Assembly: GCF_014058425.1 (NCBI RefSeq)
Contig: NZ_CP049366.1
Coordinates: 1,860,001 to 1,924,000, forward strand
DNA length: 64,000 bases
Direction of reading: 5' to 3'
From: Companilactobacillus pabuli
GTDB lineage: Bacteria > Bacillota > Bacilli > Lactobacillales > Lactobacillaceae
The position numbers and the translations under genes were made by a program. This document shows, in pieces, positions 1-64,000 of this stretch (positions are counted from its first letter, which is position 1; every line of letters begins with the position of its first letter). The notes beneath the pieces are model-generated. The model searched no databases. It saw only the letters and a program-made list of their open reading frames with translations, and was not told where the DNA came from.

Positions 1-1467
1 ATGATCACCATACCAAACAACTGTAATCGGCTTTTGTATAGCATCTAACTTGTCCAAAAATTCCTTAGTCGAATTATCGGTATAATTAATTCCTTTAGCA
101 TAATTAGCAACTTGTTGTGGAATACCCGCTGCTGAACCCTTATAAGTAAATTGATTATTATCATACGTTACATTGAATGGCATATGATTTTGCATCGTCA
201 CTAAACTGATGAATTGACCCTTTTTTCTGGCATTAACTTGTTTCAAAGTTTCTTTATAGGAAGACTCATCGTCGACAAAGGTACTGTAGCTGAGTTTAGA
301 TTTGTATTCTAAAGCATCCTTGCCTTTAGTTTGAAAATTCTTGAATTTATTAAAGCCTAATTTGGGATAGACAATATCACGGTCATAAAAATTAACATAA
401 TATGGATGAATAGCCGCTGCATAATCAAAACTATTAATAATATTAATAGGATGATCTTGATTAACTACCAATTGTGTATATGGCGACTGCAATGATTTAG
501 CAAATTGATTATAAGCTAGACCAGTAAAAGCCATGTATTCCATATTGGCTGTTCCGCCACCATAACCAGAACTTAACATCAATCCTGAGGTATTTTCTTG
601 CTTTATTTGATTGATATTAGGAATAGGATCTTGATTAATCGTAACGTTTGGAACTCGTACTGGATCAGCAAAGCTTTCACTCAAAACAAAAATCAACGTC
701 TGCTTATTCAAATTTTGATTAGGACGGTTTTGATTGATTTGTTGAGCCTTTTTTTGATACTTATGTAAGATATTTTGCATCGTTTCCTTGTTGTAATCTT
801 GTGGCTTATCCATAATATCCGTATGAATATTACCCAAAAATGGCAATAAGGGCCCTGTGGTATTGGCTATTAAACTAATATTAGGTGCGAAGTTGATATA
901 ACCCGTTCTGGCAGTGACTTTATTCATAAAGGAGCCCTCTTTGTCAACGTTATAAAACGACCCGATAGTGGCGACTCCCAGGACAACCAAAATAATTCTT
1001 GTAATTAGATTAAAGTGCAAAGTTTTTTTCGAGAAATGTTTGCCCAAAAAGACACAAAATCCTATCACAATTACAAAACTTAAGATGGCTAAAATAACTA
1101 TTTTCCAACTGATCATCGAAAATAGCTGTTTCCAGCTTCTTAAAAGCGCTAAATCACTAGGCATAATTGGTTCGTTTCGATAAGCCACTTTTAAGCGATT
1201 GGCCACAATGTAAATGCCAAAGAAAATATAATAAATGGCCGTTGCATAGAAGAAGCGATTAATCAAACCATAAACTGCTAGATATAATATGAACAGAATC
1301 GTTATTGTTAACAGATAAGCTGCTACATTAGTATGAAAAACAGCTTGGTTGGTAGCTTTAAAATCAACTGTTTGTGAAAGATGAAGTAGATAACCAACTA
1401 ATGCGGCGGAAAACAACATGAATAAAAATTGTAACAAGTAAATAAAAAAAGATTTTTTAATATGCAT
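1..1467 (-). CDS. LtaS-like membrane phosphoglycerol transferase (sulfatase fold), 3' end cut by window edge
   Basis: The reading frame is open from an ATG at 1467 to the window edge, so the C-terminus is missing. The N-terminus shows about five hydrophobic segments, followed by an extracellular sulfatase/alkaline-phosphatase-fold domain with LSESFADP (metal site), GYGGGTANMEY (the Thr is the expected nucleophile of LtaS-type enzymes), MQNHMPF and WYGDH. Such enzymes move glycerol-phosphate or similar groups onto cell-envelope polymers. It is a close paralogue of the next upstream gene, colinear over its whole visible length, so a tandem duplication is likely. AAAGGG lies 9 nt before the ATG. 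A terminator separates it from its paralogue, so it probably has its own promoter. The exact substrate cannot be told; LTA primase, LTA synthase or another glycopolymer transferase are all possible. Confidence 0.85.
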   Translation of the reverse strand, partial: MHIKKSFFIYLLQFLFMLFSAALVGYLLHLSQTVDFKATNQAVFHTNVAAYLLTITILFILYLAVYGLINRFFYATAIYYIFFGIYIVANRLKVAYRNEPIMPSDLALLRSWKQLFSMISWKIVILAILSFVIVIGFCVFLGKHFSKKTLHFNLITRIILVVLGVATIGSFYNVDKEGSFMNKVTARTGYINFAPNISLIANTTGPLLPFLGNIHTDIMDKPQDYNKETMQNILHKYQKKAQQINQNRPNQNLNKQTLIFVLSESFADPVRVPNVTINQDPIPNINQIKQENTSGLMLSSGYGGGTANMEYMAFTGLAYNQFAKSLQSPYTQLVVNQDHPINIINSFDYAAAIHPYYVNFYDRDIVYPKLGFNKFKNFQTKGKDALEYKSKLSYSTFVDDESSYKETLKQVNARKKGQFISLVTMQNHMPFNVTYDNNQFTYKGSAAGIPQQVANYAKGINYTDNSTKEFLDKLDAIQKPITVVWYGDH

Positions 1468-1520
1468 ATCCCCATACCCTTTATTTGACGTATATGAATA
1501 TATTAATTTAAAACAACAAA

Positions 1521-1547
1521 AAAAACGAATCGATTTCCCAATTCGTT
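1521..1547 (-). terminator. Rho-independent terminator after the LtaS-like gene at 1549
   Basis: Read on the minus strand, ACGAAT and ATTCGT arms enclose a ten-base loop and run into eight T. It follows the stop codon of the upstream paralogue directly. Confidence 0.75.
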
Positions 1548-1548
1548 C

Positions 1549-3435
1549 CTATTTGTTAATACTTTTTTGTGTATATCCTTTGCCAGCAGTGAGATCATAC
1601 TGAACTAAACGATAATCCTGAAGCAATTCTTTTTGTTCATGCGTTAAATCCGACTCTTTCACTTGTTTACTATCTTCATTAACGTACAAATTACTACTAG
1701 ACTCATCGATATTTCTTGCCATAGCAGGCAATTTCTCTTGTACCTCAGTTAGTAAAGCATAATAAGGTGTTACCTTTTGGTTCATTTGTTTCAAAGCTAA
1801 AGGAATAAATCCATTAGGATCAGTAACTTTAGTAGCGTTATCTAACTTGGTCGTTCCCTGATTGTGATCACGGGCATATTTATTACTATAGACAAAATAA
1901 TCTGTTTGGTGTTGAGCCACATTATTCTTATACATATCGTTACCATCATAAATTCCTGGTAAATGATCGCCATACCATACAATTGTAATTGGTTTATCGA
2001 TTTTATCTATCCTATCCAAGAAATCCTTTGTAGCACTATCTGTATAACTCAAACCCTTAGCATAATTATTTACCTGATCACGATTTTTATCAGAAATAGC
2101 CGACCCCGTATTAGTAAATTGATTGTCAGTATAATTATTCGTATAAGGCATGTGATTTTGCATCGTTACTAAATTGATAAATTGGCCACCATTAATATGA
2201 TTAACCTGCCATAAAGCATTATCATAAGCAGATTCATCACTGATATATTCCATTCCCGGTAAAGTCGTCGTATATTTCAACGCTGAATCCCCTGTCGTAT
2301 CAATATTGCGAAAACTTTGAAAACCAAAACTCTTATAGACGCTATTGCGATTATAAAAATTGCCATGATAAGGATGAATAGCACTGGCAGTCTTAAAACT
2401 GTTGGCAATATTAATAGGATTTTCCTGCTTATTAACTACTTGTGTATATGGAGACTGTAACGAATTCGAGAATTGATTCAAAGCTAACCCCGTTAAGGTC
2501 ATGTATTCCATATTAGCGGTACCGCCACCGTAGCCAGAACTCATCATCAATCCTGAAGTCGTTGAATTTTCAATATTTCGTATATTGGGCATTGGATCCT
2601 GATTCATTTTAAGATTGGGAACTCTAGTCGGATCAGAAAAACTCTCACTAAGGACAAAAATCAAGGTTTGATCAGAAAGATCATCATTATCACGATTTTT
2701 ATTTATTTCATCAGCTTGTTCTTGGTACTTCTTAACTATCTTGGCCATTGTCTGCTGACTGTAGTCTTGTGGTTTTTCCATAATATTGACGTACATATTG
2801 CCTAAAAATGTCAGCATTGGACCATTAGTATTAGCTGATTTATTAATATTCGAATCTAGATTAGTATATCCAGAAGCTGCTAGTAAACGATATGTTAATG
2901 AACTATTATCATTGGCAGTATAAAAAATACCGATACTAAATGCTGTCAATCCAACAAAAATCAATCTCGTAATTGGCTTGAAACGCAACATATTTTTCCC
3001 AACGCGTATCTCTAGGAAAACAAATACCGTTATAACGATTACTAATGCTACCACTACAGCAACAATGAGCTTAGGAGTCAACATGGATAATAATGATTTT
3101 GTATTCTTCAATAGCAACAGGTCACTAGGTAAAATCGGCTCAGAGCGGTAAATTACCTTCATCCTATCGGCCACCGCATAAATCAAAAAGAAAACAAAAA
3201 ATACTGCGGAAGAATAAAAGAAACGGTTAAATAAACCATATAACCCTAGATAAATAATGAAAATAATTGCCGTAGTGAGCAAATAAGTATTCCAATTTGT
3301 CCCAAAAACTATTTGTTTAGTGAAAATCAAATCACCGGTTTGTGCCAAATTTAAACAAAAGCCGATCACAAAGGCCGCTAATATCATAAATATTAACTGT
3401 AACCAGCCTAAATTATTCCTTCTCTTTCTATGCAT
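1549..3435 (-). CDS. LtaS-like membrane phosphoglycerol transferase (sulfatase fold)
   Basis: 628 aa, the usual length for the LTA synthase family. About five transmembrane segments fill residues 10-180, then an extracellular sulfatase-type domain begins near residue 255. Visible catalytic motifs are LSESFSDP (Glu264), GYGGGTANMEY (Thr306, nucleophile by family analogy), MQNHMPY and WYGDHLPG. Known family role: transfer of glycerol-phosphate from phosphatidylglycerol onto teichoic acid or a glycolipid primer on the outer membrane face. GAGGG lies 8 nt before the ATG. It forms a tandem pair with the partial paralogue at 1-1467. Which member is polymerase and which primase-like cannot be decided from sequence alone. 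Confidence 0.88.
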   Translation of the reverse strand: MHRKRRNNLGWLQLIFMILAAFVIGFCLNLAQTGDLIFTKQIVFGTNWNTYLLTTAIIFIIYLGLYGLFNRFFYSSAVFFVFFLIYAVADRMKVIYRSEPILPSDLLLLKNTKSLLSMLTPKLIVAVVVALVIVITVFVFLEIRVGKNMLRFKPITRLIFVGLTAFSIGIFYTANDNSSLTYRLLAASGYTNLDSNINKSANTNGPMLTFLGNMYVNIMEKPQDYSQQTMAKIVKKYQEQADEINKNRDNDDLSDQTLIFVLSESFSDPTRVPNLKMNQDPMPNIRNIENSTTSGLMMSSGYGGGTANMEYMTLTGLALNQFSNSLQSPYTQVVNKQENPINIANSFKTASAIHPYHGNFYNRNSVYKSFGFQSFRNIDTTGDSALKYTTTLPGMEYISDESAYDNALWQVNHINGGQFINLVTMQNHMPYTNNYTDNQFTNTGSAISDKNRDQVNNYAKGLSYTDSATKDFLDRIDKIDKPITIVWYGDHLPGIYDGNDMYKNNVAQHQTDYFVYSNKYARDHNQGTTKLDNATKVTDPNGFIPLALKQMNQKVTPYYALLTEVQEKLPAMARNIDESSSNLYVNEDSKQVKESDLTHEQKELLQDYRLVQYDLTAGKGYTQKSINK

Positions 3436-3478
3436 TAAAACGCCCTCATAATTACAATGTTATTAAAAGATATTATAA

Positions 3479-3510
3479 CGCCGATTAAACTAAAAAAAGT
3501 CTAATCGGCG
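3479..3510. terminator. Bidirectional hairpin between 3435 and 3517 genes
   Basis: CGCCGATTA and TAATCGGCG arms enclose an A-rich loop. On the minus strand it follows the oxidoreductase gene; the T-tract inside and around it is weaker than in the other terminators here. Confidence 0.5.
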
Positions 3511-3516
3511 CTATTT

Positions 3517-4098
3517 TTATCTATTCGCATATAAATCAGGTAAATCATCTAAGAATTTTGCCCGAATCTGGTCAGTAGTGGTATTAACTTGACCAAAGTG
3601 AATCCATTTAACAGTTTGTGGATCAATTCCCAAATCATTCAATGTTCGTGCAATAAAAACATCTTGAATTGGATTGCCACAATTATTTTCTAAGTACTCT
3701 TTAGTTACTGTCGACGTCGTTATAACGGTAGTTTTTTTAATGTTGGTCAGCAAACCCTTCCAGCCGTTGTCTTCGTTATATGCAAAACCATTCAACATCG
3801 TCTTATCTAAAAAGCCTTTTAACATGGCTGGTAAATTATGCCACCAAATTGGAAAGATGAATACTAATTCATCTGATGCCGCTATTTTACGCTGGTATCT
3901 TTTGACTAATTCATCACTAGTCTTACCTTGACTATAGACTTTCAAATCTTCTTCAGAGAGTACTGGATCAAAATGATCGCCATAAGGATCGATTATTTCA
4001 AATTCCTCATCATTTTTTGAGAACGAATTAGTTAATCGATTCAAAATCTCATGATTAAAGCTCCCCGTGTATGGATGAGTATAAATAACAGTTTTCAT
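3517..4098 (-). CDS. NAD(P)H-dependent flavodoxin-fold oxidoreductase (quinone reductase type)
   Basis: 193 aa from the ATG at 4098, chosen because GAAGGAG lies 7 nt upstream; a longer frame begins at 4122 but lacks a ribosome site. The start MKTVIYTHPYTGSFNHEIL is the phosphate-binding loop of NQO1/MdaB/KefF-type FMN or FAD proteins, and FPIWWHNLPAMLKGFLD is the typical flavin-contact motif around residues 80-100. Family role: two-electron reduction of quinones, nitro or azo compounds in the cytoplasm. It stands alone between an LtaS-like gene and a YitT-type gene, so context gives no specific substrate. Confidence 0.85.
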   Translation of the reverse strand: MKTVIYTHPYTGSFNHEILNRLTNSFSKNDEEFEIIDPYGDHFDPVLSEEDLKVYSQGKTSDELVKRYQRKIAASDELVFIFPIWWHNLPAMLKGFLDKTMLNGFAYNEDNGWKGLLTNIKKTTVITTSTVTKEYLENNCGNPIQDVFIARTLNDLGIDPQTVKWIHFGQVNTTTDQIRAKFLDDLPDLYANR

Positions 4099-4187
4099 AT
4101 TAAAATCTCCTTCATACTTCACATTAATCTATATTGTAAACGATTTCCAGACCCAATTAATAAATATTTTTATACAGTTTTTTGAAA

Positions 4188-5039
4188 TTAATTATCGTTA
4201 AATTTACCTGCAATGGACATTGTTGGCTGGATATTGATAAATGCTTGTGGATCTTCTTTTAAAATGATTTTTTTAGCAAAAAACAATTGATATTTAGTCA
4301 AAACCATCGTAATTGAACCAATCTCTTCACCAGAATATGCACCACGCAAATGATAATCGAGTGTTAAACCACGGTTAAGCGATTTGAGCAATTCTTTCGA
4401 AATATCATCGACCCGATGACTATATACTGTAACGGTAATTTTTTGTTGTTGAATATACATTTTATCTATTACCATATTAGTAATGTAAATAGAAATAATT
4501 GTATACAAAGCTAGTTCCCAACCGAAGGCAAAGCCTGCAATCGTAATGATAACAGCATTTATGGCAAAGCTAACTTGACCAACTGAACTTCCGGTGCTTC
4601 TTTGCACGATCAAAGCGATAATATCAGTACCTCCAGTCGAGAAGCCGTAACGGAAACAAAGACCAATTCCAGCCCCGGATAGGATTCCACCAAAGACGGC
4701 TGAAAGTAGCGGATCTTTAGTGATTGGGTATAACGGTATAAACAAAATAAATATTGAAGCTGAAGCAACTGAAATAATCGAAAGTATCGTAAATTTCTTT
4801 CCTAACTTCAACCAAGCCAAAATAATCAATGGTAAGTTCAACAAGACATACCATAAATAAACAGGCGTACTCGTATGTGCAAACTCATTCAACAAGTTCA
4901 CGATTAACTGTGATGCACCAGTAACACCACTGGTATAAAGCTTTGCCGGCTGCAAAAGTAATTGAATACCTAGAGCCGAGGTTATTCCATAAAACAAAGC
5001 TGCTAAAATGCTTTTATAGTAGTCCTTAATAAATTTCAC
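4188..5039 (-). CDS. YitT family (DUF161/DUF2179) membrane protein
   Basis: 283 aa starting at a GTG (5039) with AGGAGGGG 8 nt upstream. Five to six hydrophobic helices occupy residues 10-190, with the GVTGASQLI and GFSTGGTDIIAL motifs characteristic of the YitT family; a soluble C-terminal DUF2179 domain follows (about 205-280). Many firmicutes carry several paralogues. Function is not settled; transport has been proposed for some members. Divergent from the dehydrogenase at 5487, with copy A of the structured repeat in the shared intergenic region. Confidence 0.88.
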   Translation of the reverse strand: MKFIKDYYKSILAALFYGITSALGIQLLLQPAKLYTSGVTGASQLIVNLLNEFAHTSTPVYLWYVLLNLPLIILAWLKLGKKFTILSIISVASASIFILFIPLYPITKDPLLSAVFGGILSGAGIGLCFRYGFSTGGTDIIALIVQRSTGSSVGQVSFAINAVIITIAGFAFGWELALYTIISIYITNMVIDKMYIQQQKITVTVYSHRVDDISKELLKSLNRGLTLDYHLRGAYSGEEIGSITMVLTKYQLFFAKKIILKEDPQAFINIQPTMSIAGKFNDN

Positions 5040-5096
5040 GAAATACCCCTCCTATCTATTCTTTAGTTATTTCTAAATTTAAGTTAGTGTAGCGTG

Positions 5097-5267
5097 CCGT
5101 CCTCCATAGCAAAGAAAATTTGGCTGGAACGTAGTGGGCACGACTTGGAGCCTTTGCTAAGACCAAAAACGGGCAAAGTCTTCAAGCTCGGCCTTATTCT
5201 AAGCAACAAGTTGCTAAGAATAATTTCACTACTGAGCCAATTTTCTTTGCTATTCCGGACTAGATAG
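5097..5267 (+). repeat. Structured interspersed repeat, copy A
   Basis: About 171 bp, core bounded by CCGTCC and GGACTAGATAG. It is an imperfect long palindrome: outer arms (ATAGCAAAGAAAATT with AATTTTCTTTGCTAT, TGGCT with AGCCA, GTAGTG with CACTAC) enclose two inner hairpins. Copy A matches copy B (10563-10734, opposite strand) essentially throughout. It lies between the divergent yitT-like and dehydrogenase genes. A 9-bp inverted copy of its end (GACTAGATA/TATCTAGTC) occurs 40 bp further on at 5307. The remainder of the 447 bp gap shows no gene. Confidence 0.95.
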
Positions 5268-5486
5268 TAGTTCTTTTTTATCACTGGAGTAACAAGTAAA
5301 AGACGTTATCTAGTCGGTAGTGACAGTTTTGTGGATGCTGGAATTGATAACGGAATTTAACACTAACTTGATTAACAACATCAACTGAATTATAGCAAAC
5401 AAACATGGTCAATAAATAGGTAATCATATCATTAACTAGAAGATTTTTCGTATAATATAATTAACTTGATGATTGGAGGAAGTAAT

Positions 5487-6347
5487 ATGCAAAAAATTGG
5501 TTTCATTGGTACTGGCGTTATGGGTAGCGGTATCATCAATAATCTATTGAAAGCTAACTATGATGTTGATATTTATACTAGAACAAAATCAAAGGCTGAA
5601 CCTCTGATTAATGAAGGTGCTAAATGGTTCTCTGATCCTAAAACTGTTGCACAAAATACCGACGTTATTTTCACTATGGTCGGTTTCCCACAAGATGTTG
5701 AAGATGTTTACTTTAAAGATAATGGTATTTTTGCCGGATTAAGTGCTGGCAAGATTATCGTTGATATGACAACTAGTACACCTACCTTAGCCAAAAAGAT
5801 TGGTCAAAAAGCTGAAGAAATTGGTGTTGAATCAATCGATGCTCCTGTTTCAGGTGGTGACGTTGGTGCTCGTGATGGCAAATTAACTATCATGGTTGGT
5901 GGTAATAAAAAAGCTTTCGAAACCCTCAAACCAATCTTTGAGATTATCGGTAAAACTTCCCACTATTTCGGTTCATACGGAGCTGGTCAACATGCAAAGA
6001 TGGCTAATCAAATCATGATTGCCGGAACAATGACTGGTTTAACAGAAATGTTTGTCTACGCTAAAGCAGCCGGGCTAGATCTACAAGCAGTCCTCGAAAC
6101 TGTCGAAGGCGGTGGCGGAGATAACTGGAGTCTAGAAAATTACGGTCCTAGAATTCTCAAAGGAGATTTCAAACCAGGCTTTTATTCCAAGCACTTCCTA
6201 AAAGATCTTCGAATTGCACTTGATGAAAGTGAAAAGATGAATTTAGACTTACCAGCTACTAAGCAAGCTAAGAAACTTTACGAAACCTTAGTCGATGAAA
6301 AGGGTCTCGGTAATGACGGAACACAAGCATTAATCAAATTGTGGTAA
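5487..6347 (+). CDS. NAD(P)-dependent beta-hydroxyacid dehydrogenase family protein
   Basis: 286 aa. The ATG at 5487 is preferred over in-frame TTG/ATG codons at 5466/5469 because GGAGGA sits 6 nt before it. The N-terminal Rossmann motif GFIGTGVMGSGI, the substrate motif APVSGGDVGARDGKL and the catalytic Lys in GAGQHAKMANQ define the 3-hydroxyisobutyrate/6-phosphogluconate dehydrogenase-like family. The substrate is probably a small beta-hydroxyacid (for example hydroxyisobutyrate, tartronate semialdehyde or succinic semialdehyde); sequence alone does not decide. Single gene, closed by a bidirectional terminator. Confidence 0.9.
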   Translation: MQKIGFIGTGVMGSGIINNLLKANYDVDIYTRTKSKAEPLINEGAKWFSDPKTVAQNTDVIFTMVGFPQDVEDVYFKDNGIFAGLSAGKIIVDMTTSTPTLAKKIGQKAEEIGVESIDAPVSGGDVGARDGKLTIMVGGNKKAFETLKPIFEIIGKTSHYFGSYGAGQHAKMANQIMIAGTMTGLTEMFVYAKAAGLDLQAVLETVEGGGGDNWSLENYGPRILKGDFKPGFYSKHFLKDLRIALDESEKMNLDLPATKQAKKLYETLVDEKGLGNDGTQALIKLW

Positions 6348-6352
6348 TAAAA

Positions 6353-6410
6353 TAGGACATCATTAGAATTCATGCAATCAAAACTGCGTGCGATTCTAAT
6401 GATGTCCTTT
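6353..6410. terminator. Bidirectional terminator between convergent genes
   Basis: AGGACATCATTAGAAT and ATTCTAATGATGTCCT form a 16-bp perfect stem around a 23-nt loop, with T-rich sequence on the plus side. It separates the dehydrogenase from the minus-strand sce7725-like gene, and its edge overlaps that gene's stop codon. Confidence 0.85.
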
Positions 6411-7329
6411 ATTTATTTTCTAATTCTAATAATCTACTCATCAATTCAAAATGGTGCATCAATGATAATTTTTTGACTACTCCTAAGCCAGGAAACTTGT
6501 TCTGCTGTGCATAACTCAATAATTCTTCCAAAGCTGGAGTTTTATTGAGACCAAAAATATTCTTTTGACACCAAGGTATCATTTTGTTTAAAGCTTCAAA
6601 AAATTTTTCCCTTTGCCCACTCATTTTCTCATTACTATCGGAAACAAAATGATGAATTCTTAGTTCACCAGTCTTAGTCGCATAAATTACATGTAAGGCA
6701 ATTGCCCGTGATGGCATCCCCTTATCAAAATAAACATGTCCAACCATTGAATAGTCACCAAAACCTTTAAAATCATCCACCTGATGATACCAATCCGCCG
6801 GTTCAAAAAATTCATCTTCCAATAATTGATAATCCTCAACATGTTTAACAAAGGTCAACGGATCTGTCAATTTAACCGATTTGTCAAAAACAAGTTGTTG
6901 CATGCGAGCAACATCGGGAATTAAAACTTTATCCACAGTTTGCAAAACACGCGTTTTTTGATAAGCCTTTAACAATTCATAATCTTTAGCAATCAACAAA
7001 GACTTTTGTGAGCCGCTAGTTTGAACGAATTCACTACTAAAATCAGCTGCCAAGATGGCACTTGGATAAAAGAAATTTAACTTTGATAAATCTGGCAAAG
7101 GAAATAATTTTGTATCATTCAAGCCATAAACACTAACTTGTGGGTTCGCTATAACGCTAAATGGATGTTGAAACTTTATCAAAGTTCGAACCGTCTGCAA
7201 CAGCTCTTTGGAATCTCTAACTGGCTCGATTATTGGAATGATATTCTTACTCAAAAGTTTCTTCTCAACTAATTCCTTTAATGCCAATAAATCATACATC
7301 CTACCTCGTAAATAAGGATAATAAATCAT
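6409..7329 (-). CDS. sce7725-like (beta-protein-like) family protein
   Basis: 306 aa. The N-terminus MIYYPYLRGRMYDLLALKEL followed by NIIPIIEPVRD is what I recall as the hallmark of the sce7725 family (related to phage-type beta proteins); the biochemical function is unknown to me. No membrane segment or signal peptide. The start codon overlaps the stop of the upstream nuclease-like gene (ATGA type, 4 nt), indicating translational coupling. It is the last gene of a three-gene operon headed by a nuclease-helicase, so a role in DNA repair, phage defence or DNA uptake is inferred from context only. Confidence 0.6.
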   Translation of the reverse strand: MIYYPYLRGRMYDLLALKELVEKKLLSKNIIPIIEPVRDSKELLQTVRTLIKFQHPFSVIANPQVSVYGLNDTKLFPLPDLSKLNFFYPSAILAADFSSEFVQTSGSQKSLLIAKDYELLKAYQKTRVLQTVDKVLIPDVARMQQLVFDKSVKLTDPLTFVKHVEDYQLLEDEFFEPADWYHQVDDFKGFGDYSMVGHVYFDKGMPSRAIALHVIYATKTGELRIHHFVSDSNEKMSGQREKFFEALNKMIPWCQKNIFGLNKTPALEELLSYAQQNKFPGLGVVKKLSLMHHFELMSRLLELENK

Positions 7330-8042
7330 AATTTATCCTCCAAATTTGGTTGATGCAATTTTTGTAATTCTAATTTCAAAGTTTGGTACTGCTCATTGCG
7401 AGCATCTAATTCCTCTTGAAGTGAATCAATAGCCTCATCCTTCAAATCATCTACAAAACGGTCATAAAGATTGTGATCCGGAGTGTAGACATCATAACCA
7501 GCTTTGGAACGCTTTTTTAATTCTTTGAATAATTTATCATCAGAATACAATTGCAGACCCTTTTCAACTTTTTTGGCCTTATCCACTTCTCTAAATAAAG
7601 AAGCGACAAAATGACTAGTCAGCTTAGTCTCATCCACTTGTAAATCCTGATATTGAGCCTTTTTAGCTACGGTCAAGAATCCTGGTGCTCGTAAGGTTTG
7701 TGGTGAATTTTCGATAGCTTTTTTATCAAAAGCTCGATAAATTAAAACGCCGATATGAGTAGGAATTTCATTTTGAACTTCTTCAAACAATTTTTGTGGT
7801 AGGACAAAATAATTGTAGTTACCGATAAAAGATAATTTAGCTTTGGAATGAAAATCAGCTTTTGTAACTTTTAATTCATAACAACGCCATTCAATCTTGC
7901 CATCAGTTAATTGTTGATAACTCAAAGTATCCACGATTCCCTTTTTGTCAGGCATCGATACTTCTTCGACCACGTAGGAACCTTGTTCTAAGCAATATTG
8001 ATATAGCGTACTTTCTAAATTTTTAGTTAACTTAGTCTTCAT
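7326..8042 (-). CDS. PD-(D/E)XK nuclease-like protein (MmcB-like)
   Basis: 238 aa. Residues 30-85 read like a PD-(D/E)XK core: Asp38 in GIVDTLSY, then Glu56-Leu-Lys58 in CYELKVTKADF, followed by a beta-strand motif NYNYFVLPQKLFEEV seen in MmcB-type DNA repair proteins. The C-terminal ~35 residues are charged and coiled-coil-like (LQEELDARNEQYQTLKLEL). The start overlaps the end of the helicase gene by 11 nt, and the stop overlaps the start of the sce7725-like gene. Family role is probably DNA cleavage or repair; the exact substrate is unknown. Confidence 0.6.
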   Translation of the reverse strand: MKTKLTKNLESTLYQYCLEQGSYVVEEVSMPDKKGIVDTLSYQQLTDGKIEWRCYELKVTKADFHSKAKLSFIGNYNYFVLPQKLFEEVQNEIPTHIGVLIYRAFDKKAIENSPQTLRAPGFLTVAKKAQYQDLQVDETKLTSHFVASLFREVDKAKKVEKGLQLYSDDKLFKELKKRSKAGYDVYTPDHNLYDRFVDDLKDEAIDSLQEELDARNEQYQTLKLELQKLHQPNLEDKL

Positions 8043-10404
8043 CTGAAACTCCTTTCCAAAACTTATCCACAGCTTGTTGTAGTTGCTTTACTGAATTTAA
8101 ATTCTGTCGATTTTGCCAATGATTAGGGAAAAGCTGTGTATAACGAAAACTAGCAAAACGCTGATCCAACAACAAAATAATTCCCTTGTCGTGACTACTG
8201 CGAATCAATCTTCCAGCAGCTTGCAAAACATTATTCATACCGGGCATCTGATAAGCATATTCAAAACCATGTCCATTTTCCTGATCATAATAATCACGTA
8301 TCAGATTATTCTCTGCACTAAGTCCAGGTAATCCCACGCTGACAACGGCAACACCTATTAATTTATTACCTCGTAAATCGATACCTTCCGAAAAAATTCC
8401 ACCAAGAACGCAAAATCCTAATAATGTATGATCAGGATTATCCTGAAATTTATTTAAGAATTCATCACGAGCCACATTATTCATTGCACTTGTCTGTGTA
8501 ACTGTTAGAATTTCTGGATATTCTTCCTCAAAACGCTCTTCAATCTGCTTTAAATAGCCATACGAAGGGAAAAAACATAAGTAATTACCTTTTTTACCGC
8601 TAATCAAAGTATGTAAACTTTCAACGATATCATCTTGACTAAAAGGACGTTGTCGATAAGTTGTTTGAATGTACCGTGTGACCATAATAACTTGATTTTG
8701 TGCAGGAAAAGGAGACGGTAATTGATATGCCAAACTGTTTTCTTTGCCACCTAAAACGCTTTGATAATAGTCCATTGGCGATAACGTAGCTGAAAAAAAC
8801 ACTGCTCCTAACCCTAAATCTAACGACTTATCTAAGAAGTGGCTAGGATCTAAGCATAACTGTTTAACAATTAGATTTTTATCTTCAATCACGATTCTTG
8901 TCTTATAAGTATCGTCATATAACGCTCCGATTTTGACAAACGTTAAACTATCGAAGAAGTAATCTTTGGCACTCTCGAGAAAATCCGACGGCTGTTGGTC
9001 TGCTATCCAATCAGTCATAAAGTCATTAAATTTACTCAAAGTATTCAATAGTTTATCTGGGACATCAGAAGTAATTCTTTCAGTTAAATCGTCTTCTTTT
9101 AGGACTTTCTTCATCTGATTGAATACTCGCCGAACTTTCTTTATTTGTTTTTGAAAATCAGCGCTTGGTTGCGTATTGATCTTCTTGGCTGCTTTTAACA
9201 AACTAGCAATTTTTTGATCACTGATTTGAGCTGAATACATCGATCGAGAACGACTGACTAGATTATGTGCCTCATCAATTAAGAAGAAATTATCAGTATC
9301 TTTTTCAATAAAGAAACGTTGTAAATAAACTAACGGATCGAATAAATAATTGTAATCACAAATAATCACATCACAAAATAACGAAGCATCTAGTGAAAAT
9401 TCAAAGGGGTCAACTTGGTGCTTCTTAGCGTATTTTTCAATTACTTCACGGGTAATACTGTCTTCATTAGTCAATAAGTCTGACAAAGCTGGTTTTAAAC
9501 GATCATAATAGCCAATCATATAAGGATCTTTATCTGGTGGAACATCTTGTTCAGGAAAACGAATCTTGTCTTTCGCTGTCAACGTAATACTCTTTAATTT
9601 CAGTCCCTTACTGGCCATCAAATCAATTGCTTCTTCAGCGACTCTTCTGGTGCTCTGCTTAGCTGTTAAATAAAATAGTCGCTGAATTTTTTCTTCTCCC
9701 ATCGCTTTAATAGCCGGAAACAACGTTGAAATCGTCTTTCCAGTACCCGTCGGTGCTTCAACGAATAATCTGGTTTCATATAAAATCGTCTTATAAACTG
9801 CTGCCGCTAATTCATGTTGACCAGTTCGAAATTGTGGAAAGGGAAATTGTAATTTTTTAATTGAAGTATTGCGTTCTTTTCGTAAATTAGCGCGCAAAAC
9901 TAACCAATACTCATATTCATTGATTAAATCCTTAAAAAATTTGTTTAAATCATCACGACTATAAACTTGTTCATCCGTCATAATCTTTTCGGTACTAACT
10001 TGGAAATACGTTAACCTTAAAGTCACGTGATCAAATCGTGGATAATCCTTTAAAATCAAGTAACCATAGACCTTGACCTGTCCCCAATACAATTCCAAGG
10101 TATTATCGCTTAATTCTTCAAATGGTTGATCAGAAGTTTTAATTTCTTCAATCAGAGCATTCTTATCAGTGATTTTTAAACCATCGGCACGACCTGATAT
10201 CAAATATTCGTTATCATTCATCGTCACTTCAGTTTTTAAATAGACTTCACTCTGATAATCTGGATCCTTACTACGCTTTTTTTGCAAACGACGGTGAATT
10301 CGTGCACCATTCAAGGCTGTATTTTGACTATTTTTAGTCTCATTTAAATCACCACTGCGCAAGACGAATTCTACTAATTGCCGAATTCCAATTTTAGTCG
10401 CCAT
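8032..10404 (-). CDS. Nuclease-helicase: RecB/Cas4-like nuclease domain fused to DinG/XPD-type helicase
   Basis: 790 aa. Residues 20-125 carry a RecB-like nuclease pattern: His37, Asp74 (SGRADGL), Glu87-Ile-Lys89 and a QxxxY element (Gln109-Tyr113). The superfamily 2 helicase part has Walker A GTGKT (220-224), DEAH (377-380), GIFSEGIDLRG and QAAGRLIRS (motif VI). This layout matches the XPD/DinG-like helicases of firmicutes with an N-terminal nuclease. The Fe-S cysteines expected between motifs Ia and II are absent: the matching places read KDKIRF, DKDPY and VDPFEF. Heads an overlapping operon with two downstream genes. Likely role: processing of recombination or replication intermediates, or defence. 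Confidence 0.85.
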   Translation of the reverse strand: MATKIGIRQLVEFVLRSGDLNETKNSQNTALNGARIHRRLQKKRSKDPDYQSEVYLKTEVTMNDNEYLISGRADGLKITDKNALIEEIKTSDQPFEELSDNTLELYWGQVKVYGYLILKDYPRFDHVTLRLTYFQVSTEKIMTDEQVYSRDDLNKFFKDLINEYEYWLVLRANLRKERNTSIKKLQFPFPQFRTGQHELAAAVYKTILYETRLFVEAPTGTGKTISTLFPAIKAMGEEKIQRLFYLTAKQSTRRVAEEAIDLMASKGLKLKSITLTAKDKIRFPEQDVPPDKDPYMIGYYDRLKPALSDLLTNEDSITREVIEKYAKKHQVDPFEFSLDASLFCDVIICDYNYLFDPLVYLQRFFIEKDTDNFFLIDEAHNLVSRSRSMYSAQISDQKIASLLKAAKKINTQPSADFQKQIKKVRRVFNQMKKVLKEDDLTERITSDVPDKLLNTLSKFNDFMTDWIADQQPSDFLESAKDYFFDSLTFVKIGALYDDTYKTRIVIEDKNLIVKQLCLDPSHFLDKSLDLGLGAVFFSATLSPMDYYQSVLGGKENSLAYQLPSPFPAQNQVIMVTRYIQTTYRQRPFSQDDIVESLHTLISGKKGNYLCFFPSYGYLKQIEERFEEEYPEILTVTQTSAMNNVARDEFLNKFQDNPDHTLLGFCVLGGIFSEGIDLRGNKLIGVAVVSVGLPGLSAENNLIRDYYDQENGHGFEYAYQMPGMNNVLQAAGRLIRSSHDKGIILLLDQRFASFRYTQLFPNHWQNRQNLNSVKQLQQAVDKFWKGVSDED

Positions 10405-10562
10405 ACTTTCCCACCTCGTAATTGTTAATTAACATTGTAAAACATACGTTCTGTTTTGTCTTTATTATCCTAATTTAAATACTCATAAAATTTTAGTTAA
10501 ATTTCGTCGTCCGTCGTCTGCTATTTTTATTCCCAATAATTAAGACACAAAGAATAAAGCCA

Positions 10563-10734
10563 CTATCTAGTCCGGAATAGCAAAGAAAATTGGCTCAGTA
10601 GTGAAATTATTCTTAGCAACTTGTTGCTTAGAATAAGGCCGAGCTTGAAGACTTTGCCCGTTTTTGGTCTTAGCAAAGGCTCCAAGTCGTGCCCACTACG
10701 TTCCAGCCAAATTTTCTTTGCTATGGAGGACGGC
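10563..10734 (-). repeat. Structured interspersed repeat, copy B
   Basis: Reverse-oriented copy, the same as copy A (5097) across the core. It occupies the divergent gap between the nuclease-helicase and the TetR gene. The inner hairpin 1 stem is of the CTTGGAG/CTTCAAG subtype. The rest of the ~430 bp gap is AT-rich and shows no gene. Confidence 0.95.
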
Positions 10735-10834
10735 ATATTACACCAATCAACATAAAAAAAGAACCAAATTTCCTGTGTACTTTTATTTAAAAAATTATAT
10801 AATTGAATTCACTTGAGAATATTTGGGGGATACG

Positions 10835-11386
10835 ATGCCTACAACTGAAGAAACTCTAGCTTTGTCATTATGTGATATTTTAAAGAGAAAACCAGTCGAT
10901 AAAATTACCGTTAAGGATATCGTGACTGAATGCAACTTAACTCGACAAACTTTTTATAACCACTTTTCTGATATTTATGAACTAGTAGAATATGCAGCTT
11001 GTACCAACGCCCGAAAAATTCTGGATAAAACTGCCAGTTATGATAAGTGGCAATGTGGTTTCTACGCCGTTATGACGATTATGCAAAACAACAAAACCAT
11101 CGTCAAAAACGCCTATCAATCTAATTATCGTGACTTGATGGAAAAATACATCTTCAAGGTTATTTATAGCTACGTAATCGATATTGTAGAAAAAGTGGCT
11201 GAAGATATGATCGTTGAACAAAAGCATAAAGATTTCATCGCCCACTTCTACACATTAGCCTTATTAGCTCTAATTCATGAATGGGTTCAAAATGACCTTA
11301 AAGAAGACCCTAAAGAAATCGTTCAACAAGTTGCTACATTAGTTCAAGGTGATTTCAAAAACGACCTACAAAAATATGCCAAATAA
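10835..11386 (+). CDS. TetR/AcrR family transcriptional regulator
   Basis: 183 aa from the ATG at 10835, with GGGGGA 4 nt upstream; an in-frame TTG at 10823 is less likely. The N-terminal helix-turn-helix (KITVKDIVTECNLTRQTFYNHFSDIYELV, shown here in part as TVKDIVTECN and RQTFYNHF) is typical of TetR proteins; the C-terminal part resembles the DhaS-like ligand-binding domain. No adjacent co-directional target is present; the target may be elsewhere or autoregulatory. Followed by a compact terminator. Confidence 0.88.
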   Translation: MPTTEETLALSLCDILKRKPVDKITVKDIVTECNLTRQTFYNHFSDIYELVEYAACTNARKILDKTASYDKWQCGFYAVMTIMQNNKTIVKNAYQSNYRDLMEKYIFKVIYSYVIDIVEKVAEDMIVEQKHKDFIAHFYTLALLALIHEWVQNDLKEDPKEIVQQVATLVQGDFKNDLQKYAK

Positions 11387-11388
11387 AA

Positions 11389-11418
11389 AATCGTCGATTA
11401 ATTTCGACGATTTTTTTG
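11389..11418. terminator. Bidirectional terminator between TetR and RlmA-type genes
   Basis: ATCGTCGA and TCGACGAT pair around a short loop and run into seven T on the plus strand and six on the minus strand. It overlaps the stop codon of the minus-strand methyltransferase. Confidence 0.85.
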
Positions 11419-12237
11419 TTGTCCGACTAAAATAGTTGAACCAACTGTAATGTTTTTAACTTGTGACCAATCAATTTTTGATTTATCGACGTTGAATAAA
11501 AGTGGCGTCATATTGATAAACGCCGTTCTAACTTCTTCTGTCACTGGATAAGTTTCCGTAGCATCTATTTGATCAATCAATTCATAATGTTCTTCAAAAT
11601 AATCTAGAACTTTTTTATTCGAATACTCTGCTTGTTGCAACTGGTCCTTTGCTACTTGGCGCAGCTCCTGAACGTGAAATTGATTGGGAATAACTTTTAA
11701 AACATAGCCAGCATCTAAAATACGATTGAACTCCGCATAATTAGCTGGCGAAAAGACATCAATGATACCCTTGACCGTATTATCTTGAATTGGTAAATGA
11801 GCCAAATCACCCACAAACCACTTCACCGGCGTATTAATACCTTTAGCTGCCAATTGAATTGAATCTTTAGAAATATCGAAAGCCAAAACATCCTTAATCC
11901 CCGCTTGAGCAATTTTTTTAGCATAATAACCTTCGCCACAGCCAACGTCTAAAATGCTTTCTAAATGTAATTTTTTAATCAATTCAACTAACTTATTAGC
12001 GATATGATCATACATGCCATGTTCCAAAATTAAATGACGATTTTCAAAAGAATCGCGATCATAATTTTTGGATGCCTTATTATTTAAAACAAAGTCAACA
12101 AATCCTTTTTTAGAAATGTCGAAACAATGGTCATTACTACAAAACAGACTATTGCCAACTAATTTTAGTTCTTTTCCACAGATTGGACATTGAAAGAAAT
12201 CTTGACTGTTACTAAATTTTTGAATCTTATCATTCAT
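11398..12237 (-). CDS. 23S rRNA (guanine-N1)-methyltransferase, RlmA family
   Basis: 279 aa. A zinc-binding cluster Cys17, Cys20, Cys33 and His37 has the spacing of RlmA proteins; the SAM-binding motif LDVGCGEGYYA lies near residue 97. Family members methylate N1 of G745 or G748 in 23S rRNA helix 35; the Gram-positive RlmA-II/TlrB subgroup targets G748 and can influence tylosin sensitivity. Which guanine is modified here is inferred from taxonomy only. Starts 9 bp after the SRAP gene, so both are probably cotranscribed. Confidence 0.85.
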   Translation of the reverse strand: MNDKIQKFSNSQDFFQCPICGKELKLVGNSLFCSNDHCFDISKKGFVDFVLNNKASKNYDRDSFENRHLILEHGMYDHIANKLVELIKKLHLESILDVGCGEGYYAKKIAQAGIKDVLAFDISKDSIQLAAKGINTPVKWFVGDLAHLPIQDNTVKGIIDVFSPANYAEFNRILDAGYVLKVIPNQFHVQELRQVAKDQLQQAEYSNKKVLDYFEEHYELIDQIDATETYPVTEEVRTAFINMTPLLFNVDKSKIDWSQVKNITVGSTILVGQQKNRRN

Positions 12238-12246
12238 AATAAATAC

Positions 12247-12813
12247 CTATTTTTCTGCTTGTGAGTACAATTGTGGCATTGCCGTATCCAAAAAGTTTTT
12301 AGCAAAGTCATCGTTATAAATCCAAGCATTGATTTGATTTTTTTGTAAGATCAATGGCATTCGATCGTGAACAGGTACCATTGATTCGTTGGGTGCCGTT
12401 GTAAATAAGATGCTTTGAGCTACATTGTCAAAGTAGTTGTAACAACCAGCGATAAAAAGCGTCTGAGGATCATTAGAGAAATTAAATTTATATTTTTGTT
12501 TGGCTTTATTCCATTCAAAAAAACCTGTGGTTGGATAAACACAACGCCGTTTTAAAAATGAATCTGCGAACATCGGTTTTTGTTGCACCGTTTCACTACG
12601 GGCATTGATCAGTGATTGACCAGTTTTAAAGCCCGGAAAGCCCCACTTCATACCGACAACTTGAACTTGACGATTTCCAGCAATAATCAAAGCTGTCTCA
12701 TCGGTCGGAAAAACTTCACCCGTTTTAGGATTGAAGCCAGCATTCTTTGCTAACTGATAAATTCGTTTTATTTCAGGATTTTGATCAGGTTCAAACAAAA
12801 ATCGTCCACACAT
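12247..12813 (-). CDS. SOS response-associated peptidase (SRAP/YedK-HMCES family)
   Basis: 188 aa. Begins MCGRF, exposing the catalytic Cys2 after Met removal; INARSET, PTTGFFEW (Glu) and VPVHDRMP (His) are the conserved active-site motifs. The family forms a thiazolidine crosslink with abasic sites in single-stranded DNA and protects them. Slightly shorter than E. coli YedK but with all motifs. Upstream of the RlmA-type gene in a two-gene operon. Confidence 0.93.
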   Translation of the reverse strand: MCGRFLFEPDQNPEIKRIYQLAKNAGFNPKTGEVFPTDETALIIAGNRQVQVVGMKWGFPGFKTGQSLINARSETVQQKPMFADSFLKRRCVYPTTGFFEWNKAKQKYKFNFSNDPQTLFIAGCYNYFDNVAQSILFTTAPNESMVPVHDRMPLILQKNQINAWIYNDDFAKNFLDTAMPQLYSQAEK

Positions 12814-12827
12814 ATTTTTCCTCCAAC

Positions 12828-12857
12828 AAAAAACTAGAACATTTCTGCTCTAGTTTA
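12828..12857 (-). terminator. Terminator after DUF805 gene
   Basis: On the minus strand AAACTAGA and TCTAGTTT enclose a 10-nt loop followed by T6. Ends the crcB-crcB-DUF805 unit. Confidence 0.8.
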
Positions 12858-12865
12858 ACAAAGTT

Positions 12866-13288
12866 TTAGATTGTTTTGGGAAAACGATTGCCTAGATTCC
12901 GTTGTGGCAAGCACAATAACACTATCAAAGCAATAGCTCCAACGAATGGAACTACTCCTAACAACACCCACCAACCGCGCATTTTTCGGTCATGTAAACG
13001 TCTAATAATGGCAGTAAAGACAGCAATCCAATAGTAACCCATCGTTATAGCCAGCACTACGCCAATGATTGAACTCCAATAATAATCCATTACCGGCATT
13101 TTAGTTAGAATAAATGTTAATAATGCCACAATGACATAAGCTACAATACTAAAGCCTAAATAGCCCCACCAGAAATCCTTGCGACTCATTCTTTTAGCAC
13201 CAACAAAGAGATCTTGAAAATATAATTTAGTTGAAGAAATAATTCCTGGTCGAAAGCTTTCATTCCAAATTGGTTCTTTTATCTGCAT
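12866..13288 (-). CDS. DUF805 family membrane protein
   Basis: 140 aa from the ATG at 13288, where TAGGAGAT lies just upstream; a much longer frame to 13444 overlaps the crcB gene and is not credible. DUF805 signs: SRKDFWWGYLGF near residue 30, three to four hydrophobic helices, and RRLHDRKMRGWWVLL near residue 95 followed by a final helix. Function is unknown. It lies 11 bp after the second crcB gene and is likely cotranscribed with the fluoride exporter pair. Confidence 0.85.
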   Translation of the reverse strand: MQIKEPIWNESFRPGIISSTKLYFQDLFVGAKRMSRKDFWWGYLGFSIVAYVIVALLTFILTKMPVMDYYWSSIIGVVLAITMGYYWIAVFTAIIRRLHDRKMRGWWVLLGVVPFVGAIALIVLLCLPQRNLGNRFPKTI

Positions 13289-13299
13289 AAAAAAATCTC

Positions 13300-13638
13300 C
13301 TATACGTGTATTCCTATGACAAATCCTAGGATACCAAAAATATAAGTCAAACTGAAATAAAGAAAACAGCGAACGAAGCGTCGTTGAAACCATAGTTGAC
13401 TCAATTCCATGTTCAAGGTTCCAAAGGTAGTAAAACCACCACAAAAACCAGTTCCTAACAATAATAAAGCAGCGTTATGAATTTGTGCAGTGAAGATACC
13501 TAATAATAACGCTCCAAAAATATTTATCAACAATGTTATTACTGGAAAATCAATTTTTATTTTACTTTGTAAGAGTGTCAATTCATTTCTTAAAATTGCG
13601 CCAACACTTGCACCTAGACCAACAATTAAAAAATTCAT
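13300..13638 (-). CDS. crcB: CrcB/Fluc fluoride channel subunit 2
   Basis: 112 aa from the ATG at 13638 (GGGAG upstream). Four hydrophobic helices with GASVGAILRNEL, LLINIFGALLLG and GGFTTFGTL match the CrcB/Fluc signature of small dual-topology fluoride exporters. The usual TTFS is TTFG here. Its start codon overlaps the stop of the first crcB gene (TAATG), so the two are translationally coupled and probably form a heteromeric channel with antiparallel subunits, as in other firmicutes with paired crcB genes. Confidence 0.9.
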   Translation of the reverse strand: MNFLIVGLGASVGAILRNELTLLQSKIKIDFPVITLLINIFGALLLGIFTAQIHNAALLLLGTGFCGGFTTFGTLNMELSQLWFQRRFVRCFLYFSLTYIFGILGFVIGIHV

Positions 13639-14051
13639 TAGTTTCGCTCCCTTTTGGCATAATCGATGAATGCTCGACTGGCAGCCCAATAATTACCGAG
13701 TAGCGCTACAACAAAGCCACCAACAATCGTTACAAACAAGTAAATCGCCAATAAAAACCAACTACCATTTTGGTACAATCGATAACTATCGGCTATAAAG
13801 GTTGAAAAGGTCGTATAAGAGCCTAATAAACCTGTACTCAAGGTCAAAATTGTTTTCGGTGATAAATTATATCTGTCTTGCAAGTAATGAATCAAAAAAG
13901 GCATGAAGAATGCACCTGTTAAATTGGCTATCAAAGTTCCCCAAGGAAAACCGTTGGATGCCTTAAAAATCAAACTTTCTAGATAACGCAAATCACTACC
14001 GATAAAAGCTCCTAACAATACCAATAAAAATATTTTTCCACGTTCTTTCAC
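13638..14051 (-). CDS. crcB: CrcB/Fluc fluoride channel subunit 1
   Basis: 137 aa. Start placed at GTG 14051, 7 nt after AGGAG; a TTG one codon earlier is the alternative. Motifs GAFIGSDLRYLES, GTLIANLTGAFF and GSYTTFSTF are those of CrcB/Fluc fluoride channels, with four membrane helices. Paired with subunit 2 downstream. The short leader between the upstream terminator and this gene has no room for a fluoride riboswitch, and none was recognised. Confidence 0.9.
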   Translation of the reverse strand: MKERGKIFLLVLLGAFIGSDLRYLESLIFKASNGFPWGTLIANLTGAFFMPFLIHYLQDRYNLSPKTILTLSTGLLGSYTTFSTFIADSYRLYQNGSWFLLAIYLFVTIVGGFVVALLGNYWAASRAFIDYAKRERN

Positions 14052-14075
14052 CAAAAAACTCCTTACAAAAAAAGA

Positions 14076-14100
14076 AAAAACTTGCCAACGACAAGTTTTT
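14076..14100 (-). terminator. Terminator after 6-phosphogluconate dehydrogenase
   Basis: ACTTGTC/G-rich hairpin: ACTTG and CAAGT arms with a short loop and T6 on the minus strand, directly downstream of the stop codon at 14107. Confidence 0.8.
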
Positions 14101-14106
14101 CATTAA

Positions 14107-15030
14107 TTATTTTTTATCTTTATTTCCGTTATTATTTATTTCAACAACGTGTCCACCAAATTCGTTACGTAAGGCCGCTACGACTTTACCAGTGAATGTA
14201 TCATCCTCTAATGAACGATAACGCATCATCAATGAAGCTCCAATTACAGGTGTTGGAACTTGCAATCTTAAAGCTTCTTCAACTGTCCATTTACCCTCAC
14301 CAGAAGAATGCATTACACCTTTAATTTCGTCTAAGTCTGGATCCTTTGAAAAGGCTGATTGTGTCAATTCCATCAACCAACTACGAACAACTGAACCATG
14401 TTGCCAAACATTAGCCACCGCTTCATTGTCATAATCGAATTCACTATGTTTCAAAACATCGAAGCCTTCGGCGATAGCTTGCATCATACCGTATTCAATA
14501 CCGTTATGAACCATCTTCAAGTAATGACCGCTACCAGCTCTTCCAGTGTATAAGTAACCATCAGTTTGTGCAATTCCTTTGAAAATAGGCTCGATATATT
14601 CAAAAGCTTTTTCATCATCTCCACCGATCATGAAATTACCATCACGGTTTGCACCACTCATACCGCCTGATGTACCAACATCGAAGAACTTAATGTTTTT
14701 ATCAGTTAGGATTTTATTGTGTCGCAATGAATCTTTGTAAAATGAATTTCCACCGTCAATCACGATATCATTTTCATCCAAAATTTCGCTCAAGGTATCG
14801 ATTGTTGTATTAGTTGGGTCCCCCGCTGGTAACATTACCCAAACAATACGTGGTGCATCCAAAGCCAAAACCGCATCTTTAAGGCTTTTTTCAACACGTG
14901 CACCCAAAGTTGAAGCATCGTTTCTGGCACCATCATTTAAATCAAAAGCAACTACTTCATTACCGTTACGAATCAAATTCTCGGTTAAATTGATTCCCAT
15001 CTTACCGAGTCCAATCATTGCTAATTTCAA
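14107..15030 (-). CDS. gnd: 6-phosphogluconate dehydrogenase (decarboxylating), short NAD-type
   Basis: 307 aa, the length of the short GntZ/YqeC-type enzymes rather than the ~470 aa classical Gnd. Rossmann motif GLGKMGINL, then DGGNSFYKDS, DVGTSGGMSGANRDG and the catalytic Lys-His-Asn region KMVHNGIEYGMM. Converts 6-phosphogluconate to ribulose-5-phosphate with CO2 release; the short form usually prefers NAD. Monocistronic between terminators. Key in pentose phosphate metabolism. Confidence 0.9.
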   Translation of the reverse strand: MKLAMIGLGKMGINLTENLIRNGNEVVAFDLNDGARNDASTLGARVEKSLKDAVLALDAPRIVWVMLPAGDPTNTTIDTLSEILDENDIVIDGGNSFYKDSLRHNKILTDKNIKFFDVGTSGGMSGANRDGNFMIGGDDEKAFEYIEPIFKGIAQTDGYLYTGRAGSGHYLKMVHNGIEYGMMQAIAEGFDVLKHSEFDYDNEAVANVWQHGSVVRSWLMELTQSAFSKDPDLDEIKGVMHSSGEGKWTVEEALRLQVPTPVIGASLMMRYRSLEDDTFTGKVVAALRNEFGGHVVEINNNGNKDKK

Positions 15031-15070
15031 AATTAATCCTCCTAAGTTGTTATCACAAGTTCTAATTATA

Positions 15071-15107
15071 CATAAAAAAGCCGCACCAAAATCAACATTT
15101 TGGTACG
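15071..15107 (-). terminator. Terminator after the MerR-like coiled-coil gene
   Basis: On the minus strand GTACCAAAAT and ATTTTGGTGC enclose a 4-nt loop, followed by GGC and T6. Confidence 0.75.
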
Positions 15108-15151
15108 ACCCGATTGCTTAAGAGGTTGATATCATAAGGTTTATTGGTTGA

Positions 15152-15712
15152 TTAGCCCATGAACTTGTTCCACCAATGACCTTTCTTGTCATCATTAACC
15201 TTTTCGTTTACACGTTCTTTGATGTTTTCATCTTTTTTCGTGTCATTATTTTCAACTTTTTCTTCAGCTTGTTGCTTCAAAGTATCCAACTCAACTTGGA
15301 GTTGTTCTTTTGATTTTTGAGCATCATTTAACTCTTGTTGTAATTCTTTAATAGTTAATTCACGCTTCTTATTTTCTGATTCTAATTTAGCAACAGTTTT
15401 TTGCAAATCTGCAATTTCATCGTTTTGTTTAGTGTCAGTAGGTTCTTTGGCATCGGCAGCAGGATAAATTTGTGCAGCTGAAGTTTCTAGAGTCATCTTT
15501 GGTCCATGACTTAGTTTGACCATTTCTTTAAAATCTTCAATATTTTTCTGAGTGTAGAGACGATTATTCTGACTATTACGCTCAAAGTATTTACTATTGG
15601 CAGTAGTCTTTTCGACTATCAAAGAATATTTACGTAGCGTTGCAACGCTGATCCCCAAGTCCTTTGCGGCTTGTGCAGGAGTTAATAGGTTGTTAGTTTT
15701 TACTTTACTCAA
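15152..15712 (-). CDS. MerR-like helix-turn-helix protein with coiled coil (RacA-like layout)
   Basis: 186 aa. Residues 9-70 form a MerR-type winged helix (LLTPAQAAKDLGISVATLRKY, in part; then NRLYTQKNIEDFKEM). Residues 100-155 are a heptad-rich coiled coil (KTVAKLESENKKRELTIKEL), and the tail is lysine-rich ending GHWWNKFMG, which could contact membrane or a partner. The layout resembles RacA-type chromosome-anchoring proteins and plasmid/phage DUF536 proteins, but no specific function is assigned. Single gene with its own terminator. Confidence 0.7.
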   Translation of the reverse strand: MSKVKTNNLLTPAQAAKDLGISVATLRKYSLIVEKTTANSKYFERNSQNNRLYTQKNIEDFKEMVKLSHGPKMTLETSAAQIYPAADAKEPTDTKQNDEIADLQKTVAKLESENKKRELTIKELQQELNDAQKSKEQLQVELDTLKQQAEEKVENNDTKKDENIKERVNEKVNDDKKGHWWNKFMG

Positions 15713-15940
15713 AAGGATTCCCCCAAGGTTGTTTCATTCTCTTCATTATAAAAATAATGATTGTTAAGTTCAACTACAAAATTCATAACGAACTCAAAAT
15801 AAAATTGTCCTAGCTATATTTTAACCACTAAATTGGATATACTGAAGATGAAAAGATAAAATATTTACTCTTTGCCGACACAGTCGGTTTTTCTTTGGTG
15901 TATAATTCGATTTACAGGAAATAGAAGGGGAAATAATATA

Positions 15941-17332
15941 TTGTCAAGTTCTGCAATTACAACAAATTTTATTATCATACTTGTTACCTTTATCTTTGCC
16001 TTCTTCTTTGTGGCTGCTGAGTTTGCTTTAGTTCAAACTAGATCCAGTCAACTAGAAGATGCCATTCAAAAAGGTGAAGGAAACAAAAAGAAATTACAAC
16101 GTGCTTTAAAGATGGTCAATAATCTAAACGAATACTTGTCGACTACTCAAGTTGGTACTAGTATCGCTGGTATCATTTTAGGTTGGATCGGTGAAAGTAC
16201 CATCGAATACTTACTGATAGAAGTACTAGGTGTTGCTCATATTTCTGCCGGTGGTAGTAGTGGCCTACATGCTTTGAGTTCAATCGTTGGTGTTTTACTA
16301 CTAACTTATTTGGAAGTGGTTTTAACAGAAATCGTTCCAAAGAATATCTCAATCGATATGCCAATGAAGATGTTGATGTTAGTCGTTACGCCATTACGTT
16401 TCTTCCACGTTGCCGTTTATCCGTTCGTTTGGTTACTAAATGTTTCCGCATCTGGAATCGTCAGACTAATGGGTATGAAACCAGCTGATAGCGAAAATGA
16501 GGTCTTCTCACAATCTGAAATTTTGAGATTATCTAAGTCTTCGATCAAGGGTGGCGACATGGAACCAGATGACGTTATCTTCATGCAGCGTGCCTTTGAG
16601 TTGAATGATAAAGTTGCGAAGGATATCATGGTCGATCGGACAAGTCTTTATGTTGTCGATATAACGGATAAAGTCAAAGATGTTATCAAAGATTATTTAC
16701 AACAAGGTTTCTCTAGATTCCCTGTTGTAGCGGATAATGATAAAGATAAAGTCTTAGGTTACGTTTATGCATATGATATCGTTCGTCAAAACCAAGTCGA
16801 TGGCGATGTTGGCATCAGTCGTATCTTGCGTTCTGTCAATACCGTTCCCGAAACCATGCCAATTCAAGATATCTTATCCAAAATGATCAAGAAACAGACA
16901 CCTATAGTTATTGTCGTTGATGAATACGGTGGTACTAGTGGTATCGTCACTGATAAAGATATCTACGAAGAATTATTTGGAACAGTTAAGGATGAAATCG
17001 ATGATGTTTCTGATGAATACATTGTTAAAAATGAAGATGGTTCATACAATGTTTCTGGTAAGACTACGTTATACGATTTTGAACGTTACTTCAGAACCGA
17101 CGTTAGTGAATTTCAAAAATCCGATATCATTACCGTTGGTGGTTACTTAATTGAAAAGTTCCCTAACCTACAAAAGGGTTCTACCTTTGATATGGATAAC
17201 TTCCATTTTGAAGTTGCAGAATTCGATCACGGTTTCGTTAACTGGTTCAAAGTTACCGTTGATAAAAAAGCCGTTACGAAACAAGATAATTTAGCATCAT
17301 TGACTGACGTTGATGATTTGAAAGATAAATAA
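15941..17332 (+). CDS. CNNM/CBS-domain membrane protein (HlyC/CorC family)
   Basis: 463 aa from a TTG at 15941 with AGAAGGGG 10 nt upstream; the in-frame ATG at 15872 would place a hydrophilic stretch before the first helix and overlaps the likely promoter (TATAAT at 15901). Order: four-helix DUF21/CNNM membrane domain (about 5-190), a CBS pair (about 210-340, containing VVDEYGGTSGIVT) and a C-terminal CorC_HlyC domain (about 365-450). Family members act in magnesium/cobalt efflux; the hemolysin label is historical. Followed by copy C of the structured repeat. Confidence 0.88.
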   Translation: MSSSAITTNFIIILVTFIFAFFFVAAEFALVQTRSSQLEDAIQKGEGNKKKLQRALKMVNNLNEYLSTTQVGTSIAGIILGWIGESTIEYLLIEVLGVAHISAGGSSGLHALSSIVGVLLLTYLEVVLTEIVPKNISIDMPMKMLMLVVTPLRFFHVAVYPFVWLLNVSASGIVRLMGMKPADSENEVFSQSEILRLSKSSIKGGDMEPDDVIFMQRAFELNDKVAKDIMVDRTSLYVVDITDKVKDVIKDYLQQGFSRFPVVADNDKDKVLGYVYAYDIVRQNQVDGDVGISRILRSVNTVPETMPIQDILSKMIKKQTPIVIVVDEYGGTSGIVTDKDIYEELFGTVKDEIDDVSDEYIVKNEDGSYNVSGKTTLYDFERYFRTDVSEFQKSDIITVGGYLIEKFPNLQKGSTFDMDNFHFEVAEFDHGFVNWFKVTVDKKAVTKQDNLASLTDVDDLKDK

Positions 17333-17388
17333 ACTGAACAAAAAAGTTGAATCCACATTGGGGTTCTTTCTTAAGTTAGTTTATAATT

Positions 17389-17557
17389 CCGTCCTCCATA
17401 GCAAAGAAAATTTGGCTGGAACGTAGTGGGCACGATTTTGAGCTTTTGCATAAACCAAGTGCGCAAAATCTCAAAACTCGGCCTTATTCTAAGCAACAAG
17501 TTGCTAAGAATAACTTCACTACTGAGCCAATTTTCTTTGCTATTCCGGACTAAATAG
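17389..17557 (+). repeat. Structured interspersed repeat, copy C
   Basis: Same outer palindrome as copy A, but inner hairpin 1 has the TTTTGAG/CTCAAAA stem in place of CTTGGAG/CTTCAAG. It lies in the 3' region of the CNNM gene, about 55 bp after its stop codon, and is followed by a second hairpin (17588-17650). Confidence 0.95.
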
Positions 17558-17587
17558 TAATTTTCAATTTTTTATAGGATCAAACAA

Positions 17588-17650
17588 ATAAGCATCTATT
17601 CAGATAATGGCAGCCGTTGATCGACTACATCTGAATAGATGCTATTTTTT
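17588..17650. terminator. Bidirectional terminator linked to repeat copy C
   Basis: GCATCTATTCAGAT and ATCTGAATAGATGC form a 14-bp stem with a 23-nt loop, followed by a T-rich tract on the plus strand. Same stem sequence as the hairpin after repeat copy D and a covarying one after copy E. Confidence 0.85.
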
Positions 17651-19353
17651 TATTCTTTAGAACGTAAACCTTCGATTCTTCCAAAATCTACTAAGTTCAA
17701 TTTATTGATAAAAATAATTGCTATCATAATCAACAATGATAAGAACGAAATGCGACGTGCAACTTTTTGCGTCATCGTCTCAAAGTAATCAATGACAACT
17801 TTTCCACTGCCGTTGACCGTCACTTGAGCTAAATTATTATTAGTCTTATCTACTCGCAAGTTGGATACTTTACCTTCCGATTGAGTCGATTGAAAACCAT
17901 AATAGGCAATAATAGGAATATCTACTTTAGCGTGTTTAGCATTTTTAAAACTAAAGCTCAGGCGCGTTCCATATTGCTTAAACTGACTAATTTTAGCCTT
18001 ACCAGCCATTATTTGTGGCTTGTGAGGCGTTCTTTGTAAATCACTTAAACTAGTACCTTGCGGTAAGTATTCTTGCCCTGCGCCAATACTAAAGGGCTCT
18101 AGTTGATTGTATTCACTCTGATCAACAAATTGTAATGATGATCCTTGTACCAAACGATAACTAGCCGAAATAGCAAACAACAAAGTAAAGACTATCAAAC
18201 CACTTTTGGCTAATTTACTATTAAAGAGTTTTAACGGATCACTTGCCACCACAATAGCTAATAACAAAGTAATCAACATATCAAATCGCCAAGGATACTG
18301 AATTACTTTGAATGGCGTATGATTTAAAATCACCCACGGAAAGACTTTGGTACTGCAAAGCAATAAGATAACACCTATTAACGCAAAATCTTTGACAGCC
18401 TTATTCTTAATCTTAGTAAATGACAAAACAATTACGATGGCCGCAATGAATAAGACGATACCAATATTTGGTTCACCTAGACCATTGTTCAAACTCCATT
18501 TACTCATGTCAAAGAAACTAGTAGCACCCTTTGGTAAAATTCCCTTTGACTGCGTTAAAACAAATTTCGTATGTCGCAATTGCTCAATCATTGGCAAGAA
18601 ATACGCTGCTGATAGCAACAAAGAGCACAACGCTGCCCATCCCAATGACAATAAACGTTTAGGATGCTTTTTAACTTCTTTATACTGACACAAACCGATG
18701 ATAACTATCAAAATAGCTACTAGAATCGGTGAAATTGCATGCGAGTATATGATTGCCGTCATTCCAAAAGCTAGATACCACCAGTTCTTACGATTACCAT
18801 AAAAAATTTCGTAAATACCTAACATCGCAATGGGTAAGAAAATGAAAGCTCCGACTTCACCTAAGTCATGGCGAAACAATAAATTGTGCAAACGATAAGT
18901 CGACAAAGTATAAACGAAACTGAATACTAAACTATTGAGATACTTTTGACTGACTTTGTAAAAGCACAAAAAGGATATTCCAAAAGTCAAAAAGTTAACG
19001 AATAAATAATATCCCATCAAAGTTTGAGCACTTGAAAATCCCATCAAGCGTAAAAACGCAGCGGGATACAATAAGAGATCTGAGTAAAAGATATTGACAA
19101 TATATCCAAAACCATCCATAAATGACATATTTACAAATGGGAAGAATTGATGTCGTTGTAATGAATGATACAAGCCCTCTATCCGCATCATGTGAAAACG
19201 GTCGTCACTAGTACCTAAATAAGTCCAAATTTTCCCATGATAAAACTGCGTTTGATAAAGTGCTAAAAAACTAACTAATAAGAAAAGTAAAATTGTAAAT
19301 ACAATTATTGTGATTTTCTTAGTGGATTTTTTCTTCAAAAAACTTAATTGCAT
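17650..19353 (-). CDS. Large polytopic membrane protein, GT-C/YfhO-like; paralogue 1
   Basis: 567 aa from the ATG at 19353 (GGAAGG about 9 nt upstream). About eleven hydrophobic helices; the first extracellular loop contains TSDDRFHMMRIEGL, an acidic-pair motif like those of GT-C membrane glycosyltransferases, and FSFVYTLSTYR and HDLGE follow. The C-terminal 150 residues are a beta-rich extracellular domain closed by a final helix. Close paralogue of the upstream gene, 47 bp away, so tandem duplication. Envelope polysaccharide or lipid-linked sugar modification is plausible but not proven. Confidence 0.65.
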   Translation of the reverse strand: MQLSFLKKKSTKKITIIVFTILLFLLVSFLALYQTQFYHGKIWTYLGTSDDRFHMMRIEGLYHSLQRHQFFPFVNMSFMDGFGYIVNIFYSDLLLYPAAFLRLMGFSSAQTLMGYYLFVNFLTFGISFLCFYKVSQKYLNSLVFSFVYTLSTYRLHNLLFRHDLGEVGAFIFLPIAMLGIYEIFYGNRKNWWYLAFGMTAIIYSHAISPILVAILIVIIGLCQYKEVKKHPKRLLSLGWAALCSLLLSAAYFLPMIEQLRHTKFVLTQSKGILPKGATSFFDMSKWSLNNGLGEPNIGIVLFIAAIVIVLSFTKIKNKAVKDFALIGVILLLCSTKVFPWVILNHTPFKVIQYPWRFDMLITLLLAIVVASDPLKLFNSKLAKSGLIVFTLLFAISASYRLVQGSSLQFVDQSEYNQLEPFSIGAGQEYLPQGTSLSDLQRTPHKPQIMAGKAKISQFKQYGTRLSFSFKNAKHAKVDIPIIAYYGFQSTQSEGKVSNLRVDKTNNNLAQVTVNGSGKVVIDYFETMTQKVARRISFLSLLIMIAIIFINKLNLVDFGRIEGLRSKE

Positions 19354-19400
19354 AAAATAAATGCCTTCCTTTGTACATGCAATATCACATATTATACTCA

Positions 19401-21056
19401 CTATTCAAGTTTTGAAGAAACTCTATTTTGACGAAAAATGTAAATAATCATTATTAAAAAGCTAATTATGGATATCAATTTACTGATTTTTTGAATGGGA
19501 GTTTTTTCATATTTAACTCGTACAACCCCACTACCACGGACTTTTACTTGAGCTAAACCATTGTTAGTTTGATCCATTTTTACCGCTGAAACATCTCCAG
19601 TAGACGAATTGGACGAATATCCGTAATATCCAATAATCGGTAGATCGATTTTTCCGGCTTTAGTAGCGTTGAAGTTCAACTTAATTGAAGAACCTTTTTG
19701 TTGAAAATTTCTAATTTTTATCGAACCACTTTTAACTTCGGGCACGTGTTTTGTTCTCCGCAACTGTTCCAAATTAGCGTTTTTAGGTAAATATTCCTGC
19801 CCTGCGCCAATACTATAAACGTCCAAATTATTAAAAGCAGCGTAACTGTCATCTTGGGTTGGATGGTTAGTAACCAAACTAAATTCAGCCAAGCAAATTA
19901 TTATAATTGTTAAACTAATGATTGCACCTTTTTTCCAAAAGCGATTCAACCAATCACAAGGATCACTGGCTAAAATAACCGCAAATAAGACTGTCACTAA
20001 CATATTAAAGCGCCACGGAAATTGAATTATATTCAATGGTGTATGAATAAATAAATTCCATGGAAAAATATCGGTCGTCATCAATAACAAAATTTCACCA
20101 ATAATTGCAAAATCACGAACTGCTGGTGCTGCCTTCCAAGCTATTATTGGAACAATTAAAGCCATCAATAACATCAAAATTCCAATATTTTGCTTGAAAA
20201 GATCATTTTCCAAACTCAATTTAATTAAATCTGAAATTTGCATACTACCTTGTGAGACATAAATTAATGGTGCATGCGTTAATTTAAATTGAGTATGCTT
20301 CAATTGTTCATACATCGGTAAAAAGTACCCTAAACTCAATAATAACGACGATAATCCTGAATAAACCAACGTTAAAATTCTTTTTGGTTCTTCAACTAAA
20401 GTTTTGATACGGAAAATAATGACTAACAAAATAAAAATGGCAATTAATATCGGTGACAAAGCATGCGAATAAATAACCGCCGTCATCCCAATCGTCAGAT
20501 ACCACCACTTACTATTATCTGCGTAAAAAATCTCATAGACGCCCAAAATAACGATTGGTAAAAACGTCAAAGTTAATACTTCGCCGATATCGAAACGACG
20601 TACCATATCAAAAATCCGATAAACCGATAAAGTATAAACAAAACTAAAGACCAAACTCTTATCAAATCTTCGACTAACCACATAATAAGATTCAAATGAA
20701 ATCACAAATGTTGCGAAATTTATCAAAACATAAAAACTAATAAAAGCCTGAACGGTCGTCATTCCCAATAGTCGTAAAAAAGCTACCGGGTAAAGCCACA
20801 AATTAGAATAAAAAATATTTGAGATGTATCCAAATCCACCCAAAAATGACATATTAACGACTGGAAAGAAATTACCATGTTTGATGGCTTCATACAGTCC
20901 TTGCATTCTCATAACGTGGAAACGTCCGTCATTGCCCATTTCCAAAAAAGACCAGATATGTCTGTCCAGTCCCGTTAAATAAATTGAAAGAATACTAACT
21001 ACTAAAAACAAAATCAATGTCAGTGGAAATTTGTATTTCAAAAGTATTTTTTTCAT
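19401..21056 (-). CDS. Large polytopic membrane protein, GT-C/YfhO-like; paralogue 2
   Basis: 551 aa, colinear with the downstream paralogue: first loop with NDGRFHVMRMQGL, then FSFVYTLSVYR, RFDIGEV and a C-terminal beta-rich part with YSIGAGQEYLPKN and GYYGYSS. About eleven membrane helices. The ribosome site is weak (TTAGGTC), and the intrinsic terminator of the gene before it ends only 14 nt ahead of the ATG, leaving no space for a promoter; expression would need read-through or a promoter inside the upstream gene. Function not recognised beyond the GT-C-like layout. Confidence 0.65.
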   Translation of the reverse strand: MKKILLKYKFPLTLILFLVVSILSIYLTGLDRHIWSFLEMGNDGRFHVMRMQGLYEAIKHGNFFPVVNMSFLGGFGYISNIFYSNLWLYPVAFLRLLGMTTVQAFISFYVLINFATFVISFESYYVVSRRFDKSLVFSFVYTLSVYRIFDMVRRFDIGEVLTLTFLPIVILGVYEIFYADNSKWWYLTIGMTAVIYSHALSPILIAIFILLVIIFRIKTLVEEPKRILTLVYSGLSSLLLSLGYFLPMYEQLKHTQFKLTHAPLIYVSQGSMQISDLIKLSLENDLFKQNIGILMLLMALIVPIIAWKAAPAVRDFAIIGEILLLMTTDIFPWNLFIHTPLNIIQFPWRFNMLVTVLFAVILASDPCDWLNRFWKKGAIISLTIIIICLAEFSLVTNHPTQDDSYAAFNNLDVYSIGAGQEYLPKNANLEQLRRTKHVPEVKSGSIKIRNFQQKGSSIKLNFNATKAGKIDLPIIGYYGYSSNSSTGDVSAVKMDQTNNGLAQVKVRGSGVVRVKYEKTPIQKISKLISIISFLIMIIYIFRQNRVSSKLE

Positions 21057-21070
21057 AATTTTGACCTAAT

Positions 21071-21108
21071 AAAAAAGGGAACTCGAAGACTAAGTCCTCA
21101 AGTTCCCT
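21071..21108 (-). terminator. Terminator/attenuator between 21122 gene and the GT-C-like pair
   Basis: GGGAACT and AGTTCCC arms with further interrupted pairing (GA-GACT/AGTC-TC) and T6 on the minus strand. Its end lies 14 nt from the next ATG, so it may act as an attenuator for the downstream pair. Confidence 0.8.
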
Positions 21109-21121
21109 CAAATTTTGTTTT

Positions 21122-21937
21122 TCAATATTTATACTTAACAGTACTGCCCCAATCCAGAATACTGACAATAAATACCATAAAAATAATGGAAATATAACTA
21201 ATAAATATTCCGTTTAGGACATTGTATAATACATCTCTGACATTGTAATCTATATTGTTTACGATGTAATCCTGCAATGGAAAGTACGTACCTCCTAAGA
21301 GCATCGCTAATAAAATCGATGTGCAAATTCCCACTGTTCCCAAATGATGGAAGAATAACATATTAGAACCGACTTTAGCACGCAAACGTAACGCTAAAAT
21401 AACGAACAAGACAGCCGCAATCACCATAACGGTCTTGATCAAACGCTTGATAGTTTGGACTCGTTCAATAACAGTCTCAATCGGTCCTAAATCATTATTG
21501 ACGATTTGATTCATTATACCTTCGTTACTTTTAATAACTGTATCAATCTCACTATCAATATTTAAACCGTACTTATTGGCTTGGTCCTTCAATTTAGTAC
21601 TAATAGTGGACAAAATATTACTACCGATAGTTAACTGCGAGTCATCATCATACACTTCGTCTACTGAAACATTAATAATTCTTCTGACATCTTTGTTAGT
21701 TAGATTCACCGCTGACAAATCAGTTGAAACAGAATAACTATTGACCAGTCTACCTAAACGTTGATTCGTATAGTTTCTGATCAAAGTAACATTAGTATCA
21801 CTACTAACGACTTTTTTGACATAGTTACTGTTTAAGACTGTGGACAGAGTTATCCCTAAGAAAACGATAACCATTAAACAAATTGACAATAATATCAAAG
21901 TAAAACCGTGTCTGTTGTATGACAATGACTTGCTCAT
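21122..21937 (-). CDS. Unknown four-helix membrane protein with large extracytoplasmic loop
   Basis: 271 aa. One helix at residues 12-32, a hydrophilic region of about 130 residues predicted outside the cell (with repeated acidic, heptad-like stretches near 110-165), then three helices in the C-terminal half and a short cytoplasmic tail. No family recognised. It starts 5 bp after the HAD phosphatase gene and must be cotranscribed with it; the pairing offers no clear functional clue. The layout of one helix, external domain and helix bundle resembles sensor or chemoreceptor-like proteins lacking output domains. Confidence 0.6.
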   Translation of the reverse strand: MSKSLSYNRHGFTLILLSICLMVIVFLGITLSTVLNSNYVKKVVSSDTNVTLIRNYTNQRLGRLVNSYSVSTDLSAVNLTNKDVRRIINVSVDEVYDDDSQLTIGSNILSTISTKLKDQANKYGLNIDSEIDTVIKSNEGIMNQIVNNDLGPIETVIERVQTIKRLIKTVMVIAAVLFVILALRLRAKVGSNMLFFHHLGTVGICTSILLAMLLGGTYFPLQDYIVNNIDYNVRDVLYNVLNGIFISYISIIFMVFIVSILDWGSTVKYKY

Positions 21938-21942
21938 AATTT

Positions 21943-22605
21943 CTAATTCTCCATAGCTAGTTTAGCAATTTCTTGTGGTTTATTTACGATCCATTCTGAA
22001 TTGGCAGATTTCAATTCAGCATAATCCCCAAAGCCATAAGTTACCCCAATAGCTTTTAAATTATTTTTATGTGCCCCCACAATATCACTGCTACGATCCC
22101 CAACCATAACAAGATTCTTTGTGTCTAACTCAACTGAAGTTTTTTCGATTCCATAAGAGATAACGTCTTCTTTTAAAGAACGAATCGATTCATCTTCAGC
22201 TGCCCCGAAAACATGTCGTACGTATTGTTTCATATCTAGTTGATCAATAATCTTTTTCGCAAAAACTTCCGGTTTAGAAGTCGCAATGAAGAGTTCTTTA
22301 TCAGCTTTCTTCAAGGACTCCATCATATCATAAATGCCATCAAAAACAGTATACTGCTCCCAGCCTTCTTCTTGATAGTACTCACGGAAAGCATTTATAC
22401 TTTGATTAATAAATGGGTCATCTGGCGCTACATGGTCGTACTTTTGCAAAGATGCACCAATTGTTGGTCCGATGAAAGTATGCAAAGTGGCATCATCATG
22501 TGGAACGTAACCTAAAGTATGCTCATACATGTACTTCAAGCTCTTCATAATTCCAATTTCAGAATTAATAATCGTTCCATCCAGATCAAAAAATAAATTG
22601 TTCAA
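21943..22605 (-). CDS. HAD superfamily hydrolase (phosphoglycolate phosphatase-like)
   Basis: 220 aa. HAD motif I FFDLDGTIINSE (nucleophile Asp7, general acid Asp9), motif II FIATSKPE, and motif III/IV LVMVGDRSSDIVGAHKNNLKAIGVTYG. The alpha-helical cap between motifs I and II is of the Gph/PgmB type. Substrate is probably a small phosphorylated metabolite. First gene of a two-gene operon with the unknown membrane protein. Confidence 0.88.
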   Translation of the reverse strand: MNNLFFDLDGTIINSEIGIMKSLKYMYEHTLGYVPHDDATLHTFIGPTIGASLQKYDHVAPDDPFINQSINAFREYYQEEGWEQYTVFDGIYDMMESLKKADKELFIATSKPEVFAKKIIDQLDMKQYVRHVFGAAEDESIRSLKEDVISYGIEKTSVELDTKNLVMVGDRSSDIVGAHKNNLKAIGVTYGFGDYAELKSANSEWIVNKPQEIAKLAMEN

Positions 22606-22692
22606 ATTAAATTCATCCTTTTATGTTAAATTTAAGTTATGTAAAGAGTATATAGCATTCAATAGAAAATAACTAACAGTCGTAGGTAGAGT

Positions 22693-25026
22693 ATGGTAAA
22701 AATCAAACAACCTCAAAAATATACCAGTCTCGACGAAGGATTAACTAGTCAAGAGGTTGACTCCCGAGTACAACGGGGACTGACAAATGTTCAAATCAAA
22801 AAATTATCGCGTCCGATTCCAAAAATTTTGGCCGATAACTTATTCACTCTGTTCAATTTTTTAAATCTAGTCATCGCTATTTTAATTTTTTGGACTGGAT
22901 CCTATCGAAATCTCTTTTTCCTAGGTCCCGTTATTGCCAATATTATTATTGGAAGTTATCAGGAAATCCGTGCCAAAATCACCGTTGATAAAATCAGCTT
23001 GGTCAACTCAGCTAACTTTAATGTTACTAGAAATTCACAATTAGAAAAAGTCGATATTGCTGATTTAGTCGAGGACGATATCGTAACGGTCAAACGTGGC
23101 GATACTATCCCCGCTGATGGTATTATTCGCACTTCTAATGGCTTGCAAACTAATGAATCAAGTATTACAGGTGAAGCTGATACTATCAGTAAAACGGTCA
23201 ATGATGAGGTCTTCTCAGGAAGTTTTGTCGTCGCCGGTCAAGCTCAAATCCAATTGACACAAGTCGGTAAAGAAAGTTTTGTTTCCAAAATTTCTTCTGC
23301 TGTCGGTAAGGAAAAACGTTCTGTTAGTGTTTTGATGAAAATTATAAATAATATTATTAAAATTCTAACATATACTATCATTCCAATTGGTTTATTACTA
23401 TTTTTCAGAACCTATTCTCAAAATAACAACGTTGCTAAATCAATCCTTGGAACTTCAGCCTCAGTTATTGGGATGATTCCTGAAGGCTTAGTCTTATTAA
23501 CGTCCGTGGCTTTAGCTACTGGAGCTTACAATTTATCCAAACGTCGTATTTTGGTTCGTTCCTTGAGTGCCATTGAAATCCTAGCTCGAGTCGACGTCTT
23601 GTGCCTTGATAAAACAGGTACGATTACAACTGGTAAATTGACTGTCAAAAAAACTATCAGTTATCAAACCAGCGAACAAAACGTACAAGCAATTGCTCAA
23701 AAAATCGTCGACGTCACTCAAGAATCAAATGCAACTGCTTTAGCTGTCCAGGCTTTAAAAATCAAAGCATTCGAAAGCGATGTAAAGAAGGTCATCCCAT
23801 TTTCATCAGAAACTAAATATTCTGGTTTTGTCACTAATGACGATACTCGTTACATCATGGGTGCCCCAGAATTCATCATCAAAAATCCTAGTTCACAAAT
23901 AACGAATACAATTCAACAAGCTGCTCAAAAAGGATTCAGAGTTATTGCGATACTCAAAGAAACCTCTCAACAAGAAGTTCTAGGTTTATTATTAATTTCT
24001 GACGAAGTTAGAGAGCAAGCTCCCGATACTTTCAATTACTTGCATAATCAAGGTATCAATCTCAAAATCATCTCTGGTGATAATCCCGTTACTGTAGCTA
24101 ATGTTGCTGCTCAAGCAGGTATTGCTTCTGGAAATGACTACATCGATATGAGCCAAGTTGATGAATCTAAAGACTATCATGAATTGGTCAAGTATTATAA
24201 AATTTTTGGTCGGGTTCGTCCTAGTCAAAAATCAGAATTGATCAAAGCCATGCAAGATAATGGATTAACTGTTGGTATGACTGGCGATGGTGTCAATGAT
24301 GTTTTAGCCATGCGCCAATCTGATTGTAGTGTCGCTATTGCTGGTGAAAGTGATGCGGCCGAAGCTGCAGCGGATTTCGTTTTATTAAATCGTAACTTCG
24401 ATTCCATGATCTTCATGCTCAATGAAGGTCGTCGAGTAATCAATAACGTTGAACGTGTCGCTTCACTATTCTTGATCAAAACCATCTATTCAGTAGTACT
24501 ATCGATTCTCTTCATTATTTTGGGAACTGGTTATCCATTTGAACCTTCTCAATTAACGCCAATCAACGCTTTGACTGTCGGTATTCCAACTTTCCTATTA
24601 GCCTTGGAACCAAACTATACCCCACCAGCAGGACGTTTCATGCATAACGTCATGGAGATTGCTTTACCAGCCGCTATTTGCAATATTGCCTTTATCGTGG
24701 CAATTTCGATTTTGGGGAATCACTTTAACTTCTCCTACGAAATCACTTCGACATTATCGGTCTTTACAATCGGTGTAATTGGTTTCTGCGCTTTGATTTC
24801 GATTGCTAATCCTCTGTATGTCAGAAAGCAAATTATGATTGGTATCGCCTTTGCTCTTTTCATTATCACTTTCATCTTCAGTGAAAAGGCCTTTGGCTTA
24901 CAAAGTATTTTAAATTGGCACTACACTTACCTGTACATCGCTATTTTCCTGACCGCTTGGCCTTTATTTATGTTCATGCGTGAAGTCTTAGGTCGTCGGG
25001 TATTTTCAAAAATTAATTGGAAATAA
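22693..25026 (+). CDS. Cation-translocating P-type ATPase (CtpE-like)
   Basis: 777 aa. TGEA actuator loop at 159-162, TM4 motif IPEGL at 262-266, phosphorylation site DKTGT with Asp306, and a hinge motif TGDGVNDVLAM in the P-domain; about ten membrane helices. The compact N-domain and IPEGL motif resemble CtpE-type calcium-uptake ATPases of actinobacteria and related firmicute pumps, rather than the PMR1/YloB type. Calcium or another divalent cation is the likely substrate, by inference. Ribosome site AGGTAGAG is modest. Followed by repeat copy D and its terminator. Confidence 0.85.
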   Translation: MVKIKQPQKYTSLDEGLTSQEVDSRVQRGLTNVQIKKLSRPIPKILADNLFTLFNFLNLVIAILIFWTGSYRNLFFLGPVIANIIIGSYQEIRAKITVDKISLVNSANFNVTRNSQLEKVDIADLVEDDIVTVKRGDTIPADGIIRTSNGLQTNESSITGEADTISKTVNDEVFSGSFVVAGQAQIQLTQVGKESFVSKISSAVGKEKRSVSVLMKIINNIIKILTYTIIPIGLLLFFRTYSQNNNVAKSILGTSASVIGMIPEGLVLLTSVALATGAYNLSKRRILVRSLSAIEILARVDVLCLDKTGTITTGKLTVKKTISYQTSEQNVQAIAQKIVDVTQESNATALAVQALKIKAFESDVKKVIPFSSETKYSGFVTNDDTRYIMGAPEFIIKNPSSQITNTIQQAAQKGFRVIAILKETSQQEVLGLLLISDEVREQAPDTFNYLHNQGINLKIISGDNPVTVANVAAQAGIASGNDYIDMSQVDESKDYHELVKYYKIFGRVRPSQKSELIKAMQDNGLTVGMTGDGVNDVLAMRQSDCSVAIAGESDAAEAAADFVLLNRNFDSMIFMLNEGRRVINNVERVASLFLIKTIYSVVLSILFIILGTGYPFEPSQLTPINALTVGIPTFLLALEPNYTPPAGRFMHNVMEIALPAAICNIAFIVAISILGNHFNFSYEITSTLSVFTIGVIGFCALISIANPLYVRKQIMIGIAFALFIITFIFSEKAFGLQSILNWHYTYLYIAIFLTAWPLFMFMREVLGRRVFSKINWK

Positions 25027-25042
25027 ATATAATAGTTTTATT

Positions 25043-25211
25043 CCGTCCTCCATAGCAAAGAAAATTTGGCTGGAACGTAGTGGGAACGATTTTGAGCTTT
25101 TGCATAAACCAAGTGCGCAAAATCTCAAAACTCGGCCTTATTCTAAGCAACAAGTTGCTAAGAATAATTTCACTACTGAGCTAATTTTCTTTGCTATTCC
25201 GGACTAGATAG
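25043..25211 (+). repeat. Structured interspersed repeat, copy D
   Basis: Same subtype as copy C (TTTTGAG/CTCAAAA inner stem). The outer stem carries TGGCT with AGCTA, giving one G-U-type pair where A-C have G-C. Begins 17 bp after the ATPase stop codon, so it is probably in that 3' UTR. Confidence 0.95.
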
Positions 25212-25251
25212 TAATTCTAATTTCAATTCAAAAAACATCTTTTAATAGTAA

Positions 25252-25299
25252 AAACATCTATTCAGATAAATGTAAAAAATCTGAATAGATGTTTTTTTA
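25252..25299. terminator. Bidirectional terminator linked to repeat copy D
   Basis: ACATCTATTCAGAT and ATCTGAATAGATGT pair around a short A/T loop, with seven T on the plus strand and A-rich sequence on the other side. Overlaps the end of the small membrane protein gene at 25297. Confidence 0.85.
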
Positions 25300-25449
25300 T
25301 TTAATTCTTCTCATAATTACTGCACTTAACAATATAGCGATAACCAATACCGCTCCAATGACTGTTTGACTAACCTTCAACATGCTTAATCCAAAAACAA
25401 CAATGAAGGCGATGAACCCCATAATCATGCCCTGCATACTTCTATCCAT
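25297..25449 (-). CDS. Small membrane protein (50 aa)
   Basis: Starts at the ATG at 25449 with AGGGAG 8 nt upstream; a longer frame to 25488 lacks a ribosome site. Two hydrophobic helices (GMIMGFIAFIVVFGLSML and VIGAVLVIAILLSAVIM) and a basic tail RRIK. No family recognised. Lies 10 bp after another small membrane protein of similar size, probably in one transcript. Confidence 0.65.
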   Translation of the reverse strand: MDRSMQGMIMGFIAFIVVFGLSMLKVSQTVIGAVLVIAILLSAVIMRRIK

Positions 25450-25459
25450 AATTTGCTCC

Positions 25460-25618
25460 CTATTTATCAACTTTTTTGGCAATTGCATAAATGACTAAAC
25501 CAATAACTATGGCATAAATCAAACTTTGTACTAACATATTTAATTTTAACGTTGAAACAATTCCGACTACTAAAGCTGCCACCATAACTATCAGCAACAT
25601 TTTAATCATCCTACGCAT
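25460..25618 (-). CDS. Small membrane protein (52 aa)
   Basis: Starts at the ATG at 25618 behind AAGGAGG. Basic N-terminus MRRMIK, then two hydrophobic segments (LLIVMVAALVVGIVS and LIYAIVIGLVIYAIA) and the tail KKVDK. It resembles its neighbour in size and topology but not clearly in sequence. No function assigned; a toxin-like or stress peptide cannot be excluded. Confidence 0.65.
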   Translation of the reverse strand: MRRMIKMLLIVMVAALVVGIVSTLKLNMLVQSLIYAIVIGLVIYAIAKKVDK

Positions 25619-25669
25619 CTTATGCCTCCTTTTGATTATAGTGTAACCCATAATGTAAGCGGGAACAAA

Positions 25670-25705
25670 ATAAAAAATACACCAACAAAGTCAGTGTATT
25701 TTAGA
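25670..25705 (-). terminator. Terminator after the MucBP/SLAP surface protein
   Basis: On the minus strand AAAATACAC and GTGTATTTT enclose a 10-nt loop and run into a T-rich tract. Confidence 0.8.
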
Positions 25706-25707
25706 AT

Positions 25708-27852
25708 TTATCTTAATGTTGAGTCGCTTGCTTTGATCCATTCATCTGTAGCAACACGATACATCTTCTTGCCTCTAATTGTGGCACTTCTATCGGTGTA
25801 CCAAGGTGTATTAACGTCTAGGGCACGATCGATAATTAATTGTCCTTTAGAGTTATAAACTGGTGTGACATTTGTTCCATTAGTTACAGCCACCGTTTGT
25901 AGAGGTGTGTACTTGTAAACATCACTAGCTTTGACATATTCATTCGTTGCAACACGATAGTATTCAGCGCCATTGATGGTTACAGTCTTATCGATGATCC
26001 AACTTGAACCTTCAGAAAGGACTACATCATCGTTTAATTTGCCGTTACCATCATAAATCTTGATATTACCGTTGTGTGGATAACCGGAGACGATATTATC
26101 AACCGTTTGATCTGATTTTTGAACGTAAACTGTTGAAGTTGGTGTATCTTTATCGATTGTGTAATTAATGTCATCTGCATTAACGAAAGCATAACCAGTT
26201 GGAGCCTTCAAAACAATCTTCGATTCATTGGCGCCCTTACCTGATTGTGTACCGACTTCTTCACCAGTATCTTGATCAACGTAGGAGATATTATAAGGTG
26301 TGTCAGCAGCTACAACATACTTAGTTACCTTTTGGTCATTCTTCAAAAGAATAAAGCCATGGTCGATAACAGTTGCCAATGCATAGCCATCAGGAGCTGT
26401 AACTCCAATGTAGCTACCGAAATCACCAGTACCTTTGGATTCCGTTCCAACTACTTTACCAGTTGTTTTGTCTCTGAAAGTTACAGTGTAATTTAAGGAA
26501 TTGGAATCTGCTTTTGGTTTTACATAAATGTTTTTACTTGGAGTTAAGCTACTTAAATTTTGAAGTATATCAGACTGATTAACTAGCTTATAGTTTTCTG
26601 GAACATTTGTAAGAACAGCTGATGTACCTTCATTACCTTGGAGTTCTTCAGAACCCACATTATTACCAGTTGTAATATCTATATAATTTACAGTAGTATC
26701 GGCGCTCTTAGTTACGTAATATGTCTGTTTATTATTGTTAGAAGTTGCAGTAAAGTCACCATAATTGCCACTCAAAGCATAACCACTTTTTTCAGGAAGA
26801 AGTCCTTCAACATCTTCAGTTGTAAATGTGGTTTTATCCTTAGGGAAGGCCGTATATACTACATTTCCTGAATTTTTATCTTTGAATGTTATTACTGGAT
26901 GAACGGTACTTGAATCAATATTAATCGTTTGATTGCCAGAAGTATATGTAATTGGTTCTCCACTAATAGCATCTTTCACCGTATTACCGGCTGTATCAAT
27001 TGCTGTAGCTTTATAATCAAAAGTGGCTGTTTTGCCGTCTTCTGAATTTTTGCTATTAATTGTATTTAACAAATACATATTTCCGTTATCGTTAAGCATC
27101 CCAATATCGTTCAAATCATTAAGATCATTAACCGTACCACCTACTGAATTTTTAATCTTTGTCCAATTAGGTGCCGTGTATGTATTAACTGTTCTTTCAG
27201 CTTTAATACCTGTAATGTAGTTGTCTTTTGGTGTGAAAGTTACTGTCTTCCCATCCGATGACATTGTTCCAGATACTGTAGCAGTATTTTCTTTGCCATT
27301 AGCGTCTGCACCATTAGAACTTATAGCCTTAACATCTGAATTTTCAGCAGTATTTTCGATACCAGTGTCTCCATCTTTGAAGTTCATAATCTGACTATTA
27401 TTAGTAAATGAAACGATTGGTTTGGCAAAATTATAATCTACTGTAACAGTCTTAGTTACACCGTTAAGTGTGTACTTGACTGTCTTAGGAAATCCATTTG
27501 AATCCTTATTGGATGTAGTCATAGGAACCAATTGTTCGTTACTATCGACTACGTTTAGTTCCCCTTGCAAGACATTGTCAAATTGAGTGTCAGTCTTTTG
27601 ACCAAAGATTGGCGCAGCATACATAGTTTGACCATCTTCTAGATCAGAAAACTTCATTTGGGAATTAACGTTGCTAGCAGTAGAACTTGAATTCAATAAC
27701 TCGTTGATAACTTGAATCACATTGTTAGCGATTTCAGTTTTGTCAACGCTTAATGCCTTGTTGGAACTAGCCTGTGCAACTGTTGTATTTGCCCCTAAAA
27801 TAGTGCTCGATAACAAAATACCAGTCAAAGCTATCATTTTTATTTTTTTCAT
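25708..27852 (-). CDS. Secreted MucBP-repeat protein with C-terminal SLAP-type domains
   Basis: 714 aa. Signal peptide with KKIK basic start and cleavage near VAQA-S (residues 1-28). The central region has about four MucBP-like repeats of ~65 residues with the pattern Y/F-x-D-x-x-T/S-G-x-x-V (for example VTFRDKTTGKVVGTES and ISYVDQDTGEEVGTQS). The last ~120 residues hold two SLAP-like repeats (YRVATNEYVKASD and YRVATDEWIKASD), which bind the cell wall non-covalently in S-layer-associated proteins. No LPxTG. Likely an adhesin bound to mucin or host glycans. A clear promoter lies upstream at 27877-27905. Confidence 0.85.
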   Translation of the reverse strand: MKKIKMIALTGILLSSTILGANTTVAQASSNKALSVDKTEIANNVIQVINELLNSSSTASNVNSQMKFSDLEDGQTMYAAPIFGQKTDTQFDNVLQGELNVVDSNEQLVPMTTSNKDSNGFPKTVKYTLNGVTKTVTVDYNFAKPIVSFTNNSQIMNFKDGDTGIENTAENSDVKAISSNGADANGKENTATVSGTMSSDGKTVTFTPKDNYITGIKAERTVNTYTAPNWTKIKNSVGGTVNDLNDLNDIGMLNDNGNMYLLNTINSKNSEDGKTATFDYKATAIDTAGNTVKDAISGEPITYTSGNQTINIDSSTVHPVITFKDKNSGNVVYTAFPKDKTTFTTEDVEGLLPEKSGYALSGNYGDFTATSNNNKQTYYVTKSADTTVNYIDITTGNNVGSEELQGNEGTSAVLTNVPENYKLVNQSDILQNLSSLTPSKNIYVKPKADSNSLNYTVTFRDKTTGKVVGTESKGTGDFGSYIGVTAPDGYALATVIDHGFILLKNDQKVTKYVVAADTPYNISYVDQDTGEEVGTQSGKGANESKIVLKAPTGYAFVNADDINYTIDKDTPTSTVYVQKSDQTVDNIVSGYPHNGNIKIYDGNGKLNDDVVLSEGSSWIIDKTVTINGAEYYRVATNEYVKASDVYKYTPLQTVAVTNGTNVTPVYNSKGQLIIDRALDVNTPWYTDRSATIRGKKMYRVATDEWIKASDSTLR

Positions 27853-27876
27853 AGCACATATCTCCCTGATAAATTA

Positions 27877-27905
27877 TATATATCTAAACACCTTTATCAT
27901 ATCAA
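27877..27905 (-). promoter_or_regulatory. Promoter of the MucBP/SLAP gene
   Basis: On the minus strand TTGATA (27900-27905), a 17-bp spacer and TATATA (27877-27882), followed by TAAT. It lies about 25 bp before the ATG at 27852. Confidence 0.65.
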
Positions 27906-28050
27906 GAAATACAAAAAAAAGAAGGACAAAATACCCTCTTTTCTTAAAAAAGTTTAAACAATTCATAAAATTTATAAAGCGATTACATTATTTTGGATAA
28001 TCATACCAAAAATTTTTAATTACTGAACTTTTTTTAATAATATAGATCAC

Positions 28051-28092
28051 ATAAAAAAAGACAGAATGCTTTAAAAAACAATTCTGTCTATA
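28051..28092 (-). terminator. Terminator after the small membrane protein at 28109
   Basis: ATAGACAGAATT and related AATTCTGTCT-type arms (ACAGAAT/ATTCTGT) with a 15-nt loop and T7 on the minus strand. Confidence 0.8.
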
Positions 28093-28108
28093 TTTATTTA
28101 TTCATTTT

Positions 28109-28306
28109 TTACAACCAACGTTTATGATGTCGCATGAATATTTCGTGATTCTTCTCCATACCACCTAAATAAACTATCGACAACACTAAGACCGCAAATA
28201 ATGCTAAGAACGCATTTGGTTGGTTGAAGAAGTACAAAATTATTGCTAGTACGATTAATATTAGGATCGATACTCTAAGCGAAAACCTCGGTACTTTGTC
28301 TTTCAT
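28109..28306 (-). CDS. Small membrane protein (65 aa)
   Basis: Starts at ATG 28306 with GAGG about 10 nt upstream. Basic N-terminus (MKDKVPRFSLR), two hydrophobic segments separated by NQPNAF, and a histidine/basic tail (EIFMRHHKRWL). No known family. Single gene between the surface protein and the beta-glucoside operon, with its own terminator. Confidence 0.65.
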   Translation of the reverse strand: MKDKVPRFSLRVSILILIVLAIILYFFNQPNAFLALFAVLVLSIVYLGGMEKNHEIFMRHHKRWL

Positions 28307-28380
28307 AAAATTATTACCTCTTTGCTTTGAGATTTCACCTATATTATGGAAGATTTTTTAACAACGTGCAATCCAGATGC

Positions 28381-29856
<1,476 letters not shown>

Positions 29857-29865
29857 CTATTAATA

Positions 29866-29879
29866 TGGTAACGTTTTCT
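29866..29879 (-). promoter_or_regulatory. Candidate cre site between bglP and bglA
   Basis: Minus strand AGAAAACGTTACCA matches 12 of 14 positions of the CcpA consensus TGWAANCGNTNWCA. It would act as an internal roadblock for catabolite repression; weaker than the site at 32966. Confidence 0.45.
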
Positions 29880-29896
29880 TTGACTTGAAAACAAGC

Positions 29897-32012
<2,116 letters not shown>

Positions 32013-32017
32013 TATAT

Positions 32018-32854
32018 TTAATTGTTACGATGAGTCACTCGCCAAACGTGTAAAATCAAGTAAACTTGATCATTTTGGGAAAGTGCCCATCCTTTAGTAT
32101 TGCGTAAAAATGTTGAGATCTTTTGGACTGTCGCATTTTCATCAGGATACTTCATAATCATCAGCTTCAATAAACTCGGATCCAATTGTTCAGTTGAAGT
32201 ATTGTTTGATTTTAATTTTCTAATTAAAAAATATCGCAAATGCGAAACCAAGCGGCTGTAATTAAATGATTCATCATCCAAAGTCGTGTGATAACTGATC
32301 TGAATAATATTAATAATATCCGCAATCATCTTTGACACTTGAATCGTATCTTGCAAAGTTTCCTTTTCATTTTCGAGATTAACGAAATGATAAGTTAGAA
32401 AAACTAATTCACCCTTTGGAAACATGACACCCAAATCTTCTCGAATAATTTCAATAGCTCGAACAGAAGCTTGATATTCTTTAGGGAATAATTTTTTAAC
32501 TTCCCAACTAACTGCTCGATCTGTAAACTCAATGTGTTCTTTAGCACGTTTATACGCGAAATTGATATGATCAGCCAAAATCAAATATTGATAGTCATTG
32601 AATTTAACTTTCAAGAAAGCTTCGACGTCTTGAACAATGTCAGTCGTTACATTAATAATGTCTTCGTCATACTCTTTTAAAGTATCGATTTCATCATTAT
32701 TAACTGATTTGAATTTTTGAGTAATCTTTGATGCGTCCACCAAATCACCCGGCTTCTTGCCAAATCCAATTCCTTTTCCAACAATCATCCATTCAACGTT
32801 TTCATCATCGACGACAAGAGCGGCATTATTATTATAATTTTTGACAAATTTCAA
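32018..32854 (-). CDS. licT: BglG/LicT family transcriptional antiterminator
   Basis: 279 aa from a TTG at 32854, with GAGGAGGG 7 nt upstream; longer in-frame options run back into the leader terminator. RNA-binding CAT domain at residues 1-55 (KFVKNYNNNAALV, GKGIGFGKKPGD), then PRD1 (His in ADHINFAY and TYHFVN) and PRD2 (His in VSHLRYF and ILHVWRV). The PRDs are phosphorylated by the PTS. It controls its own leader and that of bglP. Confidence 0.93.
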   Translation of the reverse strand: MKFVKNYNNNAALVVDDENVEWMIVGKGIGFGKKPGDLVDASKITQKFKSVNNDEIDTLKEYDEDIINVTTDIVQDVEAFLKVKFNDYQYLILADHINFAYKRAKEHIEFTDRAVSWEVKKLFPKEYQASVRAIEIIREDLGVMFPKGELVFLTYHFVNLENEKETLQDTIQVSKMIADIINIIQISYHTTLDDESFNYSRLVSHLRYFLIRKLKSNNTSTEQLDPSLLKLMIMKYPDENATVQKISTFLRNTKGWALSQNDQVYLILHVWRVTHRNN

Positions 32855-32869
32855 AAATATACCCTCCTC

Positions 32870-32947
32870 AAAAAAAATACCCACTAATCTTACACTTATA
32901 GTGTAACAAGTTAGTAGGTTTATGCCTGATCGAATCAGTAACACGCT
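32870..32947 (-). promoter_or_regulatory. LicT-dependent RAT antiterminator and terminator, licT leader
   Basis: Minus strand GCGTGTTACTGATTCGATC (part of the RAT, 32918-32947) followed by a terminator: ACCTACTAA and TTAGTGGGT with inner TTACAC/GTGTAA pairing, then T8. The T-tract ends about 15 nt before the TTG start of licT. Confidence 0.88.
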
Positions 32948-32964
32948 TTTTGTTTACGAGCATT

Positions 32965-32993
32965 ATGATAGCGTTTTCTACAATGCTCGTCAA
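32965..32993 (-). promoter_or_regulatory. licT-bglP-bglA promoter with overlapping cre
   Basis: Minus strand TTGACG (32988-32993), 17-bp spacer, TATCAT (32965-32970). The cre-like sequence AGAAAACGCTATCA (32966-32979; 13/14 to consensus) covers the spacer end and the -10, fitting direct CcpA repression. Confidence 0.85.
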
Positions 32994-33135
32994 GTCATTT
33001 TTTATAAAAAATTTATATCAAAAATAAATAGCTAAATATTCAAAAGTATATTCTTTATTGTTTTTCAATAAATTCATATTGTTTATCAATATAAAATGAG
33101 CTAAAATATCCTTAATCACAAAGGAGATTTCGATT

Positions 33136-33609
33136 ATGAAAATCAAAACTACTTTACTAAAATTTGTTACTTTGATTATAGATGCTTTTGTTTTATTCTT
33201 TGTAGTCATGTTATCGATGAGCATGCTTAACGCTATTCAAGATCATCCCTTTGATTTATTAACAACAGTTGCTGGCGTGACCTTTTTAACTGTGGGTCTA
33301 TTAGTCCTTGTCATCAGTTACTACTTATTTAGAATTTTCAAATTGATTGACAATCATAATTTCTTTACCCAACAGGCACTACATTTCGTTAGAATGGTCC
33401 GCTATCTGTTCATCGCCTGTTCAGTTGTTCTACTCGCAATTTTACCGATAGCTTATCAGGCTGCCGATATCGATGATGCTCCTGGATTAATTATTGTTGC
33501 CTTAGGATTTATCTTCTTTCCCAGTGCAATTGCCGCTTTTATTTCAGTCATGGAAAAAATTCTGATCAACTCGATTCAATTTAAACAAGAAAATGAATTA
33601 ACGATATAG
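33136..33609 (+). CDS. DUF2975 family membrane protein
   Basis: 157 aa, four hydrophobic helices (about 10-30, 45-68, 90-112, 120-142), with FKLIDNHNFFTQQ between helices 2 and 3, as in DUF2975 proteins. AAGGAG lies upstream of the ATG. It precedes a small XRE-type regulator by 9 bp, the usual DUF2975/HTH pair, whose function is unknown but which commonly forms a membrane-linked regulatory unit. Confidence 0.8.
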   Translation: MKIKTTLLKFVTLIIDAFVLFFVVMLSMSMLNAIQDHPFDLLTTVAGVTFLTVGLLVLVISYYLFRIFKLIDNHNFFTQQALHFVRMVRYLFIACSVVLLAILPIAYQAADIDDAPGLIIVALGFIFFPSAIAAFISVMEKILINSIQFKQENELTI

Positions 33610-33618
33610 GAGGTCAAA

Positions 33619-33822
33619 ATGATAAAAATAAATTTAGATCTTCTACTAGTCAAAAAGAATATGACTGTTACCGAATTGGCTGAAAAGGTTGGTATCACGC
33701 AAGCTAACATCTCAATTTTGAAAAATGGACGTGCTAAAGCAATTCGTTTTTCAACTTTAGAAAAAATCTGTCAAACACTAGACTGTCAGCCCGGTGATAT
33801 CTTAGAATATATACAGGAATGA
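33619..33822 (+). CDS. Small XRE-family HTH regulator (YozG-like)
   Basis: 67 aa. A complete Cro/C1 helix-turn-helix: LLVKKNMTVTELAEKVGI then SILKNGRAKAIRFSTLEKIC, ending CQPGDILEYI. Such tiny XRE proteins typically follow a DUF2975 gene, as here. Starts at ATG with AGGAGG a few bases upstream. Likely autoregulatory with its partner. Confidence 0.85.
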   Translation: MIKINLDLLLVKKNMTVTELAEKVGITQANISILKNGRAKAIRFSTLEKICQTLDCQPGDILEYIQE

Positions 33823-33959
33823 CGGAATGTATATATAGCTCTTTCCTTACTCCTTTAAGCTTCAGCTCGTATCTTCACAAAATCATCAAGCAATCTTTAA
33901 ATAATATAATTTTTCTTATGCTAATATGCAGTTGAAGTTATAGAAAGGAGTCTTAGATT

Positions 33960-34328
33960 ATGTCAGAGACAAAGAAAGTTATTGCCGTAGCTTTAGATAT
34001 CAATAAGATTCCCTACAATAGTGATGTTGATGTCATTTTTACCCCAGGAACTCAAAAAATTTGGTATACGAGAAATACTCAATCAATTGAGATACCTAAA
34101 CGGATTTTATTATTTGATTCACTTTTGAATTCATTCTTTAAGAAATTTTCTAAAAAATCCAATAAGCATGATGTTTTGAAATTCAATTATTTTACTAATA
34201 AAGTTGCAAGCTACTTGAAGGATCACCCATATGACGCGGTCATCTTCGAAAACCAACAACTTAAGAATAAAATTCTTCCTAATTTCAAAAATAAAAACGA
34301 ATATGTCGTTGAAGATACGATGGCTTAA
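33960..34328 (+). CDS. Unknown cytoplasmic protein (122 aa)
   Basis: Start ATG at 33960 with AAAGGAG upstream. No signal peptide, helices or motifs recognised. Basic middle (FFKKFSKKSNKHDVLKF) and alternating beta-like pattern at the N-terminus (VIAVALDINKIPYN, VDVIFTPGTQKIWY). Single gene closed by a strong terminator. Probably lineage-specific. Confidence 0.6.
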   Translation: MSETKKVIAVALDINKIPYNSDVDVIFTPGTQKIWYTRNTQSIEIPKRILLFDSLLNSFFKKFSKKSNKHDVLKFNYFTNKVASYLKDHPYDAVIFENQQLKNKILPNFKNKNEYVVEDTMA

Positions 34329-34331
34329 CTT

Positions 34332-34362
34332 TTACCGATTCCTTTTGGGATCGGTTTTTTTG
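34332..34362 (+). terminator. Terminator after the 33960 gene
   Basis: ACCGAT and ATCGGT arms around a 10-nt loop and seven T. Confidence 0.85.
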
Positions 34363-34401
34363 CGTTTCATTTAGGAAAAATAATATTTTTAATAAATGAA
34401 A

Positions 34402-34415
34402 TGAAAGCGTATTCA
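34402..34415 (+). promoter_or_regulatory. Candidate cre site upstream of the lectin-WxL gene
   Basis: TGAAAGCGTATTCA matches 13 of 14 positions of the CcpA consensus and lies about 55 bp before the start codon, in the expected promoter zone. Suggests carbon-dependent expression of the surface protein. Confidence 0.55.
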
Positions 34416-34470
34416 TTTATTGATATACTACTGTATACAATGAATATACATTTTAGGGGTGTGAATTTCG

Positions 34471-37152
34471 ATGAAAGGACATCATAAGCATCTGATTGGA
34501 TATATTTTTATATCCCTTTTTGTGCTACTTATAAACTTCTTTATACCTTTGACTACTGTTAAAGCTGAACCAGTGGGTTTGCCTTTGAATGACCATATGG
34601 TTATTAGTACACCAACAGTCATTAATCCACCAAACGGTTCAAATCCTTTTACAACAAACAGTACTACTATTTTAAACAATGAAACTATCAAACTCACTAG
34701 TGGCCCTGGAAGTGATCAAAAGAAATCAATGAGTTTAGTCTATGATATGCACACAAAAAATATTGGTACTTACGGAACAATTTGGTCTAGGGATAACAAA
34801 ATGTGGGATTTATCACAAAAGCAAAGTATATCAGCCTGGCTATCATTCGGGGAATACAATAATTCGAAATTATCTAATGGTGAAGGTATGGCTTTTGTAT
34901 TGCAAAACGATCCTCGCAAAACAACGGCCATGGGTGCAGGTTTACAAGGCCTAGGTGTTTATGGATTAGATTATACATCCATAATCAATTTTGGTATCTC
35001 TGCGACTCCAGCTACATCCGATATCATTTCTAATACTGCGATTAAAAATAGCATTGCATTAGAATTCGATTCGCATGTAAATAAAGCAAGTGATACTGGA
35101 GATGATTCAACCCCCATAATTCTCCAATACAAAACTGACAAGATTGGTATCACTTCAATTGACAAATATGTTACATCTCATTCTTTTGATGGAAATTTAA
35201 AAAATGCCGGTAAATCTCCCGCCGATGTTGGATTTCCTGACAATATTCTTTTACCAGAATCTTTCTTAGGAATAAAGGCAAACGGAAACACTATGGATAG
35301 TGATTCTACAGGACATATTGCATTTGCTTTACCTAACTCTCCATATTCGTATTCAAATATTTTTCCAACCACTTCATTACCTACTGAATTTGAAAATGAT
35401 AAAGTCTCTTCAACCATGGGATTGTTTCATTCAAATATACAAAAAGCTGAATTAATCGATGATGAAGATTACTTTGGGCATGGTGTAAAATGGCATCACG
35501 TAACAATAAGTTGGGAACCAGATGAAAATCTTCTTGCCGGAACTTTAAGCTATTCTTTTAATGATAAAGATGAGAATGGCATCACAAATACAAATAAGAC
35601 TAGTAACAGATACTTCAAGCGTGTAGATTCTTCTATAAAAATCCCAATGAGTACATTCGATGTTCACAATGGTGACTATAACGTTTATTGGGGCTTTACT
35701 GGAGCCAATAGTACTTTGGGACAAAATAATGATTCTAGTCAAGGCACTGTTTTTGACAAATATGTCAAATTGGAAACTCTACCTGACTCCCCTAGCCCAA
35801 TCGCCAACAGTTCGATAACAGACTTAACGCTAAACAAAACTATTACTGACCAATCAACTGACATTGACGTCAACAGTGGCGACTCGGTCGATTTAAATTA
35901 TGAAATTCGTCACGCTAAAGATGATGACACCAAATCTGATTCCAAGATTCTTCCCGATTCACAAAAACCTTCTTGGAAAGACATTGTCGCTGCTATCCAA
36001 ATCCCTGATATGGAAACTTACTTAGATTTTCGCCAAGAAGACAGTCCCAATACTCCCGGGCAAAAACGTATCGGCTACATCGAATATCAAGACGGTACTC
36101 AAGACGACCTATTAGTTTCAGATGTCTCTTTGACTAGTGGTCAAGCTGAAAGTACTAGTACCAAAGTCTCCATTAACAGCCGTTTAATTAACAAAAAACT
36201 TTCCAAAGATCTCGATAACGCCGACAATAAAATTACCAATATTAAAATTTTTGGAACAGCTATTAATAAAGATTTAAAAGACCATCTAGTTCAAAAAGCA
36301 CCCGCCTACTTCAACGGTAGCAATGCCATCATTTCAACTAGTTCTCCAGAATTTAACATCCGTTATGAGAAGAACTGGAGCTTAATGGCTAAAGGGCTTG
36401 AAGAAAATTACACCCTTCGTTTCCAACAAGATAATCCTAATATCACTTTACCTATCGAATTGTCCTACAATCCTGAGCAAAAATTTGTTCCTGGAGATGA
36501 ATTAATCGTTGATATCAATATCGATAATTATAAAAAGATTGAAAGTAAACTCAATGTTACTGGCAATGATACGACTGAAAAAATCGAAATTCCTATCAAT
36601 GAAACAATCTTTGATTCGACAAGTGACTTTTGGGATACCTTCTCATTAGAAAAGAACAACCCTCACCGAATTGAAATCACTGTAACCGACAAGGACTCTA
36701 AGGTTTCTAATAATGTTCAGTTTTTCGTTGAAGTAGTTCCTGATAAAATTCTCGAAGTCGATGCCTCCAAGAGTATTTCTTTCAATGATATCAATTATTC
36801 TAGCAAAGCTGACTACATCCAACGTAAAGATGATGGCTACGTTAAAGTAACAAGTCGTAACAACCCTTGGCAACTACGAACTCGTGTAGTCACACCTCTA
36901 ACTAAAGCTAATGACAACGAACAATTCGCCGGTAGTTTACTTTATATCGATGACGACCAAAGATCTGCTTTAGATGATTCGCCAACTTTGATTGAACAAG
37001 ACAATCACAGTTATCCTGAAGAAACTGAAACAATGATTTCTGATTCTTGGAAAGATGACACGGGTGTAATCTTGAAACAAACTGGTTTGAACGAAGCTGG
37101 TAAATATACTGGGGTTTTGGAATGGAGTTTAGCTGACGCTGACATTAATTAA
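34471..37152 (+). CDS. Secreted L-type lectin-like protein with C-terminal WxL-type domain
   Basis: 893 aa. Signal peptide (residues 1-33, ending TTVKAEP). Residues 60-440 read as a bacterial L-type lectin fold (WSRDNKMWDL, GEGMAFVLQNDP, ALEFDSHVN, HHVTISWEPDENLL, YWGFTGANS). A long beta-rich linker follows; the last ~120 residues end in a WxL-type domain with NPWQLRTRVV and GVLEWSLADA. WxL domains attach to peptidoglycan non-covalently; the lectin part points to glycan binding. No adjacent DUF916 or LPxTG partner, so it is a solitary WxL protein. Candidate cre upstream. Confidence 0.85.
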   Translation: MKGHHKHLIGYIFISLFVLLINFFIPLTTVKAEPVGLPLNDHMVISTPTVINPPNGSNPFTTNSTTILNNETIKLTSGPGSDQKKSMSLVYDMHTKNIGTYGTIWSRDNKMWDLSQKQSISAWLSFGEYNNSKLSNGEGMAFVLQNDPRKTTAMGAGLQGLGVYGLDYTSIINFGISATPATSDIISNTAIKNSIALEFDSHVNKASDTGDDSTPIILQYKTDKIGITSIDKYVTSHSFDGNLKNAGKSPADVGFPDNILLPESFLGIKANGNTMDSDSTGHIAFALPNSPYSYSNIFPTTSLPTEFENDKVSSTMGLFHSNIQKAELIDDEDYFGHGVKWHHVTISWEPDENLLAGTLSYSFNDKDENGITNTNKTSNRYFKRVDSSIKIPMSTFDVHNGDYNVYWGFTGANSTLGQNNDSSQGTVFDKYVKLETLPDSPSPIANSSITDLTLNKTITDQSTDIDVNSGDSVDLNYEIRHAKDDDTKSDSKILPDSQKPSWKDIVAAIQIPDMETYLDFRQEDSPNTPGQKRIGYIEYQDGTQDDLLVSDVSLTSGQAESTSTKVSINSRLINKKLSKDLDNADNKITNIKIFGTAINKDLKDHLVQKAPAYFNGSNAIISTSSPEFNIRYEKNWSLMAKGLEENYTLRFQQDNPNITLPIELSYNPEQKFVPGDELIVDINIDNYKKIESKLNVTGNDTTEKIEIPINETIFDSTSDFWDTFSLEKNNPHRIEITVTDKDSKVSNNVQFFVEVVPDKILEVDASKSISFNDINYSSKADYIQRKDDGYVKVTSRNNPWQLRTRVVTPLTKANDNEQFAGSLLYIDDDQRSALDDSPTLIEQDNHSYPEETETMISDSWKDDTGVILKQTGLNEAGKYTGVLEWSLADADIN

Positions 37153-37157
37153 AGCAC

Positions 37158-37190
37158 CAAAAAAGGAGCCCACAATCAGGCTCCTTTTTG
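37158..37190. terminator. Bidirectional terminator between convergent genes
   Basis: AAAAAGGAGCC and GGCTCCTTTTT with an 8-nt loop: near-perfect in both directions. Confidence 0.9.
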
Positions 37191-37832
37191 TTATCTAATA
37201 ACGTCTTGAATATCTTGATCTCCAGCAGAGAAATTGTATTCATTTTTGATTGATGATGGAGTTTGAATAGCTTGAGCGATAACTTTTGCGACATCAGCTC
37301 TTGCTACAGAACCACCTTCATAATTGCTTTGGATATTAACTTTTCCAGTTGCAGGATCATCGGTCAAAGTTCCCGGATGAACAATTGTGTAATCTAAGTT
37401 TGTGCTACGAAGATACTTGTCAGCATAATGCTTAGCTACGTAATAAGGTCTGATTCCTGAAGCTTCCCACTTCGTACGATCATCACTGTAAACAGCACTA
37501 ACCATGACATAACGCTTGATACCAAGAATTTGAGCGGCATCCATTGTCTTGATAGCTCCGTCCAAATCGATTTCAATTGTCTTGTCATATCCAGCACCAC
37601 CGGCACCAGCGGAGAAGACGATCGTGTCGGCGCCAGATTCAGCAATGGAATTTTGAATATCCTTTGGAGATGCTGTTAAATCAATGTATTGAGTTGAAAT
37701 ACCATCTGTTTGGTATGCTTTGATCTGTTCTTCTTTACGCAAACCAGCCGCAAAATCAATCTTTCTAGCTTTCAACTCGTCAACTAACAAACGACCCACT
37801 TTACCATGGGCACCAATAATAAGTACTTTCAT
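37191..37832 (-). CDS. NAD(P)H-binding SDR-type protein (YwnB/YhfK-like)
   Basis: 213 aa from the ATG at 37832 behind GAGGAGG. Rossmann motif IIGAHGKVGRLL at the N-terminus; YVMVSAVYSDDR and PYYVAKHYADKYL give the atypical SDR tyrosine/lysine region, then TIVHPGTL. Members act as NAD(P)-binding isomerase or oxidoreductase-like proteins, often in oxidative stress; the substrate is unknown. Confidence 0.88.
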   Translation of the reverse strand: MKVLIIGAHGKVGRLLVDELKARKIDFAAGLRKEEQIKAYQTDGISTQYIDLTASPKDIQNSIAESGADTIVFSAGAGGAGYDKTIEIDLDGAIKTMDAAQILGIKRYVMVSAVYSDDRTKWEASGIRPYYVAKHYADKYLRSTNLDYTIVHPGTLTDDPATGKVNIQSNYEGGSVARADVAKVIAQAIQTPSSIKNEYNFSAGDQDIQDVIR

Positions 37833-37905
37833 TAATAAAACCTCCTCAAGTACCATTACCTTAACAACAATTTTTTTATTTTTCCATTATTAAGTATTTT
37901 GATAA

Positions 37906-37937
37906 CAAAAAAATCCCAATCACTAAGGATTGAGATT
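37906..37937 (-). terminator. Terminator after prs
   Basis: Minus strand AATCTCAATCC and GATTGGGATT pair with a short loop and T7. Confidence 0.8.
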
Positions 37938-37944
37938 AATTAAC

Positions 37945-38925
37945 TTATTTAATAATTGTGAAGCTATCACGAACATCAAATAATGAGTCAATTGATTCAT
38001 TATCTTGAGTCATGCGAATAGCATCGCCAACTAAATCAGTTACAGATAAGATCTTTAATTTATCAAAATGGCATTCTTCTGGAACGACAATTGAATCTGA
38101 AACTAGTACTTCCATCAAGTCTGATGCTTCTAAGCGTTTTGCAGCATTCTTTGAGAAGATTGGATGTGTAGCAACGGCAGAAATTGTCTTGGCACCGGCC
38201 TTTTTAACTGCTTCAGCACTATTGATCATTCTAGTACCTGTATCAATCAAATCATCAACGATAACACATTGTTTACCATCGACGTCACCAATAATATCAG
38301 GAATAACATCATCATCTTCAGTTGATCTTTGGTCAACGATAGCAATTTGTGAACCAAATACTTCAGCCAAAGCACGAGCACGTTTAGTTGAGTTGTGGTC
38401 AGGAGCTACGAAGACGAATTCGTCAGGGTTCTTGATTTTTTGTTCAAAGTAGCTAGCAAAAATTGGCATAGCACGTAAGTGATCAACAGGGATATCAAAG
38501 AATCCTTGAATTTGATCAGCATGCATGTCGATGGCAATAACGCGATCAACTTGTCCCATTTCTAGCATATTGGCAAACAACTTAGCTGAGATAGGTTCTC
38601 TAGAACGAGATTTTCTATCTGAACGTGTGTAAGCAAAGTAAGGCAATACACAAGTAATGCTGTTAGCACTAGCACGTCTCAAAGCATCTACAGCAATCAT
38701 CAATTCCATGAAGTTGTCATTAACAGGATCAGAAACTGAATGAATAATGTAAACGTCTTTTCCACGAATACTTTCGTTCATTTGAATGTTGATTTCACCA
38801 TCACTAAAATGTGAAACGGTAGCATCCAACAATGGAATTCCCATGTAGTCAGAAATTCTTTTTGCTAATGGTTTATTACCATTTAAAGAAAGTAAAGCAA
38901 TTTTATCTAATGAGCTATTAGACAT
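37945..38925 (-). CDS. prs: Ribose-phosphate pyrophosphokinase
   Basis: 326 aa, normal class I length. Makes PRPP from ribose-5-phosphate and ATP for nucleotides, His, Trp and NAD. Seen: the ATP loop region YFAYTRSDRKSRSREPIS, the metal/ATP motif AIDMHADQIQGFF and the PRPP-binding loop CVIVDDLIDTGTRM. Only 15 bp after the YueI-family gene, so an operon with it. A second prs copy elsewhere is common in lactobacilli, so this may not be the only one. Confidence 0.93.
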   Translation of the reverse strand: MSNSSLDKIALLSLNGNKPLAKRISDYMGIPLLDATVSHFSDGEINIQMNESIRGKDVYIIHSVSDPVNDNFMELMIAVDALRRASANSITCVLPYFAYTRSDRKSRSREPISAKLFANMLEMGQVDRVIAIDMHADQIQGFFDIPVDHLRAMPIFASYFEQKIKNPDEFVFVAPDHNSTKRARALAEVFGSQIAIVDQRSTEDDDVIPDIIGDVDGKQCVIVDDLIDTGTRMINSAEAVKKAGAKTISAVATHPIFSKNAAKRLEASDLMEVLVSDSIVVPEECHFDKLKILSVTDLVGDAIRMTQDNESIDSLFDVRDSFTIIK

Positions 38926-38940
38926 TTTTGTCCTCCAAAA

Positions 38941-39321
38941 TTATATAAGCACTGGTCTATCAACAGGTTTACCCTCGTTAGCAATAACTAGTCCCATGTC
39001 ATTATCAGTTAAGGCACGGTCTTTATTACGGACTCCCGATTGTGAAACTATTGTAAACTTATACTTTAATTTTACACTCAATTGTAGGTATTTATCCAGT
39101 ATATATGAATCAATTTTTCCATTTAAGTACAGATGATACTGTGGATATTTTTTCATAACGCTTTCAACTGTTTTGATATTATCCTCATTTTTTAATTGGG
39201 CAATCGTTAAAGCAATTGCTACTCTTTCAGCAAAGTTTCCCAAGAATTTATTCTTCTCATCAGGCTTTAACTGTGGCTTGCCAAAAACATTTTGTTTAAT
39301 ATAATCTTCAACATTAGTCAT
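38941..39321 (-). CDS. YueI family protein (DUF1694)
   Basis: 126 aa. The stretch FLGNFAERVAIALTIAQL followed by YLNGKIDSYILDKYLQL and the C-terminal LVIANEGKPVDRPVLI match DUF1694/YueI. Fold resembles ribosomal L7Ae-type or Rossmann-like small domains; function unknown. Cotranscribed with prs. Confidence 0.8.
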   Translation of the reverse strand: MTNVEDYIKQNVFGKPQLKPDEKNKFLGNFAERVAIALTIAQLKNEDNIKTVESVMKKYPQYHLYLNGKIDSYILDKYLQLSVKLKYKFTIVSQSGVRNKDRALTDNDMGLVIANEGKPVDRPVLI

Positions 39322-39449
39322 CTATATACCCTCCATATGTCATAGTATAGCGGAGAAAACCTTTTAATAAAAGTTAATGATATTGTTATTCTTTCCATTC
39401 TTTTAGCCAATAATTGTATAATGAAAAAAAGAGAAAGGATGTGTTACTT

Positions 39450-39689
39450 ATGGATGAAATGGTATTTTTTAACCCCGGCGATGCTATTGCCAACTCAAAA
39501 GATTACGGCGAAGCAGTCCGTGGGGCACAAATTTATAAAGCAAAGGATCCCTACGAATCATCCCTAGTAGTTGCACAAGATGTTTCCGACAATAAGAGCT
39601 TTGCTGTTTACTTTGCTAAAGACGAAAAAAAAGATATTAAAGATTCTGATACTGGTATTGTTAAGTATCATTTGAAAAAGAAAATTTAA
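39450..39689 (+). CDS. Unknown small cytoplasmic protein (79 aa)
   Basis: Start ATG at 39450; GAAAGGA lies 10 nt before it, and an upstream frame to 39414 has no ribosome site. Acidic/charged, no helices; contains SSLVVAQDVSDNKSFAVYF and ends in KKKI. Not recognised. Followed by repeat copy E 39 bp after its stop. Confidence 0.6.
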   Translation: MDEMVFFNPGDAIANSKDYGEAVRGAQIYKAKDPYESSLVVAQDVSDNKSFAVYFAKDEKKDIKDSDTGIVKYHLKKKI

Positions 39690-39727
39690 AGATTATAGTT
39701 CCTTCTGAGTTTAATTAGTGTAATATT

Positions 39728-39897
39728 CCGTCCTCCATAGCAAAGAAAATTTAGCTGGAACGTAGTGGGCTCGATTTTGAGCTTTTGCATAAACCAAGTG
39801 CGCAAAATCTCAAAACTCGGCCTTATTCTAAGCAACAAGTTGCTAAGAATAATTTCACTACTGAGCTAATTTTCTTTGCTATTCCAGACTAGATAGT
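39728..39897 (+). repeat. Structured interspersed repeat, copy E
   Basis: Same subtype as C and D. Outer stem has TAGCT with AGCTA, an A-T pair where copies A-C have G-C, i.e. a compensatory change. The end reads CCAGACTAG instead of CCGGACTAG, which weakens the terminal pair. Lies in the 3' region of the 39450 gene; the remaining ~375 bp gap holds the linked terminator and the promoter region of the 40065 gene. Confidence 0.95.
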
Positions 39898-39921
39898 GGT
39901 TCTATATTTTTTTTGATCAAA

Positions 39922-39986
39922 CAAATAAACATCAATTCATATAAATCGCTAATCGACTATATCTGAATTGATGTTTTTTATTTTTG
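39922..39986 (+). terminator. Terminator linked to repeat copy E
   Basis: ACATCAATTCA and TGAATTGATGT arms, then a T-rich tract. Preceded by GATCAAACAAATAA, also present before the hairpin after copy C. Relative to C and D one stem pair is T-A to A-T, again compensatory. Confidence 0.85.
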
Positions 39987-40064
39987 TGTAGTTTCTTTAG
40001 ATTACCATATTATGCTACTAGTCCCCATATAATGGAACTATAAAACAAATGGAGGCTTGCGTAT

Positions 40065-40877
40065 ATGACAACATTCTATATCAAAAACACAAACAAAAAG
40101 GAATTAGATCTAGTAACTGCTCTCAATCTTGCTAAACCTTTTGACACCATCAAATTGGCTGATGGCGATTACTTCTCTGATGATGAACCTTACTATTTCA
40201 ATTTGAAAAAAAGTATCAATATCATCGGTGACAATTCCAATAATCGTGCGATAAAACTCCATGCATATCTTTTGATTGGCAATGATGTTCAAATTATTCT
40301 AAAAAACATGACCATTTCATCTGGTCAAAGTCCGATGAATACCGTTGGTATATACGATGACGCCCATTTTTATGCTGAAAACGTTCGTTTCTTACATCCT
40401 CTTAACAACAATTGGAATACGATTTTTTGTAAAAATGCCTCTTTTGCACTTTATGATTCCGTCGTTTCAACTGCTGATATCGAAACTGCTGGTCTATATC
40501 TCGAAAACTGCCCTAATTTACTCGTCAATGATACAATCAACACGCTCTATTTAAAAAATTCAAATTGTAAGCAAAAAGACTGCCTGATCAATCATTCGAT
40601 TGGCGTTGATTTCCAATCATCATTAACTTTTATTCGCATGACTATAAATGCCAATGATGAATGTCCCGACAGCGATTTTTATGCTCTCAATAATTCAATC
40701 GTTGAAGGCCGTTACCTTGCTTTTACCACTGATTCACCAATTGTCGATGTCGTATCAAGTTCATTTGCCAGTCGTAACTTTTATTCTGACGTCAATAAAA
40801 TTCAATGGAATATCGATGACGAATCTACTGTACGTGTCGATGGATATCCTCCATACAATAATCGTTCATTCGATTAA
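40065..40877 (+). CDS. Predicted right-handed beta-helix protein, cytoplasmic
   Basis: 270 aa. No signal peptide. An N-terminal pattern (LVTALNLAKPFDTIKLADGDY) as in pectate-lyase/NosD-like beta-helix proteins, then short repeating strands (INIIGDN, IILKNMTIS, FYAENVRFL, LYLENCPNLLVND, LYLKNSN). Probably a beta-helix fold; enzymatic activity not evident. Ribosome site GGAGG upstream. Single gene. Confidence 0.6.
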   Translation: MTTFYIKNTNKKELDLVTALNLAKPFDTIKLADGDYFSDDEPYYFNLKKSINIIGDNSNNRAIKLHAYLLIGNDVQIILKNMTISSGQSPMNTVGIYDDAHFYAENVRFLHPLNNNWNTIFCKNASFALYDSVVSTADIETAGLYLENCPNLLVNDTINTLYLKNSNCKQKDCLINHSIGVDFQSSLTFIRMTINANDECPDSDFYALNNSIVEGRYLAFTTDSPIVDVVSSSFASRNFYSDVNKIQWNIDDESTVRVDGYPPYNNRSFD

Positions 40878-40879
40878 TA

Positions 40880-40915
40880 ACAAAAACAGCCGAATTTTAC
40901 GATTCGACTGTTTTT
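40880..40915. terminator. Bidirectional terminator between convergent genes
   Basis: AAAACAGCCGAAT and ATTCGACTGTTTT pair with one mismatch around a 6-nt loop. Its right edge enters the 3' end of the hydrolase gene. Confidence 0.85.
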
Positions 40916-41499
40916 TGCATCCAATTATCTAAAAAAGCTAATTGTTCTTTTGTATGAAACCAATGTTCTCCATTTTTCATTATCGTTACATGAGCGTTAT
41001 GATTCTCGATAAAATCATTCAAAACTTCATTTGAAGTATGATCATCTTTTTGACCATAGAGAATTTCGGTTTCTGTTTGCCAAGTGATTGGATGCTCTCT
41101 AACAAACTGTAAATACTTCCACGATAAAGTCTTACGACCTAAAGTGATTTCTTGTTGATTCTTTAAATCTATTTCAGTTAAATTATTTTCCTTGAGTGTA
41201 TCGGTGATTGATTTTTCCATATCTAAAATTGGCGAAATAAACAAAGCCCTTTTGATTGGTAAATTTTGCAAGGCTAACATCGAGAAGTAAACGCCAATAC
41301 TATTAGCCAGCAAAAATATTTGGTCATATTTTGACGTTAATTTCTCATAAGTCTCGCGTACTTGCTTCTCAACAATCCAAGGTAAATATTCTCGATAATC
41401 AACGCCAATCATTTTAAAACCAGGGCAATTTTTCTTAAAACGCTCTGCTTCTAAAGCACTGCCACCTTTACCATGAACGTAAATAATTGCTTTTTTCAA
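40897..41499 (-). CDS. Alpha/beta hydrolase
   Basis: 200 aa. Oxyanion region YVHGKGGSA at the N-terminus, nucleophile elbow LLANSIGVYF (Ser near 68; A-N-S-I-G instead of GxSxG), acid in YGQKDDHTS, and catalytic His in NGEHWFHT. A cytoplasmic esterase-like protein of unknown substrate. Lies 9 bp after the glutamine amidotransferase gene, so both are one transcript. Confidence 0.85.
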   Translation of the reverse strand: MKKAIIYVHGKGGSALEAERFKKNCPGFKMIGVDYREYLPWIVEKQVRETYEKLTSKYDQIFLLANSIGVYFSMLALQNLPIKRALFISPILDMEKSITDTLKENNLTEIDLKNQQEITLGRKTLSWKYLQFVREHPITWQTETEILYGQKDDHTSNEVLNDFIENHNAHVTIMKNGEHWFHTKEQLAFLDNWMQKTVES

Positions 41500-41508
41500 A
41501 ATGCCACC

Positions 41509-42174
41509 TCAGTTTGTAATGTAATCTAACATGCGGTCTAAAATCAACTTATTCTCTGCAGGTACTGGTGTATTCAAAATATTCTCACCTGATTGATTCA
41601 AAACTGAACCTTCAAGATATGGAAAATCATTCACTACCATTTCACGCACATTATCAGCTTTAGGTTCAATGTGAAATTGCAAGCCGATGATTCGATGATT
41701 CATAACAAAACCCTGGTTTTTGACCTTATCACTTGAGAATAATAATTTAGCATTCTCTGGGATTTCAAACATCTCTTCATGCCAATGCAAAACTGTCATT
41801 TTTTCAGGGATACCAAAGATTGCTTCATTTTGTCGATAGACTGGTGCCCAACCTACTTCTTTAGCTGGAGCCTTTTTGATTTCCTTACCTAACGTCTTCG
41901 CAATTTGTTGAGCACCAAAGCAAGCACCGAATAGTGGCTTGTTTTGAGCCAATAAATCCTTAATCAATTGACGTTCTTGCTTTATCCAAGGTAAATCATC
42001 ATTAGGGCTCATTGGTCCGCCAAGAATAACTAGCATATCTGTCTGTTCAGCAGATGGTAAATGTCCGAATTGATAAGGGTGATAGATATACATTTGATGC
42101 CCATGTTCTTGTGACCAATCTTGGATCATTCCAGGACCTTCATTTGGAGTATGTTGCAATACATTTATTCTCAT
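41509..42174 (-). CDS. Class I glutamine amidotransferase-like protein
   Basis: 221 aa. Nucleophile Cys85 in LFGACFGAQQIA, His168 and Glu170 in GLQFHIEP complete the triad; VILGGPMSPNDD forms the oxyanion loop. Stand-alone GMP-synthase-like GATases of this type hydrolyse gamma-glutamyl bonds or act on unknown amines. Cotranscribed with the hydrolase; a structured leader precedes it (42183-42249). Confidence 0.88.
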   Translation of the reverse strand: MRINVLQHTPNEGPGMIQDWSQEHGHQMYIYHPYQFGHLPSAEQTDMLVILGGPMSPNDDLPWIKQERQLIKDLLAQNKPLFGACFGAQQIAKTLGKEIKKAPAKEVGWAPVYRQNEAIFGIPEKMTVLHWHEEMFEIPENAKLLFSSDKVKNQGFVMNHRIIGLQFHIEPKADNVREMVVNDFPYLEGSVLNQSGENILNTPVPAENKLILDRMLDYITN

Positions 42175-42182
42175 AGGAATTC

Positions 42183-42249
42183 CTTTCAGACAACGGCAAT
42201 GTTTGGTCTGGGTATCGCCTGCAACTGCCCAATATGCAATTATTATAGC
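42183..42249 (-). promoter_or_regulatory. Structured 5' leader and -10 of the GATase operon
   Basis: The minus strand has TGCTATAAT (extended -10, near 42245) and a leader of about 60 nt with two candidate stems: TGGG...CCCA around CAGTTGCAGGCGATA, and CAGAC...GTCTG. It ends in AAAGGA before the ATG. Could be a small riboswitch or leader; no known class was recognised. Confidence 0.4.
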
Positions 42250-42302
42250 ATGGTAAAAAAAATAATATTTAATTTAACTTTATTCAAGTAATGGCTTTAG
42301 AG

Positions 42303-42318
42303 TGACATATTATGACAT
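42303..42318. promoter_or_regulatory. Operator-like motif upstream of the UDG-like gene
   Basis: TGACATATTATGACAT shares the 13-mer CATATTATGACAT with the region upstream of the first WYL gene (44819-44833). Lies about 60-75 bp before the 42379 start codon. A shared WYL-regulator site is the natural inference. Confidence 0.5.
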
Positions 42319-42378
42319 GCCTACGTGTTATTCTAAAAACGTAAATCGATAAAAATTATTACTTGGGGGAATATTTAT

Positions 42379-42969
42379 ATGACAAATGCAAAATTTATTT
42401 CGATAGATAGCTGGGAAATCTGGGACGTTCCTAACGATGATTTAACTGGTATGACACCAGATGACCGTGAAAAGGCCTTTGGTGCAAACTATCAACCAAA
42501 TCATTTTCCTATGGATAAATTAACTGGCGATATCGATGAACGTTTAAAAAACACAAAATACGTTATTATCGGTATGAATCAAGGAAATGCCGCTATTAAT
42601 CAAGACCCAGATAAATTGTTCTTAAACTTCCATGGGAAAAAAGGCAGTATGGATTATCGTTTAGCTGCTGCTTTATACAACACTGATCTTTGGGGCTCTT
42701 TCATGACTGATGTATCACATGTTATTGAAAGTTCAAGTAAGAATGTTAATATCACACAAGATGACGTTATCAATCTTGAAAATCATCTAGATAACCTTGG
42801 TATTTCAAAGGACGCTACTTTAGTTGCCCTAGGTGGAAATGTAAATAAAGCTTTGACTAATTACGCTAAGCGTCCCGTAAAAACCATGTACCATTATTCA
42901 GGAAGTAATAATCATTACTGGAAAGCCGACATAGTTCACAAGCAAGTAATGAATATTTTAGAAAAATAA
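42379..42969 (+). CDS. Uracil-DNA glycosylase superfamily-like protein
   Basis: 196 aa. A buried strand YVIIGMNQGNAAI (residues 61-73) resembles UDG motif A (GxNPG type), and HYSGSNNHYW (172-181) resembles motif B (H/N-P-S-G type); LVALGGNVNKAL between them fits the central strand of the fold. The assignment rests on these motifs and is moderate. GGGGGA precedes the ATG. Divergent from the GATase operon and convergent with the WYL pair; the shared operator-like motif suggests a DNA-damage link. Confidence 0.5.
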   Translation: MTNAKFISIDSWEIWDVPNDDLTGMTPDDREKAFGANYQPNHFPMDKLTGDIDERLKNTKYVIIGMNQGNAAINQDPDKLFLNFHGKKGSMDYRLAAALYNTDLWGSFMTDVSHVIESSSKNVNITQDDVINLENHLDNLGISKDATLVALGGNVNKALTNYAKRPVKTMYHYSGSNNHYWKADIVHKQVMNILEK

Positions 42970-42974
42970 TCTTC

Positions 42975-43013
42975 AAAAAAATCGTTTGGATTAACTTCCA
43001 AACGATTTTTTAT
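42975..43013. terminator. Bidirectional terminator
   Basis: AAATCGTTTGG and CCAAACGATTT around an 8-nt loop with A and T tracts on both sides. Separates the UDG-like gene from the WYL gene pair. Confidence 0.9.
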
Positions 43014-44026
43014 TTTTCATACAATTTCATGGTATCAGCCAAACGCTGTTTAACTTCTTTAATTAATGAATTAGGTCCCAAAACTTTCAATTGATTCCCC
43101 TGACTAAAGATCCACAACAACGCTCCTTCAGTAAAAATACTACCTTCAATGATGACACTATTTTCCTTTTTCTCCACAATCCTAGAACCTGGTAATTTAT
43201 CCAAGGCAGTCTGTGGATAACTGAAGTATTCAAAACGATAATTGACATCATTGCCCATCTTTAATAAATGAGTCTTATTCAACATCGTTCCTTCATCAAC
43301 TTTTTTTGAATAAGGAATATTAATGGCTCTTTTACTTGAGCTAATTGGAAACTCGAATCTATCTAAACGAAAAATTCGTGGATTGTCTTTTGGATCAGCA
43401 TCCTTTAAAACATAAATCATCACGTAATAATATGAGGTGTCAAAATACATATTGATAGGAACCCCAATAATATCTTTTGAAGCATCACTGCCTTGACGAC
43501 TACTGTGATATTTAAAAGTGACGGATCTCTTTTTCAAAATACATTCCGACAAACGCCTAATTCGTTCACGTAAGTCATCACTAACTTTAACCGGTTTGTA
43601 TTCAGCCATCGTAGCGGATAATAGAATTTTAATATTACGATAAGCACTATCATCAACTAAGTCTAAAATATCACTGGAAAAATCTTTTAATTCTTCTTTT
43701 GAAAAAGCTCTAGTTCCTATCAGCATCTTTAAGAGTGCTATCGCATCAGCACCGTCAATCACACCTTCTCGACTAATGTGATATTCAGAATTAGTTTTAT
43801 CCAAAATTAACTGTCGATTTGGCATTTGTTGGGCCAAAATTCTTCTGATAAGTTTAAAATCTTTTTGAATAGCAGTTTTATTGGCTTCATAATGATCAGT
43901 TGCCCAATCCATTGTCATTGTTTCATGATTTAAAAATCGTGTAAAAATATTCAAGATTCGATAACGACTACCACTTTTTTCAATATCTTGATATTCAGGA
44001 TCTAATTTCTCTTTATCAGCTTCCAT
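43010..44026 (-). CDS. WYL-domain transcriptional regulator
   Basis: 338 aa. N-terminal winged helix (SGSRYRILNIFTRFLNHE, then AIQKDFKLIRRIL), a middle WYL-type domain (about 150-240; KKRSVTFKYHS, YYYVMIYVL, FRLDRFEFPI) and a C-terminal WCX-type extension. WYL regulators commonly sense nucleic acids or damage. Starts at ATG 44026 with GGGGGA upstream, 47 bp after the second WYL gene, forming a PafB/PafC-like tandem. Confidence 0.8.
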   Translation of the reverse strand: MEADKEKLDPEYQDIEKSGSRYRILNIFTRFLNHETMTMDWATDHYEANKTAIQKDFKLIRRILAQQMPNRQLILDKTNSEYHISREGVIDGADAIALLKMLIGTRAFSKEELKDFSSDILDLVDDSAYRNIKILLSATMAEYKPVKVSDDLRERIRRLSECILKKRSVTFKYHSSRQGSDASKDIIGVPINMYFDTSYYYVMIYVLKDADPKDNPRIFRLDRFEFPISSSKRAINIPYSKKVDEGTMLNKTHLLKMGNDVNYRFEYFSYPQTALDKLPGSRIVEKKENSVIIEGSIFTEGALLWIFSQGNQLKVLGPNSLIKEVKQRLADTMKLYEK

Positions 44027-44073
44027 TTTAAATCCCCCTGTCAGTTTGATTATATATTATCGAACCCCTTAAA

Positions 44074-44769
44074 TTAGTAAAAATCACCATGACTTTCTAA
44101 ATTAGTTCGTGAAATTTTTATTTCCTTTTTACTTTCACTTAAATTAGTCAATTTATCAATCGGATAAACAATATTACGATTAATATCCCCAGCCACATAC
44201 ATCAATACAAAACAATCACGGTTTCTGACAAAAATACTTAAAGGTACGCCATCCAAACTACAATCAGCCGACGCATCTGTGAAATGAATTGTCTTATGAT
44301 CAATAGTCCAAATCAAAAATTTCTTTACCCGTGGCAAAATATCCTTTTTATTAGACAAGGCCATATAACTTTCCTTAGCATTTAATAAAGCTGGTCCTAA
44401 TTGTCGACGTTTAGAAGTAGCCACTAAATCAGTTATTCCCTTCGACACTTTGTTAAGTGAATCCGAATTAATATCTGGAATGTTACCTGCCAAAGTCATC
44501 AGAACTAACAACGCTTCTTCTAAAGTCAAAATTCCATTATCAAAAATATTATAGTTATTGTGGCTTTCATTATATTTTAATTCAAAACGGTAATTGGCCA
44601 AATCTTTGTCTGCCAAAACATGTCTGATTGAACTAATATCTCTCAAGATGGTTCTCTTAGAAACACCATAAGTTTCGGCAGTTTCTTTTACATTAATTTT
44701 CTCACCAAAAAACATTCTGAATGCAATAATAAGAGCACGTTCTTTACTGTTAACATCTTTATTAGTCAA
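44074..44769 (-). CDS. WYL-domain regulator, short form without WCX extension
   Basis: 231 aa. Helix-turn-helix at 5-55 (KETAETYGVSKRTILRDI), a linker like that of the neighbour, and a WYL domain (ISRTNLE end). It stops where the paralogue continues with the ~90-residue WCX domain. The start is a TTG at 44769 about 10 nt after GAGGGGG; a five-codon ORF starting ATG at 44779 overlaps this start and could regulate it. Upstream lies the shared operator-like motif. Confidence 0.75.
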   Translation of the reverse strand: MTNKDVNSKERALIIAFRMFFGEKINVKETAETYGVSKRTILRDISSIRHVLADKDLANYRFELKYNESHNNYNIFDNGILTLEEALLVLMTLAGNIPDINSDSLNKVSKGITDLVATSKRRQLGPALLNAKESYMALSNKKDILPRVKKFLIWTIDHKTIHFTDASADCSLDGVPLSIFVRNRDCFVLMYVAGDINRNIVYPIDKLTNLSESKKEIKISRTNLESHGDFY

Positions 44770-44818
44770 TGTTCGACATCCCCCTCTTTGATCATTTCAA
44801 ATTCTATCATTGAGGTCC

Positions 44819-44833
44819 GTCATATTATGACAT
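44819..44833. promoter_or_regulatory. Operator-like palindrome upstream of the WYL pair
   Basis: GTCATATTATGAC is a perfect 6+1+6 inverted repeat, about 50 bp before the WYL start; the 13-mer CATATTATGACAT is also at 42306. Probable autoregulatory site. The remaining ~180 bp to the glycosyltransferase show only a terminator. Confidence 0.55.
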
Positions 44834-44957
44834 TTGGATGTTACTTGACTAACAGTCCCATTATTTATTTAAATTACTTTCAATCTTTAAGTAACAAAAA
44901 TTTCCTTTGTAAGCATTTTCATCCAACAAAATGTTATTCTTAAGATGATTGATGGCA

Positions 44958-44982
44958 TACAAAAAGCCAAGCACTCGGCTCG
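44958..44982 (-). terminator. Terminator after the glycosyltransferase gene
   Basis: Minus strand AGCC and GGCT arms with interrupted inner pairing, followed by T5. Weaker than the others. Confidence 0.55.
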
Positions 44983-45003
44983 ACTTACCTATTAATATAT
45001 ATA

Positions 45004-45765
45004 TTAAATCTGTTTTTTCTCATTTCGAGTGCTTTCTCGAATGGTTTTATAAACTTTCATTCTAGCGACACCAATATCTCTGACATTTTCCATAGCAAAA
45101 CGATTAGTAATGCTTTCCTTGCGGGAAATATAATGATACAGTGGCAAATTATCAAGGTAGAACTTTCTAGCATGAGCTGCATATTCGACATTAAAAACTT
45201 GATCTTCCATCAAATCCAAATCAGTCTGAAACATCAACTTATGCTCTTCAATGATTGAACGGACGTAAGCTTTGTTCCATGTGTAACCCATAACTGTACC
45301 TGTCATCTTGATAATGAGCTTAGTAGCTTCTTCACGACCAACGATACTAGTTTGACGCTTGGTAAATTTATTTTTGACTTTGCCACTTTCAGTTTCGTTA
45401 AAGAAACCGCAAGTTACCATATCAACATCTTGATCTGAAAAAACGTCTAAAAAATGTTCGACATAATCAGGTTCGACCCAATCATCGCCGTCGATAAAAG
45501 TTAAAAATTCACCATCGGCATTTTTTAGACCTGTATTTCTAGCAGTTGAAACGCCAAAATTTTGAGCGTGGCAAATAACCGAAATCCAATCATATTTTTG
45601 AGCATAAGAACGGATTATCTTTTGAGTTTGATCTGTAGAGCAATCGTCCACAATAATTAAATCAAAATTTCGATTAGTTTGAGCAATCACTGAATCGATC
45701 GAGCTGGAAATATAATCAGCTACATTATAAGCTGTCATAATAATTGAAAGTTTATTTCTCACCAT
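45004..45765 (-). CDS. Family 2 glycosyltransferase
   Basis: 253 aa. GT-A fold signs: LSIIMTAYNVADYISSSIDS, DLIIVDDCSTDQT, GVSTARNTGLKNADGEFLTFIDGDDWVEPDY (DxD: Asp in IDGDDW), and EDQVFNVEYAAHA. About 60-80 residues shorter than many GT2 surface-polysaccharide enzymes, but all catalytic motifs are present and it ends naturally. Probably transfers a sugar to an envelope glycan or lipid. Single gene. Confidence 0.9.
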   Translation of the reverse strand: MVRNKLSIIMTAYNVADYISSSIDSVIAQTNRNFDLIIVDDCSTDQTQKIIRSYAQKYDWISVICHAQNFGVSTARNTGLKNADGEFLTFIDGDDWVEPDYVEHFLDVFSDQDVDMVTCGFFNETESGKVKNKFTKRQTSIVGREEATKLIIKMTGTVMGYTWNKAYVRSIIEEHKLMFQTDLDLMEDQVFNVEYAAHARKFYLDNLPLYHYISRKESITNRFAMENVRDIGVARMKVYKTIRESTRNEKKQI

Positions 45766-45829
45766 AAATCACCTTATTATTATAATACTTCTAATGACCT
45801 AAAATACGCAACGACCAGGGGAGGACAAA

Positions 45830-46582
45830 ATGAAACGTATACTAAATCTCGAAGGTGCAATAAATTTACGTGAACTAGGTGGATATCCCACTAAAGATGG
45901 AACGACAATTAAATATAATAAACTCTTACGTTCAGGGGATATAAGTAATCTAACAGGAAAATCTTTAAGATACCTTAAAAATTACGGATTACGGTATGTA
46001 GTCGACTTTCGTTCCAACAGCGAACAACGGACTTGGGCTGATACTACTTCTGACTTTTACAAAATATATTCCGACCCTGTTTATCCACTCAAAGGTAACG
46101 GCGACAAGTTAGCTATGATGATCAATCACGACAATTATTCTTATTTAGGTATGATTTATCAAAGCGTTGTCCTCGATAAACACGGTCAACAAGCTTACAA
46201 AATTTTATTTGATTTAATGTTGCACAATGATCAACCAAAGCAATCACTGCTCTTTCACTGTGCGGCTGGAAAAGACCGGACCGGAATTGGCGCTTTGTTA
46301 GTCTTAAAAGCCTTAGATGTAGACGAAGAGACTATCACCAAAGATTATTTATTAACTAACTTAATGTATGACGACATCGATACGATTGAAAATACTTTAA
46401 ATGACGAAAACGGTAATCAAGATATTAACAAGATGAACATGACTAAGGCTGACTTGGCTAGTATTACTTCTGTCTTTAGAGCTATCGAACACTATTATGG
46501 AACCTTTGATAATTATTTGGATAAAGCTTTAGGCGTTGATGCTGCTAAATTAAAACAATTAAAGTCAATTTATACTGAATAA
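45830..46582 (+). CDS. Tyrosine-protein phosphatase (LipA/PTP type)
   Basis: 250 aa. Active-site loop HCAAGKDRTG with Cys144 and Arg150 (CX5R), plus NLRELGGYPTKDG near the N-terminus, as in the LipA/YptA-type dual-specificity phosphatases of firmicutes. These may act on phosphotyrosine or phosphoinositides. GGGGAGG precedes the ATG. Monocistronic. Confidence 0.9.
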   Translation: MKRILNLEGAINLRELGGYPTKDGTTIKYNKLLRSGDISNLTGKSLRYLKNYGLRYVVDFRSNSEQRTWADTTSDFYKIYSDPVYPLKGNGDKLAMMINHDNYSYLGMIYQSVVLDKHGQQAYKILFDLMLHNDQPKQSLLFHCAAGKDRTGIGALLVLKALDVDEETITKDYLLTNLMYDDIDTIENTLNDENGNQDINKMNMTKADLASITSVFRAIEHYYGTFDNYLDKALGVDAAKLKQLKSIYTE

Positions 46583-46616
46583 TCAACAAGTTAATATCCA
46601 CTTATATCAAACTAGA

Positions 46617-46647
46617 TTGGCACTGAGGAATTAGGTTTCGTTATAAT
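46617..46647 (+). promoter_or_regulatory. Candidate promoter of the 46653 small RNA
   Basis: TTGGCA (46617-46622) and TATAAT (46642-46647) with a 19-bp spacer, slightly long. Confidence 0.5.
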
Positions 46648-46652
46648 ACAAC

Positions 46653-46803
46653 TACGGGAGAGACGAACCTCACCTCTTACTCAAAAATCCAGCCTGTTCT
46701 CTCCCGCTACCGATTTGCAACATTTCCATACCTTGAAGTTTGACTAATACAAAACCTACAATCGTTTTCCTCACTCATTTCCCGATGTGTGAGGTTTTTT
46801 TAT
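46653..46803 (+). ncRNA. Candidate small RNA or attenuated leader
   Basis: A ~150-nt stretch without a convincing ORF, bounded by a promoter-like sequence and a strong terminator (CCTCAC/GTGAGG with T9 to 46803). A 9-bp perfect long-range stem CGGGAGAGA (46655) with TCTCTCCCG (46698) forms a hairpin. The terminator's 3' arm GTGAGGTT can also pair with AACCTCAC at 46666, giving an alternative fold. It could be a small RNA or the leader of the 46951 gene, which has its own -10-like TATAAT at 46833. Confidence 0.5.
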
Positions 46804-46950
46804 TTATTTAAGCAAAGTCTAAGAATATTTTGTATAATTAAGTTTCGGATATACAACATGTGACGTTTTTGTGAACTTTCCGGGGAATGTCTTCCTATGA
46901 TAGAGGTTGTCTTGTATACTTATTTTGTCAACATAATGGAGGAATGAATA

Positions 46951-48273
46951 ATGTTTTGTCCAAATTGTGGTCATAAAGTCGATCCAGATCAAAAATTTTG
47001 TGATAATTGCGGCTACGCCCTAAAGAAGAAAAAGACTGAAACTACTAATCAAGTAAAAGATGATGACACTATCCGCTCATTGTCAGATATTGAAAATGAA
47101 TTAAATCAAGAAGATAAATCAGAAAAAGAATCTGAAGCTCCATTACAACAAGCTCCTGCTCAACAAAGAGAATATGGTTCTTTTGACCATCCTAAGGTCC
47201 AACGTCCAGATCCTGAACCTGAGATGAAAACTTATAGCAAATCTGGTAATACTACTTCACACCCATCTTCATTTGCTAAATCTAGTGCCGATGAACCTTT
47301 AGATGATAAGACTCAAGTTTATAGCAAGAATGACTTTAATCCCATTTCTCAAAAGCCTTACAAAAAGACTCAAGAACATGAAACTGATTACCATTCTTAC
47401 GAAGATCCTATCAAAGACCCAATCAAAGATCCTTTCGCACCAACAGAAAATGAGAGACGTGCTGCAGAGGCTAAGAAAAAGGCTGAACAAACTGACCCTA
47501 ATGATGGTTTTATCCATAACATGATCAAATTTGCGAAAAATAATGCTTATATCAGTATCTTTGCAGTCATCATTACGGCTATTTTGTTAGTTGTTAAAAG
47601 AAACTACGGTTATATTGCCTTAGCCATCGTTATTATTTTGTGGTTCCTACTTTCACAACTCCGTCATGGTAATGAAGTTGGAGCAAATAAAGCTCTCAAA
47701 CACGAGACTTCTTTTAATAAAGATTCTAATGATGATCATCCTGATACGACTGCTCAAACAACTCATAAGCAAAAACCTAAATACGAAACTGCCGCTGACC
47801 GTCTCAAACCAAATCATAAGACAACAGCTCAAAAGGCTATCATTGTGTCATCAATAATTGGTTTCATCGCTTCAATCGGCGGACCTTTCTTAGATGGTTT
47901 CTCTCTTTCAGCAACAATTACTAGTGCTGCTAGTCGGACTAGTGCTTACGTTGCTCAGCCTGTTTGGATTACCAATGGTGTGTCTGCTATTCGTTTGATT
48001 TGTTTCTTGTCACCAGTCATTGCCTTGATTGCAGCTTGCTTCAGATCACGTGGAACGATTCGCTTGGTTAGATTATTCACCTTCTTACCTTCAATCCTCT
48101 ATGCTGCTTTGTATGTAGTGATTACCTTCGGTTATGTCAACTCATCAATGATTACCGGCCAAGTAGTTGCATCTACTGGTAAATCATTAGGAACTAGTTT
48201 TTACGTTCTCTTGATTACTTCAGTTATTTCATTGATTATGGCTTACACTTTACGTCCAAAAGTAAAAATGTAA
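46951..48273 (+). CDS. Zinc-ribbon membrane protein
   Basis: 440 aa. N-terminal zinc ribbon with Cys3, Cys6, Cys17 and Cys20, a ~170-residue hydrophilic, low-complexity Asp/Glu/Gln/Lys-rich linker (with DPIKDPIKDPF), two membrane helices near residue 200-240, another charged linker, then four helices in the C-terminal half. Such zinc-ribbon/membrane proteins are common in lactobacilli, with unknown roles, perhaps envelope stress. AGGAGG-like sequence before ATG. Confidence 0.75.
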   Translation: MFCPNCGHKVDPDQKFCDNCGYALKKKKTETTNQVKDDDTIRSLSDIENELNQEDKSEKESEAPLQQAPAQQREYGSFDHPKVQRPDPEPEMKTYSKSGNTTSHPSSFAKSSADEPLDDKTQVYSKNDFNPISQKPYKKTQEHETDYHSYEDPIKDPIKDPFAPTENERRAAEAKKKAEQTDPNDGFIHNMIKFAKNNAYISIFAVIITAILLVVKRNYGYIALAIVIILWFLLSQLRHGNEVGANKALKHETSFNKDSNDDHPDTTAQTTHKQKPKYETAADRLKPNHKTTAQKAIIVSSIIGFIASIGGPFLDGFSLSATITSAASRTSAYVAQPVWITNGVSAIRLICFLSPVIALIAACFRSRGTIRLVRLFTFLPSILYAALYVVITFGYVNSSMITGQVVASTGKSLGTSFYVLLITSVISLIMAYTLRPKVKM

Positions 48274-48289
48274 TTAAAAACATATTTCA

Positions 48290-48327
48290 AAAAAAGAGCT
48301 TACGATGTCTATTCGTAAGCTCTTTTG
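48290..48327 (+). terminator. Terminator after the zinc-ribbon gene
   Basis: AAGAGCTTACG and CGTAAGCTCTT with a 9-nt loop and T4. Confidence 0.85.
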
Positions 48328-48434
48328 TTATTTATATTTGATTATTAAAAATTAAATTGCAAACTAGACTATCTTATAATCATGATGTTTTATATAATAC
48401 TGAATTGGTATAGACAATTGAGGAGAAAAATATT

Positions 48435-50363
48435 ATGACGACCGCACTTTTCAAATTTCTGCTATTTTTAACGATCATCATTGCACCACTTGCTTATCAA
48501 TCAACAGTACAAAATACTTCGGCAGATACCACTGATTTACAAACGTATGAGCAAGTTCGCCCACCTTTTACTCCTTCACCAGATCCTATTAAAAGGGGGA
48601 TTTTTTATACACAAGGGGGATTCAAAAAAAATTATTACACATTTAAATCTTTAACTATTAATGACGATTTCACTTTAAATTTACAAGCTGTTCGTCCTCC
48701 TCTACCTGCATTTCTAACTTATTCTTGGTGGATTTCTGATAACAAGACAGACTGGCGTCCGATTTCTAACAACAAAACCGGTAATTTAAAGATCAATACT
48801 TCAAGAAAAGGAATTAAATATTATCAAGTTAAAGCTGTATATAAAGCTTTTGCTGGTTATACAATTCATGGGCCTTATTATTCAAAAATAATCAAAGTGG
48901 CAATCAATGAAAAGCCGATTGATACAGAAGATCTATCTATTGAAACTAGTTCTCCTTATTTGTTAAACATTGGTAATTCAGTTTTAGATAACGCCATTTA
49001 CGCTACAAGTTCTAGAAATCCTGAAGAAGCCACTGACCCCATAATATGGTCAACTAGTGATGATACTATAGCTCATATAAATTCAAATGGCGAAATAACT
49101 CCTGTTAGCAATGAATACTCTGGTGATATTTTAATTAAGGCGTTGGTAAAAAATTCTATCAATAAGAAAACCAAGATTGCTCAAAAGGAAATTCGTGTTG
49201 GTGGCGGATTAGATGATATTAACGCCAAATTAGGTGACAATGTGACTTTTAAAATTCAGGGATTATCTGATGATAAACGCGATGATGCTGATGACGTTTC
49301 TATTAATTGGTTTCAAAAGAAATCCGTCCATGGCAATTGTATCAAATTGCCTCATAGTAATACTACTGAGTTAACTTTGAATAATTTGAAATCTAATCTC
49401 GATGGATCAATGTATTATGCAGTTTTTTCTTATACGGATGAATATCATAAGAAAAAAACCTTTCAAACAAACGAGGCTCAATTGACAATTTCCAACTCTA
49501 TTATTGGTATCGACAATCAAATTCAAAACACCAGTAATAAAGATGATCCGTTAGATACGAAAACCAACCTAGCCAATGTTTCTAAAGACGATAAACTAAC
49601 TTATACACTTCATTTATCTAATGCCAATAAAACTAATCTAAAAGATCAAACTTTGGTTATTCCATTACCACTACAAGTGGATATTACTAATCTAAAAATC
49701 AATGATGATCAACACATTGAATATAAGCTTCAAACTGAAAGCCTAAAAGAGAAAAAATTAATTCTTGATTTGGCTAAATTTAAAGATAATGAAGATTTAA
49801 ATATCGAATTGAATTTAAATGTAGGGAAAATCTCAAACAATTTTGAATTTAAATCAACTCCCGTGATTTACGGAACATATCTTGATAGCGATAATGATAA
49901 TAGTTATCACAACAATGGAACCACAGTATCCCTTCATTTCATAACAAACATGTTATTCCCAACAATTCATGATATTACTTTTAGTCCTATTCAAACGTAT
50001 GTCCCAAATTCTTTAATCTATCGTCTGAATGATACTAACGCTCCAAACAACATCATTGACTTTGACGACCAGCGCCGGAGTTTTAATTCTGTTCAAATAC
50101 AAGTAGCTCAGGAAAATCCTTTTCATGATGAGAAAAAGAATCTTTATTTACCGGCAACATTACAACTCCATGATCCTACAAATAATACCTTTACAGATAT
50201 TTCAAACAATCCCACTTCCGTAGCTACCTCAGCAAAAAATCAACAGCTTCACTACTTAAATTGGAGCAAAGATGAGGGCCTACTCTTAAGACTCAAACCG
50301 GGATCAATACGGCCCGGCAAATATGAAACCAAGCTCAATTGGACCTTCATAGAATCAACTTAA
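48435..50363 (+). CDS. Secreted surface protein with BIG2-like domain and WxL-like C-terminus
   Basis: 642 aa. Signal peptide (residues 1-30, ending TSADT). Region 60-155 looks Ig/PKD-like (YSWWISDNKTDWRPI), 170-250 BIG2-like (DPIIWSTSDDTIAHINSNG), and 260-350 Ig-like again (WFQKKS...YAVFSY). A DUF11-like beta domain follows (YTLHLSNANKTN). The last ~25 residues, GKYETKLNWTFIEST, mirror the end of a WxL domain. Probably a wall-associated adhesin or matrix protein. GAGGAG precedes the ATG. Confidence 0.7.
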   Translation: MTTALFKFLLFLTIIIAPLAYQSTVQNTSADTTDLQTYEQVRPPFTPSPDPIKRGIFYTQGGFKKNYYTFKSLTINDDFTLNLQAVRPPLPAFLTYSWWISDNKTDWRPISNNKTGNLKINTSRKGIKYYQVKAVYKAFAGYTIHGPYYSKIIKVAINEKPIDTEDLSIETSSPYLLNIGNSVLDNAIYATSSRNPEEATDPIIWSTSDDTIAHINSNGEITPVSNEYSGDILIKALVKNSINKKTKIAQKEIRVGGGLDDINAKLGDNVTFKIQGLSDDKRDDADDVSINWFQKKSVHGNCIKLPHSNTTELTLNNLKSNLDGSMYYAVFSYTDEYHKKKTFQTNEAQLTISNSIIGIDNQIQNTSNKDDPLDTKTNLANVSKDDKLTYTLHLSNANKTNLKDQTLVIPLPLQVDITNLKINDDQHIEYKLQTESLKEKKLILDLAKFKDNEDLNIELNLNVGKISNNFEFKSTPVIYGTYLDSDNDNSYHNNGTTVSLHFITNMLFPTIHDITFSPIQTYVPNSLIYRLNDTNAPNNIIDFDDQRRSFNSVQIQVAQENPFHDEKKNLYLPATLQLHDPTNNTFTDISNNPTSVATSAKNQQLHYLNWSKDEGLLLRLKPGSIRPGKYETKLNWTFIEST

Positions 50364-50490
50364 TTGTACAAACAGTATGATACCGCCGTTTTTCATTGGA
50401 TAAGTCTCCAGAATGTTTATACTTAAAAGTAAGGGGAATGGAAATGAACTAAGTAGTTTCCAATCTTCGAAGTCTCGCAAGAGCATACAT

Positions 50491-50695
50491 CTACCAAGAC
50501 GTCACCGGTTTAAAAGAATCGTAATTAAGGTAGTTGTAGAATGGGATAGTATCAAAAAAATTTGGGTTGAATCGAGATGAGGCAAAATCGAAAACAAATT
50601 CGGATTTTGCAGTATCAATCAATGTTAATTCATAAAAATCGTATTTGGAGTAAGCTTCTGCCCCTTTTAATAAACAGTAAGCTATTAATTTTCAT
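50491..50695 (-). pseudogene. Frameshifted small gene (about 67 codons)
   Basis: ATG at 50695 has GGAGG well placed upstream, but its frame stops after 21 codons. One base on, the other frame reads a protein-like sequence (AYSKYDFYELTLIDTAK, FNPNFFDTIPFYNYLNY) to a TAG at 50491. The span is 205 nt, i.e. 3n+1; one A too many in the run ATGAAAATT would explain it: with three A it reads MKLIAYCLLKGAEAYSK. A sequencing error is possible. No family recognised. The rest of the 50364-50784 gap shows a small hairpin (TGGAAA/TTTCCA near 50440) and no other gene. Confidence 0.6.
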
Positions 50696-50732
50696 AATGA
50701 ATCCTCCGAAAACACAAATTAGTCTAGACAAA

Positions 50733-50776
50733 AAGGCCTCAGGATAGTCAGTGTCGTACTGAATCCCGAGGTCATT
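50733..50776 (-). terminator. Terminator after the glycerophosphodiesterase gene
   Basis: Minus strand GACCTCGGGAT and ATCCTGAGGCC pair with mismatches around an 18-nt loop, then T5. Confidence 0.75.
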
Positions 50777-50784
50777 TTTTGCGT

Positions 50785-51528
50785 CTATTTTTCTAAGAAG
50801 AGCATTCTATCAGCAATATTAGTAATTACACCATCAACGCCCCAGCTCAACAACTCTTGAGCACGATTGATATCGTCAACCGTCCAAACGTTGATTTCGT
50901 AACCATAGTCTTTCATTTTCTTAACTTTGGCTTCAGTCAAACCATTACTGTCTGGATGAATAATTTTAGCATGGCAAGCTTGCATTACTAAATTCCAGTC
51001 ATCCCCCAAAGTAGCCTTACTGAACAAAACGGCATACTTCAAATCTGGTTTGAGTTGATACATTTTTTCCAACATGATGGGATTAAAACTAGAAATAATC
51101 AATTCTACTTGATCATCCAAGCGGTCCAAAGCTTCGGCAAATTTCTCAACTAATTTATCAGCTAAATAATTGGCATTGTCCCCCACAACACCCTTTAGTT
51201 CAATATTAGCATTGATTTTGTGGATATTAAGAAAGTCGATTAGTTGGTCCAAGGTAGGTACCTTTTCACCGCGGAATCTTTCGGCAAACCAATAACCAGC
51301 ATCAGCATTTTTTACTTCGGAACTGTCAACTGTCTCAATCGAACCAGAGATATTAGTCGTTCGGTCTAATTTATCATCATGAATAACAAAGACTTGTTCA
51401 TCTTTGGTGATACTAAGATCAGTTTCAATCCACTTCACATCACGATCAGCAACAGTATTAAATGATGCCATGGTATTTTCGGGTGCTAAGGTAGGTATTC
51501 CTCTATGCGCAACAATTTTTTTTGACAT
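50785..51528 (-). CDS. Glycerophosphodiester phosphodiesterase
   Basis: 247 aa from the ATG at 51528 behind TTGGAGGATT. HRG motif VAHRGIPTLAPENT, metal ligands in IETDLSITKD and VIHDDKLDRTT, and ELKG further on identify the GDPD family. Hydrolyses deacylated phospholipids to glycerol-3-phosphate and an alcohol. Cytoplasmic (no signal). Single gene. Confidence 0.92.
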   Translation of the reverse strand: MSKKIVAHRGIPTLAPENTMASFNTVADRDVKWIETDLSITKDEQVFVIHDDKLDRTTNISGSIETVDSSEVKNADAGYWFAERFRGEKVPTLDQLIDFLNIHKINANIELKGVVGDNANYLADKLVEKFAEALDRLDDQVELIISSFNPIMLEKMYQLKPDLKYAVLFSKATLGDDWNLVMQACHAKIIHPDSNGLTEAKVKKMKDYGYEINVWTVDDINRAQELLSWGVDGVITNIADRMLFLEK

Positions 51529-51571
51529 AATAATCCTCCAATAGATAGAGTATACAACAATATGCAAGTAA

Positions 51572-51606
51572 CAAAAAAACCGAGAGTACATTTATATTCT
51601 CGGTTT
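51572..51606 (-). terminator. Terminator after nagA copy 1
   Basis: Minus strand AACCGAGA and TCTCGGTT arms around a 13-nt loop and T7. Confidence 0.85.
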
Positions 51607-51645
51607 AACAGTCTTTTAAAAAATAATTATCGGTATTCTATCCAA

Positions 51646-52806
51646 TTAAGCTTGGTAACGTGAAACACCATCAAGGTATGTTTCTGATAAGCTCATATCA
51701 TCGTTCAAAACGATAAAGTCAGCATCACGGCCGTCAGCGATGATACCACATTTATCAAGAACTTTTGAACTCTTAGCTGCTGTGTAACTAGCCATTTCGA
51801 TAGCTTCTTCATCTGTAGCAATGTTCCAGTCAACAACATTCTTGATAGCTTCATTTAGCATAAGGATTGAACCAGCTAAACTATGTGGTTCTGCCTTTAA
51901 TCTAGCAGTTCCGTTAGCAACAACAACAGGTAGTTCACCTAGTACGTAGTCACCATCTGGCATCAAACCTGCACGCATACAATCAGTGATCAAAGCAACG
52001 TGTTCGGCACCCTTCTTTTCGATTACGATTCTTGCGGCATAAGGATTTACGTGGTGTCCGTCACAAATTAATTCATCATCTACTAAGTGCATTGAAAGAG
52101 CTGCACCAACCATACCAGGAACTCTGTGGTTCAAGCCACTCATACCATTATATGTGTGTGTAAATCCAGTAGCACCGGCTTCAACACAGGCTTTAGCTTG
52201 TTCAAATGTAGCATCACTGTGACCTAAGTAAACGGCAACGTTGTCAGAAGCAACAGCTTTTGTAAATTCTGCGGCACCTTTTCTTTCAGGAGCGATTGAA
52301 ATCTTCTTAATCATGCCTTGAGCAGCATCTTGCCAGTCATTAAATTCGTCAACGTCTGGATCTCTGAAGTATTTAGGATTTTGAGCACCCTTGTGTTTTT
52401 CTGTATAGAAAGGTCCTTCAAAGTGGATTCCTTGAACTTTAGCACCAGTGATCTTCTTGTAATTATCACCAATTGTGTGGCAAATACTCAAAAGTTGGTC
52501 GTGTGAAGCTGTCAAAGTTGTTGGCAACCATGAAGTAACACCAGCTTTTAGTAGACCTTCTGACATTTCGTTCAACTTGTCAAAATCATCATCCATAACA
52601 TCATGACCTACAAGACCATGAATGTGAGTATCTACAAGTCCAGGAGCGATAAATTTGTCTGAATAATCAACAATTTTACCTTCTGGTTTGTTACCATCGG
52701 CTGGAATAAATTTACCAAATTTACCATCGTCAGTAACTTCTAGATAACCCCCATTTTCAGTTGTGTTCTTTAAAAAGAATTTCTTAGCATGAATATAATA
52801 TGACAT
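51646..52806 (-). CDS. nagA: N-acetylglucosamine-6-phosphate deacetylase, copy 1
   Basis: 386 aa. Amidohydrolase fold: metal/His motifs VDTHIHGLVGHDV, EGPF, YLGHSDATF, HTYNGMSGLNHR and DGHHVNPYA; catalytic Asp in LITDCMRAGLMPDGDY. Deacetylates GlcNAc-6-P (or GalNAc-6-P). Clear tandem paralogue of copy 2. A NagR-type operator (52849) lies upstream. Monocistronic between terminators. Confidence 0.92.
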   Translation of the reverse strand: MSYYIHAKKFFLKNTTENGGYLEVTDDGKFGKFIPADGNKPEGKIVDYSDKFIAPGLVDTHIHGLVGHDVMDDDFDKLNEMSEGLLKAGVTSWLPTTLTASHDQLLSICHTIGDNYKKITGAKVQGIHFEGPFYTEKHKGAQNPKYFRDPDVDEFNDWQDAAQGMIKKISIAPERKGAAEFTKAVASDNVAVYLGHSDATFEQAKACVEAGATGFTHTYNGMSGLNHRVPGMVGAALSMHLVDDELICDGHHVNPYAARIVIEKKGAEHVALITDCMRAGLMPDGDYVLGELPVVVANGTARLKAEPHSLAGSILMLNEAIKNVVDWNIATDEEAIEMASYTAAKSSKVLDKCGIIADGRDADFIVLNDDMSLSETYLDGVSRYQA

Positions 52807-52848
52807 CGTTTTTCCTCCTTAATTTACTCCATAATTATAACACTCTAT

Positions 52849-52862
52849 TTGGTCTATACCTT
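52849..52862. promoter_or_regulatory. GntR/NagR-type operator, nagA copy 1
   Basis: TTGGTCTATACCTT: the core GGTCTATACC is the reverse complement of GGTATAGACC, the dre-type site of NagR/YvoA regulators. About 45 bp before the start codon. Confidence 0.75.
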
Positions 52863-52872
52863 GTATTCGACC

Positions 52873-52936
52873 CTAAAAAAAATCCCTTTTCGAAAGTTAT
52901 ATGAAAGGCTTTCACATATCAATCAATAAGGGATTA
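52873..52936 (-). terminator. Terminator after nagA copy 2
   Basis: Minus strand AATCCCTT and AAGGGATT as outer arms, with an inner ATATGTGAAAG/CTTTCATAT hairpin and T8. Confidence 0.8.
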
Positions 52937-52942
52937 CTGTAT

Positions 52943-54103
52943 CTATCTTTGGTAACGGCTTACTCCGTCCAAATATGTTTCGCTTAATTCCATGTCTTCA
53001 TCTAATACAATAAAGTCTGCATCACGGCCTTGTGCGATAATACCACATTTGTCATCAATATAAGTACTCTTAGCTGGTACATAACTACCCATTTTGACTG
53101 CTTGAGCTGGTGTTGCAATATCCCAATCAACAACGTTTTTAACGCCTTGTTTCAATTGCAAAATACTTCCGGCTAAATTGTGTGATTCGTCTTTAAGTCT
53201 AGCCGTACCGTTTTCAACGATAACTGGCAATTCACCTAAAACATAATCACCTTCTGGCATCAAACCGGCTCTCATACAATCTGTAATCAAAGCAACGTGG
53301 TCAGGTGTTTGAGCGTTAATCAACATCTTAACAGAGAACGGATGAACGTGGTGACCATCACAGATCAACTCATCATAAATTCCATCCAAGCCCATAGCTG
53401 CACCGGCAACTCCTGGTTCACGATGTGTGAAACCTCTCATACCATTAAAGGCATGTGTGAAGACGCTAGCTCCAGCTTCAACAGCTTTTTTAACTTGAGC
53501 AAAAGTTGCATTCGTGTGACCAATAGCAACTGCTACATCGTTAGCTGTAACTTCTTTAATAAAATCAAGTGCACCATCACGTTCGGCAGCAATCGAGATC
53601 TTCTTGATGATTCCATGAGCAGCTTCTTGCCAATCATCGAATTCTTCAACACTTGGATCTCTAAAGTACTTAGGATTTTGAGCACCTTTATGTTCTTCTG
53701 TATAAAATGGGCCTTCAAGATGAATACCTTGAATCTTAGCACCAGTAGCTTTTTGGTAATTGTCACCAATTGTTTTACATACGTTTAAGAACTCTTCGTG
53801 TGAAGCTGTCAATGTTGTTGGCAACCATGAAGTAACACCTGTCTTAAGTAAACCTTCTGACATTTCGTTGATACCTTCAAAGTCATTATCCATAACATCA
53901 TGACCGCAAGTTCCATGAATATGTGTGTCGACTAGACCTGGGGCGATGAATTTATCTGAGTAATCGACAACTTTGCCTGCTGGCTTTCCATCTTCTTCAG
54001 TGAAGTATTTACCAAACTTACCGTCGTCAGTGATTTCTAGATAACCACCGTGTTCAGTAGTATTGTGTAAAAAGAATTTCTTAGCATGAATATAGTACGT
54101 CAT
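52943..54103 (-). CDS. nagA: N-acetylglucosamine-6-phosphate deacetylase, copy 2
   Basis: 386 aa from the ATG at 54103 behind GGAGGAG; a longer frame to 54175 crosses the operator. Motifs as in copy 1: VDTHIHGTCGHDV, EGPF, IGHTNATF, HAFNGMRGFTHR, DGHHVHPFS, LITDCMRAGLMPEGDY. The two copies probably serve different hexosamine phosphates (GlcNAc versus GalNAc), or reflect dosage; this one lies next to agaS and the glycan PTS operon, with its own operator at 54148. Confidence 0.92.
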   Translation of the reverse strand: MTYYIHAKKFFLHNTTEHGGYLEITDDGKFGKYFTEEDGKPAGKVVDYSDKFIAPGLVDTHIHGTCGHDVMDNDFEGINEMSEGLLKTGVTSWLPTTLTASHEEFLNVCKTIGDNYQKATGAKIQGIHLEGPFYTEEHKGAQNPKYFRDPSVEEFDDWQEAAHGIIKKISIAAERDGALDFIKEVTANDVAVAIGHTNATFAQVKKAVEAGASVFTHAFNGMRGFTHREPGVAGAAMGLDGIYDELICDGHHVHPFSVKMLINAQTPDHVALITDCMRAGLMPEGDYVLGELPVIVENGTARLKDESHNLAGSILQLKQGVKNVVDWDIATPAQAVKMGSYVPAKSTYIDDKCGIIAQGRDADFIVLDEDMELSETYLDGVSRYQR

Positions 54104-54147
54104 TTCCACATCTCCTCCAAATATATAAAGTATTATAGCACCGAGAA

Positions 54148-54162
54148 TCGGTCTATACCATA
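54148..54162. promoter_or_regulatory. GntR/NagR-type operator, nagA copy 2
   Basis: TCGGTCTATACCATA contains the same GGTCTATACC core as the site at 52849, about 45 bp before the start codon, and lies between the upstream terminator and the gene. Confidence 0.75.
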
Positions 54163-54169
54163 CCTTTTG

Positions 54170-54208
54170 CAACAAAAGGTTGAAACAAATTAATGTCTCA
54201 ACCTTTTA
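54170..54208 (-). terminator. Terminator of the glycan PTS operon
   Basis: Minus strand AAAAGGTTGA and TCAACCTTTT pair around a 13-nt loop; a short T-rich tail follows. Confidence 0.75.
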
Positions 54209-54215
54209 AAAGTTT

Positions 54216-55388
54216 TTATTCGTAATCGTGAATCGTTACACCTTTAACAACACGGTTAACAGTACCACTAGCTGATGGTGTATCAGGAGTGTTATTAACC
54301 TTGATTGAGTTCATCAATGCAAATGTTTGAGCAAATACTACGTCAGGCAATGCTTGATAAAGTTCTGGAAGATCCTTGTCTCCAGCTTCAATAAAGAAGT
54401 TGTCGCCCGAGAAGTCGTTGTCATCAGAAGTACCAACACCAACAACCTTTTCGCAGATTTCATCACCTTTGATTTCTTCCAAAATATCAACATCGTATTG
54501 GCGAGTGTATTTATCATTGCTTAAGAAATCAAAGACAATTGTTTTACCGTTAACATATGATTTTGGACCATGACGGAATCCCATTGATGAATCAAAGATT
54601 GTTGTCAAAGCACCAGCGGTTAGTTCAAGAACCTTCAATTGGGCTTCACGAGTAAGTCCTGAAAGTGAACCACTACCAAGGTAAGTAATACGATCATAGT
54701 CTAAGTCAGCATAGGCTTGAATTTCATCTTCACGGCTGATGACTTCTTGACCCATCTTAACCATCGCATCAACCCATGAAGATTTCTTGTCTTCAGCATT
54801 TGTATCAAAAATCAATGCGGCCGTTAGAGTCATACAAGAGAAGCTTCCGGTCATGGCAAATCCCTTATCATTTGAAAGTGCTGGTTGAAGAAGCAAAAGG
54901 TTAGCGTCTTCAGTTTCAGCTTTCTTTGCTAAATGTCCTTCAGGGGCACAAGTGATAGTGATTTGATACAAATTCTTAATGAGTTTTTCGGCTAATTCAA
55001 CTGTAGCAACACTTTCTGGTGAGTTACCACTTCTAGCAAATGATACTAAGATAGTTGGATCTTCACTTCTTAGATTGTCTAAAGGAGCAGATACAATATC
55101 AGTTGTGGGAATGCTTTCAAAGACAAAACGTGATGTATCGCCAACACGATTCAAATATGGTCTTAAGGTATCACCTACATAAGCTGAAGTACCAGCACCA
55201 GTGAAGATAACTCTAATTTTTTGATCCGCAAACTTGTCTGTGATTTGCTTTAAAAAGCTATCTATTTCTGATTTTTTATTAGTGTAGTTTTGGAAAGCCT
55301 CTTTCCATAAGTCTGGTTGTTGTTGAATTTCACGGGTTGTAATTTTAGCACCCATTTTTTCTAGTTCTTGATCTGTTTTAGTAAACAT
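54216..55388 (-). CDS. agaS: SIS-domain sugar isomerase/deaminase (AgaS type)
   Basis: 390 aa with two SIS domains (about 35-185 and 210-370); FTGAGTSAYVGDTLRPYL and LVSFARSGNSPESVATV bind sugar phosphate, and GFRHGPKSYVNG recalls AgaS. AgaS converts galactosamine-6-phosphate to tagatose-6-phosphate plus ammonia. Located 27 bp after the unassigned enzyme, last gene of the PTS operon; consistent with galacto-N-biose or GalNAc catabolism. Confidence 0.88.
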   Translation of the reverse strand: MFTKTDQELEKMGAKITTREIQQQPDLWKEAFQNYTNKKSEIDSFLKQITDKFADQKIRVIFTGAGTSAYVGDTLRPYLNRVGDTSRFVFESIPTTDIVSAPLDNLRSEDPTILVSFARSGNSPESVATVELAEKLIKNLYQITITCAPEGHLAKKAETEDANLLLLQPALSNDKGFAMTGSFSCMTLTAALIFDTNAEDKKSSWVDAMVKMGQEVISREDEIQAYADLDYDRITYLGSGSLSGLTREAQLKVLELTAGALTTIFDSSMGFRHGPKSYVNGKTIVFDFLSNDKYTRQYDVDILEEIKGDEICEKVVGVGTSDDNDFSGDNFFIEAGDKDLPELYQALPDVVFAQTFALMNSIKVNNTPDTPSASGTVNRVVKGVTIHDYE

Positions 55389-55415
55389 GATATTGAAAAT
55401 CCCTTCTCTATTTAT

Positions 55416-57431
55416 TTAGTCTAAGAATTGAATGTGAACAACTGCTAATTCTTTAACAGTGAAGTCGACGTGATAGATTCCCTTTTTATCCAAAGTGACA
55501 TCTAAAACTTCATTTTGCATTTGATTGTTTTCATCACGATATGTAATAGAAACTTGCTTGACACTGCGGTCTTTCAAGAAGAAATTAATTCCATCAACAT
55601 TATCGATTGACCAATTGCTGACAATCATTTGAGTCTGTGCCTCATCGATAACCATCTTGCAATTGTACATGTTGACTAAGTGTGGAACGCTTAACTGTTC
55701 TTCAAAGAAATGCTTTATATCACCCTCACGAATATCGGTATATTGCGCTTGCCAACCGTATTTTGGAGAGTCGGTCATTGGGAGGATATAAAATTTGTCA
55801 TCGCTGACAGTTACTGGACCTAAATTGTTCTCAAAGCGATCGTAAGCATGTGAATGTACTTTAACTTGAGATTGGTATTGGATTCTTACGTAATCGCCAG
55901 TGTGAGTTAACATAGTAATTCTTGGATCACTGATTCCTGAAATTGTTGTATCGTCAAATTGTTCAAAGGATTGTTGTCCTGAACGATTCTTAAGTACTTC
56001 AATACTTGTTGCATTGATCAAATTCAATAAATGACGATTGTTTAATATAACGACTGCATCCCCATCCAAAAGGACAAAGTTACGCGTTAATAACTGAGTA
56101 ATTTGTTCATCGCTCAAGGTATTCAAGAAGTTTCCTGTAACAGCGACACATTTATTTTTGATTTCCTGATCAATATAATTTAATGGTTTCGTTGCAATTC
56201 CCATTGTGGAAAGAAGTTCTAACCATTGTGTTTGTGATGCTACTAACCCTTCTAGAGTGCCTTCTTCGTCAATTTTTGTTTTTACAACGTCTTGGTTCAT
56301 CGGTACGATAACGCCGCCACGTTGTTCAATATCGACGCCATGACTGTATAAGAAATCTAAGAATTCTTTATCATCGTCTAATAAGGCGTCATAACGGTAA
56401 GTCGGATTGATCCCGTCCCCCATCATACTGAACATGTTAAGCAAAACGCCGTCAGCATGAACTAAACTCGTTGTATCTAATTGAAATTGAGTAAATTTAT
56501 TTGACTTAGCATAAGGTGAATACAAGAAACTTTCCATTTCTGGATAAATCTTATGTCTGTCGCCAACTTCCGTTCTCGTTGCAACTGTATATTTTTCAAA
56601 ATCTCTAGCATATTGCTGTGGACTTACTTCGTTGTAAGCGGGCAAATGTGGTCTGGAAACAGCTGGTGTATCTTCACCACTCATTAAGTCCAAGAGTTTT
56701 TGCCAGTCACGTCCCTCAAGAGCATGTACCTCTGGCCAAGAACTCATTAGTCCTAACGTTGTGGTTGGTGAAACAGCATGAACTTTTTGTTCAATCATGT
56801 GAGCTACATGAAAAATTTCTTTTCGAGCAACTTGTAAATAAGCATCACGGTAAATATTCTCGCCACCAGTGAACATTTTGTGGACGAATTCCTCACGAGA
56901 CAGGTCAGTTTGTAAGATGTCGTTGTACTGCTTCATATGATCATCGCAGAAACAACCTAATTTGAAGGGTGCGTTCTTGTAATGTCTGAAGTCATCTTCC
57001 AGCCATAGTTCATGTGGGTGAATACTTGCCCAGATAGCATAGATATCACTGATATAATCAGCCCAACCACTATATCCAGGACAAGCCATAGATAAACTAG
57101 TAACGCCTTGATAATTAACCATTGGCTTGATATCAAGCTCAGGTTTAATGGAAATTCCTCGATCAGAATGATTCATCGTAGTCCACGGATTCAAACTGAT
57201 TGTCACGCCTAATTCTTTAAGCGACTGACTTATTTCATCAACATTTTTAATTAATTCTTTGGCTTTATCTAAAGTAATATGAGTATCTGACAATTCTTCT
57301 TGATTTAGGAAAAAGGCAACATCTGAAATATGAGCTTTTTTGACAAAATCAATCAATCTCTGTTTTTTTTCAGCAGTATAAACATTCTTGTCAACAGCGA
57401 GTCTTAATGTATAGCGATAAGAATTATTCAT
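55416..57431 (-). CDS. Unassigned large cytoplasmic enzyme, TIM-barrel glycosidase-like
   Basis: 671 aa, no signal peptide. Start at the ATG at 57431, which overlaps the end of the IIA gene; the GAG-GAC codons of that gene supply a GAGGA ribosome site. Residues 1-390 look like a TIM barrel (YTLRLAVDKN, SLNPWTTMNHS, HELWLEDDFRHY, IYPEMESFLYSP); the Glu in WLED and the Glu in YPEMES are candidate catalytic acids. A Rossmann-like middle (410-520) and beta-rich C-terminus follow, an architecture reminiscent of GH42. It sits where gnb-type clusters carry a GH35 phospho-beta-galactosidase, but no GH35 motif is present. Confidence 0.65.
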   Translation of the reverse strand: MNNSYRYTLRLAVDKNVYTAEKKQRLIDFVKKAHISDVAFFLNQEELSDTHITLDKAKELIKNVDEISQSLKELGVTISLNPWTTMNHSDRGISIKPELDIKPMVNYQGVTSLSMACPGYSGWADYISDIYAIWASIHPHELWLEDDFRHYKNAPFKLGCFCDDHMKQYNDILQTDLSREEFVHKMFTGGENIYRDAYLQVARKEIFHVAHMIEQKVHAVSPTTTLGLMSSWPEVHALEGRDWQKLLDLMSGEDTPAVSRPHLPAYNEVSPQQYARDFEKYTVATRTEVGDRHKIYPEMESFLYSPYAKSNKFTQFQLDTTSLVHADGVLLNMFSMMGDGINPTYRYDALLDDDKEFLDFLYSHGVDIEQRGGVIVPMNQDVVKTKIDEEGTLEGLVASQTQWLELLSTMGIATKPLNYIDQEIKNKCVAVTGNFLNTLSDEQITQLLTRNFVLLDGDAVVILNNRHLLNLINATSIEVLKNRSGQQSFEQFDDTTISGISDPRITMLTHTGDYVRIQYQSQVKVHSHAYDRFENNLGPVTVSDDKFYILPMTDSPKYGWQAQYTDIREGDIKHFFEEQLSVPHLVNMYNCKMVIDEAQTQMIVSNWSIDNVDGINFFLKDRSVKQVSITYRDENNQMQNEVLDVTLDKKGIYHVDFTVKELAVVHIQFLD

Positions 57432-57846
57432 CCTCATCGTCCTCATCAGATTCGGCATTGATAAAGGCGTTAACATCGACGATTCCGTCTTTGCCTTCCT
57501 TCATAATGTCGCTAACTTTAATGTCTTGTCCGATAAACTTTTGATTAGCATAGTTAATGACCATTGGTAGATTCAAACCAGACATAACGTGCATTTCAGG
57601 ATAATCTTGAGTCAAGTTGACAGCGACGTTACCAGGAGTTCCTCCAAGTAGGTCAACAATCAAGAAGACTGGTTCCTTGCCATAATACTTTTTGATCTCA
57701 GTTTCTACCTTAGCTTTTAGAGTTTCAGGACCATCTGATTTTTGTAGTCCCAAAGCTACTGTTTCTGGTAGTTCGCCGATAATTAATTCTGCTGATTTTA
57801 AAGTTTCAATTGCCATGTTTCCATGACTCATCAAGATTAATGCCAT
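57424..57846 (-). CDS. PTS EIIA, mannose family (AgaF-type)
   Basis: 140 aa. Phosphohistidine in LMSHGNMA (His8) and VDLLGGTPGNVAVNL are diagnostic of the mannose-class IIA domain. C-terminus ends with an acidic run (ESDEDDEDE) whose codons form the ribosome site of the next gene. Accepts phosphate from HPr. Fourth gene of the operon gntR-IIB-IIC-IID-IIA. Confidence 0.93.
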   Translation of the reverse strand: MALILMSHGNMAIETLKSAELIIGELPETVALGLQKSDGPETLKAKVETEIKKYYGKEPVFLIVDLLGGTPGNVAVNLTQDYPEMHVMSGLNLPMVINYANQKFIGQDIKVSDIMKEGKDGIVDVNAFINAESDEDDEDE

Positions 57847-57859
57847 AATTTAAATCCTC

Positions 57860-58678
57860 CTAGATTTTACCAAGTACGCCGATTGCTGAAAGAATAATAG
57901 CTAAAACAATAACAATAAAGATAACCTTTGTAGAAGTCATACCTTTCTTACCTAATAACCAGTATACGAATCCTACAACTAAGGCTGGAACTAACTTAGG
58001 AATAATCATATCAATATTATTTTGAACATTTAATGAAACCTTACCCAAGTGAGCAACTAGTGGAACTTGAATATTGATCATACTTGCAATCAAAGCACCA
58101 ACAACAAAAACACCAAGTAATGTAGCAGCATCTGTTAGAGCATTTAATTGACCTTGCATTTCTGAAACAAGTTTTGTACCTGCTTTATATGCAAAATGAA
58201 GTTGTTTCCAACGGAACACACAGATTGCGATGTTAACTGCTAACCATAGGAATAAACCAATAGGATTACCTTGAGCAGCCATTGTAGCAGCAATAGCACC
58301 CATGATAGTTGGAACCAAAGCGGCAAAAAGTGAATCACCAATAGCAGCGAATGGTCCCATAAGACCTGTCTTAATACCGGCAACGGTGTCTAGTGAATCA
58401 ACACCTTCTTTACCTTCAACAGCTAAATCAATACCAGTAATAATTGTGTTAAAGAAATTACTTGTATTAAAGAATTGGTTATGAGTCTTCATAGCTTCTT
58501 TTAGTTCTGGAGTACCATCACCATAGATTTTTCTTAGTTGTGGCAAAATTGTATATAAATAACCTGAAGCTTGCATTCTTTCATAATTCCAACCCATTTG
58601 GAATCCAAACAAACTACGTCTGTTGATTTGGTTGAAATCTTTTTTTGTTAATTTATATTCTTCGTTATTCTTCTTCAT
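57860..58678 (-). CDS. PTS EIID, mannose family
   Basis: 272 aa from ATG 58678; GGGGAGG inside the IIC tail lies 9 nt before it, and a GTG one codon earlier is the alternative. Typical IID: RRSLFGFQMGWNYERMQASG, FFNTSNFFNTIITG, GPFAAIGDSLFAALVPTI, and four hydrophobic helices in the C-terminal half. Overlaps IIC by 14 nt. Forms the membrane channel with IIC. Confidence 0.93.
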   Translation of the reverse strand: MKKNNEEYKLTKKDFNQINRRSLFGFQMGWNYERMQASGYLYTILPQLRKIYGDGTPELKEAMKTHNQFFNTSNFFNTIITGIDLAVEGKEGVDSLDTVAGIKTGLMGPFAAIGDSLFAALVPTIMGAIAATMAAQGNPIGLFLWLAVNIAICVFRWKQLHFAYKAGTKLVSEMQGQLNALTDAATLLGVFVVGALIASMINIQVPLVAHLGKVSLNVQNNIDMIIPKLVPALVVGFVYWLLGKKGMTSTKVIFIVIVLAIILSAIGVLGKI

Positions 58679-59597
58679 CACCAGTTACCTCCCCGTTAGC
58701 ATCTTCGATTTCGTCTTCTTCATCTTCATCGTCAGTTGAAGAATTCTTAGTACCTGCAGCTGGAGCTGAATTTAATTTAGCCATTGATTTCTTATATTCA
58801 AGAATAGCAAGGGCACCACCGATTAAAGCAATAGCCAACATTGGTAAAGAATTGAATGTTGTTGTAAATGCCTTACTTGCAGCACCAAGACCTGTACCAA
58901 GTGTTTGAATACTTGTAAATACTGTAGATAGTAGAGCTGTAATTGTGAAGCCTAAGATCAAGTAAGCAATGTGCTTCTTAACTGGTAAGTAGTGAAGCAA
59001 AATAGCAAAACCAACGGCTGGTAATGTAGCACCGGCTGTTTGTAGACCTGTGTTCAACCATTGTAGATCACCATTTAGATATGTAACCATTGTCTTAACA
59101 ACACCTTGACCTAGAGCCAAAGCTAGAAATACAGGAATACCACGTGATAAGCACCATGGCAAAGCACCCATGATTGTGTGTCTTTCAATACCCTTGTAGT
59201 TGAAGTTTTCAATATCTTTATCAACTTTGTGTTGGAAATAAGTATTAGCAAATCTTGCTAGGATATCAAATGATGTTAACAATGCGGCAACTGGAACACC
59301 AATAGCAGCAATGGCTGTAGTAGCTTTCATACCAGTACCGATTGAAAAGGCTGTAGCCAAAACAGTACCTGAATTAGCATCGATCTTTGAAGCACCACCG
59401 AAAGTACCAACACCAAGAACTGTTAATTGAAGAGCCGCACCAATAATTAGTCCGGTTTTCATATCGCCCATAATTAAACCAGAAACCATTCCGGCCCAAA
59501 CGGGTTGACTCAATGATGAGTTCATTTGCAATTCATCATAGATGTTGTACATAGAATATGCCGTTAAAAGCAATATTTGAACAATTGAAAATTCCAT
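58665..59597 (-). CDS. PTS EIIC, mannose family, with acidic tail
   Basis: 310 aa from ATG 59597 with GGGGGA upstream. About seven to eight helices; GLIMGDMKTGLIIGAALQLT is the IIC sugar-site signature. The last ~35 residues are strongly acidic (SSTDDEDEEDEIEDANGEV), unusual for IIC, and cover the ribosome site of IID. Substrate by context: a beta-linked amino disaccharide or amino sugar. Confidence 0.92.
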   Translation of the reverse strand: MEFSIVQILLLTAYSMYNIYDELQMNSSLSQPVWAGMVSGLIMGDMKTGLIIGAALQLTVLGVGTFGGASKIDANSGTVLATAFSIGTGMKATTAIAAIGVPVAALLTSFDILARFANTYFQHKVDKDIENFNYKGIERHTIMGALPWCLSRGIPVFLALALGQGVVKTMVTYLNGDLQWLNTGLQTAGATLPAVGFAILLHYLPVKKHIAYLILGFTITALLSTVFTSIQTLGTGLGAASKAFTTTFNSLPMLAIALIGGALAILEYKKSMAKLNSAPAAGTKNSSTDDEDEEDEIEDANGEVTGDEEE

Positions 59598-59619
59598 TGT
59601 TTTTTCCCCCAATTAATGA

Positions 59620-60108
59620 CTATTTTTTGTAATCTTTTAAGATACCTGCGAAGTCTTTGGCATCGTCATTTGGAACCATTTGAGCAGTAATCTTAACCCC
59701 TGCATCTAAAATTTTATGGAATGCATCGTAATCTTCGTCTGTTACATTGATTGATTGTGTTAAGTGTTGTGTATTGTCCTTTTGAGACATGTTACCAACA
59801 TTGATAGTGTCGAACTTAACGCCTTCTTCAATCATTTGGACTAATGTTTCAGGTTTCTTAACAACAAGGAACACTCTTTGTGATTCATACTTGCCGGCTA
59901 AGATATTTGCTGAAGATTTCTTTGTTCCTAAAATACTGAGGTTAACTCCGGCTGGTTTAGCTAATTTAAGGGCAGTTTTTTGAATGTCGTTCTTTATAAT
60001 ATCGTTATCAACTACCATGATTCTTGAAGCTTGTAATTTAGTTGTCCATAAATTAGCAACTTGTCCGTGAATTAATCTTTCATCGATTCTTACTGCAATA
60101 ATACCCAT
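59620..60108 (-). CDS. PTS EIIB, mannose family (AgaV type)
   Basis: 162 aa. Phosphohistidine in DERLIHGQVANLW (His near 14) and the region VGNMSQKDNTQHLTQSI are typical of mannose-class IIB. Transfers phosphate from IIA to the sugar. Follows the GntR regulator by 33 bp in the same operon. Confidence 0.93.
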   Translation of the reverse strand: MGIIAVRIDERLIHGQVANLWTTKLQASRIMVVDNDIIKNDIQKTALKLAKPAGVNLSILGTKKSSANILAGKYESQRVFLVVKKPETLVQMIEEGVKFDTINVGNMSQKDNTQHLTQSINVTDEDYDAFHKILDAGVKITAQMVPNDDAKDFAGILKDYKK

Positions 60109-60141
60109 ATCTTTATACCTCCAAATATTAACTACTCTTCC

Positions 60142-60858
60142 TTAGGATTTGTTACTGATATCGTGTCTGATGTGATATGCAAATTGATCACTTCTTGCAA
60201 CACTCAAAGTAAACTCAATAATTTGATTGTGCGGATTATACGTTTGTCGTCTGAGATTCAAGCACGGTGTACCTTCTTTGATTTTCAAATATTTACTATC
60301 ATTTGCACTAGTAATGCCAGCTAGAAAATATTCATCAGCGTAGTACACTTGTTCATTAAATTCTTCTGCGAAAACTGAATACAATGAGCGATTGGATAAC
60401 ATCGATTCAGTCATTAAACTGAAGTGTTCAGCCGGTAAGTAAGTTCTTTCCAACATTACCGGAATCCCGTCGGCAAATCGAAGTCGCTTTAACTTAATGA
60501 TTTGACTGCCCACTTCAGTTTCCAAATTCTTAGCGAAGTATGCGTTGGCCTCCTTCCTCTCAAAACTAAGAATCTTGGTTTGTGGTTTTTTCCCCAGTGA
60601 AATCATTTGCTTATTGAAACTATAACTACTATTCAAATCACTATTCAGATCAACTCTATTAACAAAAGTGCCTTTACCATGAACTCGACGAATCATTCCA
60701 GTAACTTCTAATTCCATCAGAGCGGCTCTGACAGTTGTTCTAGATAATTCGTACTTTTCTGCTAATTCCCTTTCGGAAGGTAATTTGGCATTGGCTGGTA
60801 AAGTCTGAATGTAATTAGTCAGCAAGTTGATTAACTGTTCTTGAAGAGTAATTTTCAT
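60142..60858 (-). CDS. GntR/HutC family regulator (NagR/GnbR-like)
   Basis: 238 aa from ATG 60858 (AAAGGA about 11 nt upstream). N-terminal winged helix (LPSERELAEKYELSRTTVRAAL, in part) and a UTRA ligand-binding domain (about 90-230; IIKLKRLRFADGIPVMLERTYLP). NagR-like members bind GlcN6P or GlcNAc6P. First gene of the PTS operon; operator-like sites lie upstream and at both nagA genes, so it likely represses all of them. Confidence 0.9.
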   Translation of the reverse strand: MKITLQEQLINLLTNYIQTLPANAKLPSERELAEKYELSRTTVRAALMELEVTGMIRRVHGKGTFVNRVDLNSDLNSSYSFNKQMISLGKKPQTKILSFERKEANAYFAKNLETEVGSQIIKLKRLRFADGIPVMLERTYLPAEHFSLMTESMLSNRSLYSVFAEEFNEQVYYADEYFLAGITSANDSKYLKIKEGTPCLNLRRQTYNPHNQIIEFTLSVARSDQFAYHIRHDISNKS

Positions 60859-60926
60859 ACGAATCCAATCCTTTCTGGTATCAACCACAAGACCATTGTA
60901 TCCGGTTACATTTTATAAAACAATAA

Positions 60927-60940
60927 CTGGGATAGACCAG
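60927..60940. promoter_or_regulatory. Operator-like site upstream of the GntR-PTS operon
   Basis: CTGGGATAGACCAG: CTGG and CCAG arms around a GATAGA core that matches GGTATAGACC in 9 of 10 positions. About 70 bp before the regulator start. Confidence 0.65.
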
Positions 60941-61002
60941 TTTCAAGGTGGTTTATCTTGGAAAATCAGCGGTATCAATGGTTTTTGTGGTGAAAAAATA
61001 AA

Positions 61003-61062
61003 GTGGTACTTTTTTTGGTACCACTTACATAAGATACCACTGGTAAAACTGGTCTGACCAAT
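61003..61062. promoter_or_regulatory. Further inverted repeats upstream of the GntR-PTS operon
   Basis: GTGGTAC (61003) pairs with GTACCAC (61018) over a T-rich loop, and ACTGGTCTGACCAAT (61048-61062) is a second palindrome (TGGTC-T-GACCA). Together with 60927 they suggest cooperative regulator binding. The 345 bp gap to the RidA gene also holds that operon's terminator and otherwise shows no gene. Confidence 0.55.
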
Positions 61063-61132
61063 TTTTCATTTGTATATGCATTCTTTCATAATGTATTCAA
61101 TAACGACTGAATTAACTGTAATAACAGGAATA

Positions 61133-61166
61133 CAAAAAAATAACGTAGCGTTATGGCTACGTTATT
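61133..61166 (-). terminator. Terminator after the RidA gene
   Basis: Minus strand AATAACGTAGC and GCTACGTTATT with a 6-nt loop, then T7. Confidence 0.9.
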
Positions 61167-61203
61167 CTAGTGTGAATTTTATCTATTTTTTAAAAATTAT
61201 TCT

Positions 61204-61578
61204 TTATTTTATCTCTGCTACCATTTCAATCTCAATCAAAGCATCCATTGGTAACTTGGATATTTCAATGGCAGTTCTTGCAGGATAACTATCATTAAAG
61301 TAATTCTGATATATCTTATTGAAAGTTTGGAAGTTATTCATATTAGATAAGTAAACGGTTGCTTTCAAAACATGATCTAAATCACTATCGGCTGTTTCCA
61401 AAATACTAGCTAAGTTATCCATAACTTGTTTAGATTGATTAGAAATTCCTTCTACTACTTTGTTAGTCTTTGGATCTAAACCAATTTGCCCAGAAGTAAA
61501 TATGAGATTGTTAAATTGTGTTGCATGAATGTATGGTCCAATTGCATCTGGTGCTTGGTTTGAGATTATTCTTTGCAT
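61204..61578 (-). CDS. ridA: RidA family reactive intermediate deaminase
   Basis: 124 aa. Typical YjgF/YER057c/UK114 protein: FTSGQIGLDPKTNKVVEG, then VLKATVYLSNMNNF, and the Arg in SYPARTAIEISKLP that binds the carboxylate of enamine/imine substrates. Deaminates 2-aminoacrylate and similar imines released by PLP enzymes. Last gene of the operon with a C-S lyase, fitting that role. Confidence 0.93.
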   Translation of the reverse strand: MQRIISNQAPDAIGPYIHATQFNNLIFTSGQIGLDPKTNKVVEGISNQSKQVMDNLASILETADSDLDHVLKATVYLSNMNNFQTFNKIYQNYFNDSYPARTAIEISKLPMDALIEIEMVAEIK

Positions 61579-61596
61579 TTTTTTGCCTTTCTCAAC

Positions 61597-62070
61597 TTAA
61601 AATTCAGTTACTAGTTCTCCAGTATTCACATCTCTTGAAGAAATATCTGGATCAAATGATATATCGTTGTTATTTGGAACAACTAATATCACCATATCGT
61701 CCTTTCCTTTTTCCTTAATCATATTTCTATCCATTTTTACTAATTCATCTCCGGCAGACACTTTTTGTCCTTGTTGTACCAATACATCAAATGGTTCTCC
61801 GTTAAGTTCAACTGTGTCTATACCCAAATGTAATAGTATTTCTAATCCATTATTGGATGTTATTGAAATAGCATGTTTAGTTGGAAATATATTAGTTATT
61901 TCTCCAGCGATTGGAGATACCACTGTATCAGAATTTGGTTTAACCGCAAATCCATCTCCCATAACTTTAGTTGAGAACACTTCATCAGAAACATCTTCAA
62001 TTTTTATTAGTGTTCCATCGATTGGTGCCATCAGTTGATTTTGCTTTTTCTTTTTAAATATATTAAACAT
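61597..62070 (-). CDS. PTS EIIA, glucose family
   Basis: 157 aa, a single glucose-type IIA domain (Crr-like). Core IDGTLIKIEDVSDEVFSTK, phosphohistidine in LLHLGIDTVEL (with the first His in FPTKHAISI). It would supply phosphate to the IICB encoded upstream in the operon. Starts 12 bp after the PLP enzyme gene. Confidence 0.92.
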   Translation of the reverse strand: MFNIFKKKKQNQLMAPIDGTLIKIEDVSDEVFSTKVMGDGFAVKPNSDTVVSPIAGEITNIFPTKHAISITSNNGLEILLHLGIDTVELNGEPFDVLVQQGQKVSAGDELVKMDRNMIKEKGKDDMVILVVPNNNDISFDPDISSRDVNTGELVTEF

Positions 62071-62082
62071 TTTCTCAACACC

Positions 62083-63279
62083 TTATTTAGTTAGTTTCAT
62101 TCGAGCCCATTCTTTAGCCATGCGGTCCATAGACTCTTTAATAATTGCTTTGGAAGTTCCTAAATTAAATCTAAGAAAATCGTCTGCATTAGCAACATAA
62201 TCATCACCAATACCGATAACGACCCCTGCATTCAAAGCCATATTCTTTGCAATGGTGTGCATATCAAACCCAGATTCTGAAACATCGACCCATGGTAGGT
62301 AGGACGATTCCATTTTCATCATCTTCCATTCAGGAAAATCTCTTTTAAGTCTCGCTTCAAAAAGCTCTAAATTCTCTTTAATATATGACTCACACTGTAC
62401 GAGCCACTCACCACAATCGTTATATGCAGTAATCATAGCAATTTGTCCAGGTACATTAGGGGAAGTAACTGAATTCCGTTGATATTGTTTCCTCAAGGCT
62501 TCTCTTAAATTTTTATTAGGGATAATTGAATATGATAATTTAAGACCACCTAGATTAAATGCCTTATTTGGAGAAGTGAACATAACTAGATTTTGAAGGT
62601 ATTTTTCTGGTAGTTGTAATGCTGAAACAAATTTTCCTTCCATGATATGCTCTGAATGGACTTCATCACTAACCATCACTACATTATTATCAAGACATAA
62701 CTGAGCAATTTTAAGTAATTCATCATAACTCCAAATTCTTCCACTCGGATTATGCGGCGAACAAAACATCATGATTTTAGGTTTCTTAGTTTTCATTTTT
62801 TGCTCTAACTTTTCAAAGTCAAGGTAATAGTTATCATCCTTTATTATCAAAGGTACCGTAATAACTTTACGATCATTATGTTCAGCCGCATATGCGAACG
62901 GCCCATAAACTGGTGTATTCATAATTATAGAATCATCTGGTTGGGTAAGTGTCTGAACTAAACAATGCATATTAGGAACAGTCCCATACCCCAATGTAAT
63001 CCATTCCTTCTGAACCTTATTACCATGCTTCTTCTCTTGCCAATCAATAACACTTTGATACCATTTATCAGTTGAATATGTATATCCATAAGCACCATTC
63101 TCAGACATATTTTCTAAAGCATTTCTAATCTCAGGAGCGGCCTTGAAATCCATATCAGCAATCCACAATGGAATAAAATCTTCTGAAATACCTGGGAATT
63201 TACTGTTTACAATATTTTTATCCCATTTTCTAGCATTATCAATGGTTCTATCAGCAATAGTATCGAAATCATACTTCAA
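62083..63279 (-). CDS. PLP-dependent C-S lyase/aminotransferase (MalY/PatB family)
   Basis: 398 aa from a TTG at 63279 behind AAAGGA. Fold type I aminotransferase class I/II: FIPLWIADMDFKAAPEI, FCSPHNPSGRIW, VVMVSDEVHSEHI and PLP-Lys in FTSPNKAFNLGGLK. MalY/PatB proteins cleave cystathionine and other S-conjugates by beta-elimination, releasing an aminoacrylate that RidA can deaminate. It is preceded by the PTS IICB and followed by IIA. Confidence 0.92.
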   Translation of the reverse strand: MKYDFDTIADRTIDNARKWDKNIVNSKFPGISEDFIPLWIADMDFKAAPEIRNALENMSENGAYGYTYSTDKWYQSVIDWQEKKHGNKVQKEWITLGYGTVPNMHCLVQTLTQPDDSIIMNTPVYGPFAYAAEHNDRKVITVPLIIKDDNYYLDFEKLEQKMKTKKPKIMMFCSPHNPSGRIWSYDELLKIAQLCLDNNVVMVSDEVHSEHIMEGKFVSALQLPEKYLQNLVMFTSPNKAFNLGGLKLSYSIIPNKNLREALRKQYQRNSVTSPNVPGQIAMITAYNDCGEWLVQCESYIKENLELFEARLKRDFPEWKMMKMESSYLPWVDVSESGFDMHTIAKNMALNAGVVIGIGDDYVANADDFLRFNLGTSKAIIKESMDRMAKEWARMKLTK

Positions 63280-63294
63280 AATAAGTCATCCTTT

Positions 63295-64000
63295 CTATAT
63301 TCCCATTTCTTTCTCTAGTCCATCTTTAACACTTTGAACCTGAGCACCATACACAACTTGAACGGCCTTATCTGCCTTTACTACGGCTAAAGCTCCCGAT
63401 TGTTTTAGTTTATCTTCATCAATCTTACTTGGATCATTTAACATAAGTCTTAATCTAGTAACACAATTATCTAATGAAGTAATATTGGCTGCTCCACCTA
63501 ATGCACCTAGAATAACTTTTGGATCATAAATACCGTTACCTTTAGTCATTACGGCTGCTCCATCGTCTTCTCTCCCTGGAGTCTTAACATTTTTCTTCAA
63601 GATATACCAACGGAATACGAAGAAGTAGATTGCAAACCAAATCAACCCAACGGGAATTAATAGCCACCATCTTGAACCCGGTTGTAGCCATCCAAATAGA
63701 ATCCAGTCAATAACACCACCATCAGTATTACCCATTCTAGCGCCGAGTAAAGCCATAACTGATAGGGACAAACCTTGCATAATTGTATGGAATACATAAA
63801 GAATTGGTGATACGAATAAGAATAGATACTCAGTTGGTTCTGAAATCCCTGAAACAAATCCAACTAATGCTGCAGAAATTAAAATACCTTTGATACGATC
63901 TCTGTTCTTGGATTTAGCAGTGAAATAAATTGCTAAACAAATTGCAGGTAGCCCGAACATAAATGTAGGCATGAACCCTTGTGATAAGAAGGCTGTAGCT
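63295..64000 (-). CDS. PTS EIICB (MalX-like), 5' part outside the window
   Basis: The frame is open at the window edge, reading ATAFLSQGFMPTFMFGLPA upstream of the first internal Met, so at least the first half of IIC is missing. Visible: final IIC helices with GFVSGISEPTEYLF and WYILKKNVKTPGRE, then EIIB with phosphocysteine in SLDNCVTRLRLML. Glucose/maltose-type IICB as in MalX. Lies 15 bp upstream of the MalY-like gene. Confidence 0.88.
   Translation of the reverse strand, partial: ATAFLSQGFMPTFMFGLPAICLAIYFTAKSKNRDRIKGILISAALVGFVSGISEPTEYLFLFVSPILYVFHTIMQGLSLSVMALLGARMGNTDGGVIDWILFGWLQPGSRWWLLIPVGLIWFAIYFFVFRWYILKKNVKTPGREDDGAAVMTKGNGIYDPKVILGALGGAANITSLDNCVTRLRLMLNDPSKIDEDKLKQSGALAVVKADKAVQVVYGAQVQSVKDGLEKEMGI

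Follow-up and report, generated by a model that had tools for sequence, protein, structure and literature searches.

A predicted GH42-type-fold protein in the GH35 position of a PTS-agaS-nagA operon of Companilactobacillus pabuli, a candidate intracellular Gal-beta-HexNAc galactosidase

Background

According to a review, the GH35 enzyme GnbG, encoded in the gnb operon of Lacticaseibacillus casei, releases HexNAc and Gal-6P from its substrates (PMC10629584), and a second review credits it with low activity on unphosphorylated forms (PMC6109692). A mucin-pathway survey takes clustering with gnbG as the marker of galacto-N-biose (GNB)/lacto-N-biose (LNB) transport (PMC5583593). A similar operon is found in the window analysed here, namely, a stretch of 64,000 nucleotides of the Companilactobacillus pabuli contig NZ_CP049366.1, where the position expected for GH35 is taken by an unassigned gene, referred to below as X. 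What kind of protein is X, and what might it do in this operon? An earlier note, made from the sequence alone, had described X as a cytoplasmic 671-aa protein that lacks a GH35 motif, has a GH42-like layout with candidate acids in two short stretches, and stands in for the GH35 phospho-beta-galactosidase. We examined these points by family searches, structure prediction, and comparison of genomes.

Results

X is an intact gene of a gnb-type operon

X is a real open reading frame of 671 codons on the minus strand, running from an ATG at 57431 down to 55416, while the same coordinates on the plus strand contain many stops; the earlier note had left the strand unstated. With an alternative start at 57476, the protein would be 686 aa long. 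It lies within a gntR-PTS(IIB-IIC-IID-IIA)-X-agaS-nagA-nagA operon (Table 1), and the gene order is as the earlier note had read it, with nagA present in two copies. The ATG of X overlaps the stop codon of the IIA gene (ATGAATAA), an arrangement as in translational coupling. The N-terminus as read suggests that X is cytoplasmic.

Table 1. Features of X and its operon, in window positions
Feature	Position	Strand	Basis or remark
GntR/UTRA regulator	60142..60888	-	ORF list, Pfam, NCBIfam
PTS mannose-class EIIB	59620..60108	-	Pfam, NCBIfam
PTS mannose-class EIIC	58665..59612	-	best NCBIfam model AgaW, under its cut-off
PTS mannose-class EIID	57860..58681	-	Pfam, NCBIfam
PTS mannose-class EIIA	57424..57846	-	Pfam, NCBIfam; stop codon overlapping X start
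X, 671-aa protein with predicted GH42-type fold	55416..57431	-	ORF, Pfam/NCBIfam scans, relatives, predicted structure
X aa 1-364, (beta/alpha)8 barrel	56340..57431	-	predicted model
X barrel strands 6-12, 37-42, 77-82, 141-144, 225-230, 258-262, 298-300, 328-332			DSSP, strands assigned by eye
C117, candidate metal ligand	57081..57083	-	invariant 39/39; aligned by hhalign with GH42 Cys
E145-D146-D147 after strand 4, candidate acid/base, D147 favoured	56991..56999	-	model, conservation
C160-F-C162-x-x-H165, counterpart of GH42 C-x-C-x-x-C	56937..56954	-	invariant
E298-M-E300 on strand 7, candidate nucleophile, E300 favoured	56532..56540	-	model, conservation
X aa 365-480, alpha/beta domain	55992..56339	-	model; inferred boundary
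X aa 481-671, mainly beta C-terminal region	55419..55991	-	model; inferred boundary
AgaS-family galactosamine-6-phosphate isomerase/deaminase (SIS)	54216..55388	-	TIGR02815 E 3e-126, 421 bits vs cut-off 529
NagA-type N-acetylhexosamine-6-phosphate deacetylase, copy 1	52943..54097	-	TIGR00221 above cut-off
NagA-type deacetylase, copy 2	51646..52806	-	TIGR00221 above cut-off

The two neighbouring nagA-type genes (51646-54097) are followed by a glycerophosphodiesterase-like gene, as read by eye. Some X relatives likewise have two nagA copies nearby and others have one; the preferred substrate may be GalNAc-6P for one copy of the pair and GlcNAc-6P for its neighbor. Upstream of gntR, the minus strand of 60889-61100 contains several inverted repeats, namely, AAGTGGTACC...GTACCACTT, TGGTCAGACCA and CTGGTCTATCCCAG, and the blocks TGGTATCTT and AAAAAAGTACCACTTT are kept in all six Companilactobacillus sequences aligned. 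These repeats and blocks are perhaps regulator sites; two of the elements appeared as terminator-like in a terminator scan.

X matches no Pfam or NCBIfam family above cut-off and is at most a probable distant relative of GH42

No Pfam or NCBIfam family was found above its cut-off in X. When 18 members of the X family were scanned singly with E-values up to 10, no glycosidase family was among the matches, where the HMMER filters drop most matches with an E-value above about 0.1. In particular, the GH35 model PF01301 matched neither X, in which the earlier note had seen no GH35 motif, nor the 18 members, nor anything in the C. pabuli genome; the GH42 model PF02449 was likewise unmatched in X (E-values up to 1), in the 18 members and in the whole genome, and the GH112 model PF09508 in X and its 18 relatives. 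A DUF7390 match at residues 559-636, with an E-value of 0.0019 and 18.9 bits, was below the cut-off of 28.4 and recurred in 3 of the 18 members. Searches of PDB sequences gave no significant match with either X alone or a nine-sequence profile; thymidylate synthase and the other PDB sequence matches, all with an E-value of 0.1 or worse, were rejected as chance. Viral contigs contained no X relative, and a viral fold library returned only poor matches (TM to query 0.32 or less). We found no description of an X-type enzyme in the literature covered, which takes in few subscription papers.

In a profile-profile alignment by hhalign with the GH42 profile, X scored 36.8 over 556 collinear columns (P 0.0027), compared with 10.3-25.6 for 20 column-shuffled GH42 profiles, 14.9-17.7 for three reversed profiles, and 14.4-18.3 for six unrelated families. 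The probability assigned to this alignment is only 11%, so X cannot be placed near GH42 by sequence alone. With GH35 the score was 19.1, near the range of the unrelated families, and this result together with the lack of a model match rules out that X is a GH35 enzyme. With GH112, whose alignment consists of two sequences only, it was 28.2 over 265 columns at a probability of 2%. Since the GH42 profile reaches GH35 and GH112 with E-values of 3e-9 and 1e-8, respectively, compared with the P of 0.0027 for X, X would seem to be a remote relation of GH42, more distant than both of these accepted separate families.

The predicted structure of X follows the GH42 layout over the whole chain

An AlphaFold2 model of X, based on an alignment of 18 sequences, had a mean pLDDT of 88.2 and a pTM of 0.90. 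The best PDB match of this model by Foldseek was the GH42 beta-galactosidase 5e9a (E-value 4e-19), closely followed by GH164 and an Ignavibacterium beta-1,2-glucosyltransferase. VIA-align superposed 580 of the 671 residues on 5e9a with a Z-score of 22.5, an rmsd of 4.3 and 11% identity. The GH42, glucosyltransferase and GH164 structures cover the whole chain with Z-scores of about 19-22, whereas the matches of PgaB, Cwp19 and the beta-amylases, with similar values, span about 300-330 residues that belong mainly to the barrel. The barrel is thus of a common type, and the assignment to the GH42 type rests on whole-chain coverage. GH164, with a Z-score of about 20 at about 10% identity, was matched in structure but not significantly in the PDB sequence searches, and GH112 was not among the 50 fold-match rows listed for Foldseek and VIA-align.

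The predicted model contains the three-domain layout of GH42, namely, a TIM barrel, an alpha/beta trimerisation domain and a C-terminal beta domain, so that the fold search bears out the layout proposed in the earlier note. Residues 365-480 are taken as the counterpart of the trimerisation domain on the basis of this model.

Conserved acids and a Cys3-His motif mark a candidate active centre

For the analysis of conservation we aligned 39 members of the X family that differ by at least 10%, comprising 35 from Lactobacillaceae, two from other Bacillota, one from Subdoligranulum and one from Streptomyces. C117, D146, D147, C160, C162, H165, E298 and E300 are invariant in all 39, and E145 is Glu in 38 and Asp in one. 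The two acid-bearing stretches named in the earlier note, W143-L-E145-D146-D147 and Y296-P-E298-M-E300-S, are therefore present, and their acids are nearly fully conserved. In the predicted model, D146 and D147 follow barrel strand 4, and E298 and E300 are located on strand 7, the places at which retaining enzymes of clan GH-A have the acid/base and the nucleophile, respectively.

The Asn-Glu pair that follows strand 4 in GH42 corresponds to Asp-Asp in all 39 members, a pairing made by strand end rather than by superposition, and Asp would thus have to serve as the acid/base. As hhalign pairs the active-site columns only loosely, E145 with the GH42 Glu and P297 with the nucleophile, we paired D147 with the acid/base and E300 with the nucleophile by eye, from the location on the strands and the motif around each residue; these two would thus be the candidate counterparts of the GH42 catalytic residues. 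A Cys motif follows the strand-4 acids in X, as C-x-C-x-x-C does in GH42, with the last Cys replaced by His. This GH42 motif is a metal site; it was present in 9 of the 12 GH42 sequences compared and hence is not universal in GH42. R10, H88, R195, R241, R260 and K309 are further invariant basic residues of X. Beside the acids, position 150 holds His throughout the 35 Lactobacillaceae rows, and the other four have F, S, L and L there; H150 is a candidate subsite or phosphate residue.

X is scattered through Lactobacillaceae and occurs together with agaS

We found X in 48 of 397 Lactobacillaceae genomes, belonging to at least seven of 40 genera; this count includes G467 and G589, which have broken copies only. 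In Companilactobacillus itself, 13 of 26 genomes harbor X, that of C. pabuli included, and the 12 named X loci, all from this genus, match X at 63-98% identity. Both the 12 named loci and the 48 genomes represent a recurrence far above chance. Among 398 evenly drawn Bacillota genomes, matches were seen in C. pabuli and two others only, and a plasmid collection yielded three records, one from Subdoligranulum and two from Streptomyces. In the X tree, full support was obtained for the groups g1 (Companilactobacillus), g275 and g303 and no clear support for g270 and g277; the placement of the outgroup is unsure because of long branches.

An agaS match is present in every one of the 48 X-positive genomes, intact in 46 and broken in G424 and G467. 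Within a 196-genome subset, agaS was found in 37 genomes, namely, all 23 X-positive and 14 of the 173 X-negative ones (Fisher's test 1e-20, kinship ignored). We left out six of 43 genomes with only weak agaS matches (E-value above 1e-6); G467, G424 and G503, whose copies are broken, were counted as positive. In G467 (g303; C26 and C30), X and the agaS-like gene are both broken by stops, and thus appear to be in joint decay.

Among the 37 agaS-positive genomes, X without a strong GH35 match is found in 23 and a strong GH35 match without X in 10; four have neither, and none has both, as one would expect if X replaces GH35 in the manner the earlier note supposed. For this count, 22 of 57 genomes whose GH35 matches were weak or partial (E-value above 1e-40) were left out; the set left out includes the X-positive G654 and none of the 37. 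When all 397 genomes are considered, X is accompanied by a strong GH35 match in 5 of the 48 X-positive ones (G626, G660, G700, G722 and G732); in G700, G722 and G660 (L090-L092) the GH35 gene is not part of a PTS-agaS operon and X adjoins gal genes.

Gene neighborhoods place X with PTS, agaS and galactose genes

X lies between the IIA gene and agaS in Companilactobacillus and g276, and between IIA and IIB in g270. In L064 it follows IIA, in line with agaS, nagA, galK, galT and PTS genes; in L057, L058 and L063 it is convergent with PTS genes and flanked on the opposite side by a lacD-like gene; and in three g277 genomes (L055, L100 and L101) it is transcribed divergently from genes for a lacI-type regulator, galK, an unassigned 331-aa gene, presumably galE, and galT. 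Of the 12 GH35 neighborhoods read, four, all X-negative (L088, L089, L093 and L097), have GH35 inside a PTS-agaS-nagA operon, which agrees with the position that the earlier note had assigned to X; in L095 and L098, GH35 lies beside PTS genes without agaS. In L048 (9947-10612), a DUF4867 gene occurs close to the X operon, in the company of lacA, lacB and lacD-like genes.

X and agaS are within 10 kb of each other in 26 of the 48 genomes, and are farther apart or on different contigs in 22, comprising all three of g275, both of g293, eight of nine of g277, seven of 11 of g303 and two of nine of g270. No labelled PTS or galK/galT homologues were seen in the unlinked X neighborhoods that we read (e.g. 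L054, L059-L062, L065, L103 and L107).

Relatives from farther away have other company. The Subdoligranulum relative (L016, 3770-13550) is near genes of the sialic-acid-specific acetylesterase and DHDPS families, a BNR-repeat gene and an MFS transporter gene, surroundings that suggest host-glycan use, and another distant relative (L017) is beside an ABC sugar-binding protein. The most distant one (L067, 6020-11858) is near GH10-like, RraA-like, PfkB kinase and KDPG-type aldolase genes; thus, members of the wider X family need not be galactosidases and might act on other substrates.

We also looked for the genes that would handle the galactose moiety. A LacB-like match was found in 38 and a GalT-like match in 43 of the 48 X-positive genomes; both counts are rough, since the LacB query also draws related isomerases (the best match in G406 has 43% identity) and several GalT matches contain a stop. 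No genome lacks both, a weak result, because chance alone would give about one. Five LacB-negative genomes with X near agaS (G401, G407, G500, G738 and G789) suit a release of free galactose, while four GalT-negative ones (G573, G669, G756 and G776) suit Gal-6P or export, so that the absence of LacB from 10 and of GalT from five of the 48 points in opposite directions, to free galactose and to Gal-6P, respectively.

Discussion

Proposed role of X and its alternatives

We favor, with somewhat more confidence than doubt, the interpretation that X is the founder or a member of a glycoside hydrolase family with GH42-type architecture, unnamed in Pfam and NCBIfam and possibly with a CAZy number, and acts as an intracellular exo-beta-galactosidase on Gal-beta-HexNAc. 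The mannose-class PTS of the operon would import Gal-beta-HexNAc, most likely galacto-N-biose (Gal-beta-1,3-GalNAc) and perhaps as the 6-phosphate; X would release galactose (or Gal-6P) and GalNAc(-6P); and GalNAc-6P would be converted by NagA and then AgaS to tagatose-6P. Catalysis by X would probably be two-step and retaining, with D147 after strand 4 as the acid/base and E300 on strand 7 as the nucleophile. X would thereby fill the slot of GnbG, to which it is unrelated by detectable sequence, in a non-orthologous replacement. The contextual evidence for hydrolysis of Gal-beta-HexNAc is good. What the analysis shows directly is the operon, the predicted fold, the invariant residues and the way X co-occurs with agaS and excludes GH35; we infer the activity of X, its substrate, the phosphate, the linkage, the catalytic roles and the retaining mechanism. 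A more far-reaching proposal, which we put forward tentatively and which may well prove too strong, is that X represents the prototype of a new glycoside hydrolase family, characterized by a GH42-like fold, an Asp-Asp pair and a Cys3-His metal site, that arose independently for the intracellular cleavage of galacto-N-biose(-6-phosphate) and replaced GH35 in several Lactobacillaceae genera.

The operon context could also be read differently. X may be a cytoplasmic beta-galactosidase on unphosphorylated galactosides whose place in a PTS operon is only a regulatory convenience, given that it is divergent from gal genes or has no labelled PTS neighbors in some genomes, that the neighbors of distant relatives include an MFS gene (L016) and an ABC sugar-binding protein (L017), and that, according to a review, one mannose-class PTS of L. 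casei, that for fucosyl-GlcNAc, imports its substrate without phosphorylation (PMC6109692). We consider this fairly unlikely, as the agaS match in all 48 X-positive genomes, even where the two genes are unlinked, argues against it.

Two other alternatives concern the chemistry. The invariant DD pair after strand 4 and the adjoining nagA and agaS genes would suit a 6-phospho-beta-N-acetylhexosaminidase that cuts GalNAc-6P or GlcNAc-6P off the non-reducing end of a disaccharide with substrate assistance; D146-D147 would then parallel the DD/DE pair of GH84/GH20-type enzymes, with the first Asp orienting the acetamido group and the second serving as the acid. PgaB, a protein of polyglucosamine processing, is also among the best barrel-only matches (4p7l, VIA-align Z-score 21.9 over 324 residues). 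Such a mechanism, however, does not need the two invariant Glu of strand 7, X resembles GH42 in its architecture along the whole chain and in its Cys motif, and the galK/galT neighbors point to galactose, and thus we regard this activity as unlikely. GH112, the galacto-N-biose/lacto-N-biose phosphorylases, has the same substrate class as that expected for X and shares ancestry with GH42 (the E-value of 1e-8 above), and a related phosphorylase would yield Gal-1-phosphate and HexNAc(-6P). The many invariant basic residues of X and its GH112 score, higher than that of reversed GH112 (17.0) and of the best shuffled GH42 profile (25.6), are in line with this, but PF09508 is unmatched in X and its relatives, the two-sequence GH112 alignment spans less than half the columns of that with GH42, and galK beside X would be superfluous for Gal-1P; we therefore think a phosphorylase very improbable.

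The X family, found in at least seven genera of lactobacilli, has no name in Pfam or NCBIfam. If our favored interpretation as a Gal-beta-HexNAc galactosidase is true, predictions of galacto-N-biose use that take gnbG (GH35) as the marker will overlook 23 of the 37 agaS-positive Lactobacillaceae genomes, in which X is present instead. X and GH35 would be a further case of two glycosidases, sequence-unrelated as far as detectable, swapped at one operon position. A review cited above notes that GNB/LNB are used by L. gasseri and L. johnsonii even though these species lack gnb genes (PMC6109692); X could be the missing enzyme of such lactobacilli.

Comparison with known systems

GH165 was set aside for X by description only. 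It is cited as originating from an agricultural-soil screen (PMC5342196), whose three enzymes are described with layouts unlike that of X: one is a five-bladed propeller, another a dehydrogenase/HEAT/cytochrome protein, and the third combines 7TM with a diguanylate cyclase.

Compared with the GH42 beta-galactosidases (5e9a, 4oif, 3tts and 1kwg), the X model has the same three-domain fold over the whole chain, candidate acids after strands 4 and 7, and a C-x-C-x-x-C/H motif after strand 4, but X differs in its identity of 8-12% (VIA-align), in the lack of a PF02449 match, in Asp-Asp for Asn-Glu, and in His for the last Cys. GH112 is likewise distant kin of GH42, but differs by phosphorolysis, and its profile match to X is weaker and partial. 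The GH164 beta-mannosidase Bs164 provides a parallel, since, according to its description, it has three GH42-like domains, GH42 enzymes as its nearest solved structures, and catalytic residues at strands 4 and 7, and yet was given a family of its own, GH164 (PMC7105311). Unlike the proposed role of X, Bs164 is a beta-mannosidase, and its acid/base is Glu. Finally, X resembles GnbG of L. casei in its operon position with a mannose-class PTS, AgaS and NagA; although X is not a GH35 enzyme, the two probably do the same job.
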